Part shown: piece by piece, positions 1-64,000 of the stretch
Layout: the number at the start of each line of letters is the position of its first letter
How positions within the stretch are numbered: the stretch's first letter is position 1
NCBI GenBank assembly: GCA_022791135.1
Contig: JAAVYM010000051.1
Coordinates: 1 to 64,000, forward strand
DNA from: Oscillibacter sp.
GTDB lineage: Bacteria > Bacillota > Clostridia > Oscillospirales > Oscillospiraceae
Direction: 5' to 3'
Length of the DNA: 64,000 nucleotides
Made by a program: the position numbers and the translations under genes
Notes under the pieces: generated by a model
The model's input: only the letters and a program-made list of their open reading frames with translations
Told to the model about the DNA's origin: nothing
Databases searched by the model: none

Positions 1-1
1 G

Positions 2-2941
2 GGAGAGCGGATTATCCTGGCGGAGCGGGATCAAATGCCCGCTCTGACGGACCTCTTCCCCCTCGTCTCGGATATCTGGCTCCTTCCCATGTCCGCCGAG
101 GAGCTGCGCTTCCGCTTCCAGCGCTGGCAGCAAAGCTGCAAGCAGGGCAAGGACCTTTTCCAGACCAGCCAATATTTGGAAACCACTATCAACAGCGTTC
201 CCAACCTGGTCTGGTACAAGACGAAGGATGGCGTCCACGAAAAGGTCAACGACAGCTTCTGCCAGACCGTGAACAAGACCAAGCAGCAGGTACAGGGCCA
301 GCGGCACGCGTATATTTGGGACGTGGAGCAGGATGATCCCGTCTGCATCGAATCCGAGCGCATCGTCATGGAGTCGGGGAAAACCTGCGTGTCCGAGGAG
401 GTTATCCAGGCCGGCGAGGGCACCCGGCTGTTGACCACCTATAAGTCCCCTCTCTACGATGTGGACGGCGGCGTTATGGGTACCGTGGGCGTGGCCATTG
501 ACGTGACCCGCGAACGGGAATATGAAGAGGAGCTGAAGCGGGAGAACCAGGCCCTGGAAACCCTCTTTACCACCATGGACTGCGGCGTGCTGTGCCACAG
601 CCTGGACGGGTCCCGCATCATCAGCGTCAACCGGGCCGCTCTGGAAATCCTGGGCTTTGAGTCCCAGGCGGAGCTGTTCAGCGCCGGCTTTGACACCATT
701 GCCACCTCCGTAGTCGCGGAGGACCGGGAAAAGCTGCTGTCTTGCATCAAGTCCCTGAAAAACGTCGGTGACAGCGTCAGCGTGGAATACCAGGTCCAGC
801 ACTCCAGCGGGACAATCATCCACGTCATGAGCAACGTCAAGCTTATAGAGGAAAACGGCGAGCTGTTTTACCAGCGCTTCCTGCTGGACTGCACCGCCCA
901 GAAGCAGCGGGAGCGGGAAGAACAGCTCCGCAAGGAGCGCCGCCATCAGGAGCTGGTGCAGGTCCTGAGCATCGACTTCAACCTTGTTTGCTATTTCGAC
1001 CTGGATACTGGTATGGGGCACTCCCTGCGAACTCATGCCTGCCCCTACGGCATCTTAGACCAGCTCTTTGACGGGGAGCTGTCCATGCGGGAGAGCATGG
1101 CAAATTATATCCGGACCTGCGTGTATACGGATGACCAGGATCTGCTCCTTCGCGTATTTACAGGAGATACCCTGGCCGAAGAGCTGCAGGAACGGGGGCT
1201 TTACTACCTCAATTACCGCACCATCTGCGGCGATGAAGTCCGCTATTTCCAGTTAAAGGCCGTGCGTATCGGCGACTGGGACTGCACACGGGGCGTGGTG
1301 ATCGGCTTTCGCAGCGTGGATGAGGAGACCCAGGCCGAGATGGAGAAAAAGACCCTCCTGGAAGATGCCCTCTCCCAGGCCAACCGGGCCAGCAAGGCCA
1401 AGAGCATCTTCCTCTCCAATATGTCCCACGATATCCGCACGCCTATGAACGCCATCATCGGCTTCACCGCCCTGGCGTCCACCCATATTGACAACCAGGA
1501 GCTGGTCAGCGAATATCTCAAGAAAATCATGACCTCCGGCAACCATCTCCTCAGCCTGATCAACGACGTGCTGGACATGAGCCGCATCGAAAGCGGCAAG
1601 ATATACTTAGATGAAAAGCCCTGCTCCCTGCCGGACATCCTCCATGGCCTGCGCAGCATCATTCAGGCCGACGTCCACGCCAAGCAGCTGGATCTGTACA
1701 TGGACGCGGTGAATGTGCGGAATGAGGACATTTTCTGCGACCGCCTCCGGCTGAACCAGATTTTGCTGAACATCCTGGGCAACTCCATCAAATACACCCC
1801 CGCCGGTGGCATCGTCAGCCTGCGGGTGACGGAAAAGTCCGGCGCGCCGGCGGGCTATGCCTCCTATGAGTTCTGTGTCAAGGACACCGGCATCGGCATG
1901 AGCGAGGAGTTCATCGCCCATATTTTCGAACCCTTTGAGCGGGAGCGGAACTCCACCACCAGCGGCATCCAGGGCACTGGCCTGGGCATGGCCATCACCA
2001 AGAATATTGTGGACATGATGAACGGCTCCATCCAGATTCAGAGCCGTCAGGGCGCCGGAACAGAGTTTACGGTCAGCATCACCTTCCGCCTCTCCTCCGA
2101 TCATAAGGAACCCACCACCATTTCGCAGCTGACCGGCTGCCGTGCCCTGGTGGTGGACGACGATTTCAACACCTGCGACAGCGTATCTTACATGCTCCAG
2201 CAAATCGGCCTCCGGGCGGAATGGACCCTCTCCGGCAAGGAGGCGGTGCTCCGCACCCGCCAGTCTGTCATGCGGGGAGACCTCTACAGCGTCTATATCA
2301 TCGACTGGCTCCTGCCCGACATGAACGGCATTGAGGTCGCCCGGAGAATCCGGAAGGAATGCGGCGAGGACGTGCCTATTATTGTCCTCACGGCCTACGA
2401 CTGGTCCGACATTGAGGACGAGGCCCGGGAAGCCGGCGTCAAAGCCTTCTGCGGCAAGCCCATGTTCCTCTCGGAGCTGCGGGACTGTCTGCTCTCCGTC
2501 GTCAGCGCCAAGGACGCGCCGGAGGAAGACAGTGAATATATCCCTCAGCCCATCGCTACAGGACGCATCCTCCTGGCGGAGGACAACGAGCTGAACCAGG
2601 AAATTGCCCAGGCCATCCTGGAGGAAGCGGGCTTCAGTGTAGAGATCGCCGGAACCGGCCAGGAGGCCTTGGATATGCTGTGCAAATCCCAGCCGGGATA
2701 CTATCAGCTGATACTGATGGATATCCAGATGCCGGAAATGAACGGCTATGAGGCCACCAAGTGCATCCGCCGCCTGGAAAACCCGAAACTGGCCTCCATC
2801 CCCATCCTGGCCATGACAGCCAACGCTTTTGAAGAAGACAAACAGGCGGCCCTGAAGTGCGGGATGAACGGGCACATCTCCAAGCCGATCGACATCAGCA
2901 AGCTGCTGGAGACCCTGGAAAGCGTGCTGAAAATCCGTTAA
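2..2941 (+). CDS. Hybrid sensor histidine kinase / response regulator, 5' partial
   Basis: Two-component hybrid kinase. The reading frame is open to the left edge, so the true start lies outside the window; the first in-frame ATG is at 35. The residues before and after that ATG look like the last helix of a receiver-like domain. After it come two PAS-like segments (about residues 45-160 and 170-290 counted from 35), a third less clear sensor segment, a HisKA H-box (SHDIRTP, about 465), an HATPase domain (N box about 573, GTGLGMA about 647), a first receiver (IIDWLLPD, about 756) and a second, more canonical receiver (LMDIQMP about 895, SKPID about 949). No membrane segment is seen in the visible part, so it is probably cytosolic. 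The signal and output partner are unknown. A strong terminator follows directly. Confidence 0.9.
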   Translation, partial: GERIILAERDQMPALTDLFPLVSDIWLLPMSAEELRFRFQRWQQSCKQGKDLFQTSQYLETTINSVPNLVWYKTKDGVHEKVNDSFCQTVNKTKQQVQGQRHAYIWDVEQDDPVCIESERIVMESGKTCVSEEVIQAGEGTRLLTTYKSPLYDVDGGVMGTVGVAIDVTREREYEEELKRENQALETLFTTMDCGVLCHSLDGSRIISVNRAALEILGFESQAELFSAGFDTIATSVVAEDREKLLSCIKSLKNVGDSVSVEYQVQHSSGTIIHVMSNVKLIEENGELFYQRFLLDCTAQKQREREEQLRKERRHQELVQVLSIDFNLVCYFDLDTGMGHSLRTHACPYGILDQLFDGELSMRESMANYIRTCVYTDDQDLLLRVFTGDTLAEELQERGLYYLNYRTICGDEVRYFQLKAVRIGDWDCTRGVVIGFRSVDEETQAEMEKKTLLEDALSQANRASKAKSIFLSNMSHDIRTPMNAIIGFTALASTHIDNQELVSEYLKKIMTSGNHLLSLINDVLDMSRIESGKIYLDEKPCSLPDILHGLRSIIQADVHAKQLDLYMDAVNVRNEDIFCDRLRLNQILLNILGNSIKYTPAGGIVSLRVTEKSGAPAGYASYEFCVKDTGIGMSEEFIAHIFEPFERERNSTTSGIQGTGLGMAITKNIVDMMNGSIQIQSRQGAGTEFTVSITFRLSSDHKEPTTISQLTGCRALVVDDDFNTCDSVSYMLQQIGLRAEWTLSGKEAVLRTRQSVMRGDLYSVYIIDWLLPDMNGIEVARRIRKECGEDVPIIVLTAYDWSDIEDEAREAGVKAFCGKPMFLSELRDCLLSVVSAKDAPEEDSEYIPQPIATGRILLAEDNELNQEIAQAILEEAGFSVEIAGTGQEALDMLCKSQPGYYQLILMDIQMPEMNGYEATKCIRRLENPKLASIPILAMTANAFEEDKQAALKCGMNGHISKPIDISKLLETLESVLKIR

Positions 2942-2952
2942 ATATGGCGTAA

Positions 2953-3000
2953 GCCGGGAGAGAGGCTGTTACTGCCTCTCTCCCGGCCCTTTTCTTTTTT
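2953..3000 (+). terminator. Intrinsic terminator after the hybrid kinase
   Basis: Perfect 13-bp stem (2953-2965 with 2975-2987), extendable by one more pair, with a short loop and the T-rich tail TTTTCTTTTTT. It ends the rightward kinase transcript before the convergent leftward block begins. Confidence 0.9.
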
Positions 3001-3025
3001 GCCGCCCGGATGTCCGCCAGGGCTT

Positions 3026-3394
3026 TTAGCCGGCCGTCAGCACGCCGGTGAGGTCCACGGGCTTGCCGTCGGACCACAGGCGCTCTAAATCGTAAAACTC
3101 CCGGGCCTCCTGGGAAAACACGTGAACCGCCAGGCAGCCGTAATCCAGCAGCACCCAGGTGCCGTCCCGGTGGCCCTCCCGGTGGAGGGGGGCTTCTCCG
3201 GCCTGCTCTTTCAGCGCCTTCTCCACCGCGTCGCACAGGGCGTTGATCTGCGTGTTGGAGGTGCCGGTGGCAATGACGAAGTAGTCCGCCAGGGTGGTCA
3301 GGTCTGTGATCTCCAGGGCGGAGATCTCCTTTCCCTTCTTCTCGTCCAGGGCCTTGGCCGCGATAATTGCCAGCTCTTTCGGTGTCATAGACAT
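3026..3394 (-). CDS. rsfS: Ribosome silencing factor RsfS
   Basis: 122-residue RsfS/Iojap family protein. It binds ribosomal protein uL14 and blocks subunit joining when nutrients are short. Typical motifs are LADYFVIATG (about 35-44) and the W-V-LLDYG segment (about 80-86), followed by HVF and a C-terminal YDLERLW. The ATG at 3394 has an AGAGAGG ribosome binding site; a longer frame reaching 3799 runs through the low-complexity tail of the neighbouring gene on the same strand and is rejected. It lies just downstream of the LCP gene and nadD-yqeK, the usual Bacillota order nadD-yqeK-(lytR)-rsfS, and is probably cotranscribed with them. Confidence 0.95.
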   Translation of the reverse strand: MSMTPKELAIIAAKALDEKKGKEISALEITDLTTLADYFVIATGTSNTQINALCDAVEKALKEQAGEAPLHREGHRDGTWVLLDYGCLAVHVFSQEAREFYDLERLWSDGKPVDLTGVLTAG

Positions 3395-3425
3395 GCCTCT
3401 CTTTCCAAAATATGTGTGAATGCCA

Positions 3426-5027
3426 TCAGGCGCTGGGGGGAGGCTCGATGATGACAAATCCGGGGTCCGACGGCTCCTGCGGAGCTTCCGGAACCGGCGG
3501 AACCTCCGTCCCGGCAGGGTTCTGGCCGGAGTCGCCGGGAAGCGCGGGGTCTTGCCCCCCGGAGCTTTCCCCGCCGGGGTTCTCCGGCGGGGGAGGTTCC
3601 GCCGTGCCCGGACTCTCCGGAAGCGCGGCGGTCCCGCCCTCCGGCGGGGCGGAGGCCCCGCCTGTCCCGGGAGGCGAGCCGCCAGGACTTTCCGTCCCGC
3701 CCCCGCTTTCCCCACCGGCGGGGTCTGTGACAAGCGGCTCCCCAGTCTCCGGATCCAGGGGCAAGCCCGTCTCCGGGTCAATAGGATTGCCATTTTCATC
3801 CACGACAGGTTCTTCCTCCTCCGGCTCGGGCTTCGGAGGCGGAACAGCCGCCCGCTTATCCTCCACGTAGCCCGTGGAGGAGCTGAGGCTCCCGTCGGCG
3901 TTGACGGACATGATATCCAGGTCCGACAGGGTGAACACTTCCTTAAACGGGCTGAGTTCGTTGTTCACCAAATCCAGCAGCTTCCTGGCGTTGGGCATCA
4001 CATAGCCCTGCGTCCCATAGCTCCTGCTGTAGACGTCATCTTTAAGATAGTGGGGCATGGTGATGAAGTTCACATCCTCCATCTTCAAGCCTCCCATCAC
4101 CGCCGACTTGCCGAACCAGAGGATATTCTGGAAGCTCATATCCGTTTCCACGTTTTTATTAAACGCCTCGATCAGCGGGCCGACCTTGGTCATGTTCTTC
4201 GGTTGCAAAACCTGTTCCGCCATGGCCTTCAAAAACGCCTGCTGGGTCTTAATGCGGCCCACGTCGCCCTCGGGATAGCCCAGCATGACGCCGTTTTTCC
4301 TGTTGTCGTGGCGGTAGCGGAGGACCTGCATGGCGTCGTCCCCAGAGAGGAGGCGGTAGCCCTTCGTCTGATGGATATGGAGGTCCTGGTACGGGTCGTC
4401 GTAGTTCATATCCCGGGGCACGTCGAAGTATACGCCGCCGATGGCGTCCACGATCTCTCCGACAGCCTCCCACTCCACGACCACCTGAAAGTCCGGCTCG
4501 AAACCCACCAGCTGGGCGATCTCCTTGTAAAGATGCTGCATGCCCTTCTCGCCGCCGCCGTAGCCGTTGTAGACGCTGTTGAGCTTCTTGACGTCCCAGG
4601 GGACGTTGACCATGGTGTCCCGGGGAATCGACATGACGGTGGCCTTCTGGTTTGTGACGTCGTAGCTTGCCAGCAGCATCGTGTCTGTCAGGCCGCCGCC
4701 GCCGGTGTCCCGGCCCAGGATCAAGACCGTCCAGTAGTCCTCACTCTTGCGCTCGCCGTCGCCGCCCCGGGGGCGGATGCCGTCGCCATAGTCGATGGCC
4801 TCCGGGCCGTCCGGATTGCCGTCGCCGTCCAGGTCGGCGTTTTTATTCGGATTGTTCCGCACCGGAATCTCCGGACGGACAAACAGGCTCCGGACCGCCA
4901 GCGCCGCCGCCAGCACTACCGCCAGCACCGCGACGATAACAAGCAAAATGATCTGCTGGCGGGTCAGCCTGCCCTTCCTGGGCGGTTTCTGACCGGAGGC
5001 CAGGCGCTTTCCAATTTCTTTGCTCAT
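3426..5027 (-). CDS. LytR-CpsA-Psr (LCP) family cell-wall glycopolymer transferase
   Basis: LCP proteins transfer teichoic acids or other anionic glycopolymers from a lipid carrier to peptidoglycan on the outer face of the membrane. Seen here: a basic N terminus, one membrane helix (about residues 20-45), a linker with a DxDGDGxPDG stretch, the LCP domain (about 80-330, including LILGRDTGGGG, MSIPRDT and a VLRYRHD segment), then a tail of about 130 residues rich in Pro, Gly and Glu. The tail suggests a flexible wall-spanning segment. Start ambiguity: ATG 5027 is preferred (upstream GAGAGA), while ATG 5042 would overlap the nadD-yqeK stop as ATGA and allow coupling. The position between nadD-yqeK and rsfS is conserved in Clostridia. 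Confidence 0.9.
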   Translation of the reverse strand: MSKEIGKRLASGQKPPRKGRLTRQQIILLVIVAVLAVVLAAALAVRSLFVRPEIPVRNNPNKNADLDGDGNPDGPEAIDYGDGIRPRGGDGERKSEDYWTVLILGRDTGGGGLTDTMLLASYDVTNQKATVMSIPRDTMVNVPWDVKKLNSVYNGYGGGEKGMQHLYKEIAQLVGFEPDFQVVVEWEAVGEIVDAIGGVYFDVPRDMNYDDPYQDLHIHQTKGYRLLSGDDAMQVLRYRHDNRKNGVMLGYPEGDVGRIKTQQAFLKAMAEQVLQPKNMTKVGPLIEAFNKNVETDMSFQNILWFGKSAVMGGLKMEDVNFITMPHYLKDDVYSRSYGTQGYVMPNARKLLDLVNNELSPFKEVFTLSDLDIMSVNADGSLSSSTGYVEDKRAAVPPPKPEPEEEEPVVDENGNPIDPETGLPLDPETGEPLVTDPAGGESGGGTESPGGSPPGTGGASAPPEGGTAALPESPGTAEPPPPENPGGESSGGQDPALPGDSGQNPAGTEVPPVPEAPQEPSDPGFVIIEPPPSA

Positions 5028-5038
5028 TTGTCTCTCTA

Positions 5039-6229
5039 TCATCCTTTCAGCGCATCCCTGGCTTCCAGAGTCTTGGCGTGAATGGGAGCGCCCCGTTCCT
5101 CCATCTCTGCGATGGTCATTTCCAGCCCCAGCAGCAATCCCGCGTCCAAATCCTCATAGCAGACCCGCCGGAGCTTCTCCACGCCGGGAAAATCCCGGGT
5201 AGGTTCTATATAATCCGCCAGGTAGATGATCTTTTCCAGCAGCGTCATATGCGCCCTGCCGGTGGTGTGCCAGCGGATGGCGTTGGTGATTTCTTCGTCC
5301 GTGCCGAAAACCGTCTCGGCTACCGCCGCGCCGGTCTTGGCGTGGAGGAGCTTGATCTCCCGCCGCTCCATCTCGTCCAGGGGGACCCGGAGCCGCTCCG
5401 CCAGGGCCAGCTGCTGCGGAAGGTCCAGCTTCTTTGTGCAGTCGTGGAGCAGTGCGGCCCGCCGGGCCTTTTCCACGCCGCATCCCCAGCGCTCCGCCAG
5501 GTGGATGGCCTCCTGCTCCGTGCCCAGCACGTGGGGAATGCGCCGGTGGTTCAAACAGCTCAGGGCCACCGGCCGGAGCTGCTCCAGGGAAAGGCGCTTC
5601 AGGTCCGCCGCCGTCCCGTGCAGCCCCTCCCGGAGAATATAGCCATATACCGCCGGGGCCAACAGGTTCCCGCCCTCTCCCCGGGCCAGCCGCTCCCGCA
5701 GCTCCGTGGACGACACGTCCACCACGCCGGGGATGCTGAGGGTGAAAATCCGCGCCTGAGGGAAAGTCCGGTAGAGGTGATCCCGCTGCACGGAGAACAG
5801 CTCCTCCGTGTCCGCTTCGCTCCGCCCGAAGGCGGCAACTCCCGCCAGGGAGAGAATGCGCCCCGGCTCGTGCCAGGTGTGAAGGGTCAAAAACATGTCT
5901 GTCCCCATCAGCAGCCAAAGCTCATCTTCGGGATACCGCTCTTTCAGGCGGGCCAGAGTGTCGGAGGTATAGCTGTTCCCCTCCCGGGAAAGCTCGATAT
6001 CCAAGACCTCCACCCGGTCGCCCAGGCCCATCTGCTCCGCCGCCAGGCGGGTCAGCTCCAGGCGCTGCCCCGGCGTGGGGCTGCCGGGAGGCAGAAGCTT
6101 GTGAGGCGGATGGCCCGTGGGAATCATCAGCAGTTTGTCCAGCTTCAAAAGCTCAAATACTGCGCGGGCGGCGGTAATATGTCCCAAATGCGGCGGGTTG
6201 AAGGCGCCGCCATATACGCCGATTTTCAA
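5039..6229 (-). CDS. nadD: NadD-YqeK fusion: nicotinate-nucleotide adenylyltransferase with HD hydrolase
   Basis: Two enzymes in one chain. Residues about 1-195 are NadD (GGAFNPPHLGH nucleotidyl-transfer motif; SSTELRERL near the end), which makes deamido-NAD from nicotinate mononucleotide. Residues about 205-395 are a YqeK-type HD domain (LLHDCTKK with the HD pair at about 262), a family known for symmetrical Ap4A hydrolysis. Separate nadD and yqeK genes are common, so this is a fused form. The likely start is TTG at 6229, giving MKIGVYGGAF, because AAAGGAG sits 8 nt upstream of it; the in-frame GTG at 6238 abuts that site. The stop overlaps or nearly touches the LCP start. Confidence 0.92.
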   Translation of the reverse strand: MKIGVYGGAFNPPHLGHITAARAVFELLKLDKLLMIPTGHPPHKLLPPGSPTPGQRLELTRLAAEQMGLGDRVEVLDIELSREGNSYTSDTLARLKERYPEDELWLLMGTDMFLTLHTWHEPGRILSLAGVAAFGRSEADTEELFSVQRDHLYRTFPQARIFTLSIPGVVDVSSTELRERLARGEGGNLLAPAVYGYILREGLHGTAADLKRLSLEQLRPVALSCLNHRRIPHVLGTEQEAIHLAERWGCGVEKARRAALLHDCTKKLDLPQQLALAERLRVPLDEMERREIKLLHAKTGAAVAETVFGTDEEITNAIRWHTTGRAHMTLLEKIIYLADYIEPTRDFPGVEKLRRVCYEDLDAGLLLGLEMTIAEMEERGAPIHAKTLEARDALKG

Positions 6230-6292
6230 AAGAAACACTCCTTTGTGTGTTTGAAATCCAGTGTCCGGAACCGGCGCGAGGGGGAAAATCCT

Positions 6293-6628
6293 TCACCCCC
6301 CGTTCCTGGTCCCCCGCCGCTCCTTCACCAGCTGAATGCGCTTTTCCCTGGACTTGGAGTGGCTCTCCCGGTAGAGGACAAATTTCGTGCCGATGACCTG
6401 AACCACCTCGCTCCGGGTGGCCTTCGCCAGCTCCTCCGCCGCCGTCCGGGCGTCGTAATCCAGGTTATTGTCCAAGACTCTGCACTTAATCAGCTCCCGG
6501 GCCTCCAGGGCGTCGTTGGCCTGTTTGACCAGCGGATCGCCGATGCCGTCCTTGCCGATTTGGATAATAGTGTCCAGGCCGTTGGCCAAGCCCCGCAGCT
6601 GGGCACGCTGTTTGCTCGTCAAATCCAT
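6293..6628 (-). CDS. yhbY: YhbY family CRM-domain RNA-binding protein
   Basis: A 111-residue single CRM-domain protein of the YhbY group, associated with 50S ribosome assembly. It begins LTSKQRAQLRGLAN, carries IIQIGKDGIGD (about 21-31, the GxxG-type RNA-binding loop region), an ALEARELIK helix and the closing VQVIGTKFVLYR strand. The basic C-terminal tail of about 25 residues is a usual addition. The ATG has GGAGGAG immediately upstream. It is about 60 nt upstream of nadD-yqeK in the same direction and probably belongs to that operon. About 180 nt of non-coding DNA with GC-rich dyads separates it from rdgB. Confidence 0.93.
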   Translation of the reverse strand: MDLTSKQRAQLRGLANGLDTIIQIGKDGIGDPLVKQANDALEARELIKCRVLDNNLDYDARTAAEELAKATRSEVVQVIGTKFVLYRESHSKSREKRIQLVKERRGTRNGG

Positions 6629-6812
6629 ACGCTCCTCCGGCGCCGCCTTCCGCGCCGCCTTTCCTTTCTGTTTTTCCGCTCAGCCGTCTAATGGTAACCA
6701 TCAAAAACCCCTTTGGCTTCTCGGAGGGTCTACACACTCCCGTCCCGTTCTATCAGATAAGCGCCACACTCTTCGCTGCGGCGAAGCGCGCCGCGCCGCC
6801 TAGTTCCGACGC

Positions 6813-7409
6813 CTATTTTTGGAGATAAGTTCCCAGCTTCTCCGCAAACGCCGCCAAGGCCTTTCCCCGGTGGGAGATGGCGCTCTTCTCCTCGGCACTG
6901 AGCTGTCCGAAGGTCTTCCCCTTCTCCGGAACCAGGAACACCGGATCGTAGCCAAAGCCGCCGTCTCCCATGGGCGCAAAGGCGATGGCCCCGTCACAGC
7001 GGCCCTCCGCCGTCAGCGTGTCCCCGTTGGGGAAGGCGCAGGCCACGGCACAACTGAAATGGGCCGCCCGGGTGGTCTGGCCCCGCATGCCGCTCAGCAG
7101 CAGCATGTACCGTCCCCGGTCGTCCAGGTCCTCCCCGCCGTAGCGGGCGGAATACACGCCGGGGCCGCCATTCAGCGCATCCACGCACAGCCCGGAGTCG
7201 TCCGCGATGGCGGGCAGACCCGCGGCGGCGCAGACGGCCTTGGCCTTCAGCATGGCGTTTTCCGCGAAGGTGGAACCGGTCTCCTCCACCTCCACGTCCG
7301 CCCCCGCCTCGGCGGGGCTGATGACCTCCACGCCCAGGCCGGACAAAATTGCCTTCATTTCTGCCAGCTTCCCGGCGTTGTGAGTCGCCAGAACAAATTT
7401 TTCACTCAT
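6813..7409 (-). CDS. rdgB: XTP/dITP diphosphatase (RdgB/HAM1)
   Basis: 198-residue house-cleaning pyrophosphatase that hydrolyses XTP, dITP and ITP so that they are not built into nucleic acid. Diagnostic features: LATHNAGKLAEM at the N terminus, ADDSGLCVDALNG with the metal-binding Asp pair, PGVYSARYGGE, FGYDPVF, and SHRGKAL near the C terminus. Its ATG overlaps the rph stop by 4 nt (ATGA), so translation is coupled; rph-rdgB is a classic Bacillota pair. Confidence 0.96.
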   Translation of the reverse strand: MSEKFVLATHNAGKLAEMKAILSGLGVEVISPAEAGADVEVEETGSTFAENAMLKAKAVCAAAGLPAIADDSGLCVDALNGGPGVYSARYGGEDLDDRGRYMLLLSGMRGQTTRAAHFSCAVACAFPNGDTLTAEGRCDGAIAFAPMGDGGFGYDPVFLVPEKGKTFGQLSAEEKSAISHRGKALAAFAEKLGTYLQK

Positions 7410-8131
7410 TTCAGCTTACCTCCCAAAGCTTTCTTCTGTGCCGCCAGCAGCTCCTCGCAACCTTTGGCGCACAAGCGGACCAGCTCCTGCTGCTCCGCGG
7501 GGGTGAAGGCCCGGCCCTCGCCGGTGCCCTGAATCTCAATCAGCTCCCCCAGCTCGTTCATGACGCAGTTCAAGTCCACCTGCGCCCGGCTGTCCTCGCT
7601 GTAGCGCAGGTCCAGCATCGGCGTATCCTCCACGATGCCGGCGGAGACGCCGGTGACGGCGTGCCGGATGGGGCTGGAGGCCAGGTCCCCGTCTTGCACC
7701 AGCTTCCGGCAGGCCAGTGCCAGCGCCACAAACCCTCCCGTGACGGAGGCTGTCCGGGTTCCGCCGTCCCCCTGGAGGACGTCGCAATCGACGGTGATGG
7801 TCCGCTCTCCCAGCCGCCGCATGTCCACAGCGGAGCGAAGGGACCGGCCCACCAGGCGCTGAATCTCGGCGCTTCGGGGGGAGAGCTTCAGTTTGGAGAC
7901 GTCCCGGCGGCTGCGCTCCCGGTTGGCCCGGGGGAGCATGGAGTACTCGGCGGTGACCCAGCCCTCCCCGAAGGGAACGTGGGGCGGGACCTTATCCTCC
8001 ACGCTGGCGCAACACAAAACCATAGTGTCCCCGCACTGAATGAGGCAGCTGCCCTCGGCGAATTTGATGAAATCAGTGGTAATGGTCACGGGCCGCAGCT
8101 CGTGAAAGGCCCGGCCGTCCTCTCTGGTCAT
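7406..8131 (-). CDS. rph: Ribonuclease PH
   Basis: 241-residue phosphorolytic 3'-5' exoribonuclease that trims tRNA 3' ends. Motifs seen include the N-terminal R-PV-I-TDF segment, AEYSMLPRAN, the RLVGRSLRSAVD segment, DCDVLQGDGGTRTASVTGG (phosphate and catalytic loop) and DLRYSEDS. Length and motif order are normal. GAGGAA precedes the ATG. The start overlaps the stop of the upstream zinc-ribbon gene and the end overlaps rdgB, giving a tightly packed unit. Confidence 0.97.
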   Translation of the reverse strand: MTREDGRAFHELRPVTITTDFIKFAEGSCLIQCGDTMVLCCASVEDKVPPHVPFGEGWVTAEYSMLPRANRERSRRDVSKLKLSPRSAEIQRLVGRSLRSAVDMRRLGERTITVDCDVLQGDGGTRTASVTGGFVALALACRKLVQDGDLASSPIRHAVTGVSAGIVEDTPMLDLRYSEDSRAQVDLNCVMNELGELIEIQGTGEGRAFTPAEQQELVRLCAKGCEELLAAQKKALGGKLK

Positions 8132-8364
8132 GTCGATTCCTCCTCTTTTGTCTCAATCAAAATCAGGCCGCAGTTTCCGCAGTACCGGGCGGGGCACTTC
8201 GCGGCAATCCACGAGATTCCCGTCGTGAAGGAGAATTCCCCCTCCCACATAGGAAGGTTCATCACTCCGCGCTTTTTATGGGGAGTCCAAAAAATGCTTC
8301 TCCCCGCGCTTTGCACAAAGCCCGGCTTCAAAGCCGCCCCGCAGCGGGGACATTGGTCCAGCAC
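8128..8364 (-). CDS. Small zinc-ribbon protein (DUF6487-like)
   Basis: A 78-residue protein with two Cys pairs: CPRCG at the N terminus and CGNCG near the C terminus, separated by about 50 residues with a central WTP and a hydrophobic strand. This matches small PF20097-type proteins of unknown function as I recall them; the family assignment was not searched. The start is GTG at 8364 with AGGGAG 8-9 nt upstream. It sits between ftsY (14 nt gap) and rph (4 nt overlap), so it is probably an operon member. No enzymatic role can be inferred. Confidence 0.8.
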   Translation of the reverse strand: MLDQCPRCGAALKPGFVQSAGRSIFWTPHKKRGVMNLPMWEGEFSFTTGISWIAAKCPARYCGNCGLILIETKEEEST

Positions 8365-8378
8365 GGTACCACTCCCTT

Positions 8379-9251
8379 TTAAATAATCGCTTCCGCGTAG
8401 GCCTCCGAGTCAAAGGGCTGGAGGTCGCCGATGCCCTCGCCCATCCCGGCAAACTTCACGGGGACATTCAGCTCCTTGGCAATCGCCACGGCGATGCCGC
8501 CCTTGGCGGTGCCGTCCAGCTTGGTGAGGATGATACCCGTCAGACCCGCCGTCTCCTTGAAGGTCCGGGCCTGGACCAGGCCGTTCTGGCCCGTGGTGGC
8601 ATCCAGCACCAGCAGAGTCTCCCGGGCCGCGCCGGGGCACTCCCGGTCGATGATCTTGGAGAGCTTGGCCAGCTCCGCCATAAGGTTCGCCTTATTGTGG
8701 AGCCGTCCCGCCGTGTCGCACAGCACCACGTCCACGCCCCGGGCCTTAGCGGCCTGGAGGGCGTCGAAGAGCACCGCGCCGGGGTCCGCCCCCTCGTGCT
8801 GGCGGATCAGCTCCGCCCCGGCCCGCTGCGCCCAGATTTCCAGCTGGTCCGCCGCCGCTGCCCGGAAGGTGTCCGCCGCGCACAGAAGGCAGCGCTTGCC
8901 ACACAGCTTCAGCAAATAGGCCAGCTTGCCGATGGAGGTGGTCTTGCCCACGCCGTTGACGCCGATGAAGAGCATGACGCAGGGGGACGTGGAGACGTTC
9001 AGCTCGGTGGTGCCGATGTCCAGCTCCTCCACCAGCACCGCCCGGAGGGCAGCCTTGACCTCCTCCTGATCCCGGAGGCCCTCTTTCCGGACCCGCTGCC
9101 GGAGATTCTCCACCGTTTCCACGGCGGTCTCCATGCCCAGGTCCGCCAGGATCAGCGTCTCCTCCAGCTCTTCGAAGAAAGCCTCGTCCGCTTCGGTAAA
9201 GGTGGAAAAGAGATTGGTTGTGATTTTTTTCAGCTTATCAAAAAAACCCAT
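8379..9251 (-). CDS. ftsY: Signal recognition particle receptor FtsY
   Basis: 290-residue SRP GTPase that docks ribosome-nascent-chain-SRP complexes at the membrane. It has a short N-terminal NG helix (MGFFDKLKK) and lacks the long acidic A domain. The GTPase motifs are GVNGVGKTTS (97-106), DTFRAAA, DTAGRLHNK and TKLDGTAKGG, with GMGEGIGDLQPFD at the end. The ATG at 9251 has GGAGGA in good position; upstream in-frame codons to 9440 cover a hairpin region and are not used. ftsY downstream of smc is the standard Bacillota arrangement, although here small genes and about 370 nt intervene. Confidence 0.97.
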   Translation of the reverse strand: MGFFDKLKKITTNLFSTFTEADEAFFEELEETLILADLGMETAVETVENLRQRVRKEGLRDQEEVKAALRAVLVEELDIGTTELNVSTSPCVMLFIGVNGVGKTTSIGKLAYLLKLCGKRCLLCAADTFRAAAADQLEIWAQRAGAELIRQHEGADPGAVLFDALQAAKARGVDVVLCDTAGRLHNKANLMAELAKLSKIIDRECPGAARETLLVLDATTGQNGLVQARTFKETAGLTGIILTKLDGTAKGGIAVAIAKELNVPVKFAGMGEGIGDLQPFDSEAYAEAII

Positions 9252-9620
9252 AGGTCCTCCTTGTGGATTCAGCCATAAAGATGGCTGGTTTTTGCACCTC
9301 ATTCTTTCTTTGTCCCTAAAACAGGGACCCCGCAAAATCTCAGATTTTATGGGGAAAGGAAGAAGGAATGGAGCGGGTGGAGTTTTCGGCGTCAGCCGGA
9401 AACGGAACGGAGCGGAATTTCTTCTGATGCAATGCGTCATGCACGGCGGAAGAGAGAAAAAGACGATATACGTTTACGGGGGCGCGAAAGGGAGTCCGAC
9501 AGTTTCATACGCAGGTCTTCGGGCCGCGGCGCGGTGCGGGCGGGGGCTTTGGAAGTTGACGCATGGACTGGCCGTCTATCCCCCTGCCGCTAATCTGGCG
9601 ATTGAATCGGCTAGGTCTTG
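9252..9620. other. Non-coding gap between ftsY and the small zinc-ribbon gene
   Basis: About 370 nt with no credible reading frame. It holds a small dyad (GTCCCT 9312-9317 with AGGGAC 9323-9328) and an AGCCAT/ATGGCT hairpin near 9270-9285, both in the putative ftsY leader. No consensus sigma-A promoter was recognised, although ftsY needs either one here or read-through from smc. Confidence 0.4.
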
Positions 9621-9863
9621 TCAGTCGTAATTAATCCGCTTCCCGCATCTGGGACAACACTCCGCCCAATGCCGCCCCAGATACGCGCCGCAATGGGGAC
9701 AGCGGTGCCAGGCGAACCGAAGAGCCAGCGCGGCGATCACTACAGTCAGCCCGGCCACTGTCAGCGGCGTCCAGCCAGTCGCAAGCTGGGACCCGATGAT
9801 TCCGACTACAGCGCCCGCCAGGCCCAGGCCGATGGAAAGGTACTCTTTCTGTTTTAAGCTCAT
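9621..9863 (-). CDS. Small membrane protein with C-terminal zinc ribbon
   Basis: 80 residues: two hydrophobic helices (about 9-28 and 33-50), then CPHCGAYLGRHWAECCPRCG, a four-cysteine zinc ribbon that would face the cytosol if the N terminus is inside. The function is unknown. It is the last of three small leftward membrane genes following smc (52-aa and 77-aa products upstream), suggesting a small cotranscribed group. Similar short 2-TM plus zinc-ribbon proteins occur elsewhere in this window (56183-56614). Confidence 0.7.
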   Translation of the reverse strand: MSLKQKEYLSIGLGLAGAVVGIIGSQLATGWTPLTVAGLTVVIAALALRFAWHRCPHCGAYLGRHWAECCPRCGKRINYD

Positions 9864-9875
9864 TTTAGCTTCTCC

Positions 9876-10034
9876 CTACTTCCGCCGATTTACTTTGCTC
9901 CAGCGGAGCAGCAAAGCTCCAATGACAAAGCAGATCAGGCCAATCACAGGCAGCGCGAAGCTGTCCCGATACTGCCGCAGCAGCGGCAGGGCCACCAGCA
10001 GCAATAGGATGCCGACGGTTTCAAGCGGGTTCAT
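9876..10034 (-). CDS. Short hydrophobic membrane protein (52 aa)
   Basis: ATG 10034 to TAG 9876, 52 residues. It begins MNPLETVGILLLLVALPLLR, then QYRDSF, a second hydrophobic stretch of about 20 residues, and the basic end RWSKVNRRK, so two membrane helices with a positive-inside tail. An AGGGGG ribosome binding site lies 9-10 nt upstream. It fits between two other small membrane genes with short gaps, which supports it as real. No known family is recognised. Confidence 0.6.
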   Translation of the reverse strand: MNPLETVGILLLLVALPLLRQYRDSFALPVIGLICFVIGALLLRWSKVNRRK

Positions 10035-10121
10035 GTTGTCGTTCCCCCTTGCCAATATTCGACTGCGGTTTCGTATCGCAGCCGATGCGCTCCGGTCAAT
10101 TTTACCGCTGCCCCCGGCGGT

Positions 10122-10355
10122 TTACTCCCTTCCCTTGCCGTCCTGCCGTGACTCCCGCCCCGCAAGGAACAGGCCCAGAACCAGAACCAGCATGGAAACG
10201 AGAACCGGCAGCGTCAGGCGAGTCTCCATAAATCCGCCCCACATTCCGCTCAGGCCGTTGTAATCACAGCCATGTTCCACCGCGCAAACCAAACATGTCA
10301 TTGTCCCCAGAAAGCCCAAAAGAGACAGCCACAAACCGAATACGAACCGCTTCAC
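10122..10355 (-). CDS. Small two-helix membrane protein of unknown function
   Basis: 77 residues with hydrophobic helices at about 4-25 and 47-66 joined by a polar loop (EHGCDYNGLSGMWGGF), and a charged C terminus (GRESRQDGKGRE). The ATG at 10355 has GGAAG 8 nt upstream and is 17 nt after the smc stop, so cotranscription with smc is likely. I do not recognise the family. The loop contains one Cys and would be exported if both ends are cytosolic. Confidence 0.6.
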   Translation of the reverse strand: MKRFVFGLWLSLLGFLGTMTCLVCAVEHGCDYNGLSGMWGGFMETRLTLPVLVSMLVLVLGLFLAGRESRQDGKGRE

Positions 10356-10372
10356 ATCTCACACTTCCATTC

Positions 10373-13300
10373 TCATTGAATATCCAATTCCTTCGCCATG
10401 TCGTTTAAATTGATGGTCAACATCTTGGAAACGCCCTTTTCCTGCATGGTTACGCCATAGAGCACGTCGGCCTCCTCCATGGAGCCGCGGCGGTGGGTAA
10501 TGACGATGAACTGCGTCTTTCCTGCCAGCTGGCGCATGTAGTGGGCATAGCGGGTGACGTTCACGTCGTCCAGGGCGGCGTCAAGTTCGTCCATGACGCA
10601 AAAGGGCGTGGGATGGACCTTCAAAATGGAGAAATACAGAGCAATGGACACAAACGCCTTTTCCCCGCCGGAGAGGAGGGAGATGGTCTTGAGGGTCTTC
10701 CCCGGCGGCTGGGCCTTGATCTCAATGCCGCAGTTCAGGATGTCCTCCGGGTCCTCCAGCTCCAGCTGGGCCTGTCCGCCGCCGAACATCTCCACAAATG
10801 TGGACTGGAAGCTCTCGTTCAAAAGCTGGAACTGCTCGGCGAAAATCCGGGTCATCTCCCCCGTGATGCCGCCGATAATGCCCGTCAGCTCCCCTTTGGC
10901 CGTCTCTACGTCGTCCCTTTGGTCCGTCAGATACGTATACCGGGTATTCACCCGCTCATACTCCTCGATGGCCCCGATGTTGGGCGTGCCCAGGGCCGAG
11001 ATGTCCCGCTTCAGCTCTCCGATCCGCCGGGCGGCCTTGGGAACGCTCTCCAGTTCAATCCGCTGGGCCTGGGCCGCGCTGTGGCTCAGCTCGTAATGCT
11101 CCCACAGCCGGTCTAAAATCTGCTTTTCCTCCATGCCGGAGGTGGCCAGCTTCTGCTCCAGACGGGAGGCTGAGCGCTCCAGGTTCAGCAGGTTTTCGTT
11201 CATTTCCTGGCTGGCCCTATTCTGGGCGGTCCTCTGGGCCTCCAGAGCCAGCTTCTCCTCGTTCAGCACCGACAGCCGCTCCTCACACTCCCGGCGCCGC
11301 CCGTTCAGCTCCTCCATGGACTCCCGCCGCCGGAGAATTTCATCCTGGGCCTTTTGAATGGCCTCCTGATAGCCCTGGAGGCTGCCCTCCTTTTCCTGCC
11401 GGCCGCCGGTCAGCTCCGCCGCCAGACGCCGGAGGTCCGCCGCCCGCTGGATCGCCGCGTCCCGCTCGGCGGTGACGGCGGCCAGCTCTTCCTTTTTCGC
11501 GGTGATCTCCTCGCTCAGCGCATTGGACTGCGCCAGCAGCTCCGACTGGTCCGACAGCGCCGACGCCGCCTGTTCCCGATACTGGGCTGCTAGGGCCTCT
11601 TGCCGGGCGATAGCCTGCTCCGCCTGTTCCGCCCGCCGGGCGTTATCCGCCAGGTGGCCGGTGAGGCTCTCCCATTCCCCCTCCAGGTTCTCCAGACTCT
11701 CCCCCAGGGAGCGGAGCAGACTGTCAAAATGGTTCCTCGCGCCCTCCAGCCGAAGGACCTCGTCTTCCGCCTGGCGGCGCTGGCCTTCGGCGGTCTCCAG
11801 GTCGTAGCGGGCCGCGGCCAGGTCCCGCTGCAGGGCCTCCTCCTCCCGCTTGGCGGCCTCCAGCCGCTCCCGCATCTTGGTGGACTGGCCGTGGAGCTTT
11901 TCCAGCTCCGCCGCCCGGCTCAGCACGCCGGCGTTCCGGGAGATGGAGCCGCCGGTCATGGAGCCGCCCCGGTTGATCACCTGGCCGTCCAGAGTGACAA
12001 TGCGGAAGGCGTTTCGGTACTTCCGCGCCATGGCAATGCCGCAGTCCAGGTCCTCCGCAATCACCGTGCGGCCTAGGAGGTTTTGGAAAATGTTCTGATA
12101 CTTCGGCTCGAAAGTCACCAGGCGGGACGCTATGCCTACAAAGCCGAACTCCCGCTCCACGCCGCCGGTACGCAGCTCCTCCCCCCGGACGGCGGTGAGG
12201 GGCAGAAAAGTGGCCCGGCCTCCGTCCCGCTGCTTCAAAAAGCTGATGGCGGCTTTCGCATCCTCCTCCCGGTCCACCACGATGTTCTGAAGCCCCGCTC
12301 CTAGGGCAATCTCGATGGCGACGGTGTATTGCTGCTCCGTCTTCATCAGCCCGGCCACGGGGCCGTGCACCCCCCGCAGCCCGCTTTGGCACACCAGCTT
12401 CACCGCCTTGGAGAAGCCCTCGTAGTCCTTCTCCATCTCCGTCAAAAGCCGGATCCGGTTCTCCAGCGCCCCGGCGTCCATGGTCAGCTTCATCCGCCGC
12501 TCCGACGCGGCGGCGGCTTTTCGCTCCCGCTCCTCCATCCGGAGGCTATGGCCCGCGATGACGTTGGCCGCAGCCTGGGCGTCATCCTGCGCAGCCTCCA
12601 GGGCACGGCGGTTGGCCTTGGCCTCCTGCCGGGCCTGCTCCAACTGTTCCCCGGCGGCGGCCTTCTCCGCCTCCACGGCGCTCCGCCGCTCCTCTAATTG
12701 GCCATTTTCAGCGGAAATCCCGGCGGCCTCCGCCCGGGCGTCAGCGGCGGCGGCCACCGCCATGGCCTCCCGGCCCCGGAGGGCCTCCGCCTCGGACTGC
12801 TGCCCCCCCGCCTGGGCGGAGGCTTCTCTGGCCCGCTCCAGCAGGGCGTTCAGCCCGGCGCTCAGGGCCACCAGGCGCCCCTCCAGGCCGGCGGCCCGGT
12901 CCTTCTCGTCGGCGGACTGGGCCGCCAGGCCCCCTGCCCGGCTGTCGGACTCTACCAGTTCCATTTGCGCCCGGCGGATGTTCTCCTGGTTATGGGCGAC
13001 GCCGTTCTCCAGCACCGCAATGGCGGCAGAGTGATCCTTCGTCTGGGCGTCTAGCGCGCCGGACTCCGCCCGGACCCGCTCGGACTCCATGTCCTTTTGC
13101 CGCATTTCCTCGCCAAAGCGCTCGCCTTGGGCGTAAAGCTCATCCAGAGCGGCGCGGGCCTCGTCCCGGGCTTGCTGAGCGGCGCGGAAGTCCAGCTCCA
13201 GCTTGCGGGCGCTGATCTTCAGCTCATCCAGGTTCTCCAGCCACACAGAGATCTCCAGAAGCCGCAGCTCGTCCCGCAGCACCAGATATTTTTTTGCCTT

Positions 13301-13933
13301 TTCCGCCTGGTCCCGCAGGGGATCCACCTGAAGCTCCAGCTCGGCGATCTTGTCGTTGATGCGGACCAGGTTCTCCTCCGTCCGCTCCAGCTTCCGCTGG
13401 GCCTCCTCCTTCCGGTGACGGAAGCGGGAAATGCCTGCCGCCTCCTCAAAAACTTCCCGGCGCTCGCTGCTCCGGGTGGACAGGATCTCGTCGATTTTGC
13501 CCTGGCCGATGATGGAATAGCCCTCCCGTCCCAGGCCCGTGTCCAGGAACAACTCCGTCACGTCCTTCAGCCGGACGGACTGGCGGTTGATATAGTATTC
13601 GCTCTCCCCGCTGCGGTAATACCGCCGGGTGACGGCCACCTCGGACTCCTCCATAGTGGGAAAGATGCCTTCCGTGTTGTCCAGCACCAGCGTCACCTGG
13701 GCAAAGCCCACCGGATTGCGCTGCTCCGTACCGCCGAAAATCACATCCTCCATCTTCGCGCCCCGGAGACCCTTGGCGCTCTGCTCTCCCAGCACCCAGC
13801 GGATGGCGTCGGAGATGTTGGACTTTCCCGAGCCGTTGGGGCCGACGATGGCGGTGATATCCTCCCCAAAGTTCAAAAGGGTCTTGTCCGGAAAGGACTT
13901 GAAACCCTGAATTTCCAATGCCTTTAAGTACAC
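10373..13933 (-). CDS. smc: Chromosome condensation ATPase SMC
   Basis: 1186-residue SMC, the usual bacterial length. N-terminal ABC head half with Walker A GPNGSGKSN (32-40), long coiled coil (about 170-500), hinge (about 510-660, including the GGSMTGG segment), returning coiled coil, and the C-terminal head with signature LLSGGEKA and Walker B VMDELDAALDD. It works with ScpA/ScpB to organise and segregate the origin region. The start is GTG 13933 with AGAGGTG upstream. Downstream are three small membrane genes and ftsY. The coding region is normal, with no frameshift seen. Confidence 0.97.
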   Translation of the reverse strand: MYLKALEIQGFKSFPDKTLLNFGEDITAIVGPNGSGKSNISDAIRWVLGEQSAKGLRGAKMEDVIFGGTEQRNPVGFAQVTLVLDNTEGIFPTMEESEVAVTRRYYRSGESEYYINRQSVRLKDVTELFLDTGLGREGYSIIGQGKIDEILSTRSSERREVFEEAAGISRFRHRKEEAQRKLERTEENLVRINDKIAELELQVDPLRDQAEKAKKYLVLRDELRLLEISVWLENLDELKISARKLELDFRAAQQARDEARAALDELYAQGERFGEEMRQKDMESERVRAESGALDAQTKDHSAAIAVLENGVAHNQENIRRAQMELVESDSRAGGLAAQSADEKDRAAGLEGRLVALSAGLNALLERAREASAQAGGQQSEAEALRGREAMAVAAAADARAEAAGISAENGQLEERRSAVEAEKAAAGEQLEQARQEAKANRRALEAAQDDAQAAANVIAGHSLRMEERERKAAAASERRMKLTMDAGALENRIRLLTEMEKDYEGFSKAVKLVCQSGLRGVHGPVAGLMKTEQQYTVAIEIALGAGLQNIVVDREEDAKAAISFLKQRDGGRATFLPLTAVRGEELRTGGVEREFGFVGIASRLVTFEPKYQNIFQNLLGRTVIAEDLDCGIAMARKYRNAFRIVTLDGQVINRGGSMTGGSISRNAGVLSRAAELEKLHGQSTKMRERLEAAKREEEALQRDLAAARYDLETAEGQRRQAEDEVLRLEGARNHFDSLLRSLGESLENLEGEWESLTGHLADNARRAEQAEQAIARQEALAAQYREQAASALSDQSELLAQSNALSEEITAKKEELAAVTAERDAAIQRAADLRRLAAELTGGRQEKEGSLQGYQEAIQKAQDEILRRRESMEELNGRRRECEERLSVLNEEKLALEAQRTAQNRASQEMNENLLNLERSASRLEQKLATSGMEEKQILDRLWEHYELSHSAAQAQRIELESVPKAARRIGELKRDISALGTPNIGAIEEYERVNTRYTYLTDQRDDVETAKGELTGIIGGITGEMTRIFAEQFQLLNESFQSTFVEMFGGGQAQLELEDPEDILNCGIEIKAQPPGKTLKTISLLSGGEKAFVSIALYFSILKVHPTPFCVMDELDAALDDVNVTRYAHYMRQLAGKTQFIVITHRRGSMEEADVLYGVTMQEKGVSKMLTINLNDMAKELDIQ

Positions 13934-14027
13934 GCTTTCACCTCTGTCGAGGCCCTGTCCGGGCCAGCTTCCATAATTAATTAACTATATCAGAGAACGT
14001 CTCGTATTTCAAGACAAAATCTGTAAA

Positions 14028-14066
14028 GAAGAAATGACCCCTCCACATTGGAGGGGCCATTTCTTC
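14028..14066 (-). terminator. Long inverted repeat, terminator of the glutaredoxin-like gene
   Basis: 17-bp arms (14028-14044 and 14050-14066) with a single mismatch and a 5-nt loop. On the minus strand the hairpin is followed by TTTACAGATTTT. It separates the glutaredoxin-like gene from smc. Confidence 0.75.
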
Positions 14067-14101
14067 CCGTATGGGGGCATATGGAGTTGCCCGGAACTTT
14101 C

Positions 14102-14353
14102 TTACCCCAGGACCTTTTCCAAATCCCGGGTCTGCGTCCCGTCCTCCAGGACGAAGCAGGGGATGCCGATACCGCCGTTTTCCCGGATGTCGGCATAGGC
14201 CGGACTGCTCTCCCGCAGGGCCAGGTAAGCCTTCAGGTCCGCCAAGCTGGCGGAGAGGTTCTTGAAGTCGATTTCCGCCTTGGCCGCGCTGAGGCGGTTC
14301 AGGGCATAGAGGGTATCGGGGCAGAGGTGGCTTCCAATCACGGTGACTTTCAT
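14102..14353 (-). CDS. Glutaredoxin-like protein
   Basis: 83 residues with a thioredoxin-like beginning MKVTVIGSHLCPDTLYAL. The active-site position reads CPDT, one cysteine only, instead of CPYC, so a monothiol role is possible. The central GIGIPCFVLEDG contains the cis-Pro expected in the fold, preceded by Ile. It is commonly labelled glutaredoxin-related in Clostridia, with no proven substrate. AAGGAG lies before the ATG. It is 52 nt downstream of the symporter gene and may be cotranscribed with malY and the symporter, which would fit the thiol theme of this island. Confidence 0.75.
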   Translation of the reverse strand: MKVTVIGSHLCPDTLYALNRLSAAKAEIDFKNLSASLADLKAYLALRESSPAYADIRENGGIGIPCFVLEDGTQTRDLEKVLG

Positions 14354-14405
14354 GGCTTTGTTCTCCTTTTTGAATATATTTTAAGATTATATAAGGGGAC
14401 GAGGA

Positions 14406-15659
14406 TTACTTTACCAGCCCGGCCTTCTTCGTCAGCCAGTCCTTGCCCTCCACCAGGCGGGTGACCATCATGGAAGCAATGGTGTCGCCGGAGGCGTTGA
14501 GGCAGGTGGCGGCGGGGTCGAAAAGGAAGCCCAAGGTGGCAATGAGGGGGAATGCCTCGGCGGGGAAGCCGAACATGCTGACAATCAGCATCTCGCCCAC
14601 AAGACCCCCGCCGGGCGCGCCAGAGAGGACGAAGGCACTGAGAATCGCGACGGCAATCGCCATGGCATAGGTACCCGCACCGGTGAAGGGCATGTTAAAC
14701 ACGCCGAAGAGGAAAGAAATCTTCACAATGGAGCTGAGGACTGAGCCGTCCATGTGCATGGTGCAGCCCATGGGGAGCACCAGGTCGCTGACGTCCTCGG
14801 GTACGCCGATGGCGTCGCACGCCTCTTTATTTACCGGCAGGGTGGCAGCGGAGCTTTGGGTGGCGAAGGCTGTGACGGCGGGGGTGAGGATGTATTTCAT
14901 CATCTGCCGGACGCCTTGCTTTCCTCCGGCAAAAAAGGCGTACAGCGGGAAGAAAATCACCACATACAGCAGGCACAGGGGGTAGTACACCACCATGGCC
15001 CGGCCGTAGTCCCCCAGCAGCTGGGGGCCGAATTCCCCGATCAGGTTGGCGAAGTAGGCACCAAGGCCGATGGGAGCGATGGTCATGATGACCCCCACGA
15101 ACTTCATAATGATATCGTTGAGGTTGGCCAGCAGCTTGCCCACAGGGCTGTTCTCCCCGCCGCAGGAGGCCACGCAGAAGCCTGTGATGATGGCGAAGAT
15201 AATCAGGGGCAGCATGTGGGATTTGCTCCAAAGGTCCGGGAAGTCGCTGACTGTCAGGGACCCCACAATCATCTCGGCGGCGGTCTGGGCTTCGCCCACC
15301 TCGGCAGCGGCCAGCTGGATGCTGGTTCCGGCGGAGGGGCTGAACAGGTTTACCCAAATCAGAACGCAGGCGGCGGCAATGGCTCCCGTGCCCAGGAAGG
15401 CGGCCACCGTGCCGCCCAGAATCTTGCCCAGGCGGCTCATATTGGCCATGCTGCCCACCGCACAGGCGATGGATACAAACACCAGAGGAACCACAATCGT
15501 AAAGAGCAGGTTCAGTAAAATATCTCCCACAGGTTTGAGGGTCTGGCCCACGGAGGGGGCGACGATACCAATCAGGGAACCGGCGGCGATACCGCCCAGG
15601 AGAAGAATGGGGGTCTTATACTGCTGCCAAAACGTTTTCTTTCCAGTTTGCGTAGCCAT
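14406..15659 (-). CDS. Dicarboxylate/amino acid:cation symporter (DAACS family)
   Basis: 417-residue secondary transporter of the SdaC-unrelated GltP/DctA/TcyP fold. Hydrophobic segments run along its length, with an AATLPVN-type serine-rich re-entrant loop (SSAATLP), the VLPMGCTMHMDG motif of helix 7, and SAFVLSGAPGGG with a second re-entrant loop. The family moves glutamate, aspartate, C4-dicarboxylates or L-cystine with Na+ or H+; the substrate cannot be read from sequence. The ATG at 15659 has GGAG 8 nt upstream. It follows malY by 80 nt in the same direction, so under the upstream sigma-54 promoter it would most simply import cystine or cysteine. Confidence 0.88.
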   Translation of the reverse strand: MATQTGKKTFWQQYKTPILLLGGIAAGSLIGIVAPSVGQTLKPVGDILLNLLFTIVVPLVFVSIACAVGSMANMSRLGKILGGTVAAFLGTGAIAAACVLIWVNLFSPSAGTSIQLAAAEVGEAQTAAEMIVGSLTVSDFPDLWSKSHMLPLIIFAIITGFCVASCGGENSPVGKLLANLNDIIMKFVGVIMTIAPIGLGAYFANLIGEFGPQLLGDYGRAMVVYYPLCLLYVVIFFPLYAFFAGGKQGVRQMMKYILTPAVTAFATQSSAATLPVNKEACDAIGVPEDVSDLVLPMGCTMHMDGSVLSSIVKISFLFGVFNMPFTGAGTYAMAIAVAILSAFVLSGAPGGGLVGEMLIVSMFGFPAEAFPLIATLGFLFDPAATCLNASGDTIASMMVTRLVEGKDWLTKKAGLVK

Positions 15660-15739
15660 GATAACATCTCCATTTCTCATTTGTTGGGGCATTATGGGGG
15701 TCCGATAGGCGGCGCCGGCGGCCTGGAGCTTTCGGCGTA

Positions 15740-16921
15740 TCAGCTGTCCAGGGCCGAAACGGCGTTTTCCAGCTGGCCCAGCGCCTTTTTCAGCACGCTC
15801 CGGGGACAAGCCGCATTCAGCCGCATGAAGCCGCTGAGCTGACGGCCGAAGGAACAGCCGTCGTTCAGGCCCAGTCCCGCCTTTTCAATCATAAAGTCGT
15901 GAAGGGCCGCGTTGTCCATGCCCAGCTCCCGGCAGTCCAGCCACATGAGATAGGTGGCGTCCGGGGCATAGGTCTTGATTTTCGGGATGTATTTCCGGCA
16001 GTAGTCCACCACAAAGTCAAAGTTGTCCGAGAGGTAGGGCAGCAGCTGCTCCAGCCACTCCTCCCCCTGGTTGAAGGCCGCCTCCATGGCGGTGAGGGAG
16101 AAGGCGTTGTTCCGGTGGATATCCATCCGCTGCCAGAAGCTGTCAAAGACCGCCTTGCTGTGCAGGTCCGGAAAAACCACCGTGCTGGCCTGGAGTCCCG
16201 CCAGGTTGAAGGTTTTCGTGCCGGAAATGCCGGTTATAACGTAGTCCGCAATTTCCGAAGAGAGGGACGCCATGGGGGTGTGTTTCTTTCCATGGAAGAT
16301 AAGATCGGAGTGAATTTCGTCCGAGAACAGTGCCACGTGGTATTTCATGCACAGCTCCGCCATCCGCCGCAGCTCCTCCGGCGTCCAGACCAGTCCCAGG
16401 GGGTTGTGGGGATTGCAGAGAAGGAACAGGTCTGTCTGGCGGAGCTTGGCCTCGAAGTCCTCCCAGTCCATCACCCAGCGGCCGTCCCGCTCCACGAACT
16501 GGTTCTCCAGCACCGTGCGGCCCCAGGCCTCGGCCATGTCGTAAAACTCGGAATAGACCGGCGTCTGGATCAGCACATTGCCGCCCTCCGGAGTGAACAG
16601 GCGCACGGCGGCGGAAATGGACTGCACCACCCCCAGGCTGAAGCTCATTCGGGCTGGGTCGATCTCCCAGCCGTTCCGGCGCTTCTGCCAGCCCCGGATG
16701 GACTCGAAGTAGCTGTCCGGCCGGGCGGTGTAGCCCCAAAGTCCCTCCTGCGCCCGGGCGGTGAGGGCGTCAATGATGGGCTGGGCAGTCTTGAAGTCCA
16801 TGTCCGCAATCCACAGCGGGATCACGTCCTCTCTGCCGAATTTTTTCTTTCGCTCGTCGTATTTGGCGGAGCGGTTTCCGTAGCGGTCGATGATTTGATC
16901 AAAATCGTATTGCACAGTCAT
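15740..16921 (-). CDS. MalY/PatB family PLP-dependent cysteine-S-conjugate beta-lyase
   Basis: 393-residue fold-type I PLP enzyme. Family hallmarks: PLWIADMDFKTAQPI near the N terminus, WGYTARPDSY, SLGVVQSI, QTPVYSEFYD, LCNPHNPLG, DEIHSDL (cofactor Asp) and the Schiff-base lysine in SGTKTFNLAGL. Members cleave C-S bonds in cystathionine or cystine, releasing pyruvate, ammonia and a thiol. The ATG at 16921 has AAAGGAA upstream. A perfect sigma-54 promoter lies 55-71 nt upstream (16976-16992). Together with the symporter behind it and the cysteine desulfidase across the activator gene, this points to sulfur amino acid breakdown. Confidence 0.93.
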   Translation of the reverse strand: MTVQYDFDQIIDRYGNRSAKYDERKKKFGREDVIPLWIADMDFKTAQPIIDALTARAQEGLWGYTARPDSYFESIRGWQKRRNGWEIDPARMSFSLGVVQSISAAVRLFTPEGGNVLIQTPVYSEFYDMAEAWGRTVLENQFVERDGRWVMDWEDFEAKLRQTDLFLLCNPHNPLGLVWTPEELRRMAELCMKYHVALFSDEIHSDLIFHGKKHTPMASLSSEIADYVITGISGTKTFNLAGLQASTVVFPDLHSKAVFDSFWQRMDIHRNNAFSLTAMEAAFNQGEEWLEQLLPYLSDNFDFVVDYCRKYIPKIKTYAPDATYLMWLDCRELGMDNAALHDFMIEKAGLGLNDGCSFGRQLSGFMRLNAACPRSVLKKALGQLENAVSALDS

Positions 16922-16975
16922 CTCTTCCTTTCTTCGGGAGGGCATCCCCCTGAACGGTATTCGCCAGATTATTAA

Positions 16976-16992
16976 AGCAAGAACCGTGCCAA
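16976..16992 (-). promoter_or_regulatory. Sigma-54 (-24/-12) promoter of malY
   Basis: Minus-strand TTGGCACGGTTCTTGCT matches the consensus TGGCACG-N4-TTGCW. The GG and GC elements are exactly 12 nt apart (16990 to 16978). The predicted start of transcription is about 16965, giving a leader of about 45 nt. Confidence 0.88.
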
Positions 16993-17169
16993 AACAGGGA
17001 CTTTCGAAAATTCCGAAGAAAAACAACCACTTTTTGTCCTGGCATACAAAAATGCCCGGGCCAGTTTTGGCAATCTGCCGAAACCGTTCCCAGGCATTCT
17101 TTCGAATTAGCGGATAAACTGCCGCTGCAATTGGCCCATTTTGGTTAATCAAGTGGTTTAATTGGTTAT

Positions 17170-19206
17170 TCAGCTCAGGCCGGATTCCCACAGCGCCCGC
17201 CCCTTGGGCGTCAGCTGGCTGCCGCCCCGGCCACGGCTGACCCGGGCCAGCCCCTGATCTGCCATATCCGTCAGGATGCGGCGAACCTCCTGCTGGGAGA
17301 GGGGGACGCGGGATTCCCGCGCACGCTGCAGCAGCTTTTCACGCCCCATGGGGACTCCGGACTCCGAAGCCCGGTACAGCTCTTCCAGCACAAAGCGGAA
17401 GGCGTCGGAAGCAGCGGGCGGCTCCGCCTTTTGGCACTTCTCCCCCGCGAGGAACAGCGTGGGCGGCAGGTCCTCCAGCGTGATCTCCTCGTGGCCAGTG
17501 TATATGAAATACTCCACCGCGTTCCGCAGCTCCCGGATATTCCCCGGCCAGGCGTGGCGGCGGAAAAACTCCCGCACCGGCTCCGTCAGGCGGAAGGACC
17601 CCTTCAGCTCCCGGCGGAAATGCTCGGTCAGCAAAAACATGTCCTCCCCCCGCTCCGTCAGCGGCGGGATTACCACTGGCAGGGTGTTCAGCCGGTAGTA
17701 CAGGTCCCGGCGGAAGCTCCCCTCCCGGACCTTCTCCTCCAGCGCCTCATTTGTAGCGGCCACAATCCGGACATCCACGTGGATGATCCGGTTGCCTCCC
17801 ACCCGCATGACCTCCCGCTCCTGGAGCGCCCGGAGGAGCTTCACCTGTAGGGCGGGACTCATGCCCTCCACCTCATCTAAAAACAGCGTCCCCCGGTGGG
17901 CCAGTTCGAAAAGGCCCGGACGGCCGCCCTTTTTCGCCCCGGTGAAGGCCCCCTCCTCATATCCAAACAGCTCGCTCTCCAGCAGGTTCTCCGGAAACGC
18001 CGCCACATTAATCGCCACAAAGGGTCCCCTGTCCCGCCGGGAGGCCCGGTGCACCGCGTGGGCGAAGAGTTCCTTTCCCGTTCCGGTCTCGCCGATCAGC
18101 AGCACCGGGCTTTCGCTCCGGGCCATGCGGCTCAGTGTCTCCTTGGTCTTTTGAATCGCCGGGGAGCGGCCCACCACGTCGGCAAAGCTGTATTTCGCGC
18201 AGTAGCCCCGCTGGAGCAGCTGCCCCCGCAGCTCGTTCTGCCGGATTTCCACGTCGTTGAACCGCTGCAAAATGGCAAAGGCCCCGATGCACGCCTCCTG
18301 CCGGATTACCGGAACCACCTCCACGCTGAGGTTCACGCCATTGACCTTGATGACCCGGACAGGCAGGGTCTGCCTGCTCCGGAGACACTCGCCGAAGGGA
18401 ATGTAGGGGAAGACCTCCTCCGCCCGTCTGTCCCGAATCAGTTCCGCGCCGACGCAGGTCATCTCCTCGGCGTGGCGGTTGCAGGCGAAGACCTCCCCCT
18501 TCTCATTGACGCCCACGACGCCATCCTCCAGGCTTTCCATTAAAATATGAAACTGGCTCTCCAGGCGGATGGAACGGGCGAACATCTGATCGAAGCTGTA
18601 GTTACTGGTGGCGATGGACTGAAAATACGCCTGAAAGGGTTCCGTCTCCAGCAGCGACTCCAACTTCAGCCGCAGAGCGATTTCAATCATCATGCCGGAG
18701 GTGCACACCCGCTGGCCCAGATCGATGACCGTCTCCACCGACGGCGGCACATAGCGGGTCTCCCCCGGCGTCACGGCAATGTGAAACTCCTCCTTCAAGA
18801 CCGCGCCGGGATAGAAGGGCGTCCAGCGGACCTGGGTCACGCCGAACTGCTCCAGCTGGGCGATGGCTTCCCGGGCCATGGTCTCCGTCATATTCACAAA
18901 GAGTACCTTGCTCCCGGCGGGCAGTTCCTTCAGCCTCCGCAGCTCCTGCCAGCGGAAGGAGACCTGGATTGCCATGGTCTGGCAGCCGATGGGCACGTGC
19001 CGGGCCAGCTCCTCGGCGGAGCCGTAGGCGTCCGTGGAGACGGCGAAGAGATCCGCCGCCTCCAGCACTCCGGCGGCAGAGCCGTCCATCACGGAAAAAA
19101 CGGAGACCTCCGCCTCCTCCGCAAACAGCCCCCGGATGTCCCGCCCATAGGATTCTCCCGCGCGGGGATCCAGGGCGATGACGGAAATGGTCTTTTTTCT
19201 GGCCAC
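17170..19206 (-). CDS. Sigma-54-dependent transcriptional activator (PrpR_N-like sensor, PAS, AAA+)
   Basis: 678-residue enhancer-binding protein. The N-terminal ~190 residues resemble the PrpR_N ligand-sensing domain. A PAS segment follows (about 205-310), then the AAA+ core: Walker A GETGTGKE (about 368), GAFTGA loop that contacts sigma-54 (about 419), Walker B LFLDEVEG (about 442), arginine-finger region and PGNIREL (about 555). The C terminus is not a Fis helix-turn-helix. It looks like a winged helix ending in LTPKGRALWESG, as in a clostridial subgroup. It lies between two genes whose promoters are sigma-54 type and point outward, so it probably activates both. By context the effector is cysteine or a related metabolite (inference). 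Confidence 0.93.
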   Translation of the reverse strand: MARKKTISVIALDPRAGESYGRDIRGLFAEEAEVSVFSVMDGSAAGVLEAADLFAVSTDAYGSAEELARHVPIGCQTMAIQVSFRWQELRRLKELPAGSKVLFVNMTETMAREAIAQLEQFGVTQVRWTPFYPGAVLKEEFHIAVTPGETRYVPPSVETVIDLGQRVCTSGMMIEIALRLKLESLLETEPFQAYFQSIATSNYSFDQMFARSIRLESQFHILMESLEDGVVGVNEKGEVFACNRHAEEMTCVGAELIRDRRAEEVFPYIPFGECLRSRQTLPVRVIKVNGVNLSVEVVPVIRQEACIGAFAILQRFNDVEIRQNELRGQLLQRGYCAKYSFADVVGRSPAIQKTKETLSRMARSESPVLLIGETGTGKELFAHAVHRASRRDRGPFVAINVAAFPENLLESELFGYEEGAFTGAKKGGRPGLFELAHRGTLFLDEVEGMSPALQVKLLRALQEREVMRVGGNRIIHVDVRIVAATNEALEEKVREGSFRRDLYYRLNTLPVVIPPLTERGEDMFLLTEHFRRELKGSFRLTEPVREFFRRHAWPGNIRELRNAVEYFIYTGHEEITLEDLPPTLFLAGEKCQKAEPPAASDAFRFVLEELYRASESGVPMGREKLLQRARESRVPLSQQEVRRILTDMADQGLARVSRGRGGSQLTPKGRALWESGLS

Positions 19207-19298
19207 CTATTTCCACTCCTTTAACCAATATAGGAGCTATTAAATCACATTTTGCCGGATTTTGCAAGGCTTTCCCTAGAAGCTTTCCGGCTTTTTGT

Positions 19299-19315
19299 TT
19301 GGCACGTCCTTTGCT
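19299..19315 (+). promoter_or_regulatory. Sigma-54 (-24/-12) promoter of the cysteine desulfidase gene
   Basis: TTGGCACGTCCTTTGCT matches the TGGCACG-N4-TTGCW consensus at every conserved base, with GG (19301) and GC (19313) 12 nt apart. The predicted start is about 19326, 31 nt before the ATG. It is divergent from the activator gene. Confidence 0.9.
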
Positions 19316-19356
19316 TAATAGTATCACCATGAACGAAATTTGAAAGGAGCGTTTTT

Positions 19357-20643
19357 ATGATTACAAAGGAAGAACTGCTGACCCTGCTGCGCCAGGAGGT
19401 GGTCCCCGCTCTGGGCTGCACGGAGCCGGTGTGCGTGGCCCTGGCCGCTGCGGACGCCTGCCGGGCCATTGGGGGAGATATCATCTCCGTGAAACTGGAG
19501 GTCAACCCCGGTATCTACAAAAACGGCATGAGCGTCGGCATTCCAGGCTTTCCCCGGGTGGGATTGAAGTACGCCGCCGCCTTGGGCGCCGGGCTGCGGA
19601 ACCCGGAAAAGGGCCTCCAGCTTCTGGAGGATCTCAGCGAGGAGATTTCCACCCAGGCCATCCGGCTGGTGGAGGAGCGGCGCGTGGAAGTCGCCATCAA
19701 ATCCGGCGAGTCCCAGCTCTACGCCCGGGCAGAGGTGACTACCGCCGCCGGGGTGGGCGTCAGCGAAATTCGCGGGACTCACTCCAACATCGTCCTCACC
19801 CAGCGGAATCAGGAGGTGTTGTTCGAAAAGCCCTGGTCCTCCGGGGAGGAGGACCCCCTCCATGCCAAGCTGAGGTCCATGTCCGTGGCCGAAATCAAGG
19901 CCGTGATCGATCAATGCTCCGAGGAGGAACTGGCCTGCATGCTGGAGGGCATGGAGATGAACGAGCGCCTGGCAGACTTCGGCCTGGAGAACAACCCCGG
20001 CATCGGCATTGCCGGAGCACTGAAGCGCCAGGTCGAGGGCGGCGTCATGGGAGACAGTCTGCTCAGCCGCACCATGGCCCGGGTGGCCAGCAGCGCCGAG
20101 GGGCGGATGAGCGGCTGTCCCTACGCCGTCATGAGCAGCGCCGGCAGCGGCAACCACGGCATCACCGCCGTCATTCCCGTGGCGGAGCTGGCCCGCCACC
20201 TCGGCTCCTCCCGGGAACAGCTGGTGAAGGCCCTGGCCTTCTCCCACACGCTGAACGTCTACATCAAGCTCTTCACCGGGAAGCTGTCCGCAACCTGCGG
20301 CTGCGGCGTCTCCGCCGCTACGGCCGCTTCGGCCGCCATGGTCTGGCTTTTGGGCGGGAACGACCGGCAAATCGGCGGGGCCATCATCAACATGAGCGGC
20401 AATCTCACCGGCATGGTCTGCGACGGCGGGAAAACCGGCTGCGCCCTGAAGCTGGCTACCGCCGCCGGCGCAGCGCTGATGTGCGCCTATCTCGCCGTCA
20501 GCAGCGTAACCCTCCCCGCCAGCGACGGCATCTGCGGAGAGACGCCGGAACAGGCTATCCGCAACATGGGCCGGGTCAGCAGTCCTGGCATGCTGGAGAC
20601 AGACCGGACCATTCTGGAGATCATGATGGAAAAGGAGGCATAA
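19357..20643 (+). CDS. L-cysteine desulfidase / serine dehydratase-like Fe-S enzyme (CyuA family)
   Basis: 428 residues of the UPF0597/CyuA family, related to Fe-S L-serine dehydratase alpha chains. Members break L-cysteine into pyruvate, ammonia and sulfide with a [4Fe-4S] cluster. Candidate cluster cysteines are in PALGCTEPV (Cys21), TCGCGVS (about 313-315) and GKTGCALK (about 362), the three positions expected of the family. Other signatures: [11 protein letters not shown] and the repeated GSGNHGITA. An AAAGGAG site precedes the ATG. It is controlled by the sigma-54 promoter directly upstream. The product is sulfide, which links it to the rhodanese and thioredoxin operons elsewhere in the window. 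Confidence 0.9.
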
Positions 20644-20774
20644 GACCCTCCGTCCGGCCCGGAACGCAAACGGTCCGCGCTCCGAAGCCTGAGCCCCGCC
20701 TTCTCCCCAGCAGCAACCAGAACCCTCACATCCGGTCCTGTTTTCAAGGCCATCGTTTAGAGCGGTTCCCATCA

Positions 20775-20816
20775 AAAAACTCCCGCGTAACCCTTTGGGT
20801 ATACGCGGGAGTTTTT
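20775..20816. terminator. Bidirectional terminator between convergent genes
   Basis: 15-bp perfect arms (20775-20789 and 20802-20816), A-rich on the left and T-rich on the right, with a CCC/GGG inner pairing. It serves both the desulfidase gene and the leftward malic enzyme gene. Confidence 0.92.
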
Positions 20817-20830
20817 CACATTCAGCGCTC

Positions 20831-22003
20831 TTACAGCCGGGCCACACCGGACTTCCGGGCGGCTTCGGCCACGGCTTTCGCCACGGCGGGTCCCACCCGC
20901 TTGTCAAACGCCTTGGGGATGATGTAGTCGGCGTTCAGCTCCTCATCGGAGATCAGGCCGGCCAGGGCGTGGGCAGCGGCCATCTTCATCTCCTCGTTGA
21001 TGTCGCTGGCCCGCACATCGAAGGTCCCCCGGAAGACGCCGGGGAAGGCCAGGACGTTGTTGATCTGGTTGGGGAAGTCGCTCCGCCCGGTGGAGACCAC
21101 CGCCGCGCCGCCAGCCTTTGCCTCGTCGGGGAAAATCTCCGGCGTGGGGTTGGCGCAGGCAAAGACAATGGCATCCTGATTCATGGTCTTGACCATGTCA
21201 GCCGTCACGGTACCGGGGGCGGAGACGCCGATGAACACGTCCGCGCCCGCCAGGACGTCGGCCAGGGAACCGGACTTCTTCTCCCGGTTCGTCACCTGGG
21301 CCATCTCCTCCTTGATCCAGTTCAGGCCCTCCCGGCCCTCATAGATCGCGCCCTTGCGGTCGCACATGGTGACGTTCCGGAAGCCCGCGGACAGCAGCAG
21401 CTTCACGATGGAGATCGCCGCCGCGCCCGCGCCGGAGGTGACCACCTTCACGTCCTCCTTCTTCTTGCCCACCACCTTCAGCGCGTTCAGCAGACCCGCC
21501 AGGGTGATGATGGCGGTGCCGTGCTGGTCATCATGGAAGATGGGGATGTCGCACTTTTCCTTCAGCTTCCGCTCGATCTCAAAGCACCGGGGCGCGGCGA
21601 TATCCTCCAGATTGATGCCGCCGAAGGAGCCGGACATCAGATAGACGGCGTTGACGAACTCGTCCACGTCGTGGGTCTTCACACAGAGGGGGAAGGCGTC
21701 CACGTCGCCAAAGGCCTTGAAGAGCACGCATTTGCCCTCCATGACGGGCATGCCCGCCTCGGGGCCGATATCGCCCAGGCCCAGGACGGCGGAGCCGTCG
21801 GTGATGACGGCGCAGAGGTTGTGGCGCCGGGTCAGCTCATAGCTCTTGCTGATATCCTTTTGGATCTCCAGGCAGGGCTGGGCCACGCCGGGCGTATAGG
21901 CCAGGCTCAAATCGTCCTTGGTCTCCACAGGAACCGTGGCAACGACTTCGATCTTGCCCTTCCACTCGCCATGGAGCCGGAGGGATTCCTTCGCGTAATC
22001 CAT
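20831..22003 (-). CDS. NAD(P)-dependent malic enzyme
   Basis: 390-residue short-form malic enzyme (no phosphotransacetylase tail), decarboxylating malate to pyruvate. Motifs: LAYTPGVAQPC (catalytic Tyr), VITDGSAVLGLGDIGP, GKCVLFKAFGDVDAFP, FGGINLEDIAAPRCFEIE (metal site), DDQHGTAI, the dinucleotide-binding GAGAAAIS and ACANPTPEI. Its start is 18 nt after the Ldh_2 gene, so the two form an operon behind the attenuator leader. Cofactor preference (NAD or NADP) cannot be told by reading. Confidence 0.95.
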   Translation of the reverse strand: MDYAKESLRLHGEWKGKIEVVATVPVETKDDLSLAYTPGVAQPCLEIQKDISKSYELTRRHNLCAVITDGSAVLGLGDIGPEAGMPVMEGKCVLFKAFGDVDAFPLCVKTHDVDEFVNAVYLMSGSFGGINLEDIAAPRCFEIERKLKEKCDIPIFHDDQHGTAIITLAGLLNALKVVGKKKEDVKVVTSGAGAAAISIVKLLLSAGFRNVTMCDRKGAIYEGREGLNWIKEEMAQVTNREKKSGSLADVLAGADVFIGVSAPGTVTADMVKTMNQDAIVFACANPTPEIFPDEAKAGGAAVVSTGRSDFPNQINNVLAFPGVFRGTFDVRASDINEEMKMAAAHALAGLISDEELNADYIIPKAFDKRVGPAVAKAVAEAARKSGVARL

Positions 22004-22021
22004 GATAGCAGTACCTCCTTA

Positions 22022-23137
22022 TTATTTCTGATCCTCAAAGGGGAAATGATAGGGCAGGCCCAGCTTGTCCCGGACCTCAATGATTTCCTTCTGAACAGAC
22101 TCGCTCACAGGCACGCCCTTGTCCTTGCGGTCCTGCCAGGCCAGCCATTCCTTCTCGCCGGCGGTGTAGATGCGCTCCGCGCCGGGGGCCTTCTCGGAGT
22201 TGCGCAGGCCGCGGCAGATGTCGCCCGCCGTCTTCTTGAAGGTGTCCAGGCCCATGAAGAACTCGGGGTTGATCACAAAGAAGAAGTGACCCAGGCGGTA
22301 CATCTTATTGCTGCCGTCAGGGTTCTTGCCGCTCAGTTCCTTCAGATGGGGGCCGCCCGCCAGGGCCGAGGAGAGAATCTCCACAATGGTGGTAAAGCCA
22401 TAGCCCTTATAGCCGCCGGTGGCCTCGCCCAGGCCGCCGATGGACAGCAAGGCGCAGTTTCCGGCCCGCATCTCCGTGAGGATCTTGGCGGAATCCGTCA
22501 TGGTGCCGCCGTCCTTCGTGACGACCAGTCCCTCCGGCGTGGGCTTGCCGCCCCGGGCGTAGTACTCAATCTTGCCGTTTTGCACGATGGAGGTGGCGCA
22601 GTCGAAGTTGAAGGCAAACTCCTCGTCGGTGGGCAGAGAGAAGGTGAAGGGGTTTGTGCCCATCATGGGTTCCACACCCCAGGTGGGGGCCACGGAGGGC
22701 CTGGCGTTGGTGCCGGAGATGCCGATCATGCCGGCCTTCTCCGCCATGGAGGTCCAGTAGCCTGCAATGCCGTAGTGGGTGGAGTTGTAAATCGTGCCGC
22801 CGGCCATGCCGTATTTGGCGGCCTTCTCAATCAGCATCTCCATCATATGGTAGCTGGCCACCATGCCCATGCCGTTGTTGGCGTCCATGACTACGGTGGT
22901 GGGGGTATCCTTCACGATGTCCATCTTCGTCACAGGGAGGAGGGTGCCGTTGACAATCCGGTCAATGTAAATGGGCTTGAAGCGGTTGCAGCCGTGGCTC
23001 TCAATGCCCCGGCGGTCAGACTCCAGCAGGACGTCCGCGCAGATTTTCGCATCCTCCTCGGGCACGCCATAACCCTTAAAGGCATCGGTCAAAAAGCGGT
23101 CCATCAGATCCCAGGATACATAAGGTCTTGTTTCCAT
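22022..23137 (-). CDS. Malate/L-lactate dehydrogenase family (Ldh_2) oxidoreductase
   Basis: 371 residues of the Ldh_2/YlbC/AllD/ComC fold, distinct from Rossmann-fold lactate dehydrogenases. Seen: ESDRRGIESHGCNRF (the SHG motif with the catalytic His), MDANNGMGMV, NSTHYGIAGYW, the GTNPFTFSLPT segment, DCATSIVQNGK and ATGGYKGYG. Family members oxidise malate, L-lactate, sulfolactate or ureidoglycolate with NAD(P), so substrate is open. Pairing with malic enzyme favours malate or lactate. A sigma-A promoter and a terminator hairpin precede the gene. Confidence 0.92.
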   Translation of the reverse strand: METRPYVSWDLMDRFLTDAFKGYGVPEEDAKICADVLLESDRRGIESHGCNRFKPIYIDRIVNGTLLPVTKMDIVKDTPTTVVMDANNGMGMVASYHMMEMLIEKAAKYGMAGGTIYNSTHYGIAGYWTSMAEKAGMIGISGTNARPSVAPTWGVEPMMGTNPFTFSLPTDEEFAFNFDCATSIVQNGKIEYYARGGKPTPEGLVVTKDGGTMTDSAKILTEMRAGNCALLSIGGLGEATGGYKGYGFTTIVEILSSALAGGPHLKELSGKNPDGSNKMYRLGHFFFVINPEFFMGLDTFKKTAGDICRGLRNSEKAPGAERIYTAGEKEWLAWQDRKDKGVPVSESVQKEIIEVRDKLGLPYHFPFEDQK

Positions 23138-23179
23138 AGCTCCATACTCCTTTTACCATATTTAGGGCGCTGCATATGC

Positions 23180-23228
23180 AAAAAGAGCGCAGCAACTACA
23201 CCTACTGGACTAGGCAGTTGTCGCGCTC
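23180..23228 (-). promoter_or_regulatory. Leader attenuator hairpin of the Ldh_2-malic enzyme operon
   Basis: On the minus strand a stem-loop (23228-23185; GAGCGC/GCGCTC base, CAACT/AGTTG, inner CCTA/TAGG) is followed directly by TTTTT (23184-23180). That is an intrinsic terminator about 38-85 nt into the transcript and about 45 nt before the start codon. A terminator in the 5' leader implies conditional read-through. I recall a candidate structured RNA called ldh2 upstream of such genes in Clostridia; this is from memory and not checked. Confidence 0.7.
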
Positions 23229-23272
23229 ATCTCACATACTCTCTTAGCAGTCGAGCCGTCATCAGCGTGTTT

Positions 23273-23301
23273 AGTATAGCAGTCCGGTTTCAAAAATGCA
23301 A
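23273..23301 (-). promoter_or_regulatory. Sigma-A promoter of the Ldh_2-malic enzyme operon
   Basis: Minus-strand TTGCAT (23301-23296), 17-nt spacer, TATACT (23278-23273). Predicted start about 23266. Confidence 0.7.
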
Positions 23302-23441
23302 GGGGCAATTTGCCCTTGCCTGGCCTTGTGTGTGCGTTTTCCATAAAACCATTGTCCTGCAATGGATACACCCGTTTTTTCGGCAAAAAGCGGCGCTATT
23401 GTAAACGTTTAACTACTCTCATTTTCTCCATTATGGCAAAA

Positions 23442-23469
23442 GGCCGGGCGGGATTTCCTCCGCCCGGCC
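23442..23469 (-). terminator. Terminator of manA
   Basis: 10-bp perfect GC stem (23442-23451 with 23460-23469), followed on the minus strand by TTTTGCC, 18 nt after the manA stop. Confidence 0.8.
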
Positions 23470-23486
23470 GCAGCCCGTCTCCCTTA

Positions 23487-24413
23487 TTAGGGTATGTAGG
23501 TCGCCAGAGTCTGACAGTTGCCGCGCACACGGTACTCCCCACTGCCGGCGGGGAGAAACAGGCAGTTCCCCTGCCGGACCTCCCGGCTCTCGCCGCCGCA
23601 GTCCAATGTCCCCTGTCCCCGCGCCACCAGCAGGGCATGAAAGGACTCCTCCCCGCAGCAGCCCTGGAAATCCCCATCGTACCGGTCCACAACAAAGGAA
23701 TCGCACATCCCCAGATGCGGCCCGAAATCCAGGGGTTTCACGGGGTGGAGGTCTGTCACCTCCAGGGCCTTTTCCACGTGAAGGGGACGGGGCTTGCCGT
23801 CAGCCCCTACCCGGTTATAATCGTACACCCGGTAGGTCACGTTGGAGTTTTGCTGAATTTCCGCCATCACCAGCCCCGCGCCAATGGCATGAAGGGTACC
23901 GGCGGGGATAAAAAACACGTCCCCCTGCTGCACGGGGACTCTGTGAAGCAGCTCCGTCAGCGTCCCGCCGGCGATGGCGGCGGCGTACTCCTCCCGACTG
24001 ACCTCCCGCTCAAAGCCGTAGTACAAACAGGCGTGGGGTTCTGCCTTCAGCGCGACCCACATTTCCGTCTTGCCGTACTGCCCCTCGTGCGTCCGGGCGT
24101 ATTCGTCGGAAGGGTGAACCTGAATCGACAATTCCCGTTCCGCATCGATGAGTTTAATCAGCACCGGGAAATCCCTGAAGCGGCCGCAGTGGGTACCCAG
24201 GGCCTTCGTCCCCGCCTCTTCCAGGCATGACCTCAAGGTCCGGCCCGCCCAAGGCCCGTCCGCCACAACGGAAGACCCGTCCGGATGACAGGAAAGGACC
24301 CAGGCTTCCGCCAAGGGGTCCGCAGTGCTTTGGACGCCGAAATCCTCCCGCAGTCTGCGGCGCCCGCCCCAGAGATAGTCCTTACAGGCAGGGGAAAGCA
24401 GATACGCTGGCAT
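23487..24413 (-). CDS. manA: Type I mannose-6-phosphate isomerase
   Basis: 308-residue zinc cupin that interconverts fructose-6-phosphate and mannose-6-phosphate. It begins with KDYLWGG, and has the metal-site motif SIQVHPSDEYAR, GKTEMWVAL, then PAGTLHAIGAG, and the IQQNSNVTYRVYDYNR segment with the catalytic Arg region. The length fits the short bacterial class (about 310). GGAGGA precedes the ATG. It feeds mannose into glycolysis or supplies mannose-6-phosphate for GDP-mannose and glycans. The upstream glycosyltransferase-MarR gene runs the same way 94 nt away, so cotranscription is possible. Confidence 0.94.
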   Translation of the reverse strand: MPAYLLSPACKDYLWGGRRRLREDFGVQSTADPLAEAWVLSCHPDGSSVVADGPWAGRTLRSCLEEAGTKALGTHCGRFRDFPVLIKLIDAERELSIQVHPSDEYARTHEGQYGKTEMWVALKAEPHACLYYGFEREVSREEYAAAIAGGTLTELLHRVPVQQGDVFFIPAGTLHAIGAGLVMAEIQQNSNVTYRVYDYNRVGADGKPRPLHVEKALEVTDLHPVKPLDFGPHLGMCDSFVVDRYDGDFQGCCGEESFHALLVARGQGTLDCGGESREVRQGNCLFLPAGSGEYRVRGNCQTLATYIP

Positions 24414-24507
24414 AGCAATGTCCTCCTTGCTTGCGGGGCCTTCCGGCCCGTTATCCGAATCTTATACAGCATAAATCTCCCGGCACATGGAGAAGCCGCT
24501 CACTTTT

Positions 24508-25818
24508 TTATTGGAGCACATCCCGGATATTCCGACGGATTTTCGCGGAGCAGCGCTCGTATTCCTCCCGCTCCTCCTGGCTGAACCCCGCCAGACAGAC
24601 GGAAGAAAAGTCCCTCCACGCCTCCTCCAGGCCAGCCCGAACCAGCCCGGCCTCAGGCAGGAAACTAATCTCCAGGCGCTTGTCCCCCCGTGCCGTTCCC
24701 CGAACCTCCGAAACGGAGATCAGCCCCTTGCCCGCCAGGCGGTTCAAGGACACAGTCAGGGCACTTCGGGACAAGCCCGCAAAATCCGCCAGCTCCCGCC
24801 GGGTTCCCGAGGAGAGCTTCTCCAGATGCAGCAGCAAGCGGACATCCGGAAGAGAGAGGTCATTTTTTAGCGCCGCAGTTTCCAGATAATAGTCCAGCAG
24901 CTTCCTCTCCCGGAAGCGGTCAAAGAGAAACCCCTCCCCCGACCATGCGGCAGCGGGAACCTGAACCCGCTCGCTGCCCAGCCGGAACGCCGCCGGCCGG
25001 GGTGGTACCGCGCCGTCCTCGGCAGCGTCAATAAGGAATCGATAGATTTTCAGGCGGCGTTTTTCGTACTCCGCCTCATCCAGGACGGTTTTGTAGAACT
25101 GGTTGTAATACTCAAACACCGTCAGCTTCATTTGAATGGTTTTCGAAATGCTCAGCCCCTGGGTACACAGGGAACCTTTGGTTTTTACGTAGTAGTAGAT
25201 GGGCACCTGCAAGGCGAAGAAGCGCTGGGCGTGACGGATATACTCTAAGTTAAACATAAAGTCTTCGCACCAGCTGATGGCCTGGTCCATGCGCAGGTTA
25301 TGCTTCTGGATAATATCCCGGCGATAGAGCTTGTTCCACAAAACGCCATAGTAAAAATCGGCTGGGTTCTCCATCATATGGGCGGCATACTCCTCACGGC
25401 TGAGGACGCCGCTCTCGTCAATATCTCCCTTGGCAGACACCCGGTCGCCCACCACCCGGTAAAAGTCCGCAACGACCAAATCGCACGCCTCTTCCTCCGC
25501 AGCCCGGACCAGCAGCTTGGTCGCGTTGGGCGTAATCCAGTCGTCGGCGTCCATAAATTGCAGGTACTGCCCCCGGGCCTGGCCGATGGCCAGGTTCCGA
25601 GTGTCGGAAACACCGGTATTTTCCTTATGAATCACCCGCACGCGGGAATCCGAGGCGGCGAAGCCGTCGCAAACCGCACCAGAACCGTCCCGGCTGCCGT
25701 CGTCCGCCAGGATCAGCTCGAAGTCCGTATACTCCTGTTCCAGGACGCTTTCCACACAGCGGCGAAGAGTCGGTTCTGCGTTGTAAACCGGAACAATGAT
25801 GCTGACGGACGGACCCAT
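24508..25818 (-). CDS. Family 2 glycosyltransferase fused to a C-terminal MarR-type winged helix
   Basis: 436 residues with two unrelated parts. Residues about 1-290 are a GT-A fold family 2 glycosyltransferase: VSIIVPVYNAEPTLRRC, LILADDGSRDGS, NTGVSDTRN, FMDADDW (DxD metal site) and a WCEDFMFN region. Residues about 315-430 read like a MarR regulator: DVRLLLHLEKL, TRRELADFAGLSRSALT (recognition helix), RLAGKGLI, a wing with ARGDKRLEISF, and a dimerisation helix. A frameshift or split was looked for and not seen; the frame is continuous. The product may be a cytosolic enzyme that also binds DNA, or the enzyme domain may serve as a sensor (inference). AGGAG lies upstream of the ATG. Confidence 0.85.
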   Translation of the reverse strand: MGPSVSIIVPVYNAEPTLRRCVESVLEQEYTDFELILADDGSRDGSGAVCDGFAASDSRVRVIHKENTGVSDTRNLAIGQARGQYLQFMDADDWITPNATKLLVRAAEEEACDLVVADFYRVVGDRVSAKGDIDESGVLSREEYAAHMMENPADFYYGVLWNKLYRRDIIQKHNLRMDQAISWCEDFMFNLEYIRHAQRFFALQVPIYYYVKTKGSLCTQGLSISKTIQMKLTVFEYYNQFYKTVLDEAEYEKRRLKIYRFLIDAAEDGAVPPRPAAFRLGSERVQVPAAAWSGEGFLFDRFRERKLLDYYLETAALKNDLSLPDVRLLLHLEKLSSGTRRELADFAGLSRSALTVSLNRLAGKGLISVSEVRGTARGDKRLEISFLPEAGLVRAGLEEAWRDFSSVCLAGFSQEEREEYERCSAKIRRNIRDVLQ

Positions 25819-26012
25819 AAAAACGCTCCTTTTCTTAGATCAACATGTACTCCCTATCGCCAAAGTGCTCTCGCCAGCCCGGGGCGAGGAGCCGGCTAAG
25901 CTCGCCCGGCAGGCATCGGCGGCGCAAGCAGCCGGAAGCGGGTCCTCCGGACATTTCCCAAAACACAGGAGGAATTCTCCGGCATGGTTGTCCAACCGTG
26001 CCCTTGCAAAAC

Positions 26013-26062
26013 AGCGCCGCGTTTCGTATCCTGTATGGCTTAACGATACGAAACGCAGCGCT
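26013..26062. repeat. 18-bp inverted repeat in the leader of the GT2-MarR gene
   Basis: Arms 26013-26030 and 26045-26062 with one mismatch and a 14-nt loop; the core GCGTTTCGTATC / GATACGAAACGC is perfect. It lies about 20-70 nt downstream of the predicted promoter. On the minus strand the hairpin is followed by GTTTTGC, so it could be an operator for the fused MarR domain or an attenuator. Confidence 0.7.
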
Positions 26063-26087
26063 CACTCAGCCGGTGATGCTGAGGAAG

Positions 26088-26116
26088 ACTTTAGCACACT
26101 CAGACAGCTTTGTCAA
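26088..26116 (-). promoter_or_regulatory. Sigma-A promoter of the GT2-MarR gene
   Basis: Minus-strand TTGACA (26116-26111), 17-nt spacer, TAAAGT (26093-26088). Predicted start about 26081, which gives a 260-nt leader containing the inverted repeat. The rest of the 25819-26213 gap shows GC-rich dyads and no gene. Confidence 0.7.
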
Positions 26117-26172
26117 GGAACCTCCGGCGGGACTCCGGGCCGGAGGAACACCGCCCCTCCAGACGAAGAAAT

Positions 26173-26199
26173 GCCCCGGAAGCTGGAAGCTACCGGGGC
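26173..26199 (-). terminator. Probable terminator of the LytTR gene
   Basis: 7-bp GC stem (26173-26179 with 26193-26199) with an inner AGCT pairing, then ATTTCTTCGTC on the minus strand. The T-tract is weak. Confidence 0.5.
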
Positions 26200-26213
26200 G
26201 CGCAGTTTTAAGC

Positions 26214-26999
26214 TCAGCCGGAAATCCGGCGTTCCAGGTCGGATTTGACCTGCATATAAGAATGATAAGGTATGGGAAGGGCCTCGCCGGTAATCAGCGT
26301 AACCTCGTAGCGCTGAACAGACATTACGTAGCGCGTATTTACCGTGTAACAGCGGTGGATCGGGCAAAAGGTCTCGGGAAGCATAGCGTTGACCTCGCTG
26401 ATGGAGAGGTCGCTCTGGATTACTTTGTCCACGCAGAATAACTCCGCTTTTCGGTTTTTGCTCCGGATGTAAAAAATCATGTCCGGCTGCACAAAAAGCG
26501 TCGTGTTCCCACAGGGAATGGTCAGACGCTTTTTCGGCGGAATCTCCAGCAGGATATCCCGGACGAACTGATAGGCGGACATCTCCAGTTTTGGCCCATC
26601 TTCGTTCAGAGCGAAGGGGCTGAGAAATTCATAATTCGCGTGGAGAAGGACCAGTTTGGTCTCCATACCGATGAGTTGATAAAGGAAGGTGTAAGAAGCG
26701 GTGATATCCCCCCGCTCCAGGCCCGGGTCGCCCACTGACACCTCTGCCATGACGGCCGCACAACGGGACGTAAGGCCCAAAGGGTAGTAATCCTCCCGGT
26801 AGATTTGGACTGGCTTTTTCCGGACGATGCCCTCCAGCCGGGAGCGGATAGCACTCTCTCCAATCCGCACCCGCCCGCCGGTGCCCAGCCAGACGCTCTT
26901 GGCGCACAGATGGGCAAAATATGGTTCCATGTCTCCCGCATAATAGCTGTGGGTAATGGCCCGGCTTAAGGCCAGCGTGTCCTCCATCGCCGCCTTCAT
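26214..26999 (-). CDS. LytTR-family DNA-binding regulator with an NTF2/SnoaL-like N-terminal domain
   Basis: 261 residues. The C-terminal ~100 residues (about 158-258) form a LytTR domain: KRLTIPCGNTTLFVQPDMIFYIRS-like start, FCPIHRCYTVNTRYV (the conserved H-R-YxVN motif) and a closing strand. The N-terminal ~140 residues (YYAGDMEPYFAHLCAKSVWLG, then an AYTFLYQ-type beta sheet) resemble an NTF2-like pocket domain, as in SnoaL or ketosteroid isomerase. It lacks the receiver domain of response regulators, so it probably senses a small ligand directly. No partner kinase is adjacent. The likely target is nearby, such as its own promoter or the GT2-MarR gene. Confidence 0.8.
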   Translation of the reverse strand: MKAAMEDTLALSRAITHSYYAGDMEPYFAHLCAKSVWLGTGGRVRIGESAIRSRLEGIVRKKPVQIYREDYYPLGLTSRCAAVMAEVSVGDPGLERGDITASYTFLYQLIGMETKLVLLHANYEFLSPFALNEDGPKLEMSAYQFVRDILLEIPPKKRLTIPCGNTTLFVQPDMIFYIRSKNRKAELFCVDKVIQSDLSISEVNAMLPETFCPIHRCYTVNTRYVMSVQRYEVTLITGEALPIPYHSYMQVKSDLERRISG

Positions 27000-27238
27000 T
27001 GCCCCGCCCCCTTCTTTGTTATTTAATTATCATAAGGGGACTTGTGCAAAAAAGCAAGAGGAAAGTCGCAAAATTGTATTTTCAGTTGGAATATTTTTAC
27101 TTTAGGCGGCATGTTTTGGCCCTTCCTACAAACTCGGATCGAATATGGCCCCCTGGGTTTCCTTCGGATTTTCATAGAGGGCATTTCCACGACTCAAAAT
27201 CTTTCATCCAAAAATTCCGGCCCTTCCATACCAATCTG
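27000..27238. other. Upstream region of the LytTR gene and unassigned DNA
   Basis: AT-richer than its surroundings, with translations in all frames lacking recognisable family features. It lies immediately before the chemoreceptor remnant and may be decayed coding DNA. Confidence 0.3.
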
Positions 27239-27637
27239 GTAAGCATCATTCAGGACATTTCTCCGGTAAAAAATCAAGTGAATACGCGCACAGGCCAGGC
27301 GTCCACCAGCGCCCAGGCTCTCTCCCAGGGCGCCAGCCGTCTCATCAACCGGTCCATTCAGGACATCGAAGCAGGCACGGAGCCTGCGAGCCTTGCCATT
27401 TCCGCTATGCAGGTTCTCACCGACTGCATTCAGTCCATCAAAAGCCTGATGGATGTGGTCGCCGCCAGCGTGCAGCAGTCGGAGATGGTGATCCCGGCGG
27501 AAAGCGGCATCCAGGGGATTTCGGCAGTAGTCCAGCCGAACTCCACCGCCGCAGAAAAGGGCGCAGCCATGTCGAAGAAGCTGTCCACTCAGAGCCGGAT
27601 GCCCAACGGCCTGATCGGCCCGTTCCATATTTCATAA
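27239..27637 (+). pseudogene. C-terminal remnant of a methyl-accepting chemotaxis protein
   Basis: The translation closely follows the last ~115 residues of chemoreceptor signalling domains: GQASTSAQAL, then LINRSIQDIEAGTEPA, a helix with VAASVQQSE, the near-diagnostic ISAVVQPNSTAAEKGAA (intact receptors read ISxVVQxNSATAEESAA) followed by a SEELS-like helix, and the closing GLIGPFH (normally LIGRF). Missing are the sensor, membrane helices, HAMP and the highly conserved hairpin tip. Replaced key residues (Pro in place of Thr or Ala in helices) show decay. The frame is open but no start or ribosome binding site fits. It is best read as a fossil gene end. Confidence 0.8.
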
Positions 27638-27643
27638 GCCCGC

Positions 27644-27688
27644 ATGAAAAGGCGGCATACACACAAAACGTGCATGCCGTCTTTTCAT
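27644..27688. terminator. Terminator hairpin after the chemoreceptor remnant
   Basis: 15-nt arms with a single mismatch (27644-27658 and 27674-27688), A-rich before and ACTTTTTAT after. It may be the original receptor terminator. Confidence 0.75.
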
Positions 27689-27766
27689 ACTTTTTATACT
27701 CTGTGCGAGGCGTGCTCCTCTCCCGGAAATATCTTAACCCGGTCCGCCGCCCCTGAAAGCCCCGCT

Positions 27767-29095
27767 TTATGAATTTGCCAGGGCCGCGTCCTGCAGCTGG
27801 TCGAAGGCCGCCATGCACTCGTCCACCGATGCTCCGCCCAGCAGATCCCGCACAATCAGGCAGGTATTTCCCCATTGCTCCACGCTCATGCCCGCGTTGG
27901 AACCAAGGACGTAGATCCCCTCCTCAATACGCTCATTCAGGGGCCGCAGGGCAGGAACGCAATCCACCTTCACATTTTTCGACGGAGAAATGACACGGTT
28001 GGTCTCCGAATAGACCTGAAGGGCTGCATCCGACGTCATAATATCCAAAACCTTCACTGCATTTTCCCTGTTCTCCGCATCCGCACCGATTCCAAACCCT
28101 GTCATGGGCATCACTGGCATCTGCCCCCGGCTGCTGGGGAACCCGATGACCTGCATCTCGAAATCTGTCTTTCCATAGGCGGTCTCCGTGTTGGCCGCTC
28201 CCCAGTAGGCCATGACGATCGGCGTCTTCTGGGCCAAAAAGTCCGGTCCCTCCGCCTCAATCACCTCGCTGACCAGGGCCTTCTCCGCGTCGATATAGCC
28301 CAAGTCAATCAGCTCTTGCAAGAACTCGAAACCGGGGCGCATATAGTCGCTGTACCGGGTCTCCCCGCTGTTGAGGGCGGCGATCTCCGCCTCCGTATTT
28401 CCGCCGTTATAAAGGTCTGCATACGCCTGAGCGAAGACAAACGTCTCCAGCCACCAGCGGTTCGCGCCAACGGGCGTCTCGATTCCGTTCTCCTTGAACA
28501 CCCGGCAGCACTCCAGAAATTCCTCCGGCGTATCCGGCAGCTCAAGCCTATATTGCTCAAACATATCCTTGTTCACAAACAGACCGTAAGCCACCACCTC
28601 CTGGGGAATCGCCACCAGCTTTCCATCCACTGTGTTAGCAACCCGGATGATGTCCCGCAGGTTCTTTGCGCTGTCCAGTCCGGATAGATCCATCAGCTTT
28701 CCCTCCGCCCCCAGCGCCAGGATAACGTCCGGATTCAGCAGGTACAAATCGTCCATATTATTGCGCGCCCGCTCCAGAATGACCTCGTCATAGGTTTTGT
28801 CCTGATAGTCTTCGGCCGTATAGGTCCGATAAACCATCGTCACACCCAGCTGCTCCTCCGCCATCATGACGGTCAGGTCGCTGGCGGTTCGCGCCACATT
28901 CTCCACACCCGGGTCGGTCTTTTCCATCGGGCTGAACAAATTGACCACCTGCTGCTCCTCCTTTTCCTGGGGGAGCAAATTCATGGGAGGATTTCCCTCT
29001 GCGCCGCAGGCCGTCAGGGACCATGCAGCCAGTCCCGCCAGGCAGGCAGCCGCCCACCGCCGGGCGCCTCTTTTCTTTGTCTTCCACATGCTCAT
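27767..29095 (-). CDS. Lipoprotein extracellular solute-binding protein (ABC sugar-binding type)
   Basis: 442-residue lipoprotein: basic start, hydrophobic signal and a lipobox ending LTAC (Cys about 30). It has the general family 1 solute-binding architecture, with FVNKDMFEQY, LPDTPEEF and an ANRWWLETFVF ligand-face aromatic cluster. It would bind a ligand, probably a sugar, at the outer face of the membrane. No ABC permease or ATPase gene is nearby. Instead its ATG overlaps the stop of a hybrid sensor kinase by 4 nt (ATGA). Cotranslation with a sensor suggests a ligand-presenting role, not uptake (inference). Confidence 0.87.
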   Translation of the reverse strand: MSMWKTKKRGARRWAAACLAGLAAWSLTACGAEGNPPMNLLPQEKEEQQVVNLFSPMEKTDPGVENVARTASDLTVMMAEEQLGVTMVYRTYTAEDYQDKTYDEVILERARNNMDDLYLLNPDVILALGAEGKLMDLSGLDSAKNLRDIIRVANTVDGKLVAIPQEVVAYGLFVNKDMFEQYRLELPDTPEEFLECCRVFKENGIETPVGANRWWLETFVFAQAYADLYNGGNTEAEIAALNSGETRYSDYMRPGFEFLQELIDLGYIDAEKALVSEVIEAEGPDFLAQKTPIVMAYWGAANTETAYGKTDFEMQVIGFPSSRGQMPVMPMTGFGIGADAENRENAVKVLDIMTSDAALQVYSETNRVISPSKNVKVDCVPALRPLNERIEEGIYVLGSNAGMSVEQWGNTCLIVRDLLGGASVDECMAAFDQLQDAALANS

Positions 29096-31659
29096 AGCGC
29101 CTCCTTCCGTTTGACACATTGTTTGATAACTTTCTTTAAAATTTCCATATCCAGCGGCTTGGCCACATGGGCATCCATGCCGGCGTCCAGGGCCGCCTTT
29201 TCATCCTCGGCAAAGGCATTGGCTGTCATCGCAATAATCGGTATGCGGCCCGCGTCCTTCCGGGGCAGGGTGCGGATAGCCCTAGCGGCCTCATGGCCGT
29301 TCATCACCGGCATCTGAACATCCATCAAGATGGCGTCAAATTCGCCCTCCTTTGCCCGCTGGAAGCGTTCGACAGCCAGACGGCCATTCTCCTCGACTTC
29401 GCAGGATGCTCCCTCCAGCTCCAGGAGTTCCATCAAAATCTCGGCGTTGATTTTGTTGTCCTCCGCAGCCAGGAAATGCAGCCCCTCCAGGCTGCCGGCC
29501 TCCTCATCCTCGCGACGGCTCCCCTCCGCCGGCTCCCACATCTCTTCCACCTTTTCCTGGAAGGCAGAGACGAAGAACGGCTTTGCCAGCACGCCTGTGT
29601 GCGCAAGCTGAAGGGCCTCTTTCAGCTCTTCTTCCTCGGAGGCGGTCAAAAGCAGCAGCGGTACGGCGGGCACAAGTGCAGCCCGCAGTTCCTTTGCGCC
29701 CGGGAGGCCATGGGCATCCCAGTCCAGCAGGGCCAGCTGGCAGTCCTCGCCGTCTTTTATCCAGCGCAGGGCTTCCTCCACGCTGCCAGCGGCGTCCAAC
29801 CGGACGCCCGTGTCCTGCATGAGTTCCCGGATGTTCCCGCGGCTCTCCTTGTCTCCGTCCACCGCCAGGACCCGGGAGATGCCCCGCTTCTTCCAGAACT
29901 GCCGGTCTGCCTGGCCCTCCAAAATGCGCAGTTCCAGCTCCACTCGGAAAAGAGACCCCCGGTCCACCTCGCTGAAGACCTCGATGGTCCCGCCCATAAG
30001 TTCCACGATGCTCTTGGTGATGGCCATGCCCAAACCGGTGCCCTGCACCTTGTTCGTCGTACTGTTTTCCGCCCGTGTAAAGGCGTCGAAGATGGTCTTC
30101 AGGTACTCCTGGGTCATTCCGTAACCGGTGTCCTCCACCTCGATGCAGATACGCTCATATTGGCTGGAGCGCTGCTTCAGCCCGATGATCCGGAACCAAA
30201 TATGCCCGCCCTCCGGCGTGTATTTCACAGCGTTGGAAAGGAGGTTGATTAAAATCTGATTAATACGGGTCTCGTCCCCCACCAGGTATTCATGCCGGAC
30301 CCCGGTTACCTCCACCCGGAACGTCTGGTTCTTCGCCTTGGCCATAGGATGGATGATGGTGTCCACAGAGGAGATCACGTCGTTGAGGGCAAACTTCTCA
30401 TAGTTGAGCACGACTTTTCCGCTCTCAATCTTCGACACATCCAGAATGTCGTTTATCAGGCTGAGAAGGTGCTGGCCGGAGGCCATAATCTTTTTGGTGT
30501 ACTCCCGCACCTTGGCCGGGTCCTCCGCGTCCTTGGAGAGGAGGGTGGTAAAGCCCAGCACCGCGTTCATCGGCGTGCGGATATCGTGGGACATGTTGGA
30601 AAGGAAGGTCGTTTTCGACTCGCTGGCGATTTGAGCGGCCTGCAGGGCCTCCGCCAGCTGCTGGCTGTGAAGCTTCCGCTCCTCCTCCTGCTCCCTGCGG
30701 AGCTTATCCTGCTGCCGCCAGTTGAGATAGTAAAACAAGATGCACAGGAAGAAGGCCGCCAGCATGGAAATCACAACGACAAAAATATTCTGATTGATGC
30801 TGCGCCCCTCCTGCTGGATTTCCACCACCGGCACATAGCCCACCAGGAAGATAGTTCCGCCGTTGACGGACCACATGTAATTCAGCGCGTCGACATCCCG
30901 GATATCATGGTAAAACAGGATATTCTTTCCCTCTTTAAGGTACTGCTCCACCTCCGCGCGGATCTCCGGCTCCTGAATATTATTCGCCCGGTAAAAATCA
31001 TCCAAATTCAAGTGGCCTGCGCTCCGCCCGCCCATGCCCTTGGGCTTCAGGACAAAGCGCTCGCTCTGCGCATCCATAATATACAGCGAAGCCTGCTCGT
31101 TGTAAAACCTGTCCGGCAGGGATTTGTCAATGGCATCGTAAATATATTCGGAGTAGAGAGTCCCAATTTCCTGCCCGTCCCGCAGGACAGGGCACTTAAT
31201 GGTATAGGACCACGTCCCCATATAATTCACATAGGACTGAGAAACCGGAAAGTCCAGAATGGTCCCGCCGGCGGAGAAGTCCAGCCCCTCCTCAGTGAAC
31301 GGCTCGCCGGTATTGGAAATACCCGCCGTCTCTCCAGATAGGATCAAGGACATCTTCGACATGGTCTTGTTTCTTTGATAGGCCCGGATATAGTCCTCCG
31401 GGTCCTCCACCCGGGCGATCTCCTGGGCAATCAGCAGCTGGAACTCTGCCTCGCTGCGCAGGATGGCCTCTATCGTGCACTGAATTAAATCCAGGCTCTC
31501 ACTCAGATTTTGAATCGCAGAGGTGTACATCTCCTCGGATATTTTCCGCGATACTGTATATACCACCGTCCCCAAGACGCAGAAAACCAACACGATCGAG
31601 AGGAGCAGGGATACGCCTCTTCGTTTTTTCCGTTTGCTTAGCTGCGTTTTCATTGGCAA
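29092..31659 (-). CDS. Membrane hybrid sensor histidine kinase with two receiver domains
   Basis: 855 residues. An N-terminal membrane helix (about 14-35), an extracellular segment of ~250 residues of likely Cache type (about 40-285), and a second helix (about 290-312). HisKA follows with FLSNMSHDIRTPMNAV (H about 356), then HATPase (DTGYGMT, VQGTGLGMAI), a first receiver that looks degenerate (about 605-720; VLAVDGDKES, ALLDWDAHG) and a second canonical receiver (AAEDNKIN, ILMDVQMP, AKPLD). The domain plan resembles that of the kinase at 2-2941, and both are orphans without a DNA-binding regulator. The solute-binding lipoprotein translated next is the likely signal partner. Confidence 0.92.
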   Translation of the reverse strand: MPMKTQLSKRKKRRGVSLLLSIVLVFCVLGTVVYTVSRKISEEMYTSAIQNLSESLDLIQCTIEAILRSEAEFQLLIAQEIARVEDPEDYIRAYQRNKTMSKMSLILSGETAGISNTGEPFTEEGLDFSAGGTILDFPVSQSYVNYMGTWSYTIKCPVLRDGQEIGTLYSEYIYDAIDKSLPDRFYNEQASLYIMDAQSERFVLKPKGMGGRSAGHLNLDDFYRANNIQEPEIRAEVEQYLKEGKNILFYHDIRDVDALNYMWSVNGGTIFLVGYVPVVEIQQEGRSINQNIFVVVISMLAAFFLCILFYYLNWRQQDKLRREQEEERKLHSQQLAEALQAAQIASESKTTFLSNMSHDIRTPMNAVLGFTTLLSKDAEDPAKVREYTKKIMASGQHLLSLINDILDVSKIESGKVVLNYEKFALNDVISSVDTIIHPMAKAKNQTFRVEVTGVRHEYLVGDETRINQILINLLSNAVKYTPEGGHIWFRIIGLKQRSSQYERICIEVEDTGYGMTQEYLKTIFDAFTRAENSTTNKVQGTGLGMAITKSIVELMGGTIEVFSEVDRGSLFRVELELRILEGQADRQFWKKRGISRVLAVDGDKESRGNIRELMQDTGVRLDAAGSVEEALRWIKDGEDCQLALLDWDAHGLPGAKELRAALVPAVPLLLLTASEEEELKEALQLAHTGVLAKPFFVSAFQEKVEEMWEPAEGSRREDEEAGSLEGLHFLAAEDNKINAEILMELLELEGASCEVEENGRLAVERFQRAKEGEFDAILMDVQMPVMNGHEAARAIRTLPRKDAGRIPIIAMTANAFAEDEKAALDAGMDAHVAKPLDMEILKKVIKQCVKRKEAL

Positions 31660-31764
31660 AACTCCATTCTGCCGTCTTCAGAAGGCGGCGTTCAAACTCT
31701 CCCGTAGAAGCGGAAAAGCATCCCGCCGGTCCTGTGGGACAGGATCTATGCAGAGGTATATTCT

Positions 31765-31794
31765 ATTATACTATTATTCCCAATTTAGTGTCAA
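31765..31794 (-). promoter_or_regulatory. Sigma-A promoter of the hybrid kinase/solute-binding protein operon
   Basis: Minus-strand consensus TTGACA (31794-31789), 18-nt spacer, TATAAT (31770-31765). A strong promoter about 100 nt before the start codon. Confidence 0.85.
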
Positions 31795-31977
31795 TAGCAG
31801 GCGCTGTGCGGAGGAAACCAAATGCACAGCCGCAAAACCGGGAACAGCGCAAGCCGCCTCCTCCATAAAGCGGCGAAACGAAGACAAAATCCCCTTGGTA
31901 AACGGCATTGAGGTTCGGGCTTCTCCCGAAAAATATCATGATGCTCAACCGGCAGACTGCTCGCCCCTCACACATTG

Positions 31978-32014
31978 AAGGCGGCAGGCTGTGTTCCCAC
32001 AGTCCTGCCGCCTT
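31978..32014 (-). terminator. Hairpin terminator after the SLH protein gene
   Basis: 11-bp stem (31978-31988 with 32004-32014) extended by an inner TGTG/CACA pairing. T-tracts are weak on the minus strand and short (TTTT) on the plus strand. Confidence 0.65.
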
Positions 32015-32076
32015 TTGAAAAGCAATATGTTTCCGCTCTCCCAGGCAGGCGCCTCACAGCACGCCTATCCGGAGCG

Positions 32077-34698
32077 TCATTGTGCCAGATCGCGGTAAAG
32101 GTATGTCACAATATCGGCCCTGGGCGAATTCCGGCTGGGGGAGAAAGCGGCTCCCACGCCGCTGAGTAGCCCGCTGCTGTCCGCCCAGGCCACGGCATCG
32201 GTAAAATACTCGCCGGGGTTGGCAGCAGCCAGGGCGCTGGCGCCGGAGGCGGCTGGCTTTCCATTGGCCCGCCACAGGAACGTCACCACGTGGGCGCTGG
32301 TGCAGGTCCCGCCGGGATTGAAGGTAGAGGCTGTGGTCCCGGAGGTAACGCCGTTCTCCTGCGCCCAAAGGATGGCCTTATAGAACGGGCTGGAGGCCAC
32401 TACGTCCGTAAAGGGATTTGTCTTTGCCTTCGGCTCCGGGCAGCCCTTGGCCCGCCACAGGAACGTCACCACCTGTCCCCGGGTGCAGACCGCGCTGGGC
32501 TGAAATTGAGTGGGCGTCACGCCGGTGGTGATGTTGTTTTTCAGCGCCCAGAGCACCGCGTCATGGTAGTACGTCCCATCGGCCACATCGGTAAAGGGAT
32601 TTCCGGACCCGCCAGACTGGGTTCGAGTCCCCGAATTCGTCCCCGCCTGGGTCCCTGAATTGGCCCCCGTTTGGGTCCCGGGTTTGGTCTCAGGCTGAGC
32701 CTCCGTGCCTCCGCCGGCGGAGGAAAAGGCCCCGCTGGCGGCGTCGATCGTATAAAACACGGGGAGGCTCTTGTCATAACCGCTGCCTGTGGCGTACCAC
32801 ACCACCTTGCCGTCCGCCACAATGGGTTGACAGTCGGAGAGATACGCCTTGGCTGTCTGTACGGAGCCGGAGGGCGCGCCGGTACCGTCCAGGAACACAT
32901 AGTTCAGGCTGTCACTTTGATAGGACTCGCCCTTGGAATTCCACAGCGCCAGGAAGCGGCTGTCTGAGAGCTTCACCAGCTGAGGCGTATAGGCCCCGGC
33001 ACCCAGGGTGAAACTTTTGACAGACCCGGCGTTAAAGGCGCTCTTTCCCACGGCGTAGGACACAGCGCTCCGGCTTCCCTGGCCGTAATTTCCCACGGCC
33101 AGATAATGAGAGGCAGACTCCTCAAAACCGCCAAAGGAGGCGTCGGTGTTGTTCGCCCCCACCGCACCGGGAAATTCCTTCACATTCACATTGGCCTGGG
33201 CCGAAAGCCGCCCGTCGGAACCTGCGGCATACCGCACAGACACGGCGGCCCGGGGATAGGCGTCGCCATGGTCCAATGTGACGACGGAGCCATCGGAAGC
33301 TGCAAGAATGAACTGATTAAAGGAGTGGGAGACGTACCCGGTGCCTACGTTGGAGACACCGTATCGGGAATAGGTAATTTGCATGTCGCTCTCCCGCACG
33401 GCCATGGTCAGGTTCGCCTGGTGGTTCAGCCCGTCGCTGGACTTGTACATCTGATGGGCGGTATGGACATACAAGTATCCGTCCCGCTCCGCACAGCGCA
33501 GGGAACAAGAGCGGAAGGGCACCGTGGTGTTGGCGCCCCGGAGGCTGGCCGCGCCCAGGCGCTCCCAGTCCTTGGAGTACTTCACCACCCGAACCACTTC
33601 CAGCCCGTCGTCTTCACCGGGGTTATCCTGGCCGAAGATCAGGAAATGGTAGCCTGCTCCAGAATAAAACCCGCCGAACTTGCTCAGCTCCATGGGAACG
33701 GTCCTCGCCGTGAGCAGCTCGAATCCGGGACTGTAGGTCTCCACGACTACGCCGCCCTCTATGGCCTCCACCCGGGTGAGGTTCCCATCGGAGCGCCGGT
33801 AGAGGAAGGAGGTCATCGGTGCGCTGGCGTAGCTGCTGTAGTTATTCCGGTTGCGGTTGTCGCTGGCCGCCTTGGTCTCGCCGCAGACAGCGCACACCTG
33901 ATACGCCCCTCCCGAGGAGTCCGTTCTCCGCTCCCACTTGTGGGACGTCTTCGGCGCGGTGCTTACGATATCCTCCTCACCGCAAACCGTGCAGATCCGA
34001 ACCGTTTTTCCCTCTTCGATACAGGTAGCCTCGGTGGTATTGTATTTCCAATTGTGCTGCCCGCCGGCGCAGGGGTCCGCAGGGGTCTCAGGCTTGACGG
34101 AGGAGCCGGAGTCTCCGGCAGGCGCCCCCGAACCGGTCTCCGGGTCACTTCCCTCACCGGGGGCCGCAGCGCTTCCGGCGCTGCCGCCGTCTTCCAGGAG
34201 GAAGTAATAGACCACATCATACGTCCCCCCGTTGGTAAAATGGTCCACCCGGAAGTAACGAATTGCATCATAGCCGCCGAAATTGGACCGGCTCATGGTG
34301 TCGCCGGCGCGGAGGGGCATCGACACGCCGGAATCTCGAATCTGTATGGTATCCCCGGAGATGGAGGCCGTACAGCCGGTGACGGTAACGCCGTCATAGC
34401 GCACGCTGTTTTCAAAGCCCATAATCTGCTCGGCAGCGCTTCCTCCCTGCAGGGAATAGACATAAGCGTGCGGCTCCTCCCGAGCTTCGCCGCTGGGGCC
34501 ATAGGACTGAAGGGTAAACTCTTTGGTCCGGTCCATGGCAGCGGAGAAAACCAATCGAACCTCAAACTCGTGTCCGCCGTAGCTCAGCCATCTGGACTGA
34601 TAACCCGCCGCCTCTGCCGCAGGCGACAGGGAACAAATCAGAGCCAGTGTGCAAACCAACGCCGTCAGCCGCCTGCTGGTCCTGCTTTTCCCATACAT
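32077..34698 (-). CDS. Secreted surface protein with three C-terminal SLH domains
   Basis: 873 residues with a Sec signal peptide (LTALVCTLALICSLSPAAEA, cut after AEA). The N-terminal region carries a beta-rich segment of ~150 residues, a Gly/Ser/Pro linker, then two HxW...CTVCG / CAVCGET repeats (Cys pairs, about 215-285). A propeller-like central part follows (about 300-650), then a GTxTGxNSGTQAGTNS low-complexity linker, and three SLH repeats (FTDVADGTYYHDAV; FTDVVASSPFYKAI; YFTDAVAWADSSG). SLH domains anchor proteins to secondary cell-wall polymers. The cargo function is unknown. It has its own strong promoter. Confidence 0.9.
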   Translation of the reverse strand: MYGKSRTSRRLTALVCTLALICSLSPAAEAAGYQSRWLSYGGHEFEVRLVFSAAMDRTKEFTLQSYGPSGEAREEPHAYVYSLQGGSAAEQIMGFENSVRYDGVTVTGCTASISGDTIQIRDSGVSMPLRAGDTMSRSNFGGYDAIRYFRVDHFTNGGTYDVVYYFLLEDGGSAGSAAAPGEGSDPETGSGAPAGDSGSSVKPETPADPCAGGQHNWKYNTTEATCIEEGKTVRICTVCGEEDIVSTAPKTSHKWERRTDSSGGAYQVCAVCGETKAASDNRNRNNYSSYASAPMTSFLYRRSDGNLTRVEAIEGGVVVETYSPGFELLTARTVPMELSKFGGFYSGAGYHFLIFGQDNPGEDDGLEVVRVVKYSKDWERLGAASLRGANTTVPFRSCSLRCAERDGYLYVHTAHQMYKSSDGLNHQANLTMAVRESDMQITYSRYGVSNVGTGYVSHSFNQFILAASDGSVVTLDHGDAYPRAAVSVRYAAGSDGRLSAQANVNVKEFPGAVGANNTDASFGGFEESASHYLAVGNYGQGSRSAVSYAVGKSAFNAGSVKSFTLGAGAYTPQLVKLSDSRFLALWNSKGESYQSDSLNYVFLDGTGAPSGSVQTAKAYLSDCQPIVADGKVVWYATGSGYDKSLPVFYTIDAASGAFSSAGGGTEAQPETKPGTQTGANSGTQAGTNSGTRTQSGGSGNPFTDVADGTYYHDAVLWALKNNITTGVTPTQFQPSAVCTRGQVVTFLWRAKGCPEPKAKTNPFTDVVASSPFYKAILWAQENGVTSGTTASTFNPGGTCTSAHVVTFLWRANGKPAASGASALAAANPGEYFTDAVAWADSSGLLSGVGAAFSPSRNSPRADIVTYLYRDLAQ

Positions 34699-34771
34699 TC
34701 AGCATCCCACCTAACCTAAAATAAATATCCGCTCTTTCCGCATAGGCAAGCCCCGGATAGAGCTTGTTTCC

Positions 34772-34800
34772 ATTATAATCCTGCCCGATGGCAAAGTCAA
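34772..34800 (-). promoter_or_regulatory. Sigma-A promoter of the SLH protein gene
   Basis: Minus-strand TTGACT (34800-34795), 17-nt spacer, TATAAT (34777-34772). Confidence 0.82.
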
Positions 34801-34864
34801 TTCCCCCTCGTCGCGGCATGACGGAGAACCCCGCATTTTCCCGCCCTGTTTTTTCCCCGGCGGC

Positions 34865-34893
34865 TTGCATTCATCCGGCCCAGACGCTATACT
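34865..34893 (+). promoter_or_regulatory. Sigma-A promoter of the Crp/Fnr gene
   Basis: TTGCAT (34865-34870), 17-nt spacer, TATACT (34888-34893), about 58 nt before the ATG. No copy of the GTGA-N5-TCAC palindrome is seen here, so autoregulation is not evident. Confidence 0.65.
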
Positions 34894-34950
34894 TTTCTCA
34901 GGTAATCCCACCTTTGTTCCAGTTCGCCGGCGGCGGCAAGGAGGTTATGC

Positions 34951-35607
34951 ATGAACTTTCAGAGCTATTTTCCCGTTTGGAACCAACTGACGGACGCCCA
35001 GAGGGACCGTATTCTCGGCAGTCTGGCCGCCCGGTCCGTGAAAAAGGGGACCCTGCTCCACAGCGGAGACGACTGCACCGGGCTGCTGCTGGTGAAATCC
35101 GGCCAGCTGCGGGCCTACATCCTCTCAGAGGAGGGGCGGGAGATCACCATCTACCGCCTGTTTGACCGGGACCTCTGCTTGTTTTCCGCCTCCTGCATGC
35201 TGCGAAGCATTCAGTTTGACGTCACAATTGAGGCGGAGAAGGATACGGACCTCTGGGTCATCCCGGCGGAGGCCTATCAGCAAATCCTGGCGGAATCCGC
35301 CCCGCTGGCGAACTGTACGAATGAAATTATGGCCGCCCGGTTCTCGGAGGTCATGTGGCTGATGGAGCAGGTTTTGTGGAAGAGCATGGACAAGCGGATC
35401 GCCTCCTTTTTGCTGGAGGAGTCCGCAGTTGAGGGTACCTCGCGGCTGAGCATCACCCACGAGGCCATCGCCAATCACCTGGGCACCCACCGGGAGGTGG
35501 TTACCCGGATGCTGCGCTACTTCCAGAACGAGGGGATGGTGAAGCTGTCCCGAGGTGTCGTGGAGCTGACCGCCGAGGCAAAATTGAGAGCGCTGCAAGG
35601 CGCATAA
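34951..35607 (+). CDS. Crp/Fnr family transcriptional regulator
   Basis: 218 residues: N-terminal cyclic-nucleotide-binding-type beta barrel (about 20-125), dimerisation helix (about 125-150), and a C-terminal winged helix with ITHEAIANHLGTHREVVTRMLR, a canonical Crp/Fnr recognition helix. It lacks the N-terminal cysteine cluster of FNR. Other cysteines (about 47, 74, 80, 114) are scattered in the sensor domain, so a thiol or redox signal is possible but unproven. AAGGAGG precedes the ATG. It faces a CoA-disulfide reductase-like gene and thioredoxin. Matching palindromes upstream of two thioredoxin/ferredoxin operons in the window are its likely targets. Confidence 0.92.
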   Translation: MNFQSYFPVWNQLTDAQRDRILGSLAARSVKKGTLLHSGDDCTGLLLVKSGQLRAYILSEEGREITIYRLFDRDLCLFSASCMLRSIQFDVTIEAEKDTDLWVIPAEAYQQILAESAPLANCTNEIMAARFSEVMWLMEQVLWKSMDKRIASFLLEESAVEGTSRLSITHEAIANHLGTHREVVTRMLRYFQNEGMVKLSRGVVELTAEAKLRALQGA

Positions 35608-35612
35608 AAGAC

Positions 35613-35644
35613 GCTCCCCGCATTTTTGTGAAAATGCGGGGAGC
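35613..35644. terminator. Bidirectional terminator
   Basis: 14-bp perfect stem (35613-35626 with 35631-35644) with A/T-rich inner end, between the convergent Crp/Fnr and oxidoreductase genes. Confidence 0.88.
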
Positions 35645-35650
35645 ATTTGT

Positions 35651-37348
35651 TTATCCCTGATCCATGCCGCACTCCGTCGCCGCTTCCACCAGGCGGCGGT
35701 CGTTCATCACCGCGTCATAGAATCGGAAGCCGCCGGAGAAGTTATAGGTTTCGTAGCCGTATCCCTCCAGAATACGGCAGGCGATATAGCTCCGCAGGCC
35801 GCTCTGGCAGATGACATACACCGGCTTGCCGGCTTCGATCTCGCCCAGCCGCTCCCGCAGTTCGTCCACAGGAATGTTGCGGAAGCCCTCTATGCGCCCT
35901 TGGGCGTATTCCTGGGGCGTCCGGGCATCCAGCAGCGTCACGCTGCCGTCCCGGGGCAGATCCTTCACGTCTTCCAGATGGAACTGCTTCACCACGCCCC
36001 TGGCCAGATTTTCCACCATGAAACCGGCCATATTCACCGGGTCCTTCGCCGAGGAGTACGGCGGCGCATACGCCAGGTCCAAGTCCTTCAGCTCAATGGC
36101 CGTCAGCCCGGCGTGGATAGCGGCCGCCAGCACGTCGATGCGCTTATCCACTCCCTCAAACCCCACGATCTGTGCCCCCAGGAGGCGGTAGGTTTTCTTT
36201 TCAAAGACCACCTTCATGGTCATGACCTTGCCGCCGGGGTAATAACCCGCGTGACTCATGGGGGACAGAACCACCGCGTCCGCGTCCAGCCCCGCTTTCC
36301 GCGCGTTGGTCTCATTGACGCCTGTGGAGGCCGCCGTCATACCGAAGACCTTGATGACCGAGCTGCCCTGGCTTCCTGAATACCGGCTGTCCCCGCCGCA
36401 GATGTTGTCCGCCGCAATGCGGCCCTGCTTGTTGGCCGGGCCTGCCAGGGAGAGCAGCACATCCTGCCCGGTGACAACGTGCCGGACCTGTACGGCGTCG
36501 CCCACGGCGTAGATATCCGGGACGGAGGTCTCCATCCGGTCGTTGACCACGATGCTGTCCTTGATGCCCAGCTCCAGGCCCACTGCCTTGGCCAGGGCGG
36601 TATCCGGCGTGACGCCGATGGCCAGCACCACCATATCGGCGTGGAGAGGCTGTTCGCCTTTGAGCAGCACGTCCACGCCGCCGTCCCGTTCCGCAAAGCC
36701 CTCCACCGTACGGCCCAGGGCCAGCTTCACACCGCGGCCCCGCATTTCACTGTGGATAAACGCCGCCATATCCGGGTCAAAGGGGTTCATCAGCTGCTTT
36801 GGCCGCTGGACGATGGTGACGTCCATCCCCAGCTCCCGCAGGTTCTCCGCCAGCTCCAATCCGATGAAGCCGCCGCCGGCCAGCACGGCGGACTTTGGGC
36901 GGTTTTGCCGGATATAGTCCTGAATGCGGAACGTATCCTCCACTGTCCGCAGGGTGAAGAGCTTCTCCAGCCCTACGCCCGGGAGGCGGGGCTGGGTGGG
37001 CTTTGCTCCGGGGGAGAGAAGCAGCTTGTCATAGGATTCCTCAAATTCCTCCCCGGTCTCCAGGTTTTTGACAGAGACCGCCTTGCGCTCCGGATGGATG
37101 GCGGTGACCTCGTGATGCACCCGCATATCCACCCGGAAACGGGCGAAGAAGCTCTCCGGGGTCTGGAGGGTCAGGGCCGCAGGATCTTCAATGACACCGC
37201 CGATGTAATAGGGCAGGCCGCAGTTGGCATAGGAGACATACCCGGACCGCTCAAAGACCACGATTTCGGCCTGCTCGTCCAGCCTGCGCAGCCGCGCCGC
37301 CGCCGTGGCGCCGCCCGCCACGCCGCCTACAATCACAACCTTCATCAT
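35651..37348 (-). CDS. CoA-disulfide reductase-like FAD oxidoreductase with C-terminal rhodanese domain
   Basis: 565 residues. FAD-binding KVVIVGGVAGGATAAARLRR at the N terminus, active-site cysteine in YVSYANCGLPYY (about 44), NAD(P)-binding AVLAGGGFIGLELAENL (about 155-171), a second FAD motif DIYAVGDAV, and a dimerisation domain (about 330-450). A rhodanese domain follows (about 465-555), with catalytic loop CQSGLRS. This is the CoADR-RHD arrangement, whose members reduce CoA disulfides, CoA persulfides or polysulfide with NAD(P)H. The gene is 9 nt after trxA in one operon, opposite the Crp/Fnr gene. Role inferred: handling of persulfide and disulfide stress. Confidence 0.93.
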   Translation of the reverse strand: MMKVVIVGGVAGGATAAARLRRLDEQAEIVVFERSGYVSYANCGLPYYIGGVIEDPAALTLQTPESFFARFRVDMRVHHEVTAIHPERKAVSVKNLETGEEFEESYDKLLLSPGAKPTQPRLPGVGLEKLFTLRTVEDTFRIQDYIRQNRPKSAVLAGGGFIGLELAENLRELGMDVTIVQRPKQLMNPFDPDMAAFIHSEMRGRGVKLALGRTVEGFAERDGGVDVLLKGEQPLHADMVVLAIGVTPDTALAKAVGLELGIKDSIVVNDRMETSVPDIYAVGDAVQVRHVVTGQDVLLSLAGPANKQGRIAADNICGGDSRYSGSQGSSVIKVFGMTAASTGVNETNARKAGLDADAVVLSPMSHAGYYPGGKVMTMKVVFEKKTYRLLGAQIVGFEGVDKRIDVLAAAIHAGLTAIELKDLDLAYAPPYSSAKDPVNMAGFMVENLARGVVKQFHLEDVKDLPRDGSVTLLDARTPQEYAQGRIEGFRNIPVDELRERLGEIEAGKPVYVICQSGLRSYIACRILEGYGYETYNFSGGFRFYDAVMNDRRLVEAATECGMDQG

Positions 37349-37357
37349 CGCGCCTCC

Positions 37358-37663
37358 TTACAGCAGGGCGAGAATCTGGCTCTTGGGCTGCGCGCCCACC
37401 GCCTGATTCACAGCCTTGCCGTCCTTCATTACCACCAGGGTCGGAATGCTCATCACGCCGAACCGGCCTGCCAGCTCCGGCTGTTCGTCCACGTTGACCT
37501 TTCCCACCTTGATGTCGGGCCGCTCCGCCGCGATCTCCTCCACCACAGGGGCCACCATACGGCACGGTCCGCACCACGATGCCCAGAAGTCCAGCAGAAC
37601 GGGGTGGTCGGACTTCATGACTTCTTCCTGAAAATTTGTCTGAGTAATGTTAATGACAGACAT
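37358..37663 (-). CDS. trxA: Thioredoxin, copy 1
   Basis: 101-residue thioredoxin with WASWCGPCRM (Cys 31 and 34) and the cis-Pro in SIPTLVV (74-76). It reduces protein disulfides in the cytosol. It opens an operon with the CoADR-RHD gene and has GGAGGA before the ATG. Copy 2 at 48880-49185 differs at only 8 residues, and the middle of the two genes is identical in DNA over more than 100 nt. The promoter carries a Crp/Fnr-like palindrome centred near -40. Confidence 0.96.
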   Translation of the reverse strand: MSVINITQTNFQEEVMKSDHPVLLDFWASWCGPCRMVAPVVEEIAAERPDIKVGKVNVDEQPELAGRFGVMSIPTLVVMKDGKAVNQAVGAQPKSQILALL

Positions 37664-37698
37664 GATTTGTCCTCCTTGTTGTGTACTTTATGGGTTCC

Positions 37699-37739
37699 AT
37701 TATAGCCGGCATTTTGTTTTCTTCCGTGACATTGTCACA
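37699..37739 (-). promoter_or_regulatory. Crp/Fnr-type operator and -10 element upstream of trxA copy 1
   Basis: Palindrome GTGACATTGTCAC (37726-37738) inside CGTGACATTGTCACA. On the minus strand a TATAAT -10 box lies at 37704-37699, so the palindrome centre (37732) sits about 40 nt before the predicted start (about 37692), the class II activator position. No good -35 box is present, as expected for an activated promoter. Confidence 0.75.
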
Positions 37740-37819
37740 AAGAGGCCAGGCGCATCCCCGAGCCGGTCCCCAAACAGCAGCAGAGGGCCGCGCTGTTACC
37801 AAATTGTAACTTGCTTTTT

Positions 37820-37860
37820 ACTATACAGCCGTATAATATCATATTATACCATCGTATAAT
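37820..37860 (+). promoter_or_regulatory. Tandem BlaI/MecI-type operators
   Basis: Two dyads of the same design: ACTATAC-N4-GTATAAT (37820-37837) and ATTATAC-N4-GTATAAT (37843-37860, perfect). They are 23 nt apart, about two helical turns. They overlap the presumed blaI promoter and end 11 nt before its ATG. Confidence 0.8.
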
Positions 37861-37871
37861 GGAGGCGTGCT

Positions 37872-38243
37872 ATGAAACGATTAGGCGATGCAGAGCTGGA
37901 AATCATGCTGGCCATTTGGGAGGCCGGAGAACCGGTGGCGTCCTCCTATGTCCAGGATAAGCTGAAGGGCAGCCGGAACTGGCTGCTGCCGACGGTCCTC
38001 ACGTCTTTGAACCGGCTGGTGGAAAAGGGCTTTTTATCTGTGGAAAAACAGGGCCAGGGCAACCGCTACCGCCCCCTGATCTCTGAAGAGGGCTATAAGG
38101 CCGCCGAGGGCCGGGGACTCATCGACCGGCTCTACGGCAGCAGCTTCACCGGCATGGTGGTCGCGCTGTACAACGGGCGGGCTATCGGCAAGGAGGATTT
38201 GCAGGAGCTGCAGCAGTACCTGGATCACCTGGAGGAATCATAA
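37872..38243 (+). CDS. BlaI/MecI/CopY family repressor
   Basis: 123-residue winged-helix repressor: LGDAELEIMLAIWEAGEPV, TVLTSLNRLVEKGFLSVEKQG (recognition helix and wing) and a C-terminal dimerisation region ending LDHLEES. In known systems the cognate M56 membrane protease, after binding a signal, causes repressor cleavage. Its stop codon overlaps the start of the M56 gene (TAATG), so the pair is coupled. Two operators lie directly upstream, so autoregulation is expected. No beta-lactamase gene is present; the operon instead continues into an acyltransferase. Confidence 0.94.
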   Translation: MKRLGDAELEIMLAIWEAGEPVASSYVQDKLKGSRNWLLPTVLTSLNRLVEKGFLSVEKQGQGNRYRPLISEEGYKAAEGRGLIDRLYGSSFTGMVVALYNGRAIGKEDLQELQQYLDHLEES

Positions 38244-41140
38244 TGGAAATTCTGCTGAATACGGCGAAATGGAGCGCCACCGTGGGGGCCGCAACACTGA
38301 TTTTAACTCTGCTGAAGCCCCTTCTGGATAAGCGCTACAGCGCGAAGTGGCGATACGGCGCATGGCTGGCTATGGCTGTGCTGCTGCTGTTGGCCCCGGT
38401 GCAGTGGGGCCGGTTCCTTCCCCAAGCGCCGGCGGAGCCGCCGGTGGTCATTGAGGTACCGCGGCTGGAGGTAACCGTCAGCCCTCAGGCGGGGCTGACC
38501 TTTCAGCAGCCCTCGGCTGGGGTTCTCCGTCCCGATCCGGCGCCCCGGCCCGTGATTTCCCTGGAAAAGGCCCTGACGGCCTTATGGTTGTCAGGCACGG
38601 CGGCATTTATGTCCTATTACCTGCTGGGAACCTGGCGCTTTACCCGCCGGGCCAGGCGCTGGAGCCGGCCCGCCGGAGGGGACGCCGCCCAGGTCTATGA
38701 GGCCGTCCGGCAGGAAATGGGCTTGACCGCAACGCCTTTGCTGGCGGTCAGCTTCGCCGTGGACTCCCCTATGGCGGTGGGCCTGTTCCGCCCCCGGCTG
38801 TTGCTGCCGGAAGAGTGCTGCGAATCCCGGCAGCTGGCGTTCATCCTCCGCCACGAGCTGACCCACTACCGCCGCCGGGATCTGTGGTACAAGCTGGTCC
38901 TGCTGGCCGCCAACGCCCTCCACTGGTTCAATCCCCTGATTTGGCTGCTGCGCCGGGAGGCAGAGCAGGACCTGGAGCTGACCTGTGATGGCGCGGTGGT
39001 GTCCGGGGCGGACGATGAGACCCGCCGGGCCTATAGCGAAGCGCTGCTGGCCTCCATCCGTCCCCGGAAGGGCCGGGCCGTCCTGTCCACCCACTTCAGC
39101 AGCGGCAAGGCCGCTATGAAGGAGCGTTTCCGCAACATTTTGGGCAAGCGGGGCCGGAAACGGGGACTGACGGTCCTGACGGCGGCTCTGACAGTCACGG
39201 TAGCGGCTGCCGGTGTCTTTGGCGTGCGGTCCGCCGCCATGGACGGCATGCTGAGTCCAGAGGAGCTGGCACAGTGGCAGGAGCGGCTGAACAGCCCCGA
39301 GATGAAACCCTACACTGCCAGAATGTACACCGACGCCGCCCGCCTTCCCTCGGAGGAAGCGTTGGATGCCATGTTCGGTCCTGACGGCGGCCGCTACGGC
39401 GGCTCTTCCGTTACCGCCGTAAGCGGAACGCGGAGGGGCAATACCCTTACGCTGGAGCTGGAGGGAGCCTTTCCCAACGGCCTGACCCAGGGAACCCTGA
39501 CCCTGTTGGACGGGAAGCCCGCCAGCTTCGCTACCCCGCTGCACACCGCCGTGGAAACGGCGGCGTGGAACCGGATGGAGCGGGACGCCGGGTCTCTCGC
39601 CGCCCAGGCTGCGGAAATCGGATCGCTTCCCGGAACTCTGGAGTTTACGGAAATGTACATCACGGGTCTCTCCTGCCTGGAGCGGGTAGCCGTGGGCAGT
39701 AAGACCTATTACATGTGGGAACTAAGCTACCGGATGAAGCCCAACGACCTGAAAAGCCTCCTGCTCATCGGAGGAGACCGCGAGGAAAACGGGTGGCTGA
39801 CCCAGGGCGGCCCGATGGGCAGCCCCATCCTGATTGCCAGCGTAGACAAAAACGGCAAGGTAAGGCTGGAAGAGGAGACCTATGACTCTATCGCCAGAAG
39901 GTCCGGCTACACCTGGGAGGAATACCTCTACTGCCGCTACGAGCTGAATATGGAGATCGGGTCTCCCGGCCTTTGGGGCGGTTGGCCGGAGCTATCCCTC
40001 TGGGATTCGATACGCAGCGGCCAGAATGCCTGGGCGCTGGACGGCGAGCAGACGGCCCTCACATACCTAAGCCAGCAATACGGCATCTCGCCGGACGGCG
40101 GACTCGCCTTCCTGCGGGCCTTTGAGGCGGGCGAAGGGCACAACCATGATCAGGCGGCGCTGTTTCGCGCCCGTCTCGGAAAGCGCACCGTCACCTTGCT
40201 GCTCGCCCGCATCGCCTGCCCGATGAAGGACGGTTCCACGGCCCAGTTCTGGCAAGTGTGCGCCGAACGCTGGGACCCGGATGAGCCGGAACCTGTCTCC
40301 TTTCCTCTAACAACACCTGCTCTGCTGGAGTCCGTTTCCAAATCCCGGCCCGGCCTACCAGATTTGGCGGCTCCCACTCCAATGTCTCAGCCCGATCTGC
40401 CGGCCCCAGCAGCTTCCGGCCTGACCTCCCAGCCCGCCCCGGCGGACTCTGACCTGACGTTTCAGCCCGACCTGCCCTATGAGGTTGACGACGGGTCCAT
40501 CCGCATCTCGGCCATTCCAGCCCCGGAACCGGACGTCCGCATTCCCGCCGGAAACGCCCACCCCTCCTCCGGCAGCAGCGGCAGGGACGATGGCCAGGCG
40601 GGCAGCAGCCGAGAAGACAGTCCCCCCCGCAGCGAAGACAGCGGGGTCAAAGACAGCGGCGCCGTGAAGCCGGTGCCTGGCCAAGGTATCCACACGCCCA
40701 CCGGAATCATCGGCGACTTCGACGGCGACGGCGTACGGGACGAATGGGTGTGGATCAACTACAACCCCATTCGGCTCCTCTATGACCCGGACACCGGGGA
40801 CATCCGCTTTGACCCGCCTGCGCCGGATGTCTGGGAAACTGTCTACCCTGCCGCCTACGACCCGGAGACAGGGGACATCCTCTTCGGCCCTGGCACACCG
40901 GAAATCCTCGGCCCGTCCGCCCGTGCCGAGGCGGAAGCGGCCCTGGACCCGGACGTTCGCCCCGCCACCCAAGTCACCGGCGGCTTCGACGGGGACGGCA
41001 CAGCGGACCCGAAGGTCCGGATCAACGGCCAACGCCACCAGGTCACCGTAGACCCGGATACTCAGGACGTCCTCTTTGATCCACTTGCGCTGGAGGTTTG
41101 GGATACCATCAGCACCACGGCTCCGGGAGGAGCGCCGTGA
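38243..41140 (+). CDS. BlaR1/MecR1-type M56 membrane metallopeptidase with long C-terminal extension
   Basis: 965 residues. The N-terminal ~310 residues are an M56 peptidase: several membrane helices, zinc motif HELTHYRRRD (about 203-212) with a downstream Glu (REAEQDLELTCDGAVV), and a last helix at about 312-330. BlaR1 has a penicillin-binding domain here; this protein does not. The extension has an unassigned domain (about 335-690, no SxxK serine-lactamase motif recognised), a low-complexity Pro/Ala/Ser stretch, and two DxDxDG calcium-loop-like repeats: DFDGDGVRDE (about 826) and GFDGDGTADP (about 913). Each is followed by a YDPDTGDIxFDP-like strand. The input signal is therefore probably not a beta-lactam (inference). 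Confidence 0.85.
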   Translation: MEILLNTAKWSATVGAATLILTLLKPLLDKRYSAKWRYGAWLAMAVLLLLAPVQWGRFLPQAPAEPPVVIEVPRLEVTVSPQAGLTFQQPSAGVLRPDPAPRPVISLEKALTALWLSGTAAFMSYYLLGTWRFTRRARRWSRPAGGDAAQVYEAVRQEMGLTATPLLAVSFAVDSPMAVGLFRPRLLLPEECCESRQLAFILRHELTHYRRRDLWYKLVLLAANALHWFNPLIWLLRREAEQDLELTCDGAVVSGADDETRRAYSEALLASIRPRKGRAVLSTHFSSGKAAMKERFRNILGKRGRKRGLTVLTAALTVTVAAAGVFGVRSAAMDGMLSPEELAQWQERLNSPEMKPYTARMYTDAARLPSEEALDAMFGPDGGRYGGSSVTAVSGTRRGNTLTLELEGAFPNGLTQGTLTLLDGKPASFATPLHTAVETAAWNRMERDAGSLAAQAAEIGSLPGTLEFTEMYITGLSCLERVAVGSKTYYMWELSYRMKPNDLKSLLLIGGDREENGWLTQGGPMGSPILIASVDKNGKVRLEEETYDSIARRSGYTWEEYLYCRYELNMEIGSPGLWGGWPELSLWDSIRSGQNAWALDGEQTALTYLSQQYGISPDGGLAFLRAFEAGEGHNHDQAALFRARLGKRTVTLLLARIACPMKDGSTAQFWQVCAERWDPDEPEPVSFPLTTPALLESVSKSRPGLPDLAAPTPMSQPDLPAPAASGLTSQPAPADSDLTFQPDLPYEVDDGSIRISAIPAPEPDVRIPAGNAHPSSGSSGRDDGQAGSSREDSPPRSEDSGVKDSGAVKPVPGQGIHTPTGIIGDFDGDGVRDEWVWINYNPIRLLYDPDTGDIRFDPPAPDVWETVYPAAYDPETGDILFGPGTPEILGPSARAEAEAALDPDVRPATQVTGGFDGDGTADPKVRINGQRHQVTVDPDTQDVLFDPLALEVWDTISTTAPGGAP

Positions 41141-42195
41141 CGGCGGGGCGAGAGGGCACGCCTCCCCGTGACCAGGCCGTCGACCTCATCAAGGCCGTCG
41201 CTATTTGGGACGTAGTCCTCAGCCACACAGCGGCGGCTCCCTTCTCCGGCGGGATCGTGGGGACAAAGCAATGGCTTGCGGCCCTCTTCTGGGCCAGCCT
41301 GACCCACGCCAGCGTCTCGCTGTTCCTGATGGCCAGCGGCGCGCTTCTCCTGCCGCCGGAACGGGAGCTGACGCTGAAAAAGCTCTATACCCGGACCTTT
41401 CCCCGGGCGCTGGCGGCGCTGTTTTTCTGGGCGGCGTGCTACAAGCTGGTCTTCCTGGCGCTGACGGGCGGCTTCAACCCCTGGGACCTGGAGGCAGCGG
41501 TGAAAAATCTGCTGCTGTTCCGGCATGAGGAGCACCTGTATTACCTTCATATCATGCTCCTGGTCTACGCCTTCCTGCCCATCACCCGGCTGATCGCCCG
41601 CTGTGCGGACCGGCGGCTTTTGGAATACGCCCTGGCGCTGTGGTTCCTGCTGGGCATACTCTATCCGACGGTGCGCACCTTCTGGCCTTTCACCTTGATG
41701 AGCGGCATCCCGGTACAGTGGCGGATGAACATGGCCTACGCCTCCATTGGCTATACGCTGCTGGGGCATTACCTGGCGGTCTACCATCCCCGGCCCCGGC
41801 GGGGCGTCTGCGCGGGGCTTTTGCTGGCGGGATTTCTGCTCGTCTTTGGCGGAACCTGCGCGGCATCCCGGGCGGCGGGCGCGCCGGACGGCCATTTCCT
41901 GGAGGGGATGGGCGTGGGGATTTTCCTGACGGCCCTGGGCGAGTGGGGCCTGTGCCGGACGGTGCGGCTCTCCAAACAGGCCGGAAGGCTGGCATCGGCC
42001 CTGGCAAAGGCTTCCTTTTGCATCTACTTGAGCCACGTGTTGTTTCTCCAGGCCTTCGCCCGATGGGGAATCCGGACCGCAGACGGCCCGGTGCTGTTCA
42101 CGGCCCCGATGGTTGCCGGACTGATCGTCGCCTGCTGCTGCGCCGTCTACGTGCTGCTGTCCCGGATACCAGGGGTCCGGCGCTGGCTGGTCTGA
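41137..42195 (+). CDS. Acyltransferase 3 family membrane protein
   Basis: 352 residues, about ten membrane helices. It begins RDQAVDLIKAVAIWDVVLSHT, matching the conserved start of acyltransferase 3 (OafA/WecH type) enzymes, which add acetyl or other acyl groups to cell-surface glycans. GTG 41137 overlaps the M56 stop (GTGA) and is preferred to the ATG at 41098 inside that gene. As the third gene of a BlaI-controlled operon, it is a plausible effector: envelope modification in response to the M56 signal (inference). Confidence 0.85.
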   Translation: MTAGREGTPPRDQAVDLIKAVAIWDVVLSHTAAAPFSGGIVGTKQWLAALFWASLTHASVSLFLMASGALLLPPERELTLKKLYTRTFPRALAALFFWAACYKLVFLALTGGFNPWDLEAAVKNLLLFRHEEHLYYLHIMLLVYAFLPITRLIARCADRRLLEYALALWFLLGILYPTVRTFWPFTLMSGIPVQWRMNMAYASIGYTLLGHYLAVYHPRPRRGVCAGLLLAGFLLVFGGTCAASRAAGAPDGHFLEGMGVGIFLTALGEWGLCRTVRLSKQAGRLASALAKASFCIYLSHVLFLQAFARWGIRTADGPVLFTAPMVAGLIVACCCAVYVLLSRIPGVRRWLV

Positions 42196-42221
42196 GCGGG
42201 ACAGCTGGCAAAAAAGTATAC

Positions 42222-42245
42222 AGCGGACTGCGTATGCAGTCCGCT
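42222..42245. terminator. Bidirectional terminator
   Basis: 10-bp perfect stem (42222-42231 with 42236-42245) with a GTAT loop, between the convergent acyltransferase and VanY genes; preceded by AAAAAAG and followed by GCTTTTATT. Confidence 0.85.
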
Positions 42246-42249
42246 GCTT

Positions 42250-43191
42250 TTATTCCAAGCCCGTCAAATACTCCTCCAGGCAGATCCCCCGCCGCATGAT
42301 CTCCCCGGCGGCCTCCGTCCCCACGTAGCGGTAGTGCCAGGGTTCATACCCCACGCCGGTGAGGGCGCTTTTCTCCGTGGGGTAGCGGAGGATGAAGCCG
42401 TACTCGGCGCAGTTCTCCATCAGCCATTTCTGCACCGCCGTCTCCTCCTGCCCTTGGTCCAAAAGCTGGTAGGACTTGTCTACAATGTCCACCGCCAGAC
42501 CCGCCTGATGCTCGCTGGTTCCCGGGCGGGAGACCCACACGGCCGCCTGCTCCTCCGCCTCCTCTCGAGAAATAGCCCCGGTGAGGCAGGAGCGGACCTT
42601 CCGCTCAAACAGCTCCTCCTGCTTCTCCCAGCTGCGCCAGGACGAGCAGATCAGCGGTTCCAGCCCTGCCGCCCGGCAGGCGTCCATCATCCGCTGGAGG
42701 TCCGGATAGGCCCGGCTGTCGATGGCGTGGCCGTTTCGCAGCTGGGTCAGCTCCGGGACGGAAAAGCCCTCCGGCAAGGGATTTTGGCCGTTGACCAGGA
42801 GCAGCCGCCAGTCCTCCGGGTCCCCTTGCCCGTCAAAATCCGCCCCGTCCGGCAGGGTTTGGACGCGGATGTCGTCCGGCTCCTCCGGGAGGGTGGTGAA
42901 ATTCTGGCCGCCGGCCGCCGGGGGAGAGGGTTCCCCGACGGCTCCGGCGCAGGCCGCCGCCGGAAGCGAGGGGGCGGCTTCGGCCCGGCCCAGCAAAAAC
43001 CCGGTGGCAAACAGCGTCAGCCCCGCCAACGCCAACAGCGCCGGCAATGGCCGCCTGTCTTTCCGCCGGACCCGGGAGGGCGCGGGGCGGCGGGGCCTGG
43101 CGGCCGGGCGCTCGTCCCACCGGGCGGGGGCGGCGGCGTAATACTCCCGGTCCAGGAGAGGGAACTCACGGATGATGCAGGAACGAGACAT
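42250..43191 (-). CDS. VanY-type D-alanyl-D-alanine carboxypeptidase, membrane-anchored
   Basis: 313 residues: short cytosolic basic segment, one membrane helix (about 51-68), a linker, then a peptidase M15B domain (about 115-305). Zinc and catalytic motifs are SEHQAGLAVDIVD (SxHxxGxAxD) and EPWHYRYVG (ExxWH-type). These enzymes trim the terminal D-Ala of peptidoglycan stem peptides outside the membrane. AAAGGAG lies before the ATG. It is the last gene of a leftward operon with a two-component system and an unknown membrane-anchored protein, so its expression is probably under that system. Confidence 0.92.
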   Translation of the reverse strand: MSRSCIIREFPLLDREYYAAAPARWDERPAARPRRPAPSRVRRKDRRPLPALLALAGLTLFATGFLLGRAEAAPSLPAAACAGAVGEPSPPAAGGQNFTTLPEEPDDIRVQTLPDGADFDGQGDPEDWRLLLVNGQNPLPEGFSVPELTQLRNGHAIDSRAYPDLQRMMDACRAAGLEPLICSSWRSWEKQEELFERKVRSCLTGAISREEAEEQAAVWVSRPGTSEHQAGLAVDIVDKSYQLLDQGQEETAVQKWLMENCAEYGFILRYPTEKSALTGVGYEPWHYRYVGTEAAGEIMRRGICLEEYLTGLE

Positions 43192-43272
43192 AGAAACAGC
43201 TCCTTTGCGTTTGAATTGTCTCTATCATAAGGCTTGTCCCCGTCGAAACCGAAACATTCCTGCATCGAAGTC

Positions 43273-44055
43273 TCACCATTTTTGCATCGAACCGGCATCA
43301 ACGCTGGAGTCCATCTCCGGAGGGTAACCCACGGCGGCGCGAAGGCCGTCGTCCACCGTTTTCCAGTCCACCTCCAGGGTGATGTGCAGGGTTTCCTTGT
43401 AAGCATAGACCACGCACAGTGTGCCGCTGCCCGTCAGGCGGAAGACGGCGACGTAGCTGCCGTCGGCATGCAGCGGCTCACACTCCAGCCCCAGGCTGTC
43501 CAGGAAAGCCGCGCCGATGGTCTCCGCCCGGGCGGAAAAATCCCAGAGCAGCTCCGACGTCAGCTCCAGCGCCAGAATCCGGCCCGACTCCCCGTCCAGG
43601 TACAAGCCAAGACTCCCTCCCGTCTTGTTGTCGTAAGATTCCAGCGCCGCGAAGGCCGCGCTGGACAGGTCCTGCTGGTCCCGGAGATAGAGAACGCTGC
43701 CTTGAAAATCGCTGTACAGCGTGTCGGCGTGCTCCGGCAGGACCTCCAGCGCCACCAGCCGCTGGAGGTCCGTCCGGGCCTGAGCGGACAGCTCCGCCAG
43801 CTTCTCCTCCTCCGGCTCCTGGCCCACGATGGTGAGAAAGTTGGGAACGGACTGGTACTGGGCCAGCAGCCACACCCGCCCCGGCAGCTCCGGGGGCTTG
43901 GAGGGAAAGTTGTTGTCCGCCGTCAGGGGTTCGGCGTGGACCGTCTCGGCGAGCCTGCCGTCCTCCAGGGTGGACAGCCGCAGCGGCAGCAGTGACAGCG
44001 CCGCCACCGTCAGGGCCGTCAGGATGGGGAAGAGCCAGTTTTTCCAGTTTCCCAC
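43273..44055 (-). CDS. Membrane-anchored extracytoplasmic protein of unknown function
   Basis: 260 residues, starting at GTG 44055 with AAAGGAGG 9 nt upstream and overlapping the 3' end of the kinase gene by 37 nt. One membrane helix at about 7-27, the rest outside. The exported part has an alternating alpha/beta pattern (DGESGRILALELTSELL; LHITLEVDWKTVDDGL) but no family I can name. It lies between the histidine kinase and VanY in the same operon, so it may be a signal-modulating or wall-acting partner. No catalytic motif is obvious. Confidence 0.75.
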   Translation of the reverse strand: MGNWKNWLFPILTALTVAALSLLPLRLSTLEDGRLAETVHAEPLTADNNFPSKPPELPGRVWLLAQYQSVPNFLTIVGQEPEEEKLAELSAQARTDLQRLVALEVLPEHADTLYSDFQGSVLYLRDQQDLSSAAFAALESYDNKTGGSLGLYLDGESGRILALELTSELLWDFSARAETIGAAFLDSLGLECEPLHADGSYVAVFRLTGSGTLCVVYAYKETLHITLEVDWKTVDDGLRAAVGYPPEMDSSVDAGSMQKW

Positions 44056-45470
44056 GGCGCGCCGCCTCCTTTCAAATGCACCCGGGCGCAGGTCCCCTGG
44101 CCGGGCTGGCTCTCCAGCTCCAGCCTTCCGCCGTGGAGCAGGGCGATGCGGCGGCACAGCGCCAGCCCCAGCCCCGCGCCGCCCTGCGCCCTGGCCCGGG
44201 ACTTATCCACCATGTAAAACGCCTCCGTCACCCGTTCCAGCTCCTCCGCCGGGATGCCCTTGCCCTGGTCCGTCACCTGGATGCGGCAGCCGCCCTCCTC
44301 GGAAAAGCCCTCCAGCAGGACCTCCCCGCCGTTGTCCATGGCCTTCCGGGCATTGTCCAGCAAGTTTACGCAGACGCTCTCCATCAGGTCCGGCTCCATC
44401 AACGCCAGGACGCTCTGGCTCCGGACCGTGAGGCGGATCCCGGCCTGGGCCAGGGGCGGCTCCATGGCCCCGGCCACCCGGCGCAAAAAGCCATCCAGGG
44501 GCACGGGGCGGAGGGGGAAGTCCTCCCGCTCCAGGACGATGAGGTCCAGCAGCTTCCGGCTCAGGGCCTCCAGGCGGCGGCCCTCACCGAAGATATACCC
44601 GGCGCTCTCCCGGACCTGCTCCTCCGTGGCCGGGCGGGAGCGGAGGAGGTCCGCGTAGCCAATGATCGAGGTCAGGGGCGTCTTGATCTCGTGGGCAAAG
44701 CTGCCGATAAAATCCTCCTGCCGCCGGGCGGCGGCCCGCAGCTCCGCGACCTGCCGCTGGATGCGCAGGGCCATGACGTTGAAGTCCGCCGACAGCTGGG
44801 CGATCTCGTCGTCCCCGTCCACCCGGACCCGCTGGCTGAGGTCCCCCTCGGCCATTCGCCGGGCGGCGGCGGAGAGGCGGGCCAGGGGCCGGACCAGCAT
44901 GGCGGCGACGGCCAGGGACAAGATCCCCACCGCCGCGGTGAGGGCCAGCAGCAGGGAAAAAAAGCTCCGGTACTGCTCCGCCCGGTCCTGGAACAGCCCG
45001 CTGACCTCCCGGCAGTTCTCCAGGTACAAAATGCCGTCCTCCAGAGCCAGGGGGCTGGCGGCGTGGAGGTAGATCCGCCCGTCCCGCAGGGCCTTCATCA
45101 CCCAGCCCCGCTGTCCGGCGGGCAGCGCGGCGGTGAGGTCCGCCGCCTCCACCGGCAAAACGCCGCTGCCGCCCAGGGCGTTTCCCTCCTCGTCGCTGAG
45201 GCGGAAGGAGACCGTTCGCCCCTGGCCGGTGGTGATGGTGATGCCGCCGGCGGCCTTGGCCAGCTCCCAGCGGCTGTAGAGGGGGTTGAACGCCAATTCC
45301 TGAGCGAGGGCAAAGCGGAGGAGGTCGTTTTCCTCGTACAGCGACGATACCTCCCGATCCAGGGAGGCGCGGAACTGCGAGCCGATCAGGGCATAGCCCC
45401 CGGCGGAGCAGGCTAGGGCCGTGATGAGGACCATGCTGCAAAACAGCTTCCAAAACAGCTTCATCGCCAT
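44019..45470 (-). CDS. Sensor histidine kinase
   Basis: 483 residues: membrane helix at about 9-30, extracellular domain of ~130 residues, second helix (about 168-190), HAMP (about 190-243), HisKA with SFAHEIKTPLTSIIGY (H about 257) and HATPase (NLLDNARKAMD; DQGKGIP; GGAGLGLALC). Pairs with the OmpR-type regulator 60 nt upstream. Two starts are close together (45470 and 45464); the second has better spacing from AAAGGAG. By context it senses a wall-related signal and controls the VanY gene downstream, resembling VanS/VanR logic without van ligase genes. Confidence 0.93.
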   Translation of the reverse strand: MAMKLFWKLFCSMVLITALACSAGGYALIGSQFRASLDREVSSLYEENDLLRFALAQELAFNPLYSRWELAKAAGGITITTGQGRTVSFRLSDEEGNALGGSGVLPVEAADLTAALPAGQRGWVMKALRDGRIYLHAASPLALEDGILYLENCREVSGLFQDRAEQYRSFFSLLLALTAAVGILSLAVAAMLVRPLARLSAAARRMAEGDLSQRVRVDGDDEIAQLSADFNVMALRIQRQVAELRAAARRQEDFIGSFAHEIKTPLTSIIGYADLLRSRPATEEQVRESAGYIFGEGRRLEALSRKLLDLIVLEREDFPLRPVPLDGFLRRVAGAMEPPLAQAGIRLTVRSQSVLALMEPDLMESVCVNLLDNARKAMDNGGEVLLEGFSEEGGCRIQVTDQGKGIPAEELERVTEAFYMVDKSRARAQGGAGLGLALCRRIALLHGGRLELESQPGQGTCARVHLKGGGAPWETGKTGSSPS

Positions 45471-45530
45471 CTCTCCTTTGCCTCCGGGGGCGGTCCCGGC
45501 GCCCGTTTCCCGCCGCGGCGGGCGGGGCGG

Positions 45531-46187
45531 TTATATCTCCAGGCGGTAGCCCACCTTATAGACCGCCACCAGCCGGTTTTCCAGCCCCAGCTTTCTCCGC
45601 ATCCGCTGGATATGAAGGTCCACCGTCCGGCTGTCTCCCAGGAACTCCTCTCCCCAGACCTTTTCGTAAATGCGGTCCCGGTAAAGGGCGATGTTCTTGT
45701 TCTGCACAAAGAGCAGCAGCAGGTCATACTCCTTGGCGGTCAGCGCCACGGGAACGCCGTTTTTCCGCACAACGCGGCTGGCCGTGTCGATTTCGATGTC
45801 CGGCGGCAGGGTGAGGACCCGCCCCGTCTTCCCGCAGCGGCGCAGGACGGTCTCCACCCGCGCCAGCAGCTCCATCAGTTCAAAGGGCTTGACAATATAG
45901 TCCTCCGCCCCCAGGCGGAGGCCCTTCACCCGCTCCTCCAGCTGCCCCTTGGCGGTGAGGAAGATCACGGGGACCTCCAGGCTCTTGCAGTACTCCAGGA
46001 CCTCATATCCGTCGGCCTTGGGCAGCATGATGTCCAGCAGCGCCAGGTCGAAGGGCCGTGACTCCAGCAGATCCGCCGCCGCCCCGCCGTCGGCGGCCCA
46101 GGCGCAGCGGTAGCCCGCCCCCTCCAGGGCGGTCCGGATGAGGTTGGCGATGGGGGCCTCATCCTCGGCGATCAAGATCTTGTTCAT
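45531..46187 (-). CDS. OmpR/PhoB family response regulator
   Basis: 218 residues: receiver domain (IAEDEAPIANL acidic pocket, LLDIMLPKADG with the phospho-Asp about 52, FLTAKG, VKPFELMELLARV) and a C-terminal winged helix (about 125-216; LTAKEYDLLLLFVQN, a DRIYEKVWGEEF region, VDLHIQRMRRKLG). The ATG has GGGAGG 9 nt upstream. First gene of the operon regulator-kinase-unknown-VanY; its promoter in the 46188-46417 gap was not recognised by eye. Confidence 0.95.
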   Translation of the reverse strand: MNKILIAEDEAPIANLIRTALEGAGYRCAWAADGGAAADLLESRPFDLALLDIMLPKADGYEVLEYCKSLEVPVIFLTAKGQLEERVKGLRLGAEDYIVKPFELMELLARVETVLRRCGKTGRVLTLPPDIEIDTASRVVRKNGVPVALTAKEYDLLLLFVQNKNIALYRDRIYEKVWGEEFLGDSRTVDLHIQRMRRKLGLENRLVAVYKVGYRLEI

Positions 46188-46417
46188 AAAGGCTGCCTCC
46201 CTCGATTTCGAATCGGTTCCAAAACCGGCGGAACGCCGGGGCGGGGCGGATAATCCCCCCAGGCGGATTGCAGGCCGGAACCGTCAAAGCACCGGCGAAG
46301 CGGCGTCCGGCGGGGTTCCGGTCAGACGTATACCCGCATAGGAGTCTGCCATAGTTTGCCGTCATTTTTGCATCACAGGTCCCATCGGAGGGCCAACGGC
46401 ACCTGTGCCGGAAAAAC

Positions 46418-46451
46418 AGCGCCGTCAGGACCATTCATTCCTGACGGCGCT
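46418..46451 (-). terminator. Terminator of the FapA-family gene
   Basis: 13-bp perfect stem (46418-46430 with 46439-46451), followed on the minus strand by GTTTTTCC, 25 nt after the stop codon. Confidence 0.88.
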
Positions 46452-46475
46452 TCGCCGCGCAAAGCGGATAGAACC

Positions 46476-48065
46476 CTATTTTAACAATATCCGGTTTTCC
46501 TCAACATGGATGTTGCAGTTTTCCTCGATCGTGGTAATTTCCTCCGTCAGCCGGCCGATCTGGACATCCAGAAACGGGTGCAGCTTCTCGCACCGTATGC
46601 GCCCCCTGCTCTTCCTGTCCAGCGCCCGGTTCACAATTTTCAGCTCCGCCGCCAGGGCTTCCCGCCGCTCGATATAGAGTTCCCGCTGTTCCATGAGCCG
46701 TTCCAGCAGCGTTTTCTCCTCGTCTGAAATTCGGTTGCCCTTCCTTTTCAAGAGGACAATGGGGTCCCACAGCTTTTCAAAGGTCGACTGCACCTCTGCC
46801 AGTTCCTCTTTAATCCGCTTCCACGACTCCGGAATGTGCGGGGGATAGCCCACCGAAAACTGGCTGCGGCCCCCCGCCAGGTTTCCAATCCGCAAGCACA
46901 GGATGCTGTCTCCCGCCCGTATCAGGCTGTCCACAATCATCCCGCGCCCGCTCATAACGTAAACCGTACCGCCGCAGTGGATTGTGCTGTTCAGGATTGT
47001 CTCCGCGATTACGCTGGTCCCGGCCTCGACCTCCGCTCCCTCCAGCGCGGGGGACTGCACCTGACAGGCCGCTGATAAAGCGGTCTTTCCCCTGGTTCCA
47101 TAAATGCCTTTTTGAACCCGGATGGTCCCGCCTGTAGACGTCACGCGGGCCTGCCCGATTTTCCCGTTGATTACGACATCGCCCGAAGCCACCACATCGA
47201 CTCCGCCGTCTACGTTCCCGCCTATATAGAGATTGCCCGAAATTTGTAGCGTCCCCTGGAAGTTGTCCAAATCGCCGTCGATAATCTTCTGCTCATGAAT
47301 GCAGAACCGGTCGTTTTCAATATAGAGGATTCCGTCCACGCTCGCCGTGAGCGCCTGTCCGCCCCGCTCAATGGCGGTGTGTTCCCCCTGGGGCACAAAG
47401 GCGCTGACAGCCTCCGGGCAAGGAAGCTCCTGCCCCGTTACGTCCATGCCGTTCATCCCCGCCCGCGGGGGCCTTATCAGGCAGATGGCGGTTCCTTTTC
47501 GGATGGGCTGAAGCTGGACATCCTGCCCAAAATCGACCTGGCTGCCATCCTGCACCTCCAGGCGCATATTTTTGCGCCGTTGGAAAAGTTCTGTTACCTT
47601 TCCATCTTCTCCGGCCTGGGGCGGCTTCCCCCGCGCCACGGGGAATATGTGAAGATACCCAAGCGCGAACTCCCTCTGAATTTCGTCCTCCAAAACGCCG
47701 TAACTGATGCCCTCGTAATACATATCCCCCAGAAACTCCTCCAGGGTGATCTCTTCCCCGTCGTTCTCCGGCGGAATCAGGCATGCATAAGCGCTCATCC
47801 GGTCCTTCGACAAGAAAAACCTCGCTTCGGCTTTTATGGAATCCGGCCTGTCCAGCGCCTTTTTATACCGGGTCCTGCACACTTCCTTCAAAGCCCAGAC
47901 AAAATCCTCCACGGTTTCGCCGTCATCCGGATATTGCGCTTTCGCCTCTTTGCCAGTTGCATCCAGCGCTGAAAACATCTTCCTGTAAGGAGTGGAGGGA
48001 AACGATTTCTTTTCCTGCTCGCCTGTTCCTTTTGGAACAAAACGATCAAAAATCGACACAGTCAT
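46476..48065 (-). CDS. FapA (DUF342) family protein
   Basis: 529 residues. An N-terminal segment (about 1-150), then the DUF342 beta-helix: LQPIRKGTAICLIRPPRAGMNGMDVTG, repeated ISGNLYIGGNVDGGVDVVASGDVVI and GKIGQA turns (about 180-400), and a C-terminal coiled coil (about 405-510; EELAEVQSTFEKLW, AALAAELKIVNRALD). The family is widespread in Bacillota and Proteobacteria, often near motility or polar-localisation genes; activity is not established. ATG 48065 (AAAAGG at 6 nt) is preferred to TTG 48083. Monocistronic with its own promoter and terminator. Confidence 0.85.
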   Translation of the reverse strand: MTVSIFDRFVPKGTGEQEKKSFPSTPYRKMFSALDATGKEAKAQYPDDGETVEDFVWALKEVCRTRYKKALDRPDSIKAEARFFLSKDRMSAYACLIPPENDGEEITLEEFLGDMYYEGISYGVLEDEIQREFALGYLHIFPVARGKPPQAGEDGKVTELFQRRKNMRLEVQDGSQVDFGQDVQLQPIRKGTAICLIRPPRAGMNGMDVTGQELPCPEAVSAFVPQGEHTAIERGGQALTASVDGILYIENDRFCIHEQKIIDGDLDNFQGTLQISGNLYIGGNVDGGVDVVASGDVVINGKIGQARVTSTGGTIRVQKGIYGTRGKTALSAACQVQSPALEGAEVEAGTSVIAETILNSTIHCGGTVYVMSGRGMIVDSLIRAGDSILCLRIGNLAGGRSQFSVGYPPHIPESWKRIKEELAEVQSTFEKLWDPIVLLKRKGNRISDEEKTLLERLMEQRELYIERREALAAELKIVNRALDRKSRGRIRCEKLHPFLDVQIGRLTEEITTIEENCNIHVEENRILLK

Positions 48066-48145
48066 CTCCTGCCTTTTCTCCAAATCTTGTATGGATACCC
48101 GCTTCCTGCAAGCTGCGGCAACCTGCTCCCATATTCAGTTTTTAC

Positions 48146-48174
48146 ATTGTATCATTCTTACGGAAAATTATCAA
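48146..48174 (-). promoter_or_regulatory. Sigma-A promoter of the FapA-family gene
   Basis: Minus-strand TTGATA (48174-48169), 17-nt spacer, TACAAT (48151-48146). Confidence 0.75.
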
Positions 48175-48424
48175 GTATTATTCCACCATCGCTTTCTGTC
48201 TTTCCCGGGACATGATTTTCCATCCTGCCGGGGCCGGAAATCCGGCTTTTTTGTATTGCCGGAGGGCTTCCCCGTTCCCCCGTGTCCGGCGGACTACCGT
48301 CCAGGGACGGTATGGATAACCTGCATAGCAGTTTTAGGCCTCGGGAAACCCGCCCTGGCAAGCGGCGCAACACCGCGGACTCATGAGAGCGCTGTTCCAC
48401 TATCCGGAGTACGCCGCATATGAG

Positions 48425-48462
48425 AACGCTCCCCCGCATTCCGGAAAATGCAGGGGAGCGTT
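48425..48462 (-). terminator. Terminator of the thioredoxin-rhodanese operon
   Basis: 16-nt arms with one mismatch (48425-48440 and 48447-48462). It resembles the terminator at 35613-35644 (shared GCTCCCC-GCATT core), which also closes a thioredoxin operon. Confidence 0.75.
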
Positions 48463-48546
48463 TTGGGACCTTTTCGCCTTGCCGCAAGCCGCAGCGAGTC
48501 CTGCCGGGCAAACGCCCTCGCCGCCATGCCGGAAGGGGCGCGCCTT

Positions 48547-48867
48547 TCAGCGTTCTACCTCTCCCGCGTAGGCGGCGATGCCGCCAATGTTTTTCGCATT
48601 CACATAGCCCATCTGAGCCAGCAGCTCCACCGCCTGGCGGCTTCTCGCGCCGCTATGGCAGTAGACGAACAAGGGCGTATCCTTCCCGGCGGGGACGCTT
48701 TCCTCCCCACCCAGGGATTGCAGAGGCGCGTTGATGCTGCCGGGGATATGGCCCTCCCGGTATTCCTGCGGCGTGCGCACGTCCAGCAGAACCGCACCGG
48801 GAACCGCGTCATATTCTGCGACGCCTTGGTTAATATCGGGGCCTTTTAAAAAATCGAGAAATCCCAT
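48547..48867 (-). CDS. Single-domain rhodanese
   Basis: 106 residues: AVLLDVRTPQEYREGHIPGSINAPL and the active loop CHSGARSRQAV, where the cysteine carries a persulfide. Such proteins move sulfane sulfur between donors and acceptors. It is 12 nt after thioredoxin copy 2. In the other thioredoxin operon the same function is present as the C-terminal domain of the CoADR-RHD protein, so each thioredoxin copy is paired with one rhodanese. Confidence 0.94.
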   Translation of the reverse strand: MGFLDFLKGPDINQGVAEYDAVPGAVLLDVRTPQEYREGHIPGSINAPLQSLGGEESVPAGKDTPLFVYCHSGARSRQAVELLAQMGYVNAKNIGGIAAYAGEVER

Positions 48868-48879
48868 AGCGGCGCCTCC

Positions 48880-49185
48880 TTACAGCAGGGCGAGAATCTG
48901 GCTCTTGGGCCGCGCGCCTACCGCCTGATTCACGACCTTGCCGTCCTTCATCACCACCAGGGCCGGAATGCTCATCACGCCGAACCGGCCTGCCAGCTCC
49001 GGCTGTTCGTCCACGTTGACCTTTCCCACCTTGATGTCGGGCCGCTCCGCCGCGATCTCCTCCACCACAGGGGCCACCATGCGGCACGGTCCGCACCACG
49101 ACGCCCAGAAGTCCAGTAAAACGGGGCGGTCCGCCTTCAAAACTTCCTCCTGAAAATTTACCTGAGTGATGTTGACAACAGACAT
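48880..49185 (-). CDS. trxA: Thioredoxin, copy 2
   Basis: 101 residues with WASWCGPCRM, 93 of 101 residues identical to copy 1 at 37358-37663. Differences cluster at the ends (positions 4, 9, 16, 18, 20, 75, 84, 92). DNA identity is nearly complete through the middle and into the sequence just after the stop codon. GGAGGA precedes the ATG. It is cotranscribed with the rhodanese and probably with the ferredoxin pair upstream (142 nt gap). Confidence 0.96.
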   Translation of the reverse strand: MSVVNITQVNFQEEVLKADRPVLLDFWASWCGPCRMVAPVVEEIAAERPDIKVGKVNVDEQPELAGRFGVMSIPALVVMKDGKVVNQAVGARPKSQILALL

Positions 49186-49327
49186 GATTCGTCCTCCTTA
49201 TCATATGTTATAACTCTATGATGCCCAAAGCCTCGCCCTTATTTCGTAATAATAGGAATACTGCTATTGGATTGAAGCCGGTTTGCCCGCCGCTGTAACC
49301 GGTGGCAAGCGCAGAACACGGCGGATA

Positions 49328-49933
49328 TCACTTCTGAACTTCAAGTTCGCAAGCAACCTTCTCCTCCCGGTTTTTGACCTTGCAAATCAGCTGCGTCATG
49401 GTTCCCATGGGGCAGTAAACGCACCAGCTGCGGGGCTTGAACAGGACCATGGTGATTAAACCGAGAACTGTGGAAGTCAGCATGACGCTGTAAAATCCGA
49501 AGGCAAACTGCGCCACGCCCGGGTGGAGCCACGTTCCGTGATAAGCCCAGTTCCACGGCAGCTTCCATGTCCAAAGCAGGGTTACGGCCTGCTTCAACTC
49601 CCGGGTCCCTGCAAAGACCAGATAGGTGTTCCAGAGCATCTGAAAGAACATGATGAAGAAGAAAATCAAAAACCCATAACGGAACGCCTTGCTCTTCATC
49701 CACTTCGGAATATCCTTTTTTCGGGACAGGCCGAACCGGCCGCCCAGCAGGGCGAAGAGCTGGCCTCTGCCGCAGTAGCGGTTGCAATAACCTTTCGTTC
49801 CGCCGGCAATGGAGATAATCAGCGGAATGAAGAAGCACAGCAGACCCGCCCACGCAAACAGGATATTGAAAAATCCCAGGAGCAAATAGGTCAATGAAAC
49901 TATCCAGAGTTCATCATACCAATGCTTCTTCAT
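49328..49933 (-). CDS. Membrane protein with two cysteine motifs, NapH/NosR-like 4Fe-4S binding
   Basis: 201 residues with about four or five membrane helices. It has a cytosolic CNRYCGRGQLF motif after helix 2 and a C-terminal WCVYCPMGTMTQLIC motif, the CxxC-x-G pattern of the polyferredoxin/NapH/CcoG-like membrane group. It may pass electrons between the soluble ferredoxin encoded upstream and the membrane. Its ATG overlaps the ferredoxin stop by 4 nt (ATGA). In-frame codons before 49933 belong to the ferredoxin region and are not used. Confidence 0.85.
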   Translation of the reverse strand: MKKHWYDELWIVSLTYLLLGFFNILFAWAGLLCFFIPLIISIAGGTKGYCNRYCGRGQLFALLGGRFGLSRKKDIPKWMKSKAFRYGFLIFFFIMFFQMLWNTYLVFAGTRELKQAVTLLWTWKLPWNWAYHGTWLHPGVAQFAFGFYSVMLTSTVLGLITMVLFKPRSWCVYCPMGTMTQLICKVKNREEKVACELEVQK

Positions 49934-50142
49934 GCCTGCACCTCCTGAATGGCAATGACGGACGCGGGACATTCCCTCGCACATTTCCCGCACCCCACGC
50001 AGCGCTCCCGGTCAACCCTGGCCGCAACGCCCCTGAAAACGGAGATGGCTCCAAACGGGCACACCTTCACGCAGCAGCCGCAGGCAACACAGGAATCCGC
50101 GTCAACAAACGCCTTCCGCTTTTTTCTTGTTTTCGTTTCCAT
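49930..50142 (-). CDS. 2[4Fe-4S] ferredoxin-type protein
   Basis: 70 residues with two clusters: CVACGCCVKVCPFG and CVGCGKCARECP, the full eight-cysteine CxxCxxCxxxCP pattern. A small electron carrier in the cytosol. AGGAGG lies 8 nt before the ATG; a longer upstream frame is rejected because it is Cys/Arg-rich non-family sequence crossing the promoter. First gene of a probable redox operon: ferredoxin, Fe-S membrane protein, thioredoxin, rhodanese. Confidence 0.92.
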   Translation of the reverse strand: METKTRKKRKAFVDADSCVACGCCVKVCPFGAISVFRGVAARVDRERCVGCGKCARECPASVIAIQEVQA

Positions 50143-50170
50143 GCAATGACCTCCTGGATTTGATGAGGCT

Positions 50171-50212
50171 ATGATACCGGAAAAGGCCCCTTGCTGCTGT
50201 GATAAAGTCACA
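50171..50212 (-). promoter_or_regulatory. Crp/Fnr-type operator and -10 element upstream of the ferredoxin operon
   Basis: TGTGATAAAGTCACA (50198-50212) is a TGTGA-N5-TCACA palindrome. It shares the right half and flank (GTCACAAAGA) with the site before trxA copy 1. A minus-strand TATCAT -10 box lies at 50176-50171, giving a palindrome centre about 41 nt before the predicted start, the same geometry as the other site. Confidence 0.75.
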
Positions 50213-50261
50213 AAGACACGCCCGGCAAACCTGACGCCGGAGCCTGGCCGCCAACAAGGAC

Positions 50262-50299
50262 AAAAACTGCGCCGGCAGGAGCGAGAACTCCAGCCGGCG
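50262..50299 (-). terminator. Terminator of the methylase/TRD-MazF operon
   Basis: Perfect CGCCGGC stem (50270-50276 with 50293-50299) with inner GGAG/CTCC pairing, followed on the minus strand by CAGTTTTTG. It closes the two-gene unit. Confidence 0.8.
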
Positions 50300-50411
50300 T
50301 GTGTTTTCAGCCGCTTCATCCAGTTTCGGCAGGGCTTCCCCGGCGAAATGCAGGCAGAAAAGCGTTTTTTTGCCGGATATCCTCCAAATAGCACTCCAGC
50401 TTGCCCGCATT

Positions 50412-50759
50412 TCAGGCCACTTCCAACTGATGCCGGATTGCCTGTTCAAGCTCCGCCATTTTCTCAGAATGCATCAGGGTCCCCACCCGAAAGCACAGGC
50501 GCGCCTTAGACACGGTGGTCAGCTGTTCCGCCAGGGCAACGCTCTCCTTCCTCAGCCCAAACCCGGAAACCGGCACATGGCATCGCATGGGCGGCTTCGC
50601 GGAAGAGGTCAGCGGCACCACCGTGACGATGCCTGAGCCGCGGTTGGTCTGGTCGCTGCTGACAATGATCACCGGATGCTGGCCCCGCAGTACGTTCCCC
50701 TCGCCCCAACGCAGGTTGGCTATCCAGATATCACCCCTGCGCGTGCTGATTTTTTTCAT
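50412..50759 (-). CDS. MazF/PemK family endoribonuclease toxin
   Basis: 115 residues of the MazF/CcdB fold: RRGDIWIANL, GQHPVIIVSSDQTN with the conserved Arg just before (RGQHP), VVPLTSS with the catalytic-type Thr/Ser, LRKESVALAEQLTTV and a C-terminal helix. Active members cut mRNA at short sites. The ATG overlaps the stop of the upstream gene by 4 nt. No small MazE-like antitoxin gene is present on either side; the only partner is the 591-residue methylase-like/TRD protein. The key residues look intact, so it is probably active. Confidence 0.9.
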   Translation of the reverse strand: MKKISTRRGDIWIANLRWGEGNVLRGQHPVIIVSSDQTNRGSGIVTVVPLTSSAKPPMRCHVPVSGFGLRKESVALAEQLTTVSKARLCFRVGTLMHSEKMAELEQAIRHQLEVA

Positions 50760-52531
50760 AAGGTGTCCTCCAATCCGATTTTTTGATAAAAACGTTCATA
50801 AGCCCGCTCCCTTGACGCATTCACCGCCGCGAGCTGCTCTTCAAGCAAGATGTTCGCTTCACGGAGTTCAGCCGCGTACTGTGTTTGTTGTGCAAGCGGG
50901 ATATAATGGAGCGGCAGGCGCTCCAAATCCGCCGCCCGGATCATGGTGATGCTGCTTCCCATCTGGATTTGCTGGATCGCCTGTTGTCCGGCGGGACTTT
51001 GCAGAAAGTAAAAGAGATACCAGGGGTTCGCCTTGGCGGGGTCCGGGCGGATTCCCAAAAAATCGTGGGAGAGAAGAGGAGACTCCTTCTCGGACACGAC
51101 GCACAGCTTAATCGCCTTCCCCTTACAGGAAATCAAGATGTCGCCCTTGTGAATCCGATACCGCTCCTGCTTGGTGCGGTCCGGAAGCTCATAGCGGGCG
51201 ACGCCGTCCATACGGATACGGCCTTCCTGAACGTCGGACAGGCGCAGCACCTCCACTCCCTCGCCGCTGCGGGAAAAGGCCGCGACATTGATCCCCCGGT
51301 AAATCTGTGCCACGTCCTTCATCTGCACCGCCTTGCGGGACAGGCCCCCCCCCTCCGCCACTTCGCCGGCACAGGGAAGCGGCGGCCCGTCACTCTGCCG
51401 GGGCCAGGACAGATACCGCTGGGGCGAGAGGTTCGACGCGTCCAGCTCCGAGGGAGGAACCTCCCTGCTGTTTTCCCACACGATGGGAAGGACGCTCTTC
51501 CCCGCGCCAGCCAGCGTGCGAAGGGGGCTGCCCTTTGCCCTCAGCTGGCTGGATTCGGGTAGCTCCGCCATCTGCACTGCGTCATCTTTCTTGCGTCCCC
51601 TGCGAAAAACCACCAGCGAGGTCGACGGTGCCGAAGGCGTAAACGGCAGGCTGCTTTTCGGCAGAGCGATGACGGCGTCCACCACGTTTCGCTTCAGCAG
51701 GTATTCGCGAAAGCGGCGGTTTTTGGCGTTAAACAGCGCCCCGTTGGAAATCCGGCAGACGCCGGCCCCGTTTTCGTTCAGCGCGCAGAGCTGGTGATAC
51801 GCGTAAGCCCAGTCGCTGCCGCAGGTGAGCGAATCGGAAATCCTGACCGGTTCTCCGCCCCGCAGCGGCGGAAACATGATAGAAAAATCTGCTTTTACAG
51901 GCGCTTTCCCATCGCGCAGGCAGTCCGTATTGTACTGTTCAAATTCAAAACCGTACATGCTGGCGAGAAGCACGGAGAGGTGGAAGAGTCCGGGGTGCTC
52001 CTCACAGGTAACGACCCGAAGGGGAATCCCCCACTCCCGTCTTTGCCTGGCAATCTCGAACGCCGGCCCGCACACGCCGCTGGCGCCGCTGTAAAACGTC
52101 CCTTCCCCGGCCGGCAGCAGTTCAACCGCAAGGCGTTCCAGCCAGGCCGGAACCGCTATATAGGGCCAAGAAGCCCTGGTGAGAAAGGGGTATATCATTC
52201 GCTCGATCAGGCGGAGGAGACGGTTCTTGTCCCCACTGAACTTCACCCAGTGAAAAAAGAGGTCCTGAAATCCGTGCTCCCCCAACCGAACCTGGGAAAA
52301 TCCCCGGAAGGCCGCCTCTGCCTGGCGGCTTCTCCGCTCCAGGCAGAGGCAAATCGCGTCCTCGAAATCCTGCTGCCGGACCGTTCCGGCGGAAAGTTTT
52401 CTGATGGTCTTCGCATCCAAAAACCAAAATCCGATGCAGAGCGAAATAGACTGAACGAGCGTATCCCCCGCAGCGTAGCCCCTGGCATGGCTCAGCATCT
52501 CGTAGATGGGATCGGAAATGTTAAGCGGCAT
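50756..52531 (-). CDS. Degenerate N6-adenine methylase-like protein fused to a type I specificity (TRD) domain
   Basis: 591 residues. Residues about 1-340 follow a type I HsdM-like methylase: N-terminal helices, a motif I-like FYSGASGVCGP (usual: DPACGSGG), CEEHPGLFHLSVLLASMYG (matching the E-x-AxMNLxLHG helix), and a motif IV position reading FSIMFPPLRG. The catalytic Asn/Asp-Pro-Pro-Phe/Tyr is replaced by Phe-Pro-Pro-Leu, so methyl transfer is probably lost. NGALFNAKN and VVDAVIALP are still HsdM-like. Residues about 395-590 are one HsdS target-recognition domain with the closing coiled coil (DLERLPLHYIPLAQQTQY). ATG 52531 has GAGGT upstream; TTG 52540 is less likely. No restriction subunit gene is present. 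Confidence 0.85.
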   Translation of the reverse strand: MPLNISDPIYEMLSHARGYAAGDTLVQSISLCIGFWFLDAKTIRKLSAGTVRQQDFEDAICLCLERRSRQAEAAFRGFSQVRLGEHGFQDLFFHWVKFSGDKNRLLRLIERMIYPFLTRASWPYIAVPAWLERLAVELLPAGEGTFYSGASGVCGPAFEIARQRREWGIPLRVVTCEEHPGLFHLSVLLASMYGFEFEQYNTDCLRDGKAPVKADFSIMFPPLRGGEPVRISDSLTCGSDWAYAYHQLCALNENGAGVCRISNGALFNAKNRRFREYLLKRNVVDAVIALPKSSLPFTPSAPSTSLVVFRRGRKKDDAVQMAELPESSQLRAKGSPLRTLAGAGKSVLPIVWENSREVPPSELDASNLSPQRYLSWPRQSDGPPLPCAGEVAEGGGLSRKAVQMKDVAQIYRGINVAAFSRSGEGVEVLRLSDVQEGRIRMDGVARYELPDRTKQERYRIHKGDILISCKGKAIKLCVVSEKESPLLSHDFLGIRPDPAKANPWYLFYFLQSPAGQQAIQQIQMGSSITMIRAADLERLPLHYIPLAQQTQYAAELREANILLEEQLAAVNASRERAYERFYQKIGLEDTL

Positions 52532-52554
52532 GGAACTCAACCTCGATTCAAAAT

Positions 52555-52626
52555 AGTAATCTAATTATTCTTTATGGATTCAGTATAGCACGTCCGCCGA
52601 AAATGTCAAGAGTAATTTAATTATTC
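52555..52626 (-). promoter_or_regulatory. Promoter of the methylase/TRD-MazF operon flanked by two 16-nt repeats
   Basis: Minus-strand TTGACA (52609-52604), 16-nt spacer, TATACT (52587-52582). The plus-strand repeats AGTAATCTAATTATTC (52555-52570, in the leader) and AGTAATTTAATTATTC (52611-52626, just upstream of -35) differ at one base and bracket the promoter, 56 nt apart. Each has an imperfect dyad. This is the layout of a paired operator for an autoregulator. Confidence 0.8.
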
Positions 52627-52679
52627 GAAAATTTTTGTTTCAGCTGCCCATGCCTTTTCCGGTCAGGGACAGCATGCCA

Positions 52680-53924
52680 TTAGTCCGGCCCTGCATTTAG
52701 CAGCGCCACAGACACGTCGTTGACGTTAGTCCCTGTCGGCCCGGTCATCACCAGGCCGCCCACGGCCTTCAACGCGTGGTAGGCATCGTTCTCCCGCAGA
52801 ATCCGGGCAACATCCATCCCCCTGGACGCTAAGTCCGCCAGTGTCTCGCCATCCACGTAGCCCCCGGCAGCGTCGGTGGGGCCGTCGGTCCCATCGCTGC
52901 CCACGGAGAACACCGCCGCGCCGGGAATTCCCGCAATCCCCGGCGCCGCCGCCAGAGCCAGCTCCTGGTTCCGTCCCCCCAGGCCCTTGCCCGTGAGGCG
53001 GACTACCGTCTCGCCCCCGGCAACGAAGGCCAAGTTCCGGCGATCCCCTTCGTGGGTCTTCAATATACTCGCCAGGAAGCTCCCGGCCTCCCGGGCCTCA
53101 CAGCAGAGTCTGTCCGTCAGGAGCACCGGCTCGTAGCCCAAGGCCCGGCACCGCCGCATTGCCGCCGCGCAGAGTTCCCGGACGCTGCCGGTGATGTGCG
53201 CGGCGGCGTTGGGCAGTTCCTTCGGCGTCTCCCGCTTCAGCAGCGCCCAGGCCTCTCCAGACAGGTTCAGGCGGTATTTCTCCGCCGCCGTCAGGGCCTG
53301 GGCACAGGTGGATGCGTCCGGCCAGGCCGGGCCGCTGGCGATCATGTCCAGCGGGTCCCCCAAAATATCGCTGAGAACAATGCTGAACACCCGCGCCGGG
53401 GCGCAGGCCAGGGCGAACCGCCCGCCCTTCACGCCACTGAGCCGCTTGCGGATGACGTTCATCTCCACAATGTCCGCGCCAGAGGCCAAAAGCTGACTTG
53501 TGACATCCCGCAGTTCCTCCGCGGGGATCAGGGGCCGTTCGAAGAGGGCACTGCCGCCGCCGGAGAGAAGAAACAACACAGAGTCCTCCGCCGTCAACCC
53601 CTTTACCAGCTCCAGGGCCTTTGCGGTGGCAGAAAAACCGTTCTCATCGGGGACCGGGTGTCCCGCCTCGCAGCACAAAACGCCGGGAATCTCCCCTTTG
53701 ACATGGCCGTACTTCGTCACCACGATGCCGCCGTCCAGGCTGTCCAGAACCTCCTCCGCCGCCCTGGCCATTTGCCACGCGGCCTTCCCGGCGGCTACCA
53801 GCAGGACCTTTCCCCTCCCCGGCTGGAAATCCTTCAGCGCCCGGCGGACCGCCTCGTCAGGCAGGACCGCCTGTAGGCTGAAGGAAATGATTTCATCTGC
53901 GTCTCTTCGCATTTTCCGATTCAT
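52680..53924 (-). CDS. Glycerate 2-kinase (DUF4147/MOFRL family)
   Basis: 414-residue enzyme of the GckA/TtuD class, which phosphorylates D-glycerate to 2-phosphoglycerate. Seen: VLLVAAGKAAWQMARAAEEVL, IVVTKYGH, GHPVPDENGFSAT, VLFLLSGGGSAL (phosphate loop), IRKRLSGVKGGRFA, VLSDILGDPLD, and a C-terminal MOFRL part with GGRNQELAL, FSVGSDGTDGPTDAAGGYVD and GPTGTNVND. ATG 53924 is chosen because family similarity begins there. Monocistronic as far as seen. Confidence 0.94.
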   Translation of the reverse strand: MNRKMRRDADEIISFSLQAVLPDEAVRRALKDFQPGRGKVLLVAAGKAAWQMARAAEEVLDSLDGGIVVTKYGHVKGEIPGVLCCEAGHPVPDENGFSATAKALELVKGLTAEDSVLFLLSGGGSALFERPLIPAEELRDVTSQLLASGADIVEMNVIRKRLSGVKGGRFALACAPARVFSIVLSDILGDPLDMIASGPAWPDASTCAQALTAAEKYRLNLSGEAWALLKRETPKELPNAAAHITGSVRELCAAAMRRCRALGYEPVLLTDRLCCEAREAGSFLASILKTHEGDRRNLAFVAGGETVVRLTGKGLGGRNQELALAAAPGIAGIPGAAVFSVGSDGTDGPTDAAGGYVDGETLADLASRGMDVARILRENDAYHALKAVGGLVMTGPTGTNVNDVSVALLNAGPD

Positions 53925-54039
53925 CCCGACATCCCCTTTCCCCTGATTCCGCAGCACTCTTTGTATATTAACCCGAAAAGCCAAAAGGCGCAAGACGCAT
54001 CCGGCATTTCTCCCGGCAGCGGGCAAAACGGCTCAAAGC

Positions 54040-54083
54040 AAATGGCATGATTCCCGTGACTCAGCACAGGAATCATGCCATTT
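54040..54083 (-). terminator. Terminator of htpG
   Basis: 15-bp perfect stem (54040-54054 with 54069-54083) with a 14-nt loop, A/T-rich at its base. Confidence 0.85.
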
Positions 54084-54127
54084 TGATGCCGCTTCTTCCT
54101 GCGGTCCGCCTCAGCGCCGGAGGACGC

Positions 54128-56011
54128 TCACTTCATTAACCCGCACACCAAATCCGTGTACCCGGAAGGATCGTCCAGGGGCAGACCCGCAATCAGCAGC
54201 GCCTGATTGTACAGCAAGGAGGCGTAAGTCTTCGCCTTTTCCGGGTCCGCCTCCACGGCGGCCTCCAGAGCCTGGAAGGCCGGGTGCTCCACATTCAGCT
54301 CCAAGATCCGCTCCGCCTTGATGGCCGCGTCGGGCTGGACGGCCTGGAAATACTTCTCCATCTCGAAGCTCAGGCCCTCTCCGGCGGTGAGGCACACCGG
54401 GTGGGACTTCAGCCGGGCGGAGGCCCGGACCTCCTTCACCGCGCCGCCCAGGGTCTCCTTCACGAAATCAAAGGTCTCCTTGTGGGCCTCGGCCTCTTCC
54501 TCGGCCTTCTTCTCCGCGCCCTCTTCCAGCTCCTGGTCCAGCACGGAGCGGAACTCCTTGTCCTTATAGGTCCGCAGGGTCTGGGCGCAGAACTCGTCCA
54601 CCTCCTCGGTGAAGTAGAGGATTTCCGTTCCCGCGTCCCGCAGGCCCTCGGTTTGAGGAAGCTTATCGATCTTATCCGGAGACTCGCCCGCGGCGTAGTA
54701 AATATACTTCTGCTCCTCCTTCATCCGGGAGACGTACTCATCCAGGGTGACGGGCTTCTTCTCCGTGGAGGAGTAGAACAGCAGCAGGTCCTGGAGCAGC
54801 TCCTTGTGCCGCCCATACTCGTTCACCACGCCGTACTTGAGCTGACGGCCGAAGTTCTTCCAGAATTTCTGATAGCCCTCCCGGTCCTCCGCCAGGAACT
54901 TGCCCAGGTCCGCCTTGATTTTCTTCTCCAGGTTCCCGGCAATGACCTTCAGCTGCCGGTCGTGCTGCAAAAGCTCCCGGGAGATGTTCAGGCTCAGGTC
55001 CGGGGAGTCCACCACGCCGCGGACAAAGCGGAAATGCTCCGGCAGGAGGTCCGCGCACTTGTCCATAATGAGCACCCCGTTGGAGTATAGCTGGAGGCCC
55101 TTTTCAAACTCCTTTGTATAGTAGTCAAAGGGCGTGGCTCCGGGGACAAAGAGCAGGGCCTTATAGGTGATGCTGCCCTCCACGGAGACGGGGACGCAGC
55201 GCTGGGGATCGGCATAATCGTGGAACTTGTCCCGGTAGAACTTGTAGTACTCCTCCTCCGTGACTTCGGATTTCGCCCGCTGCCAGATGGGCACCATGGA
55301 ATTCAGGGTTTCGACCTCCGTATAGGTCTCGTACTCCGGCTTATCCTCCGGGGAGTCCTCCTTCTTCCGGGTCTTGCTGACCTCCATGCGGATGGGGAAG
55401 CGGATGTAGTCGGAATACTTCCGCACCAGCTCCTGAAGCCGCCAGGACTCCAGGAATTCCCCGTACTTCTCCTCATCGGTATCCGGCTTGATGTGCATGA
55501 TGATGTCGGTACCTACGGTTTCCTTTTCGCACTCGGTGACGGCGTACCCGTCGGCCCCGGAGGACCGCCACTGCCAGGCGCCCTCCCCACCGTATTTCTT
55601 CGTCACCACGGTAATCTGATCGGAGACCATGAAGGCGGAGTAGAAACCCACGCCGAACTGGCCGATGACGTCGGTGTCCTTGGCGTCGTCGCCCAGCTCC
55701 TGCTTGAACTTATAGGACCCGGAGGAGGCGATGACGCCCAGGTTATTTTCCAGATCCTCCTTGTCCATGCCGATGCCGTTGTCGGAGACGGTAAGGGTCC
55801 GGGCGTCCTTGTCCACGGTGATTTCAATCTTGAAATCACCCCGGTCCATGCCCACGGCGTCATCCGTAAGGGCCTGGTAGCAGAGCTTGTCGCAGGCGTC
55901 GCTGGCGTTGGAGATGATCTCCCGGAGGAAGATCTCCTTATGGGTGTAGATGGAGTTGATCATCAAATCCAACAAACGCTTGGACTCCGCCTTGAATTGT
56001 TTCTTAGCCAT
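54128..56011 (-). CDS. htpG: Molecular chaperone HtpG (Hsp90)
   Basis: 627-residue Hsp90: N-terminal ATPase domain with FLREIISNASDACDKL, DNGIGM, and the QFGVGFYSAFMV glycine-rich lid region; middle domain with FVPGATPFDYY and RGVVDSPDLSLNISRE (catalytic Arg nearby); C-terminal dimerisation domain. It supports folding of client proteins under stress in the cytosol. GGAAGT precedes the ATG. No CIRCE element was found upstream; a TATATT -10-like box is present near 56060. Confidence 0.97.
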   Translation of the reverse strand: MAKKQFKAESKRLLDLMINSIYTHKEIFLREIISNASDACDKLCYQALTDDAVGMDRGDFKIEITVDKDARTLTVSDNGIGMDKEDLENNLGVIASSGSYKFKQELGDDAKDTDVIGQFGVGFYSAFMVSDQITVVTKKYGGEGAWQWRSSGADGYAVTECEKETVGTDIIMHIKPDTDEEKYGEFLESWRLQELVRKYSDYIRFPIRMEVSKTRKKEDSPEDKPEYETYTEVETLNSMVPIWQRAKSEVTEEEYYKFYRDKFHDYADPQRCVPVSVEGSITYKALLFVPGATPFDYYTKEFEKGLQLYSNGVLIMDKCADLLPEHFRFVRGVVDSPDLSLNISRELLQHDRQLKVIAGNLEKKIKADLGKFLAEDREGYQKFWKNFGRQLKYGVVNEYGRHKELLQDLLLFYSSTEKKPVTLDEYVSRMKEEQKYIYYAAGESPDKIDKLPQTEGLRDAGTEILYFTEEVDEFCAQTLRTYKDKEFRSVLDQELEEGAEKKAEEEAEAHKETFDFVKETLGGAVKEVRASARLKSHPVCLTAGEGLSFEMEKYFQAVQPDAAIKAERILELNVEHPAFQALEAAVEADPEKAKTYASLLYNQALLIAGLPLDDPSGYTDLVCGLMK

Positions 56012-56114
56012 TGCTCGTTTGCACTTCCTTTAAACAAATTTTTAACAACATTAAAATATAGCACAGCCCCCATGGAAAATAAATGACCATTTTGTAAATT
56101 TACGCCCAAAGCGG

Positions 56115-56143
56115 TTGTTTGTCCGCCCGGTTGCGAGTAGAAT
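56115..56143 (+). promoter_or_regulatory. Sigma-A promoter of the zinc-ribbon membrane protein gene
   Basis: TTGTTT (56115-56120), 17-nt spacer, TAGAAT (56138-56143). Confidence 0.55.
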
Positions 56144-56182
56144 ATAAAAAAACCGGCGGGACCGGCAAAGGAGTTCAAGCAT

Positions 56183-56614
56183 ATGGGCTTTTTTCAGAGA
56201 ATCAACGGTGCCCTCGCCCGCTTCATGTATGGGCGCAATGGGTGGGACCAGCTGAATCAGGCGCTCTTCCGGGGCTACTTAATTTTGTGGATTGCGGAGA
56301 TTATCCTCTTCTTCCTGCACAAGGGGATGGCAGTCCGGTTTCTGCAGGGCGTGCTGCTCTTCCTGATGATAGCGATTTTCTTCCGCTGCTTTTCCAAAAG
56401 CCTCTCCCGCCGCCGGGCGGAGAACCAGAAGTGGGTCAATTGGTACTGCGGAGTCAAAAACCGCAGCGCCGGGGCCAAAGCCCGCCACGCCGATAAGGAG
56501 CACAAATACTTCACCTGCAAGAACTGCAAGGCTATCTGCCGGGTGCCGGTGGGAAAAGGAAAAATCGTCATCACCTGCCCCAAATGCGGCGCGCAGATTC
56601 AGGCGAAGAGCTGA
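56183..56614 (+). CDS. Small two-helix membrane protein with C-terminal zinc ribbon
   Basis: 143 residues: N-terminal amphipathic segment, two membrane helices (about 28-47 and 50-68), a basic linker, then a zinc ribbon with CKNC and CPKCG pairs (about 112-137). Proteins of this shape are frequent in Oscillospiraceae with no assigned role. AAAGGAG lies upstream of the ATG. The four-Cys ribbon is near a classic RNA or protein-binding type, but no activity can be claimed. It is followed at 19 nt by a possible 24-residue peptide. Confidence 0.75.
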   Translation: MGFFQRINGALARFMYGRNGWDQLNQALFRGYLILWIAEIILFFLHKGMAVRFLQGVLLFLMIAIFFRCFSKSLSRRRAENQKWVNWYCGVKNRSAGAKARHADKEHKYFTCKNCKAICRVPVGKGKIVITCPKCGAQIQAKS

Positions 56615-56632
56615 GAAAGGGGTATATAAAAG

Positions 56633-56707
56633 ATGGGCATTGTTTGGTTTTGCATCGTCTGCTGTTTTATCGCGGTCTACGCAAGCGCAAAAACGAAGAG
56701 TTCATGA
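56633..56707 (+). CDS. Possible 24-residue hydrophobic peptide
   Basis: ATG 56633 to TGA 56705, starting MGIVWFCIVCCFIAVY and ending KTKSS: one short membrane helix with a basic tail. AAAGGGG lies about 11 nt upstream. It follows the zinc-ribbon membrane gene in the same transcript. The evidence is only composition and the ribosome binding site, so it may be chance. Confidence 0.3.
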   Translation: MGIVWFCIVCCFIAVYASAKTKSS

Positions 56708-56783
56708 GTGCAGAGCTTGACTCCTTTTGCGAGGGGAGGTTTGCAAGCGCCCGTTTCTCTTTCGACGCTTTTGTGAACAGTAG

Positions 56784-56818
56784 AAAAAGGCCGGGGACAC
56801 AAGTCCTTCGGCCTTTTT
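56784..56818. terminator. Bidirectional terminator
   Basis: 10-bp perfect stem (56784-56793 with 56809-56818) with inner GGAC/GTCC pairing and T-tract, between the rightward membrane gene and a leftward XRE gene. Confidence 0.88.
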
Positions 56819-57041
56819 ATGCTCTTGGAAACCGGCGGCGTTCATCTGAGACACCACAGATATAGTCCATGCTGACATCGTAATATTTCGCTAACACGAT
56901 GATGCTGTCCAACGGGATGCGGGTCTTACCCAGCTCGTAATCCGAGTACGTTCTCTGCTCCACATGGAGCATCCCCGCCGCAAATGTTTGTGTCAGGCCC
57001 CGGTCTTCCCGCAAGGCGCGTATCCGCTCGGCATATGGCAT
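56817..57041 (-). CDS. Small XRE-family helix-turn-helix regulator
   Basis: 74 residues, nearly all one HTH_3 domain: RIRALREDRGLTQTFAAGMLHVEQRTYSDYELGKTRIPLDSIIVLAKYYDVSMDYICG. Typical of stand-alone clostridial regulators of unknown target. GAGAGG abuts the ATG. It lies 87 nt downstream of a second small XRE gene in the same direction, so the two may be cotranscribed. Confidence 0.88.
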   Translation of the reverse strand: MPYAERIRALREDRGLTQTFAAGMLHVEQRTYSDYELGKTRIPLDSIIVLAKYYDVSMDYICGVSDERRRFPRA

Positions 57042-57128
57042 CCTCTCACCCCAATCACAGCATAGCCAGGAGGAATTCTCTATCGGTTTTTTTAGTGATA
57101 AACTCTATATCAGCTGGAACGAGCCGTT

Positions 57129-57377
57129 CTAACGTTCTTCCCGCTCCAGGAGCCAGAGCGGCGACACGTCCAGGGCGTCCGCAAAAAAAGGAATCTCGAA
57201 GTCCGCCACCACGCGCAGACCGGTTTCAATCCGGCTGATAGCCTTTTGTGTAAGATCGAGGCCGACTAATTGCAGCTTCGCCGCCAATTCCTCCTGAGAA
57301 AGACCAAGCTCTGTCCGCCGCTTCCGAATATAAGGGCCAGAACAGTTGCATTTGCCACGAAAGTTGTATATCCTCAT
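57129..57377 (-). CDS. XRE-family helix-turn-helix regulator
   Basis: 82 residues: a short Cys-containing lead (RGKCNCSGPYI) and an HTH_3 domain with RRTELGLSQEELAAKLQL and QKAISRIETGLRVVADFE. Starts at TTG 57401, GTG 57386 and ATG 57377 are all in frame; none has a strong ribosome binding site and ATG is taken. Divergent from the 59-residue zinc protein gene, whose promoter it may control (inference). Confidence 0.82.
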   Translation of the reverse strand: MRIYNFRGKCNCSGPYIRKRRTELGLSQEELAAKLQLVGLDLTQKAISRIETGLRVVADFEIPFFADALDVSPLWLLEREER

Positions 57378-57419
57378 AGGTACCACACCCGCTTTAGTCA
57401 AAAGATGATTAAAAGCAGT

Positions 57420-57449
57420 TTGACTTTAGCATTCCCCGTGTGATAAAAT
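57420..57449 (+). promoter_or_regulatory. Possible sigma-A promoter of the 59-residue zinc protein gene
   Basis: TTGACT (57420-57425), 18-nt spacer, TAAAAT (57444-57449). Divergent from the XRE gene ending upstream at 57377. Confidence 0.45.
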
Positions 57450-57487
57450 TATCCATAAGATGACTATTGCGGAGGGATGTATGACAC

Positions 57488-57667
57488 ATGGCCGAATTTT
57501 GCTTAGACTGCTGGAACCAGCTCAACGGCAAGGATATGACCGAGCGAGACGTTGTTCTGTCTAGGGAATATGAATTCTGCGAGGGATGTGGGGAGTTTCG
57601 CCACGTTGTGGAAGGAGAACGCACCTTTAAGCTGTTCTATGATTTGACCCACCGGAAAAAGGAATGA
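57488..57667 (+). CDS. Small zinc-binding protein (59 aa)
   Basis: Begins MAEFCLDCWNQLNG and has a second pair in EYEFCEGCGEFRHVV: a four-cysteine zinc site in 59 residues, ending in a basic tail. GGAGGG lies about 11 nt upstream and a strong terminator overlaps the stop. Small MAEFCLDCWN proteins are common in Clostridia as far as I recall, without known function. Confidence 0.8.
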   Translation: MAEFCLDCWNQLNGKDMTERDVVLSREYEFCEGCGEFRHVVEGERTFKLFYDLTHRKKE

Positions 57668-57698
57668 CGCGGCAGTCTTTTGACTGCCGCGTCATTTT
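57664..57698 (+). terminator. Terminator of the 59-residue zinc protein gene
   Basis: 14-bp perfect stem (57664-57677 with 57682-57695), TTTT loop, then TTTCG. It starts at the stop codon. Confidence 0.9.
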
Positions 57699-57827
57699 CG
57701 TCTCCCGTCCAAACCCGGCCAGGGACCCAGCATAGCGGTCCTTGGCCGGAAGCGAAGAAATTTCCCGTCCGGAGGAGTTTTCCGCCCCGCAGGGGCGGGA
57801 AACGGAGCGGTAAGGGGAATTTCTGAG

Positions 57828-58595
57828 CTATCCTAGTGCCACATCCAGCACCATCATAATCAAAAACCCGCCGACAAACCCGCAGGTGCCCGCCCGGCTG
57901 TGAGCCTGGGGGATCAGCTCCTCTACCACCACATAGAGCATCGCCCCAGCGGCAAAGCTTAAAAGCCAAGGCATCATCGGGTGCGCCCAAGCGGCCATCA
58001 GCACCACCAGGATGCCAAACACCGGCTCCACCGCCCCGGAGAGCATCCCACCGGTGAAGGCCTTCAGACGGCCCCGGCCCTCCTGCCGCAGCGGCAGGGC
58101 CACTGCCGCGCCCTCCGGGAAGTTTTGGATACCGATGCCCAGGGCCAGAGCCAAGGCTCCCGCCGCGCCCTCGCCGCTCGCAGCCAGGGCAAAGGCCAGG
58201 CCCACTGCCATACCCTCCGGCACATTATGTAGGGTGATGGCCGTCATCAGCAGCGTGTTCTGCCGCCAGGCATCGCAAGCCTCCTTTTCCCGCCGTAAAT
58301 GGGGCAACAGCGCGTCCAGCGCCGCCAGGAACACCACGCCCAGCAGCATCCCCGCCGCCGCCGGAAGCCAGCCGGGAAGCTTCCCCTCCTCCGTGGCCTG
58401 CGCAATCGCGGGAAGGAGCAGGCTCCACACGGACGCCGCCGTCATCACCCCGGCGGCAAAGCCCAGCATCGCCTTTTGAAACCGGGGCTTCGGCTCCCCG
58501 GAGAGAAAAAACACCATGGCGGCGCCCAGGGTGGTCATCAGGAAGGTAAAGCCCGTGCCCAGGGCGGCCCAGCCAAGAGACCGCAGCATATGCAT
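57828..58595 (-). CDS. ZIP family metal transporter
   Basis: 255 residues with about eight membrane helices. Metal-path motifs are TAITLHNVPEGMAVG (helix 4) and GIGIQNFPEGAAVA (helix 5); a conserved EELIP near the end is typical of the GufA/ZupT branch. It imports Zn2+ or related divalent metals. ATG 58595 (AAAGG 8 nt upstream) and ATG 58589 are both possible. It is divergent from the guanine riboswitch transcript. The 57700-57827 region downstream shows only GC-rich dyads. Confidence 0.92.
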   Translation of the reverse strand: MHMLRSLGWAALGTGFTFLMTTLGAAMVFFLSGEPKPRFQKAMLGFAAGVMTAASVWSLLLPAIAQATEEGKLPGWLPAAAGMLLGVVFLAALDALLPHLRREKEACDAWRQNTLLMTAITLHNVPEGMAVGLAFALAASGEGAAGALALALGIGIQNFPEGAAVALPLRQEGRGRLKAFTGGMLSGAVEPVFGILVVLMAAWAHPMMPWLLSFAAGAMLYVVVEELIPQAHSRAGTCGFVGGFLIMMVLDVALG

Positions 58596-58717
58596 CAACG
58601 CCTTTATTTTAATTCGGACCCCCGGACCATCCGGAAACGCCCGTATGCCAGTATAAGCCGGCAGGTCAGAAGTGGTGCTTGCGTTCTCCTTGACGGCGTG
58701 GTATACTAAGGGCAATT

Positions 58718-58726
58718 TGATACAAT
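58718..58726 (+). promoter_or_regulatory. Extended -10 promoter of the riboswitch-guaD transcript
   Basis: TGATACAAT is a TGn extended -10; the predicted start falls at the first bases of the aptamer (about 58733). Confidence 0.55.
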
Positions 58727-58731
58727 GTGAA

Positions 58732-58842
58732 GGACCTCATATAAGCCCGCTGTACGGCGCGGGCGTCTCTACGAAGCCGCCGAAGGCTTCTCTATGGGTG
58801 TCTGTGCGGAGGGGGTTCTCCTCCGGGCAGGCGTCCTTTTTT
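58732..58842 (+). promoter_or_regulatory. Guanine-class purine riboswitch with overlapping terminator (predicted ON switch)
   Basis: Aptamer: P1 58732-58740 with 58794-58803 (one bulge); TATAA junction 58740-58744; P2 GCCCGC/GCGGGC; loop TGTACGG; junction GTCTCTAC (58765-58772); P3 GAAGCC/GGCTTC with loop GCCGAA; and TCTATG, where C58792 is the base that pairs with guanine (U in adenine switches). CGG in loop 2 can pair with CCG in loop 3. The terminator stem 58796-58812 with 58820-58836 plus TTTTTT uses the 3' strand of P1, so ligand-stabilised P1 should weaken it. It precedes guanine deaminase. Confidence 0.85.
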
Positions 58843-59037
58843 GTTTATGTAGCGGCAGATTCATATGAAACTTCATAAAAAAGCAGATAAATTCTGCTTT
58901 TGGTAGCACCGGGGGCGCGTTGAAGTTTTATCAGATGCCATTTGCGCCTTCCGCGCAAATGGGCGACGCAGGCAGCGGCGCCTATTTTATAGAAAATATT
59001 TTTTATGGAAGAATCATATCAGAAAGGAATCATTGAC
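58843..59037 (+). other. Remainder of the guaD leader with two further hairpins
   Basis: Holds a terminator-like hairpin (AAAAGCAG 58879-58886 with CTGCTTTT 58894-58901) and a perfect 10-bp hairpin (58938-58947 with 58953-58962). No reading frame of interest. A second promoter near TATAGAAAATAT (about 58990) cannot be excluded. Confidence 0.5.
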
Positions 59038-60306
59038 ATGTCGATTACCATTTTAAAGGGCACTGTCGTCTCTGCTCCCACCCTGGGGGAGCTGGAGGTC
59101 ATGGAATCCGGGTATCTCGTGGCGGAGGAGGGCCGTATCGCCGGCGTCTTTCCCGTCCTGCCGGAGCAGTACGCCGGCGCGCCGGTGGAGGATTTTGGAA
59201 ACGCATTGATTCTCCAGTCCCTGGCGGATCTCCACCTCCATGCGCCGCAGTATCCCATGCTGGGGTCCGGCATGGATTTGCCGCTTCTGGAGTGGCTGAA
59301 CACCTACACCTTTCCCACCGAGGCCCGCTTCGCCGACCCGGACTATGCCCGGGAGGTATACCGCCGCCTGGCCCGGGAGCTTATGGAAAACGGGACCACC
59401 CGGGTCTGCATGTTCTCCTCTCTCCATCGGGAGGCCACGCTGATTTTGATGGAGGAGCTGGAGCGGGCCGGGGTTACGGGCTACGTCGGGAAGGTGAACA
59501 TGGACCGCAACGGCATCCCGGAGCTTCAGGAGACCACGGAGGAGTCCCGGCAGGAGACGCTGCTCTGGCTGGAGCAATGCCAGGATTTCCGGCATGTAAA
59601 GCCCATCCTCACTCCCCGGTTTACGCCCTCCTGCTCGGACGGGCTGATGGAGTTTTTGGGAAAGCTGGCGGCAGACCGTGGGCTGCCCATTCAGTCCCAC
59701 CTGTCGGAAAACACCGGGGAGATCGACTGGGTGCGGTCCCTCCACCCCGACTGCGGACAGTATTGGGAGACCTACCGGAAATACGGTCTTTGGAACGAAC
59801 GGACGCTGATGGCCCACTGTGTCTGGTCCGATTCCCGGGAGCGGGCGGCCATGCGGACCGCCGGGGTGACGGCGGTCCACTGCGCAGACTCCAATCAGAA
59901 TCTCTGCTCCGGCGTGGCCCCTGTCCGGGAGATGCTGAATGAGGGCGTGAAGGTAGCCCTGGGCAGCGACATTGCCGGAGGGGATCACCTCAGCATGTTC
60001 GATGTGGCGGCGGCCTCCATCCGGGCCTCCAAGGCCCGGCGCATTTTGGACGGCTGGGAGACGGACTTCCTCACCGTGGCGGAGGGGTGGTATCTGGCGA
60101 CCTCCGCCGGGGCGGCCTTCTTTGGGGAGAAGCCGGGCTTCGCGCCTGGGAACATGCTTCACGCCATGGTGTTGGACGACAGGGACCTGCCCCACCTCCC
60201 GACGGCGAAGGAGCGGCTGGAGCGCTGTCTCTACCGGCGGCAGAGGGACGCGATTCGGGCCGTTTGGAGCGAGGGCCGCCTTGCTTTTTCTTGTAAGAAA
60301 AAGTAA
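59038..60306 (+). CDS. guaD: Guanine deaminase
   Basis: 422-residue amidohydrolase converting guanine to xanthine and ammonia. Metal and substrate motifs: LADLHLHAPQYP (HxH), GKVNMDRNG, ILTPRFTPSCSD, IQSHLSEN, LMAHCVWSD and LGSDIAGG (metal Asp). VGKVNMDRN and PRFTPSC are typical of guanine deaminase as opposed to other amidohydrolases. ATG 59038 with AAAGGA upstream is preferred over ATG 59005 because family similarity starts after it. It is controlled by the guanine riboswitch upstream, consistent with purine scavenging as nitrogen or energy source. Confidence 0.94.
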   Translation: MSITILKGTVVSAPTLGELEVMESGYLVAEEGRIAGVFPVLPEQYAGAPVEDFGNALILQSLADLHLHAPQYPMLGSGMDLPLLEWLNTYTFPTEARFADPDYAREVYRRLARELMENGTTRVCMFSSLHREATLILMEELERAGVTGYVGKVNMDRNGIPELQETTEESRQETLLWLEQCQDFRHVKPILTPRFTPSCSDGLMEFLGKLAADRGLPIQSHLSENTGEIDWVRSLHPDCGQYWETYRKYGLWNERTLMAHCVWSDSRERAAMRTAGVTAVHCADSNQNLCSGVAPVREMLNEGVKVALGSDIAGGDHLSMFDVAAASIRASKARRILDGWETDFLTVAEGWYLATSAGAAFFGEKPGFAPGNMLHAMVLDDRDLPHLPTAKERLERCLYRRQRDAIRAVWSEGRLAFSCKKK

Positions 60307-60373
60307 ACAAAAAGAACTTTATCCCGCTCTGAGGGTCTGGCGATTATCCAAATCGAAGCGACGGCAACGAAGA

Positions 60374-60399
60374 AAAGGGACTGCGTATGCAGTCCCTTT
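60374..60399. terminator. Bidirectional terminator
   Basis: 11-bp perfect stem (60374-60384 with 60389-60399) with a GTAT loop, between the convergent guaD and XRE genes. Its core GGACTGCGTATGCAGTCC matches the terminator at 42222-42245. Confidence 0.85.
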
Positions 60400-60403
60400 G
60401 GCT

Positions 60404-61720
60404 TTATGAGCAGATGGAGGAGCCGTCTTGCAGCATCCAGCCGCCGGGGTAGGCGTCCGAAGTGTCCAGGTCCAGGCTGGTCAGCTCCTTCCAGCCCTCG
60501 TCCAGGCCAAAGGCTACGCCGGAGCGGATGGCCGTGCGGCCGTAGACATCCCGCAGAACCACTGCCGCCTGGAGGACGTCCCCGGTTTCCAGGGGGACCT
60601 TTCGCGGTGGAAGGGCAGCGTCCAGGAGCTGATAGCTCTTTGTCCCATTCTCGCCGCTTTGGCGGAGGATGTCCAGGTTTTTCCACTGCTCCCCTGTAAG
60701 GATTGTGGTTTCCTCCTCGATTACGCCCGGTATCGAGCCGAAAACCGCCCAATCTATCAGCTTCTTGTCCTTGAACAGGCCTACCTGCACGCTTTTCAGC
60801 TCCGCCTTGGGGAGGGAACCTTCTGGCGGCCTGGCCCAATCGATTACGATTCGTTCCTCCCCGGAAAGAGCCAGCACGCCGTCCTCCAGCTTTTTGCCCA
60901 GAAAATTACATTGGATTTCCACCTCTGGGAAGATCTGGCCGTACAAGCCCGCAAAGCGCTCCAGCACCTGCGTCTGCCGGGTTCCGTCCGGGTAGGCGAA
61001 GTCTACGCTGATGGTAATTTCCTCCGCCAGGCCGCAGACCAGGTCCGCCTCGAACCGCTGGCCGAACTGCCGGGCATTTTGGCGGGGGCGGCCCTGGTAA
61101 TCGTAAAACACCGCCGTCATGCCCTCCACAAACCTTTTGGGTACGGCGTAGGCGTGGAAGCGCGCGTTGCTCCCCGCCAGGTTCACCGACTCCAGGCTGA
61201 CGCCGTAATCGGCTGTAACTGCGTTCTGCTCCCGCAAAAGCGTCTCCACCCGGTCGGAAACACCCTCAATCTGCCCGTTTACTCCGTCTTGGACCTGGGC
61301 GATAGTAGTTTGGAGATACGTGTAATTCCGCGTCAAATCCTCCAGCCGGCGGTAAAACCCCCAGAGCACCCCGCACAGGCACAGCGCAGCCACAACGGCG
61401 GAGACCTTCACCACCGCTATCCGCCTGGGTGACAGCCAGGGCCTCGGGGCGTACCGGGCGGCAATCTCCTCCACCAGCTTCAGCTGCTCCCCGGTCAGCT
61501 CTCCGCTTCCCGGGGCGGACTCCTCCTCTGCTCCCAGCAGCCAGCCTACGGATACGCCGAACAGGCGGCTGAGGACGACAAGTTTCTCAATTTCCGGCAA
61601 CGCGCTGTCGGATTCCCACTTGTAAATGGACTGTCGGGAAACGCTCAGCTTTTCCCCCAGCGCCTCCTGGGAAAGGCCAAGCTCCTTTCGTTTCTGGGCG
61701 ATTCGCTGGCCCGTGGTCAT
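60404..61720 (-). CDS. Membrane-anchored XRE-family regulator
   Basis: 438 residues: N-terminal HTH_3 (QRIAQKRKELGLSQEALGEKLSVSRQSIYKWESDS is the DNA-binding core, about 5-40), one membrane helix (about 91-110), a short coiled coil (about 115-160) and an extracellular beta-rich domain of ~270 residues. Such topology fits a one-component membrane sensor that binds DNA from the membrane. AAGGAGGG lies 7 nt before the ATG. No target is evident; the neighbouring genes are terminated on both sides. Confidence 0.88.
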   Translation of the reverse strand: MTTGQRIAQKRKELGLSQEALGEKLSVSRQSIYKWESDSALPEIEKLVVLSRLFGVSVGWLLGAEEESAPGSGELTGEQLKLVEEIAARYAPRPWLSPRRIAVVKVSAVVAALCLCGVLWGFYRRLEDLTRNYTYLQTTIAQVQDGVNGQIEGVSDRVETLLREQNAVTADYGVSLESVNLAGSNARFHAYAVPKRFVEGMTAVFYDYQGRPRQNARQFGQRFEADLVCGLAEEITISVDFAYPDGTRQTQVLERFAGLYGQIFPEVEIQCNFLGKKLEDGVLALSGEERIVIDWARPPEGSLPKAELKSVQVGLFKDKKLIDWAVFGSIPGVIEEETTILTGEQWKNLDILRQSGENGTKSYQLLDAALPPRKVPLETGDVLQAAVVLRDVYGRTAIRSGVAFGLDEGWKELTSLDLDTSDAYPGGWMLQDGSSICS

Positions 61721-61893
61721 GGGGCATCCCTCCTTTTCATGGGCCAATGATAGCAGGTCCAGGCAATGGCTTGCCACCAACTTTCGGATTTCTTTCTGCT
61801 AACCGCCGGTTTACATTGGCCTTTTTATGGGAGAGTCAGCGGAGAAACGAGGCTTTTGCGCCCTCCGAAAGCCCGGTGGGACGGGGAAGCCTG

Positions 61894-63084
61894 CTATTCG
61901 TCCTTCGGGGCCGCCTGAACCGCCCCGCCCAGGCCAAAGTCCTGCTCCGCGCTGCCGGTATCCCGGCGGAGCATGTGCTCCATCACCCGGATGTCGGAGT
62001 CCACGTCCATGGCATCCGCCTTGTACAGCTCGTCCAGCTGATGCTCAAAGCCCTTGATGATGGAGTCCATCGTCATCTCGATCCGCTGCTTGGCTTGGCG
62101 GAGGTTCTCCCCCTCCACCCCGGCCGCCTCAAACTCGGCGTAGGAGTTCAGCAGCTTTTGGGTGGTGGGCAGGTAGTAGTTCAAAAACGTGCCGATGCGC
62201 TCCTCCTTTTTCGGGTCCTCCTCCACGGCCTTGAAGATTTTCGCCGTGATCGTTTCCAGCCGGTCGATCTTCGCCGAGAGCACCGGGTCCGCAATGCGGT
62301 CGTTGGCCCGGCGGATGTTCCGGAGGATGCCGGAATACCCCTCCTCCGCCTCCTTGGGCGGCGGGGGCGCGGCCTCCCTGGCCGCCTCCTCGAACCTCTG
62401 GTGGAAATTCTTTACCGCCTCGCTGGTCCGGAAGAGGTAGCCCAGCTCTGCGTTCAAGTACGCCTTCCCGCCGAAGTAGCCCTTGTCGATCATCTTCTCC
62501 AGGTCCTTCTCCACCCGCCGCTCGGAGTACCCCAGGGTCCGGGCCAGCTCGTCGACGGGCATGGCTTCCCGGTCCCCCATAACCAAAAGGTATTTGGAAA
62601 AGCGCTTCAACTGACGGTCCATGGAAAAGCCGCTAAACAGCATGGCTCCGCCGCCGGAGGCAAACGCCAGCCCGCTCAGCAGGTCCTCTACCCACCAGTA
62701 ACTGGAAGCATAAAAGATCGCGCCAATGGCATCCCCCATGGCGGCCAGACCAATAAGCAGCAGCGCTATGCCGCCCAGCTTCAGCCACTGGGCGGTGGAT
62801 TTCTTCGCCACCGGGGATTTGGTGACCTTTTTCACAGCTTTGGCGGCTTTCGTCTGCCGGTAAGGCGCGGCGGAGGGCGCGGTCCGGGGCACCCCGGCAG
62901 CCCGTCTCAGATCCGCCGTACCCTGGAGGGGCGGGGCCTTCTGGGAGGGCTTTTTCTCGTCGTCGGCAAAGAGCTTGCCGAATAACAGCAGCAGTCCCAG
63001 CGGCCAAACGGTGCAAAAACAAAGAATGATGAGAGGCCAGCTCCAATCCCCGCCGCCGGGTGTCTTTTGTTTGTTCTCCGCCAT
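61894..63084 (-). CDS. XpaC family (5-bromo-4-chloroindolyl phosphate hydrolysis) protein
   Basis: 396 residues. Two hydrophobic segments near the N terminus and another pair at about 105-160, a basic linker, a winged-helix-like segment (about 170-215; PVDELARTLGYSERRVEKDLEKMIDKGYF), then the XpaC signature: FLNYYLPTTQKLLNSYAEFE (about 300) and a C-terminal helical bundle. The family is often found beside TelA-type toxic-anion resistance genes; no TelA gene is in view, although one could lie elsewhere. Function is not established. It is 3 nt after DUF896. Confidence 0.87.
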   Translation of the reverse strand: MAENKQKTPGGGDWSWPLIILCFCTVWPLGLLLLFGKLFADDEKKPSQKAPPLQGTADLRRAAGVPRTAPSAAPYRQTKAAKAVKKVTKSPVAKKSTAQWLKLGGIALLLIGLAAMGDAIGAIFYASSYWWVEDLLSGLAFASGGGAMLFSGFSMDRQLKRFSKYLLVMGDREAMPVDELARTLGYSERRVEKDLEKMIDKGYFGGKAYLNAELGYLFRTSEAVKNFHQRFEEAAREAAPPPPKEAEEGYSGILRNIRRANDRIADPVLSAKIDRLETITAKIFKAVEEDPKKEERIGTFLNYYLPTTQKLLNSYAEFEAAGVEGENLRQAKQRIEMTMDSIIKGFEHQLDELYKADAMDVDSDIRVMEHMLRRDTGSAEQDFGLGGAVQAAPKDE

Positions 63085-63087
63085 GGT

Positions 63088-63300
63088 TCAGCCCTCCGTT
63101 TCCTTCTCTTTCAGCTTCCGCTTGCGCCCCTTTTCGTCCACAATGTAGGTGTTGTCCAGCTGCCCCCTCAGGTTCCCCAGCACCGAGTCGATATAGGCCC
63201 GGCGGAGAATGTCACGCTCCTCCGTCTCCTCCGGCGTCAGGCCTACGGACTTGGCCTTGTGCGCCAGCTCGTTGATGCGGTCGATCTGCTCCTGCGTCAC
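63088..63300 (-). CDS. DUF896 (YnzC/YlaC-like) small protein
   Basis: 70 residues: a basic helical hairpin (IDRINELAHKAKSVGLTPEETEERDILRRAYIDSVLGNLR) typical of DUF896, with the closing YIVDEKGRKRKL. Known small cytosolic proteins of unknown role, linked in Bacillus to SOS or stress regulons in some cases. Start GTG overlaps the DUF4177 stop (GTGA). Confidence 0.92.
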   Translation of the reverse strand: MTQEQIDRINELAHKAKSVGLTPEETEERDILRRAYIDSVLGNLRGQLDNTYIVDEKGRKRKLKEKETEG

Positions 63301-63491
63301 GCCTGTCCCTCCTCCCGCTCAAAGATCAAGTCGATGGCCTTCAACATGCCGTTTACCTGCAATGCCGGGACCCATCCAGCGTAGCGCCACCCCTTCGCCG
63401 CCCGGCGGAGGATGGACTCCTGATGGTCCAGGGACTTGCCCACAAAAACTCCCTTGTCCACTGCGATCCGTTCAAACTCATATTCCGGCAT
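63297..63491 (-). CDS. DUF4177 family small protein
   Basis: 64 residues: PEYEFERIAVDK, then WRYAGWVPALQVNGMLKAIDLIFERE, the W-rich beta pattern of DUF4177. ATG 63491 with GGAGGG 8 nt upstream is preferred to TTG 63497. 49 nt after ylmH, overlapping DUF896; all four leftward genes probably form one operon. Confidence 0.85.
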   Translation of the reverse strand: MPEYEFERIAVDKGVFVGKSLDHQESILRRAAKGWRYAGWVPALQVNGMLKAIDLIFEREEGQA

Positions 63492-63540
63492 TTTCAAAGC
63501 CCTCCATACTCTAACATACGGTACCCAAACCCGCCGTTCT

Positions 63541-64000
63541 TCAAACGTAAACCTGCAGCACGATGGAGATGCGGCCCTTTTTCGTCAGGCCCCCCACCTC
63601 GCTGAGTTCAAACTTCCCAAAGCCCCGGGCGGACACCACGTCCCCTGCCTCCAAAAGCTTGTCCGGCTTCACGCACTCCCGCCAGTTCAGCTGCACCTTC
63701 CCGCTCTCAATCAGCGCGGCGGCCTTCCCCCGGGCCAGGCGGAAGCCGGAGGACGCCACGGCGTCCAGCCGCAGGGAGCTGACAGTGGCCCGGACCTCCC
63801 GCCTCTGGACGGCGGGAATGTGGAGGTGGTCCGGTGTGATGGCACATATGCGCAGCTTCGCCCGCCCGGCGGAGTCCCAGCTTTGCGCCAGGAACTCCGC
63901 CACACTGTCCAGAACCAGCAGGTCCGCGCTGCCCGGAGCGACTAAAATGTCCCCGATCTTCTCCCGGGCCACCCCCATGCCCATGAGGCTGCCCAAAAAA
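63541..64000 (-). CDS. ylmH: YlmH-type S4-domain RNA-binding protein, 5' partial
   Basis: The frame is open to the right edge, so the N-terminal part is missing. The visible 151 residues read (L)GSLMGMGVAREKIGDILVAPG, a hallmark of YlmH, then PAVQRREVRATVSSLRLDAVASSGFRLARGKAAALIESGKVQLNW (S4 fold) and GDVVSARGFGKFEL. YlmH has been tied to rescue of stalled ribosomes and lies near ftsZ/divIVA in Bacillota, so the cell division cluster may lie beyond the window edge. Confidence 0.92.
   Translation of the reverse strand, partial: FLGSLMGMGVAREKIGDILVAPGSADLLVLDSVAEFLAQSWDSAGRAKLRICAITPDHLHIPAVQRREVRATVSSLRLDAVASSGFRLARGKAAALIESGKVQLNWRECVKPDKLLEAGDVVSARGFGKFELSEVGGLTKKGRISIVLQVYV

Follow-up and report, generated by a model that had tools for sequence, protein, structure and literature searches.

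The window analysed here is a stretch of 64,000 nucleotides from a draft genome of Oscillibacter sp. Its minus strand carries a compact two-gene unit in which a fusion of a degenerate HsdM-type methylase with a target-recognition domain (TRD) precedes a MazF toxin. The features of the unit are as follows, with the evidence in brackets where a separate tool or reading supplied it.

50260..50299, minus strand: intrinsic terminator, a hairpin at 50270-50299 with a T-rich tail (folding against shuffles)
50412..50759, minus strand: MazF/PemK toxin, 115 aa, with an ATGA overlap with the fusion (Pfam)
50756..52531, stop included, minus strand: degenerate HsdM-TRD fusion, 591 aa (ORF translation, Pfam)
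50767..50771, minus strand: Shine-Dalgarno sequence of mazF, GGAGG (read from the sequence)
50780..50896, minus strand: one long C-terminal helix of the fusion, residues 546-584, presumed to be a dimerisation helix (AlphaFold)
50897..51331, minus strand: single TRD, residues 401-545
51407..52150, minus strand: HsdM-type methylase fold, residues 128-375
51863..51874, minus strand: degenerate motif IV, FPPL, residues 220-223 (translation and family alignment)
52070..52093, minus strand: altered motif I, YSGASGVC, residues 147-154 (translation and family alignment)
52555..52569, no strand assigned: putative operator 2, palindrome AATAAT-TAG-ATTACT, 3' of the -10 element (palindrome and motif scans)
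52582..52609, minus strand: promoter, TTGACA-16-TATACT (promoter scan)
52611..52625, no strand assigned: putative operator 1, palindrome AATAAT-TAA-ATTACT, directly 5' of the -35 element (palindrome and motif scans)

The fusion reading frame runs from an ATG at 52531 to a stop at 50756 on the minus strand and encodes 591 residues; an in-frame TTG three codons upstream of this ATG gives an alternative length of 594 residues. The stop codon of the fusion and the start codon of MazF share the sequence ATGA, and the GGAGG lies 7 nt before the MazF ATG. The promoter matches at 11 of 12 positions, and promoter-like sites in 4 kb number two against a shuffled mean of 0.7. The terminator hairpin has a folding energy of -26.5 kcal/mol, with a z-score of -4.84 and 0 of 200 shuffles equally low, and is followed by CAGTTTTTG, while the output of a rule-based terminator scan does not contain it. 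Every element of the closed unit described in the first-pass annotation, namely promoter, 591-residue protein, overlapping MazF gene and terminator, is confirmed from the sequence.

The downstream gene belongs to a recognised toxin family (PemK_toxin, E 1.2e-22 in Pfam). Its product keeps Thr51, which aligns with Thr48 of Bacillus subtilis MazF, and has His28 at the position of B. subtilis Arg25, both of them positions with a role in the B. subtilis enzyme. The same histidine is present in the ortholog at locus L096, and the MazF proteins of L097 and L098 keep the arginine. Because histidine replaces Arg25, the window MazF is treated as a predicted toxin of unproven activity.

The annotation had also reported that a restriction subunit and a MazE are both missing nearby, and inspection by eye of positions 46000-57000 found no HsdR- or MazE-like open reading frame. 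The fusion itself has no MazE match in the Pfam scan, and the sole MazE-family match in the draft genome (2.55 Mb, 84.5% complete) is on contig C12. Since no MazE was seen nearby and the only match to that family is on another contig, the fusion is the best candidate for the antitoxin. HSDR_N matches in the draft are confined to contig C99, where a separate type I system has its own HsdM (with NPPF), HsdS and HsdR.

Pfam assigns the fusion an N6_Mtase match (2e-7, residues 239-331) and a single Methylase_S match (1.7e-6, residues 454-555), and no helix-turn-helix family is found by the same scan. An AlphaFold model of the single chain, built from a 10-row alignment, shows a fold of the HsdM type together with a single TRD and a single long helix at the C terminus. 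Structure comparison with VIA-align indicates that the HsdM fold is retained and that the N-terminal helices align with those of HsdM chains. Motif I reads SGASGVCG, and the catalytic motif IV, [ND]PP[FY], is not kept, being FPPL in the window fusion and FPSL in the L096 ortholog. The earlier description of an HsdM layout with FPPL at motif IV and an altered motif I, fused to one HsdS-type TRD, therefore stands on translation, Pfam and alignment. Membership of MADS (MAD5 family) was considered and rejected, with an NCBIfam MADS5 score of 54 bits against a cut-off of 400.

Relatives of the fusion are sparse. Profile searches, in which the genome of the window is counted, find full-length fusions in 4 of 345 genomes of the order, 6 of 391 of the class and 13 of 398 of the phylum, which named relatives indicate to be Bacillota; many further class and phylum matches are plain HsdM proteins with coverage ending near 400, and these were dropped. 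The window protein alone as query returns no relatives in genome contigs, viral contigs or phages, a four-row profile returns none in viral contigs, and the 47 phage records matched by the L103 fusion include none covering 80%. Named relatives come to at least 62 loci, of which the neighbourhoods of ten (L096-L105) were inspected, and further relatives were drawn from plasmids. In separate plasmid searches the L101 fusion matches 613 records and the L040 fusion 3282. The aligned set comprises 32 fusions. L098 is the G188 contig again and is counted once, and three loci were dropped: L105 and L186, in which M and S are split, and G1307, which matches M alone.

Recognised toxins accompany 10 of the 32 aligned fusions, type I restriction-modification (R-M) genes accompany 12, and neither is found beside the other 10, one of which (L051) sits on a 3.4-kb contig. 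R-M linkage in unannotated loci was called from a profile match for HsdM and by eye for HsdS and HsdR; the HsdM of L008 looks truncated. By Pfam, the toxins are MazF in four units (the window, L096, L097 and L044), TIR in three (L045, L039 and L101) and one each of a PBECR3 nuclease (L040, 2.9e-21), MqsR (L041, 2.3e-6, upstream of the fusion) and ParE (L103, 5.2e-14). PADLOC matches the two TIR partners scanned best to SpbK (2.7e-26 and 1.9e-15) and returns nothing for the PBECR3, MqsR and ParE partners. In the L096 ortholog the fusion is 57% and the MazF 65% identical to those of the window and the ATGA overlap is kept, and the smallest units contain only a fusion and a toxin. A later profile search matched 8 of 225 genomes at E <= 1e-90 and added L181-L185, which stay outside the 32-row counts. 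The gene upstream of the L181 fusion is 52% identical to the MqsR-like gene of L041 and has no Pfam match, L182 and L185 adjoin R-M genes, and L183 and L184 have no recognised partner. Small genes beside the L078, L080, L081, L084 and L183 fusions likewise have no Pfam match.

In a tree of the fusions the four MazF-linked rows form one clade (support 98/98) within a seven-row branch that includes the R-M-linked L077 and L080 (96/94). The six partner labels need five changes, the minimum possible, and 0 of 200 shuffles come as low. This unrooted tree is most simply read as repeated capture of toxins by an R-M-associated protein. The pairing with MazF thus recurs in 4 of 32 aligned fusions as one supported clade, with six more fusions beside other toxin families. 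Two situations had been named earlier as telling against a functional pair, a MazF partnership that is not conserved and an intact methylase with an HsdR elsewhere; neither was found, the HsdR on C99 having its own HsdM and HsdS. Of the suggestion that the unit is a toxin-armed module, the closed toxin unit and the recurrence of toxins are upheld, but the fusion is not a toxin-specific part, given that 12 of 32 adjoin type I R-M genes. The same counts bear on whether the pair serves purely for addiction, keeping mobile DNA in place and sensing nothing. Type II toxin-antitoxin modules often do stabilise mobile DNA, and relatives of the fusion exist on plasmids, though the five plasmid neighbourhoods inspected hold no recognised toxin. 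The frequent R-M neighbours point to defence rather than addiction alone, and no mobility genes were seen by eye in 46000-57000; we regard this explanation as rather unlikely.

Loss of the strict catalytic motif is family-wide. The pattern [NDS]PP[FYW] is absent from 30 of the 32 fusions, the exceptions being L100 (NPPF) and L102 (SPPF), whereas a pattern search finds it in 12 of 12 HsdM neighbours of fusions. L007, which has no TRD and reads NDPPY, is excluded from the fusion count; its HsdM neighbour is among the 12, which do not include the truncated HsdM beside L008. A looser pattern, [NDS]xP[FYW], which the Erm and KsgA rRNA methylases resemble, was recognised by eye in 11 of 32 fusions: 7 of 12 R-M-linked, 1 of 10 toxin-linked (L103) and 3 of 10 others. 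Some relatives may accordingly be active methylases, because the looser motif is kept in these 11, seven of them R-M-linked; catalysis looks lost in the window branch and in most toxin-linked members, and methylation by the window fusion has very probably ceased. One alternative is a methylase that is still active, either an orphan or a type IIG-like M.S enzyme, next to a stray toxin, with the palindromes at the promoter as its methylation targets. This would fit the overall retention of the HsdM fold, the motifs of L100 and L102 and the looser motif in R-M-linked members. It is made highly improbable by FPPL and FPSL in the window and its ortholog, by the contrast between the fusions and their HsdM neighbours and by the near absence of the looser motif from toxin-linked members. 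Two exact sites in a draft genome, both at one promoter, would also be an odd substrate.

These two sites are the palindromes that flank the -35 and -10 elements at a distance of 56 bp from one another, which the first-pass annotation did not include. No other exact ARTAATN3ATTAYT site occurs in the 2.55-Mb draft (84.5% complete). Allowing one mismatch yields six sites, four besides the exact two, against six for the reversed control pattern, and hence no genome-wide excess at that level. Homologues in an Oscillibacter MAG, Neglectibacter, Anoxybacillus, a Salimicrobium plasmid and G1190 have similar pairs upstream, and L096 has the layout operator-TTGACA-TACACT-operator with a diverged spacer. 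When the symmetrised class A motif AGTAATN3ATTACT, which was fixed after the first five loci were seen, is searched at up to two mismatches, pairs are present upstream of the window unit, L096, L097, L099 and L004, or 5 of 32 units with L007 included, and in 0 of 300 shuffles of each. L182, found after the motif was fixed, also has a pair upstream (0 of 200 shuffles). Across these six loci, 12 of 13 matches at up to one mismatch lie upstream of the unit at a distance of no more than 200 bp. MazF-linked L044 has a single class A site at two mismatches, though its TRD is 66% identical to that of L097. Two further motif classes, both chosen after looking, give class B pairs at L103 and L051 and class C pairs at L043, L083 and L089 (0 of 300 shuffles each) and L008 (1 of 300). 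None of the three classes matches within two mismatches at L040, L041, L100, L042, L005, L102, L085 or L007.

A motif-free test for palindrome pairs was applied to 31 family upstream regions and to 70 controls, the latter taken from in front of other genes at the same loci that encode 200 aa or more; these control regions are not all intergenic. At p <= 0.05 pairs are detected in 13 of 31 family regions against 0 of 70 controls, and at p <= 0.10 in 15 of 31 against 2 of 70 (Mann-Whitney 1.2e-5). L007 is left out of this test, and L045, which has no usable upstream region, is absent from both the motif and the pair scans. The other 18 of 31 regions do not reach p <= 0.05, and the MqsR unit and the two TIR units that entered the test are among them. 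For L039 the called start is itself doubtful: a good class B palindrome stands beside a TTGACA near it, and the failure of this locus in the pair test may reflect a misplaced start.

The motif upstream of a unit follows the type of its TRD. In a comparison of 11 members with assigned motifs, TRDs are 43% identical in same-motif pairs and 25% identical in different-motif pairs (permutation p 1.5e-4). The identity difference between same-motif and different-motif pairs is 0.18 for the TRD and 0.09 for the methylase domain, and because members that share a motif also have more similar methylase domains, common ancestry explains part of the link. When close relatives are compared, conservation is highest in the TRD in 4 of 4 pairs; specificity subunits usually behave in the opposite way. 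From these sequence comparisons the TRD seems to read the promoter of its own unit, and what it is predicted to read points to antitoxin-like autoregulation. Binding of the palindromes by some other cellular regulator, with the fusion not a DNA-binding repressor, is quite improbable, since motif and TRD type go together across both Clostridia and Bacilli (with the caveat of ancestry), exact copies in the genome occur only at this promoter and the smallest units consist of fusion and toxin alone.

In the reading that we hold to be fairly probable, the fusion is a former methylase that has become the autorepressor and antitoxin of the overlapping MazF, with a dimer of TRDs reading its own operators; DNA binding, repression, dimerisation, neutralisation and trigger are steps that we infer. 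The protein would descend from a fused type I methylase comprising HsdM and half of an HsdS. Two chains joined by their C-terminal helices would offer a pair of equal TRDs, as two half-HsdS would, and the identical domains would read the two halves of ARTAAT-N3-ATTAYT. Occupation of operators on both sides of the promoter would then shut the operon. The fusion may act as the antitoxin of MazF by direct binding, by transcriptional repression or by both, and its loss or titration would raise MazF, leading to RNA cleavage and growth arrest. Possible triggers are titration, degradation or capture by anti-restriction DNA mimics. In relatives, what the fusion controls would be a TIR, PBECR3, MqsR or ParE toxin, or else the operon of a type I R-M system.

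The toxin might instead be held solely by transcriptional repression, with a fusion that makes no contact with MazF. CreTA is a parallel, its toxin gene reportedly being repressed by a defence complex. The operator pairs are the strongest regulatory evidence, the fusion also heads R-M operons in which no toxin needs protein neutralisation, and direct binding of MazF, TIR, PBECR3, MqsR and ParE folds by one fusion family would be demanding. MazF is, however, coupled to the repressor through ATGA, so that leaky expression would need neutralising, and the MazF-linked members group in a single clade, which co-evolution of the pair would predict. Repression without contact is given tentative standing as a possible but less expected arrangement.

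The autorepressor and antitoxin reading places the unit close to several known systems. It resembles type II toxin-antitoxin modules such as MazEF, MqsRA and ParDE in its two-gene operon, toxin family and promoter palindromes, and differs from them in that a methylase-TRD fusion of about 600 residues replaces the small MazE, MqsA or ParD and that one fusion family adjoins five toxin families. MazEF proper has an AbrB-type MazE antitoxin, whereas the window unit has none nearby. The toxin-first order of mqsRA is resembled by the MqsR-linked units. Among R-M systems, the EcoRII, SsoII and Ecl18kI methylases repress their own genes via fused helix-turn-helix repressor domains (PMC12707154, PMC3874152). 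The unit is like these enzymes and the C proteins in that a methylase polypeptide is (here by prediction) the repressor of its own gene, and is unlike EcoRII, SsoII and Ecl18kI in that operator reading would fall to the TRD, catalytic motif IV has been lost and Pfam finds no helix-turn-helix. RptR is a 9-kDa helical repressor of a type I R-M island that holds DarTG2, and it binds TAGCTA (PMC12255303). The R-M/toxin-antitoxin setting and repeated palindromic promoter sites are shared, while RptR has no methylase or TRD and the present protein has 591 residues and ARTAATN3ATTAYT sites.

Other comparisons concern anti-restriction. PrrC is reported to be a nuclease tied to the type I system EcoprrI and released by T4 Stp, and both PrrC/EcoprrI and PARIS have a toxic effector that is tied to restriction and freed by anti-restriction proteins; the two-gene unit of the window has no such effector or ATPase. 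Close structural matches from VIA-align are 7eew, known by its title as a Vibrio vulnificus 'intact MTase' bound to Ocr, and Esub1 (8vsq and 8vsr, the latter titled as a co-crystal with Prx), whose crystallised chain has no methylase domain. The fusion could be a decoy methylase, from whose operators anti-restriction DNA mimics (Ocr, ArdA and the like) strip it and so derepress what it guards, whether an RNase toxin, a TIR toxin or an R-M operon. It would retain the surface with which type I M-S complexes bind DNA but lack catalysis, and phage or plasmid mimics that capture such complexes would capture the fusion as well. The matches to Ocr-bound 7eew and to Esub1 with Prx (8vsr), as far as those entries describe them, are only suggestive for this idea, which we consider unlikely. 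If it were true, the toxin units would be abortive infection systems triggered by anti-restriction and the R-M units would boost restriction when inhibitors arrive, with one part serving both contexts.

Among the papers listed by full-text literature searches, whose coverage leaves out subscription papers and preprints, none describes a dead M-TRD fusion paired with a toxin, judging by title and abstract. A dead M-TRD fusion as regulator is not part of the compared systems in the accounts consulted, and the unit is rated a variant of toxin-antitoxin and R-M control. If the autorepressor and antitoxin reading is true, an R-M enzyme has been domesticated into a sequence-reading antitoxin or repressor, with its TRD re-aimed at its own promoter and its toxin freely exchanged. 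Restriction-modification and toxin-antitoxin systems would thereby be physically linked, and the family would offer a route to how cells might detect anti-restriction as well as a set of TRDs with targets that might be deduced from the sequence upstream. The relatives with other toxins or R-M genes beside the fusion suggest a reusable alarm part.

At two of the relatives' loci (L numbers), a gene of 125 aa that contains a TKHxxDxxxER-like stretch, the likeness being judged by eye, lies 5' of the fusion (the 591-aa degenerate HsdM-TRD protein of the window and its full-length relatives). A Pfam scan gave no match for this gene, which is a candidate for a further toxin family. At L078 and L079, the operon comprising the fusion and HsdMSR begins with alike genes of no recognised family. 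The small gene of L084 had no match in a Pfam scan, and R-M genes were not recognised by eye near the fusion there.

Genes 5' of the fusion or overlapping its start
L080 7568-7945, TKHxxDxxxER-type gene, 125 aa
L183 5925-6302, TKHxxDxxxER-type gene, 125 aa
5' of L185 4132, TKHxxDxxxER-type gene, fragment
L078 8213-8713, 166-171 aa gene, first in operon
L079 5216-5731, 166-171 aa gene, first in operon
L084 6747-7178, 143-aa gene overlapping the start of the 558-aa fusion
L004 3244-3567, DUF2325 gene (Pfam 1e-14)

Directly 3' of the fusion, small genes of a single branch have a common LVGPxPH-like stretch, and in three of the five loci the gene stands between the fusion and HsdM. The DUF2325 gene of L004 resembles these genes by eye. 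At L104, the zinc-ribbon-like protein occupies the position held by a TIR gene in relatives.

Genes 3' of the fusion
L082 4491-5018, LVGPxPH-type
L083 7187-7597, LVGPxPH-type
L085 4521-5081, LVGPxPH-type
L089 6738-7268, LVGPxPH-type
L043 6345-6698, LVGPxPH-type
L104 7062-7286, zinc-ribbon-like protein, 74 aa, 3' of a TIR-branch fusion (weak Pfam matches below cut-off)
L040 1035-2885, Eco57I-type methylase gene, 3' of the fusion-PBECR3 pair

Elsewhere, the source genome carries another full MazF and a partial MazF match (contigs C63 and C64), and its contig C99 holds a type I R-M operon with an extra 440-aa gene between HsdM and HsdS. His28 of the window MazF (50412-50759, minus strand) occupies the position of B. 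subtilis Arg25 and is common to the MazF of L096.

In the alignment of 32 fusions, read by eye, the looser form of catalytic motif IV, [NDS]xP[FYW], is present in 7 of 12 R-M-linked fusions versus 1 of 10 toxin-linked ones, a distribution that looks as if catalysis decays after the fusion takes up a toxin.
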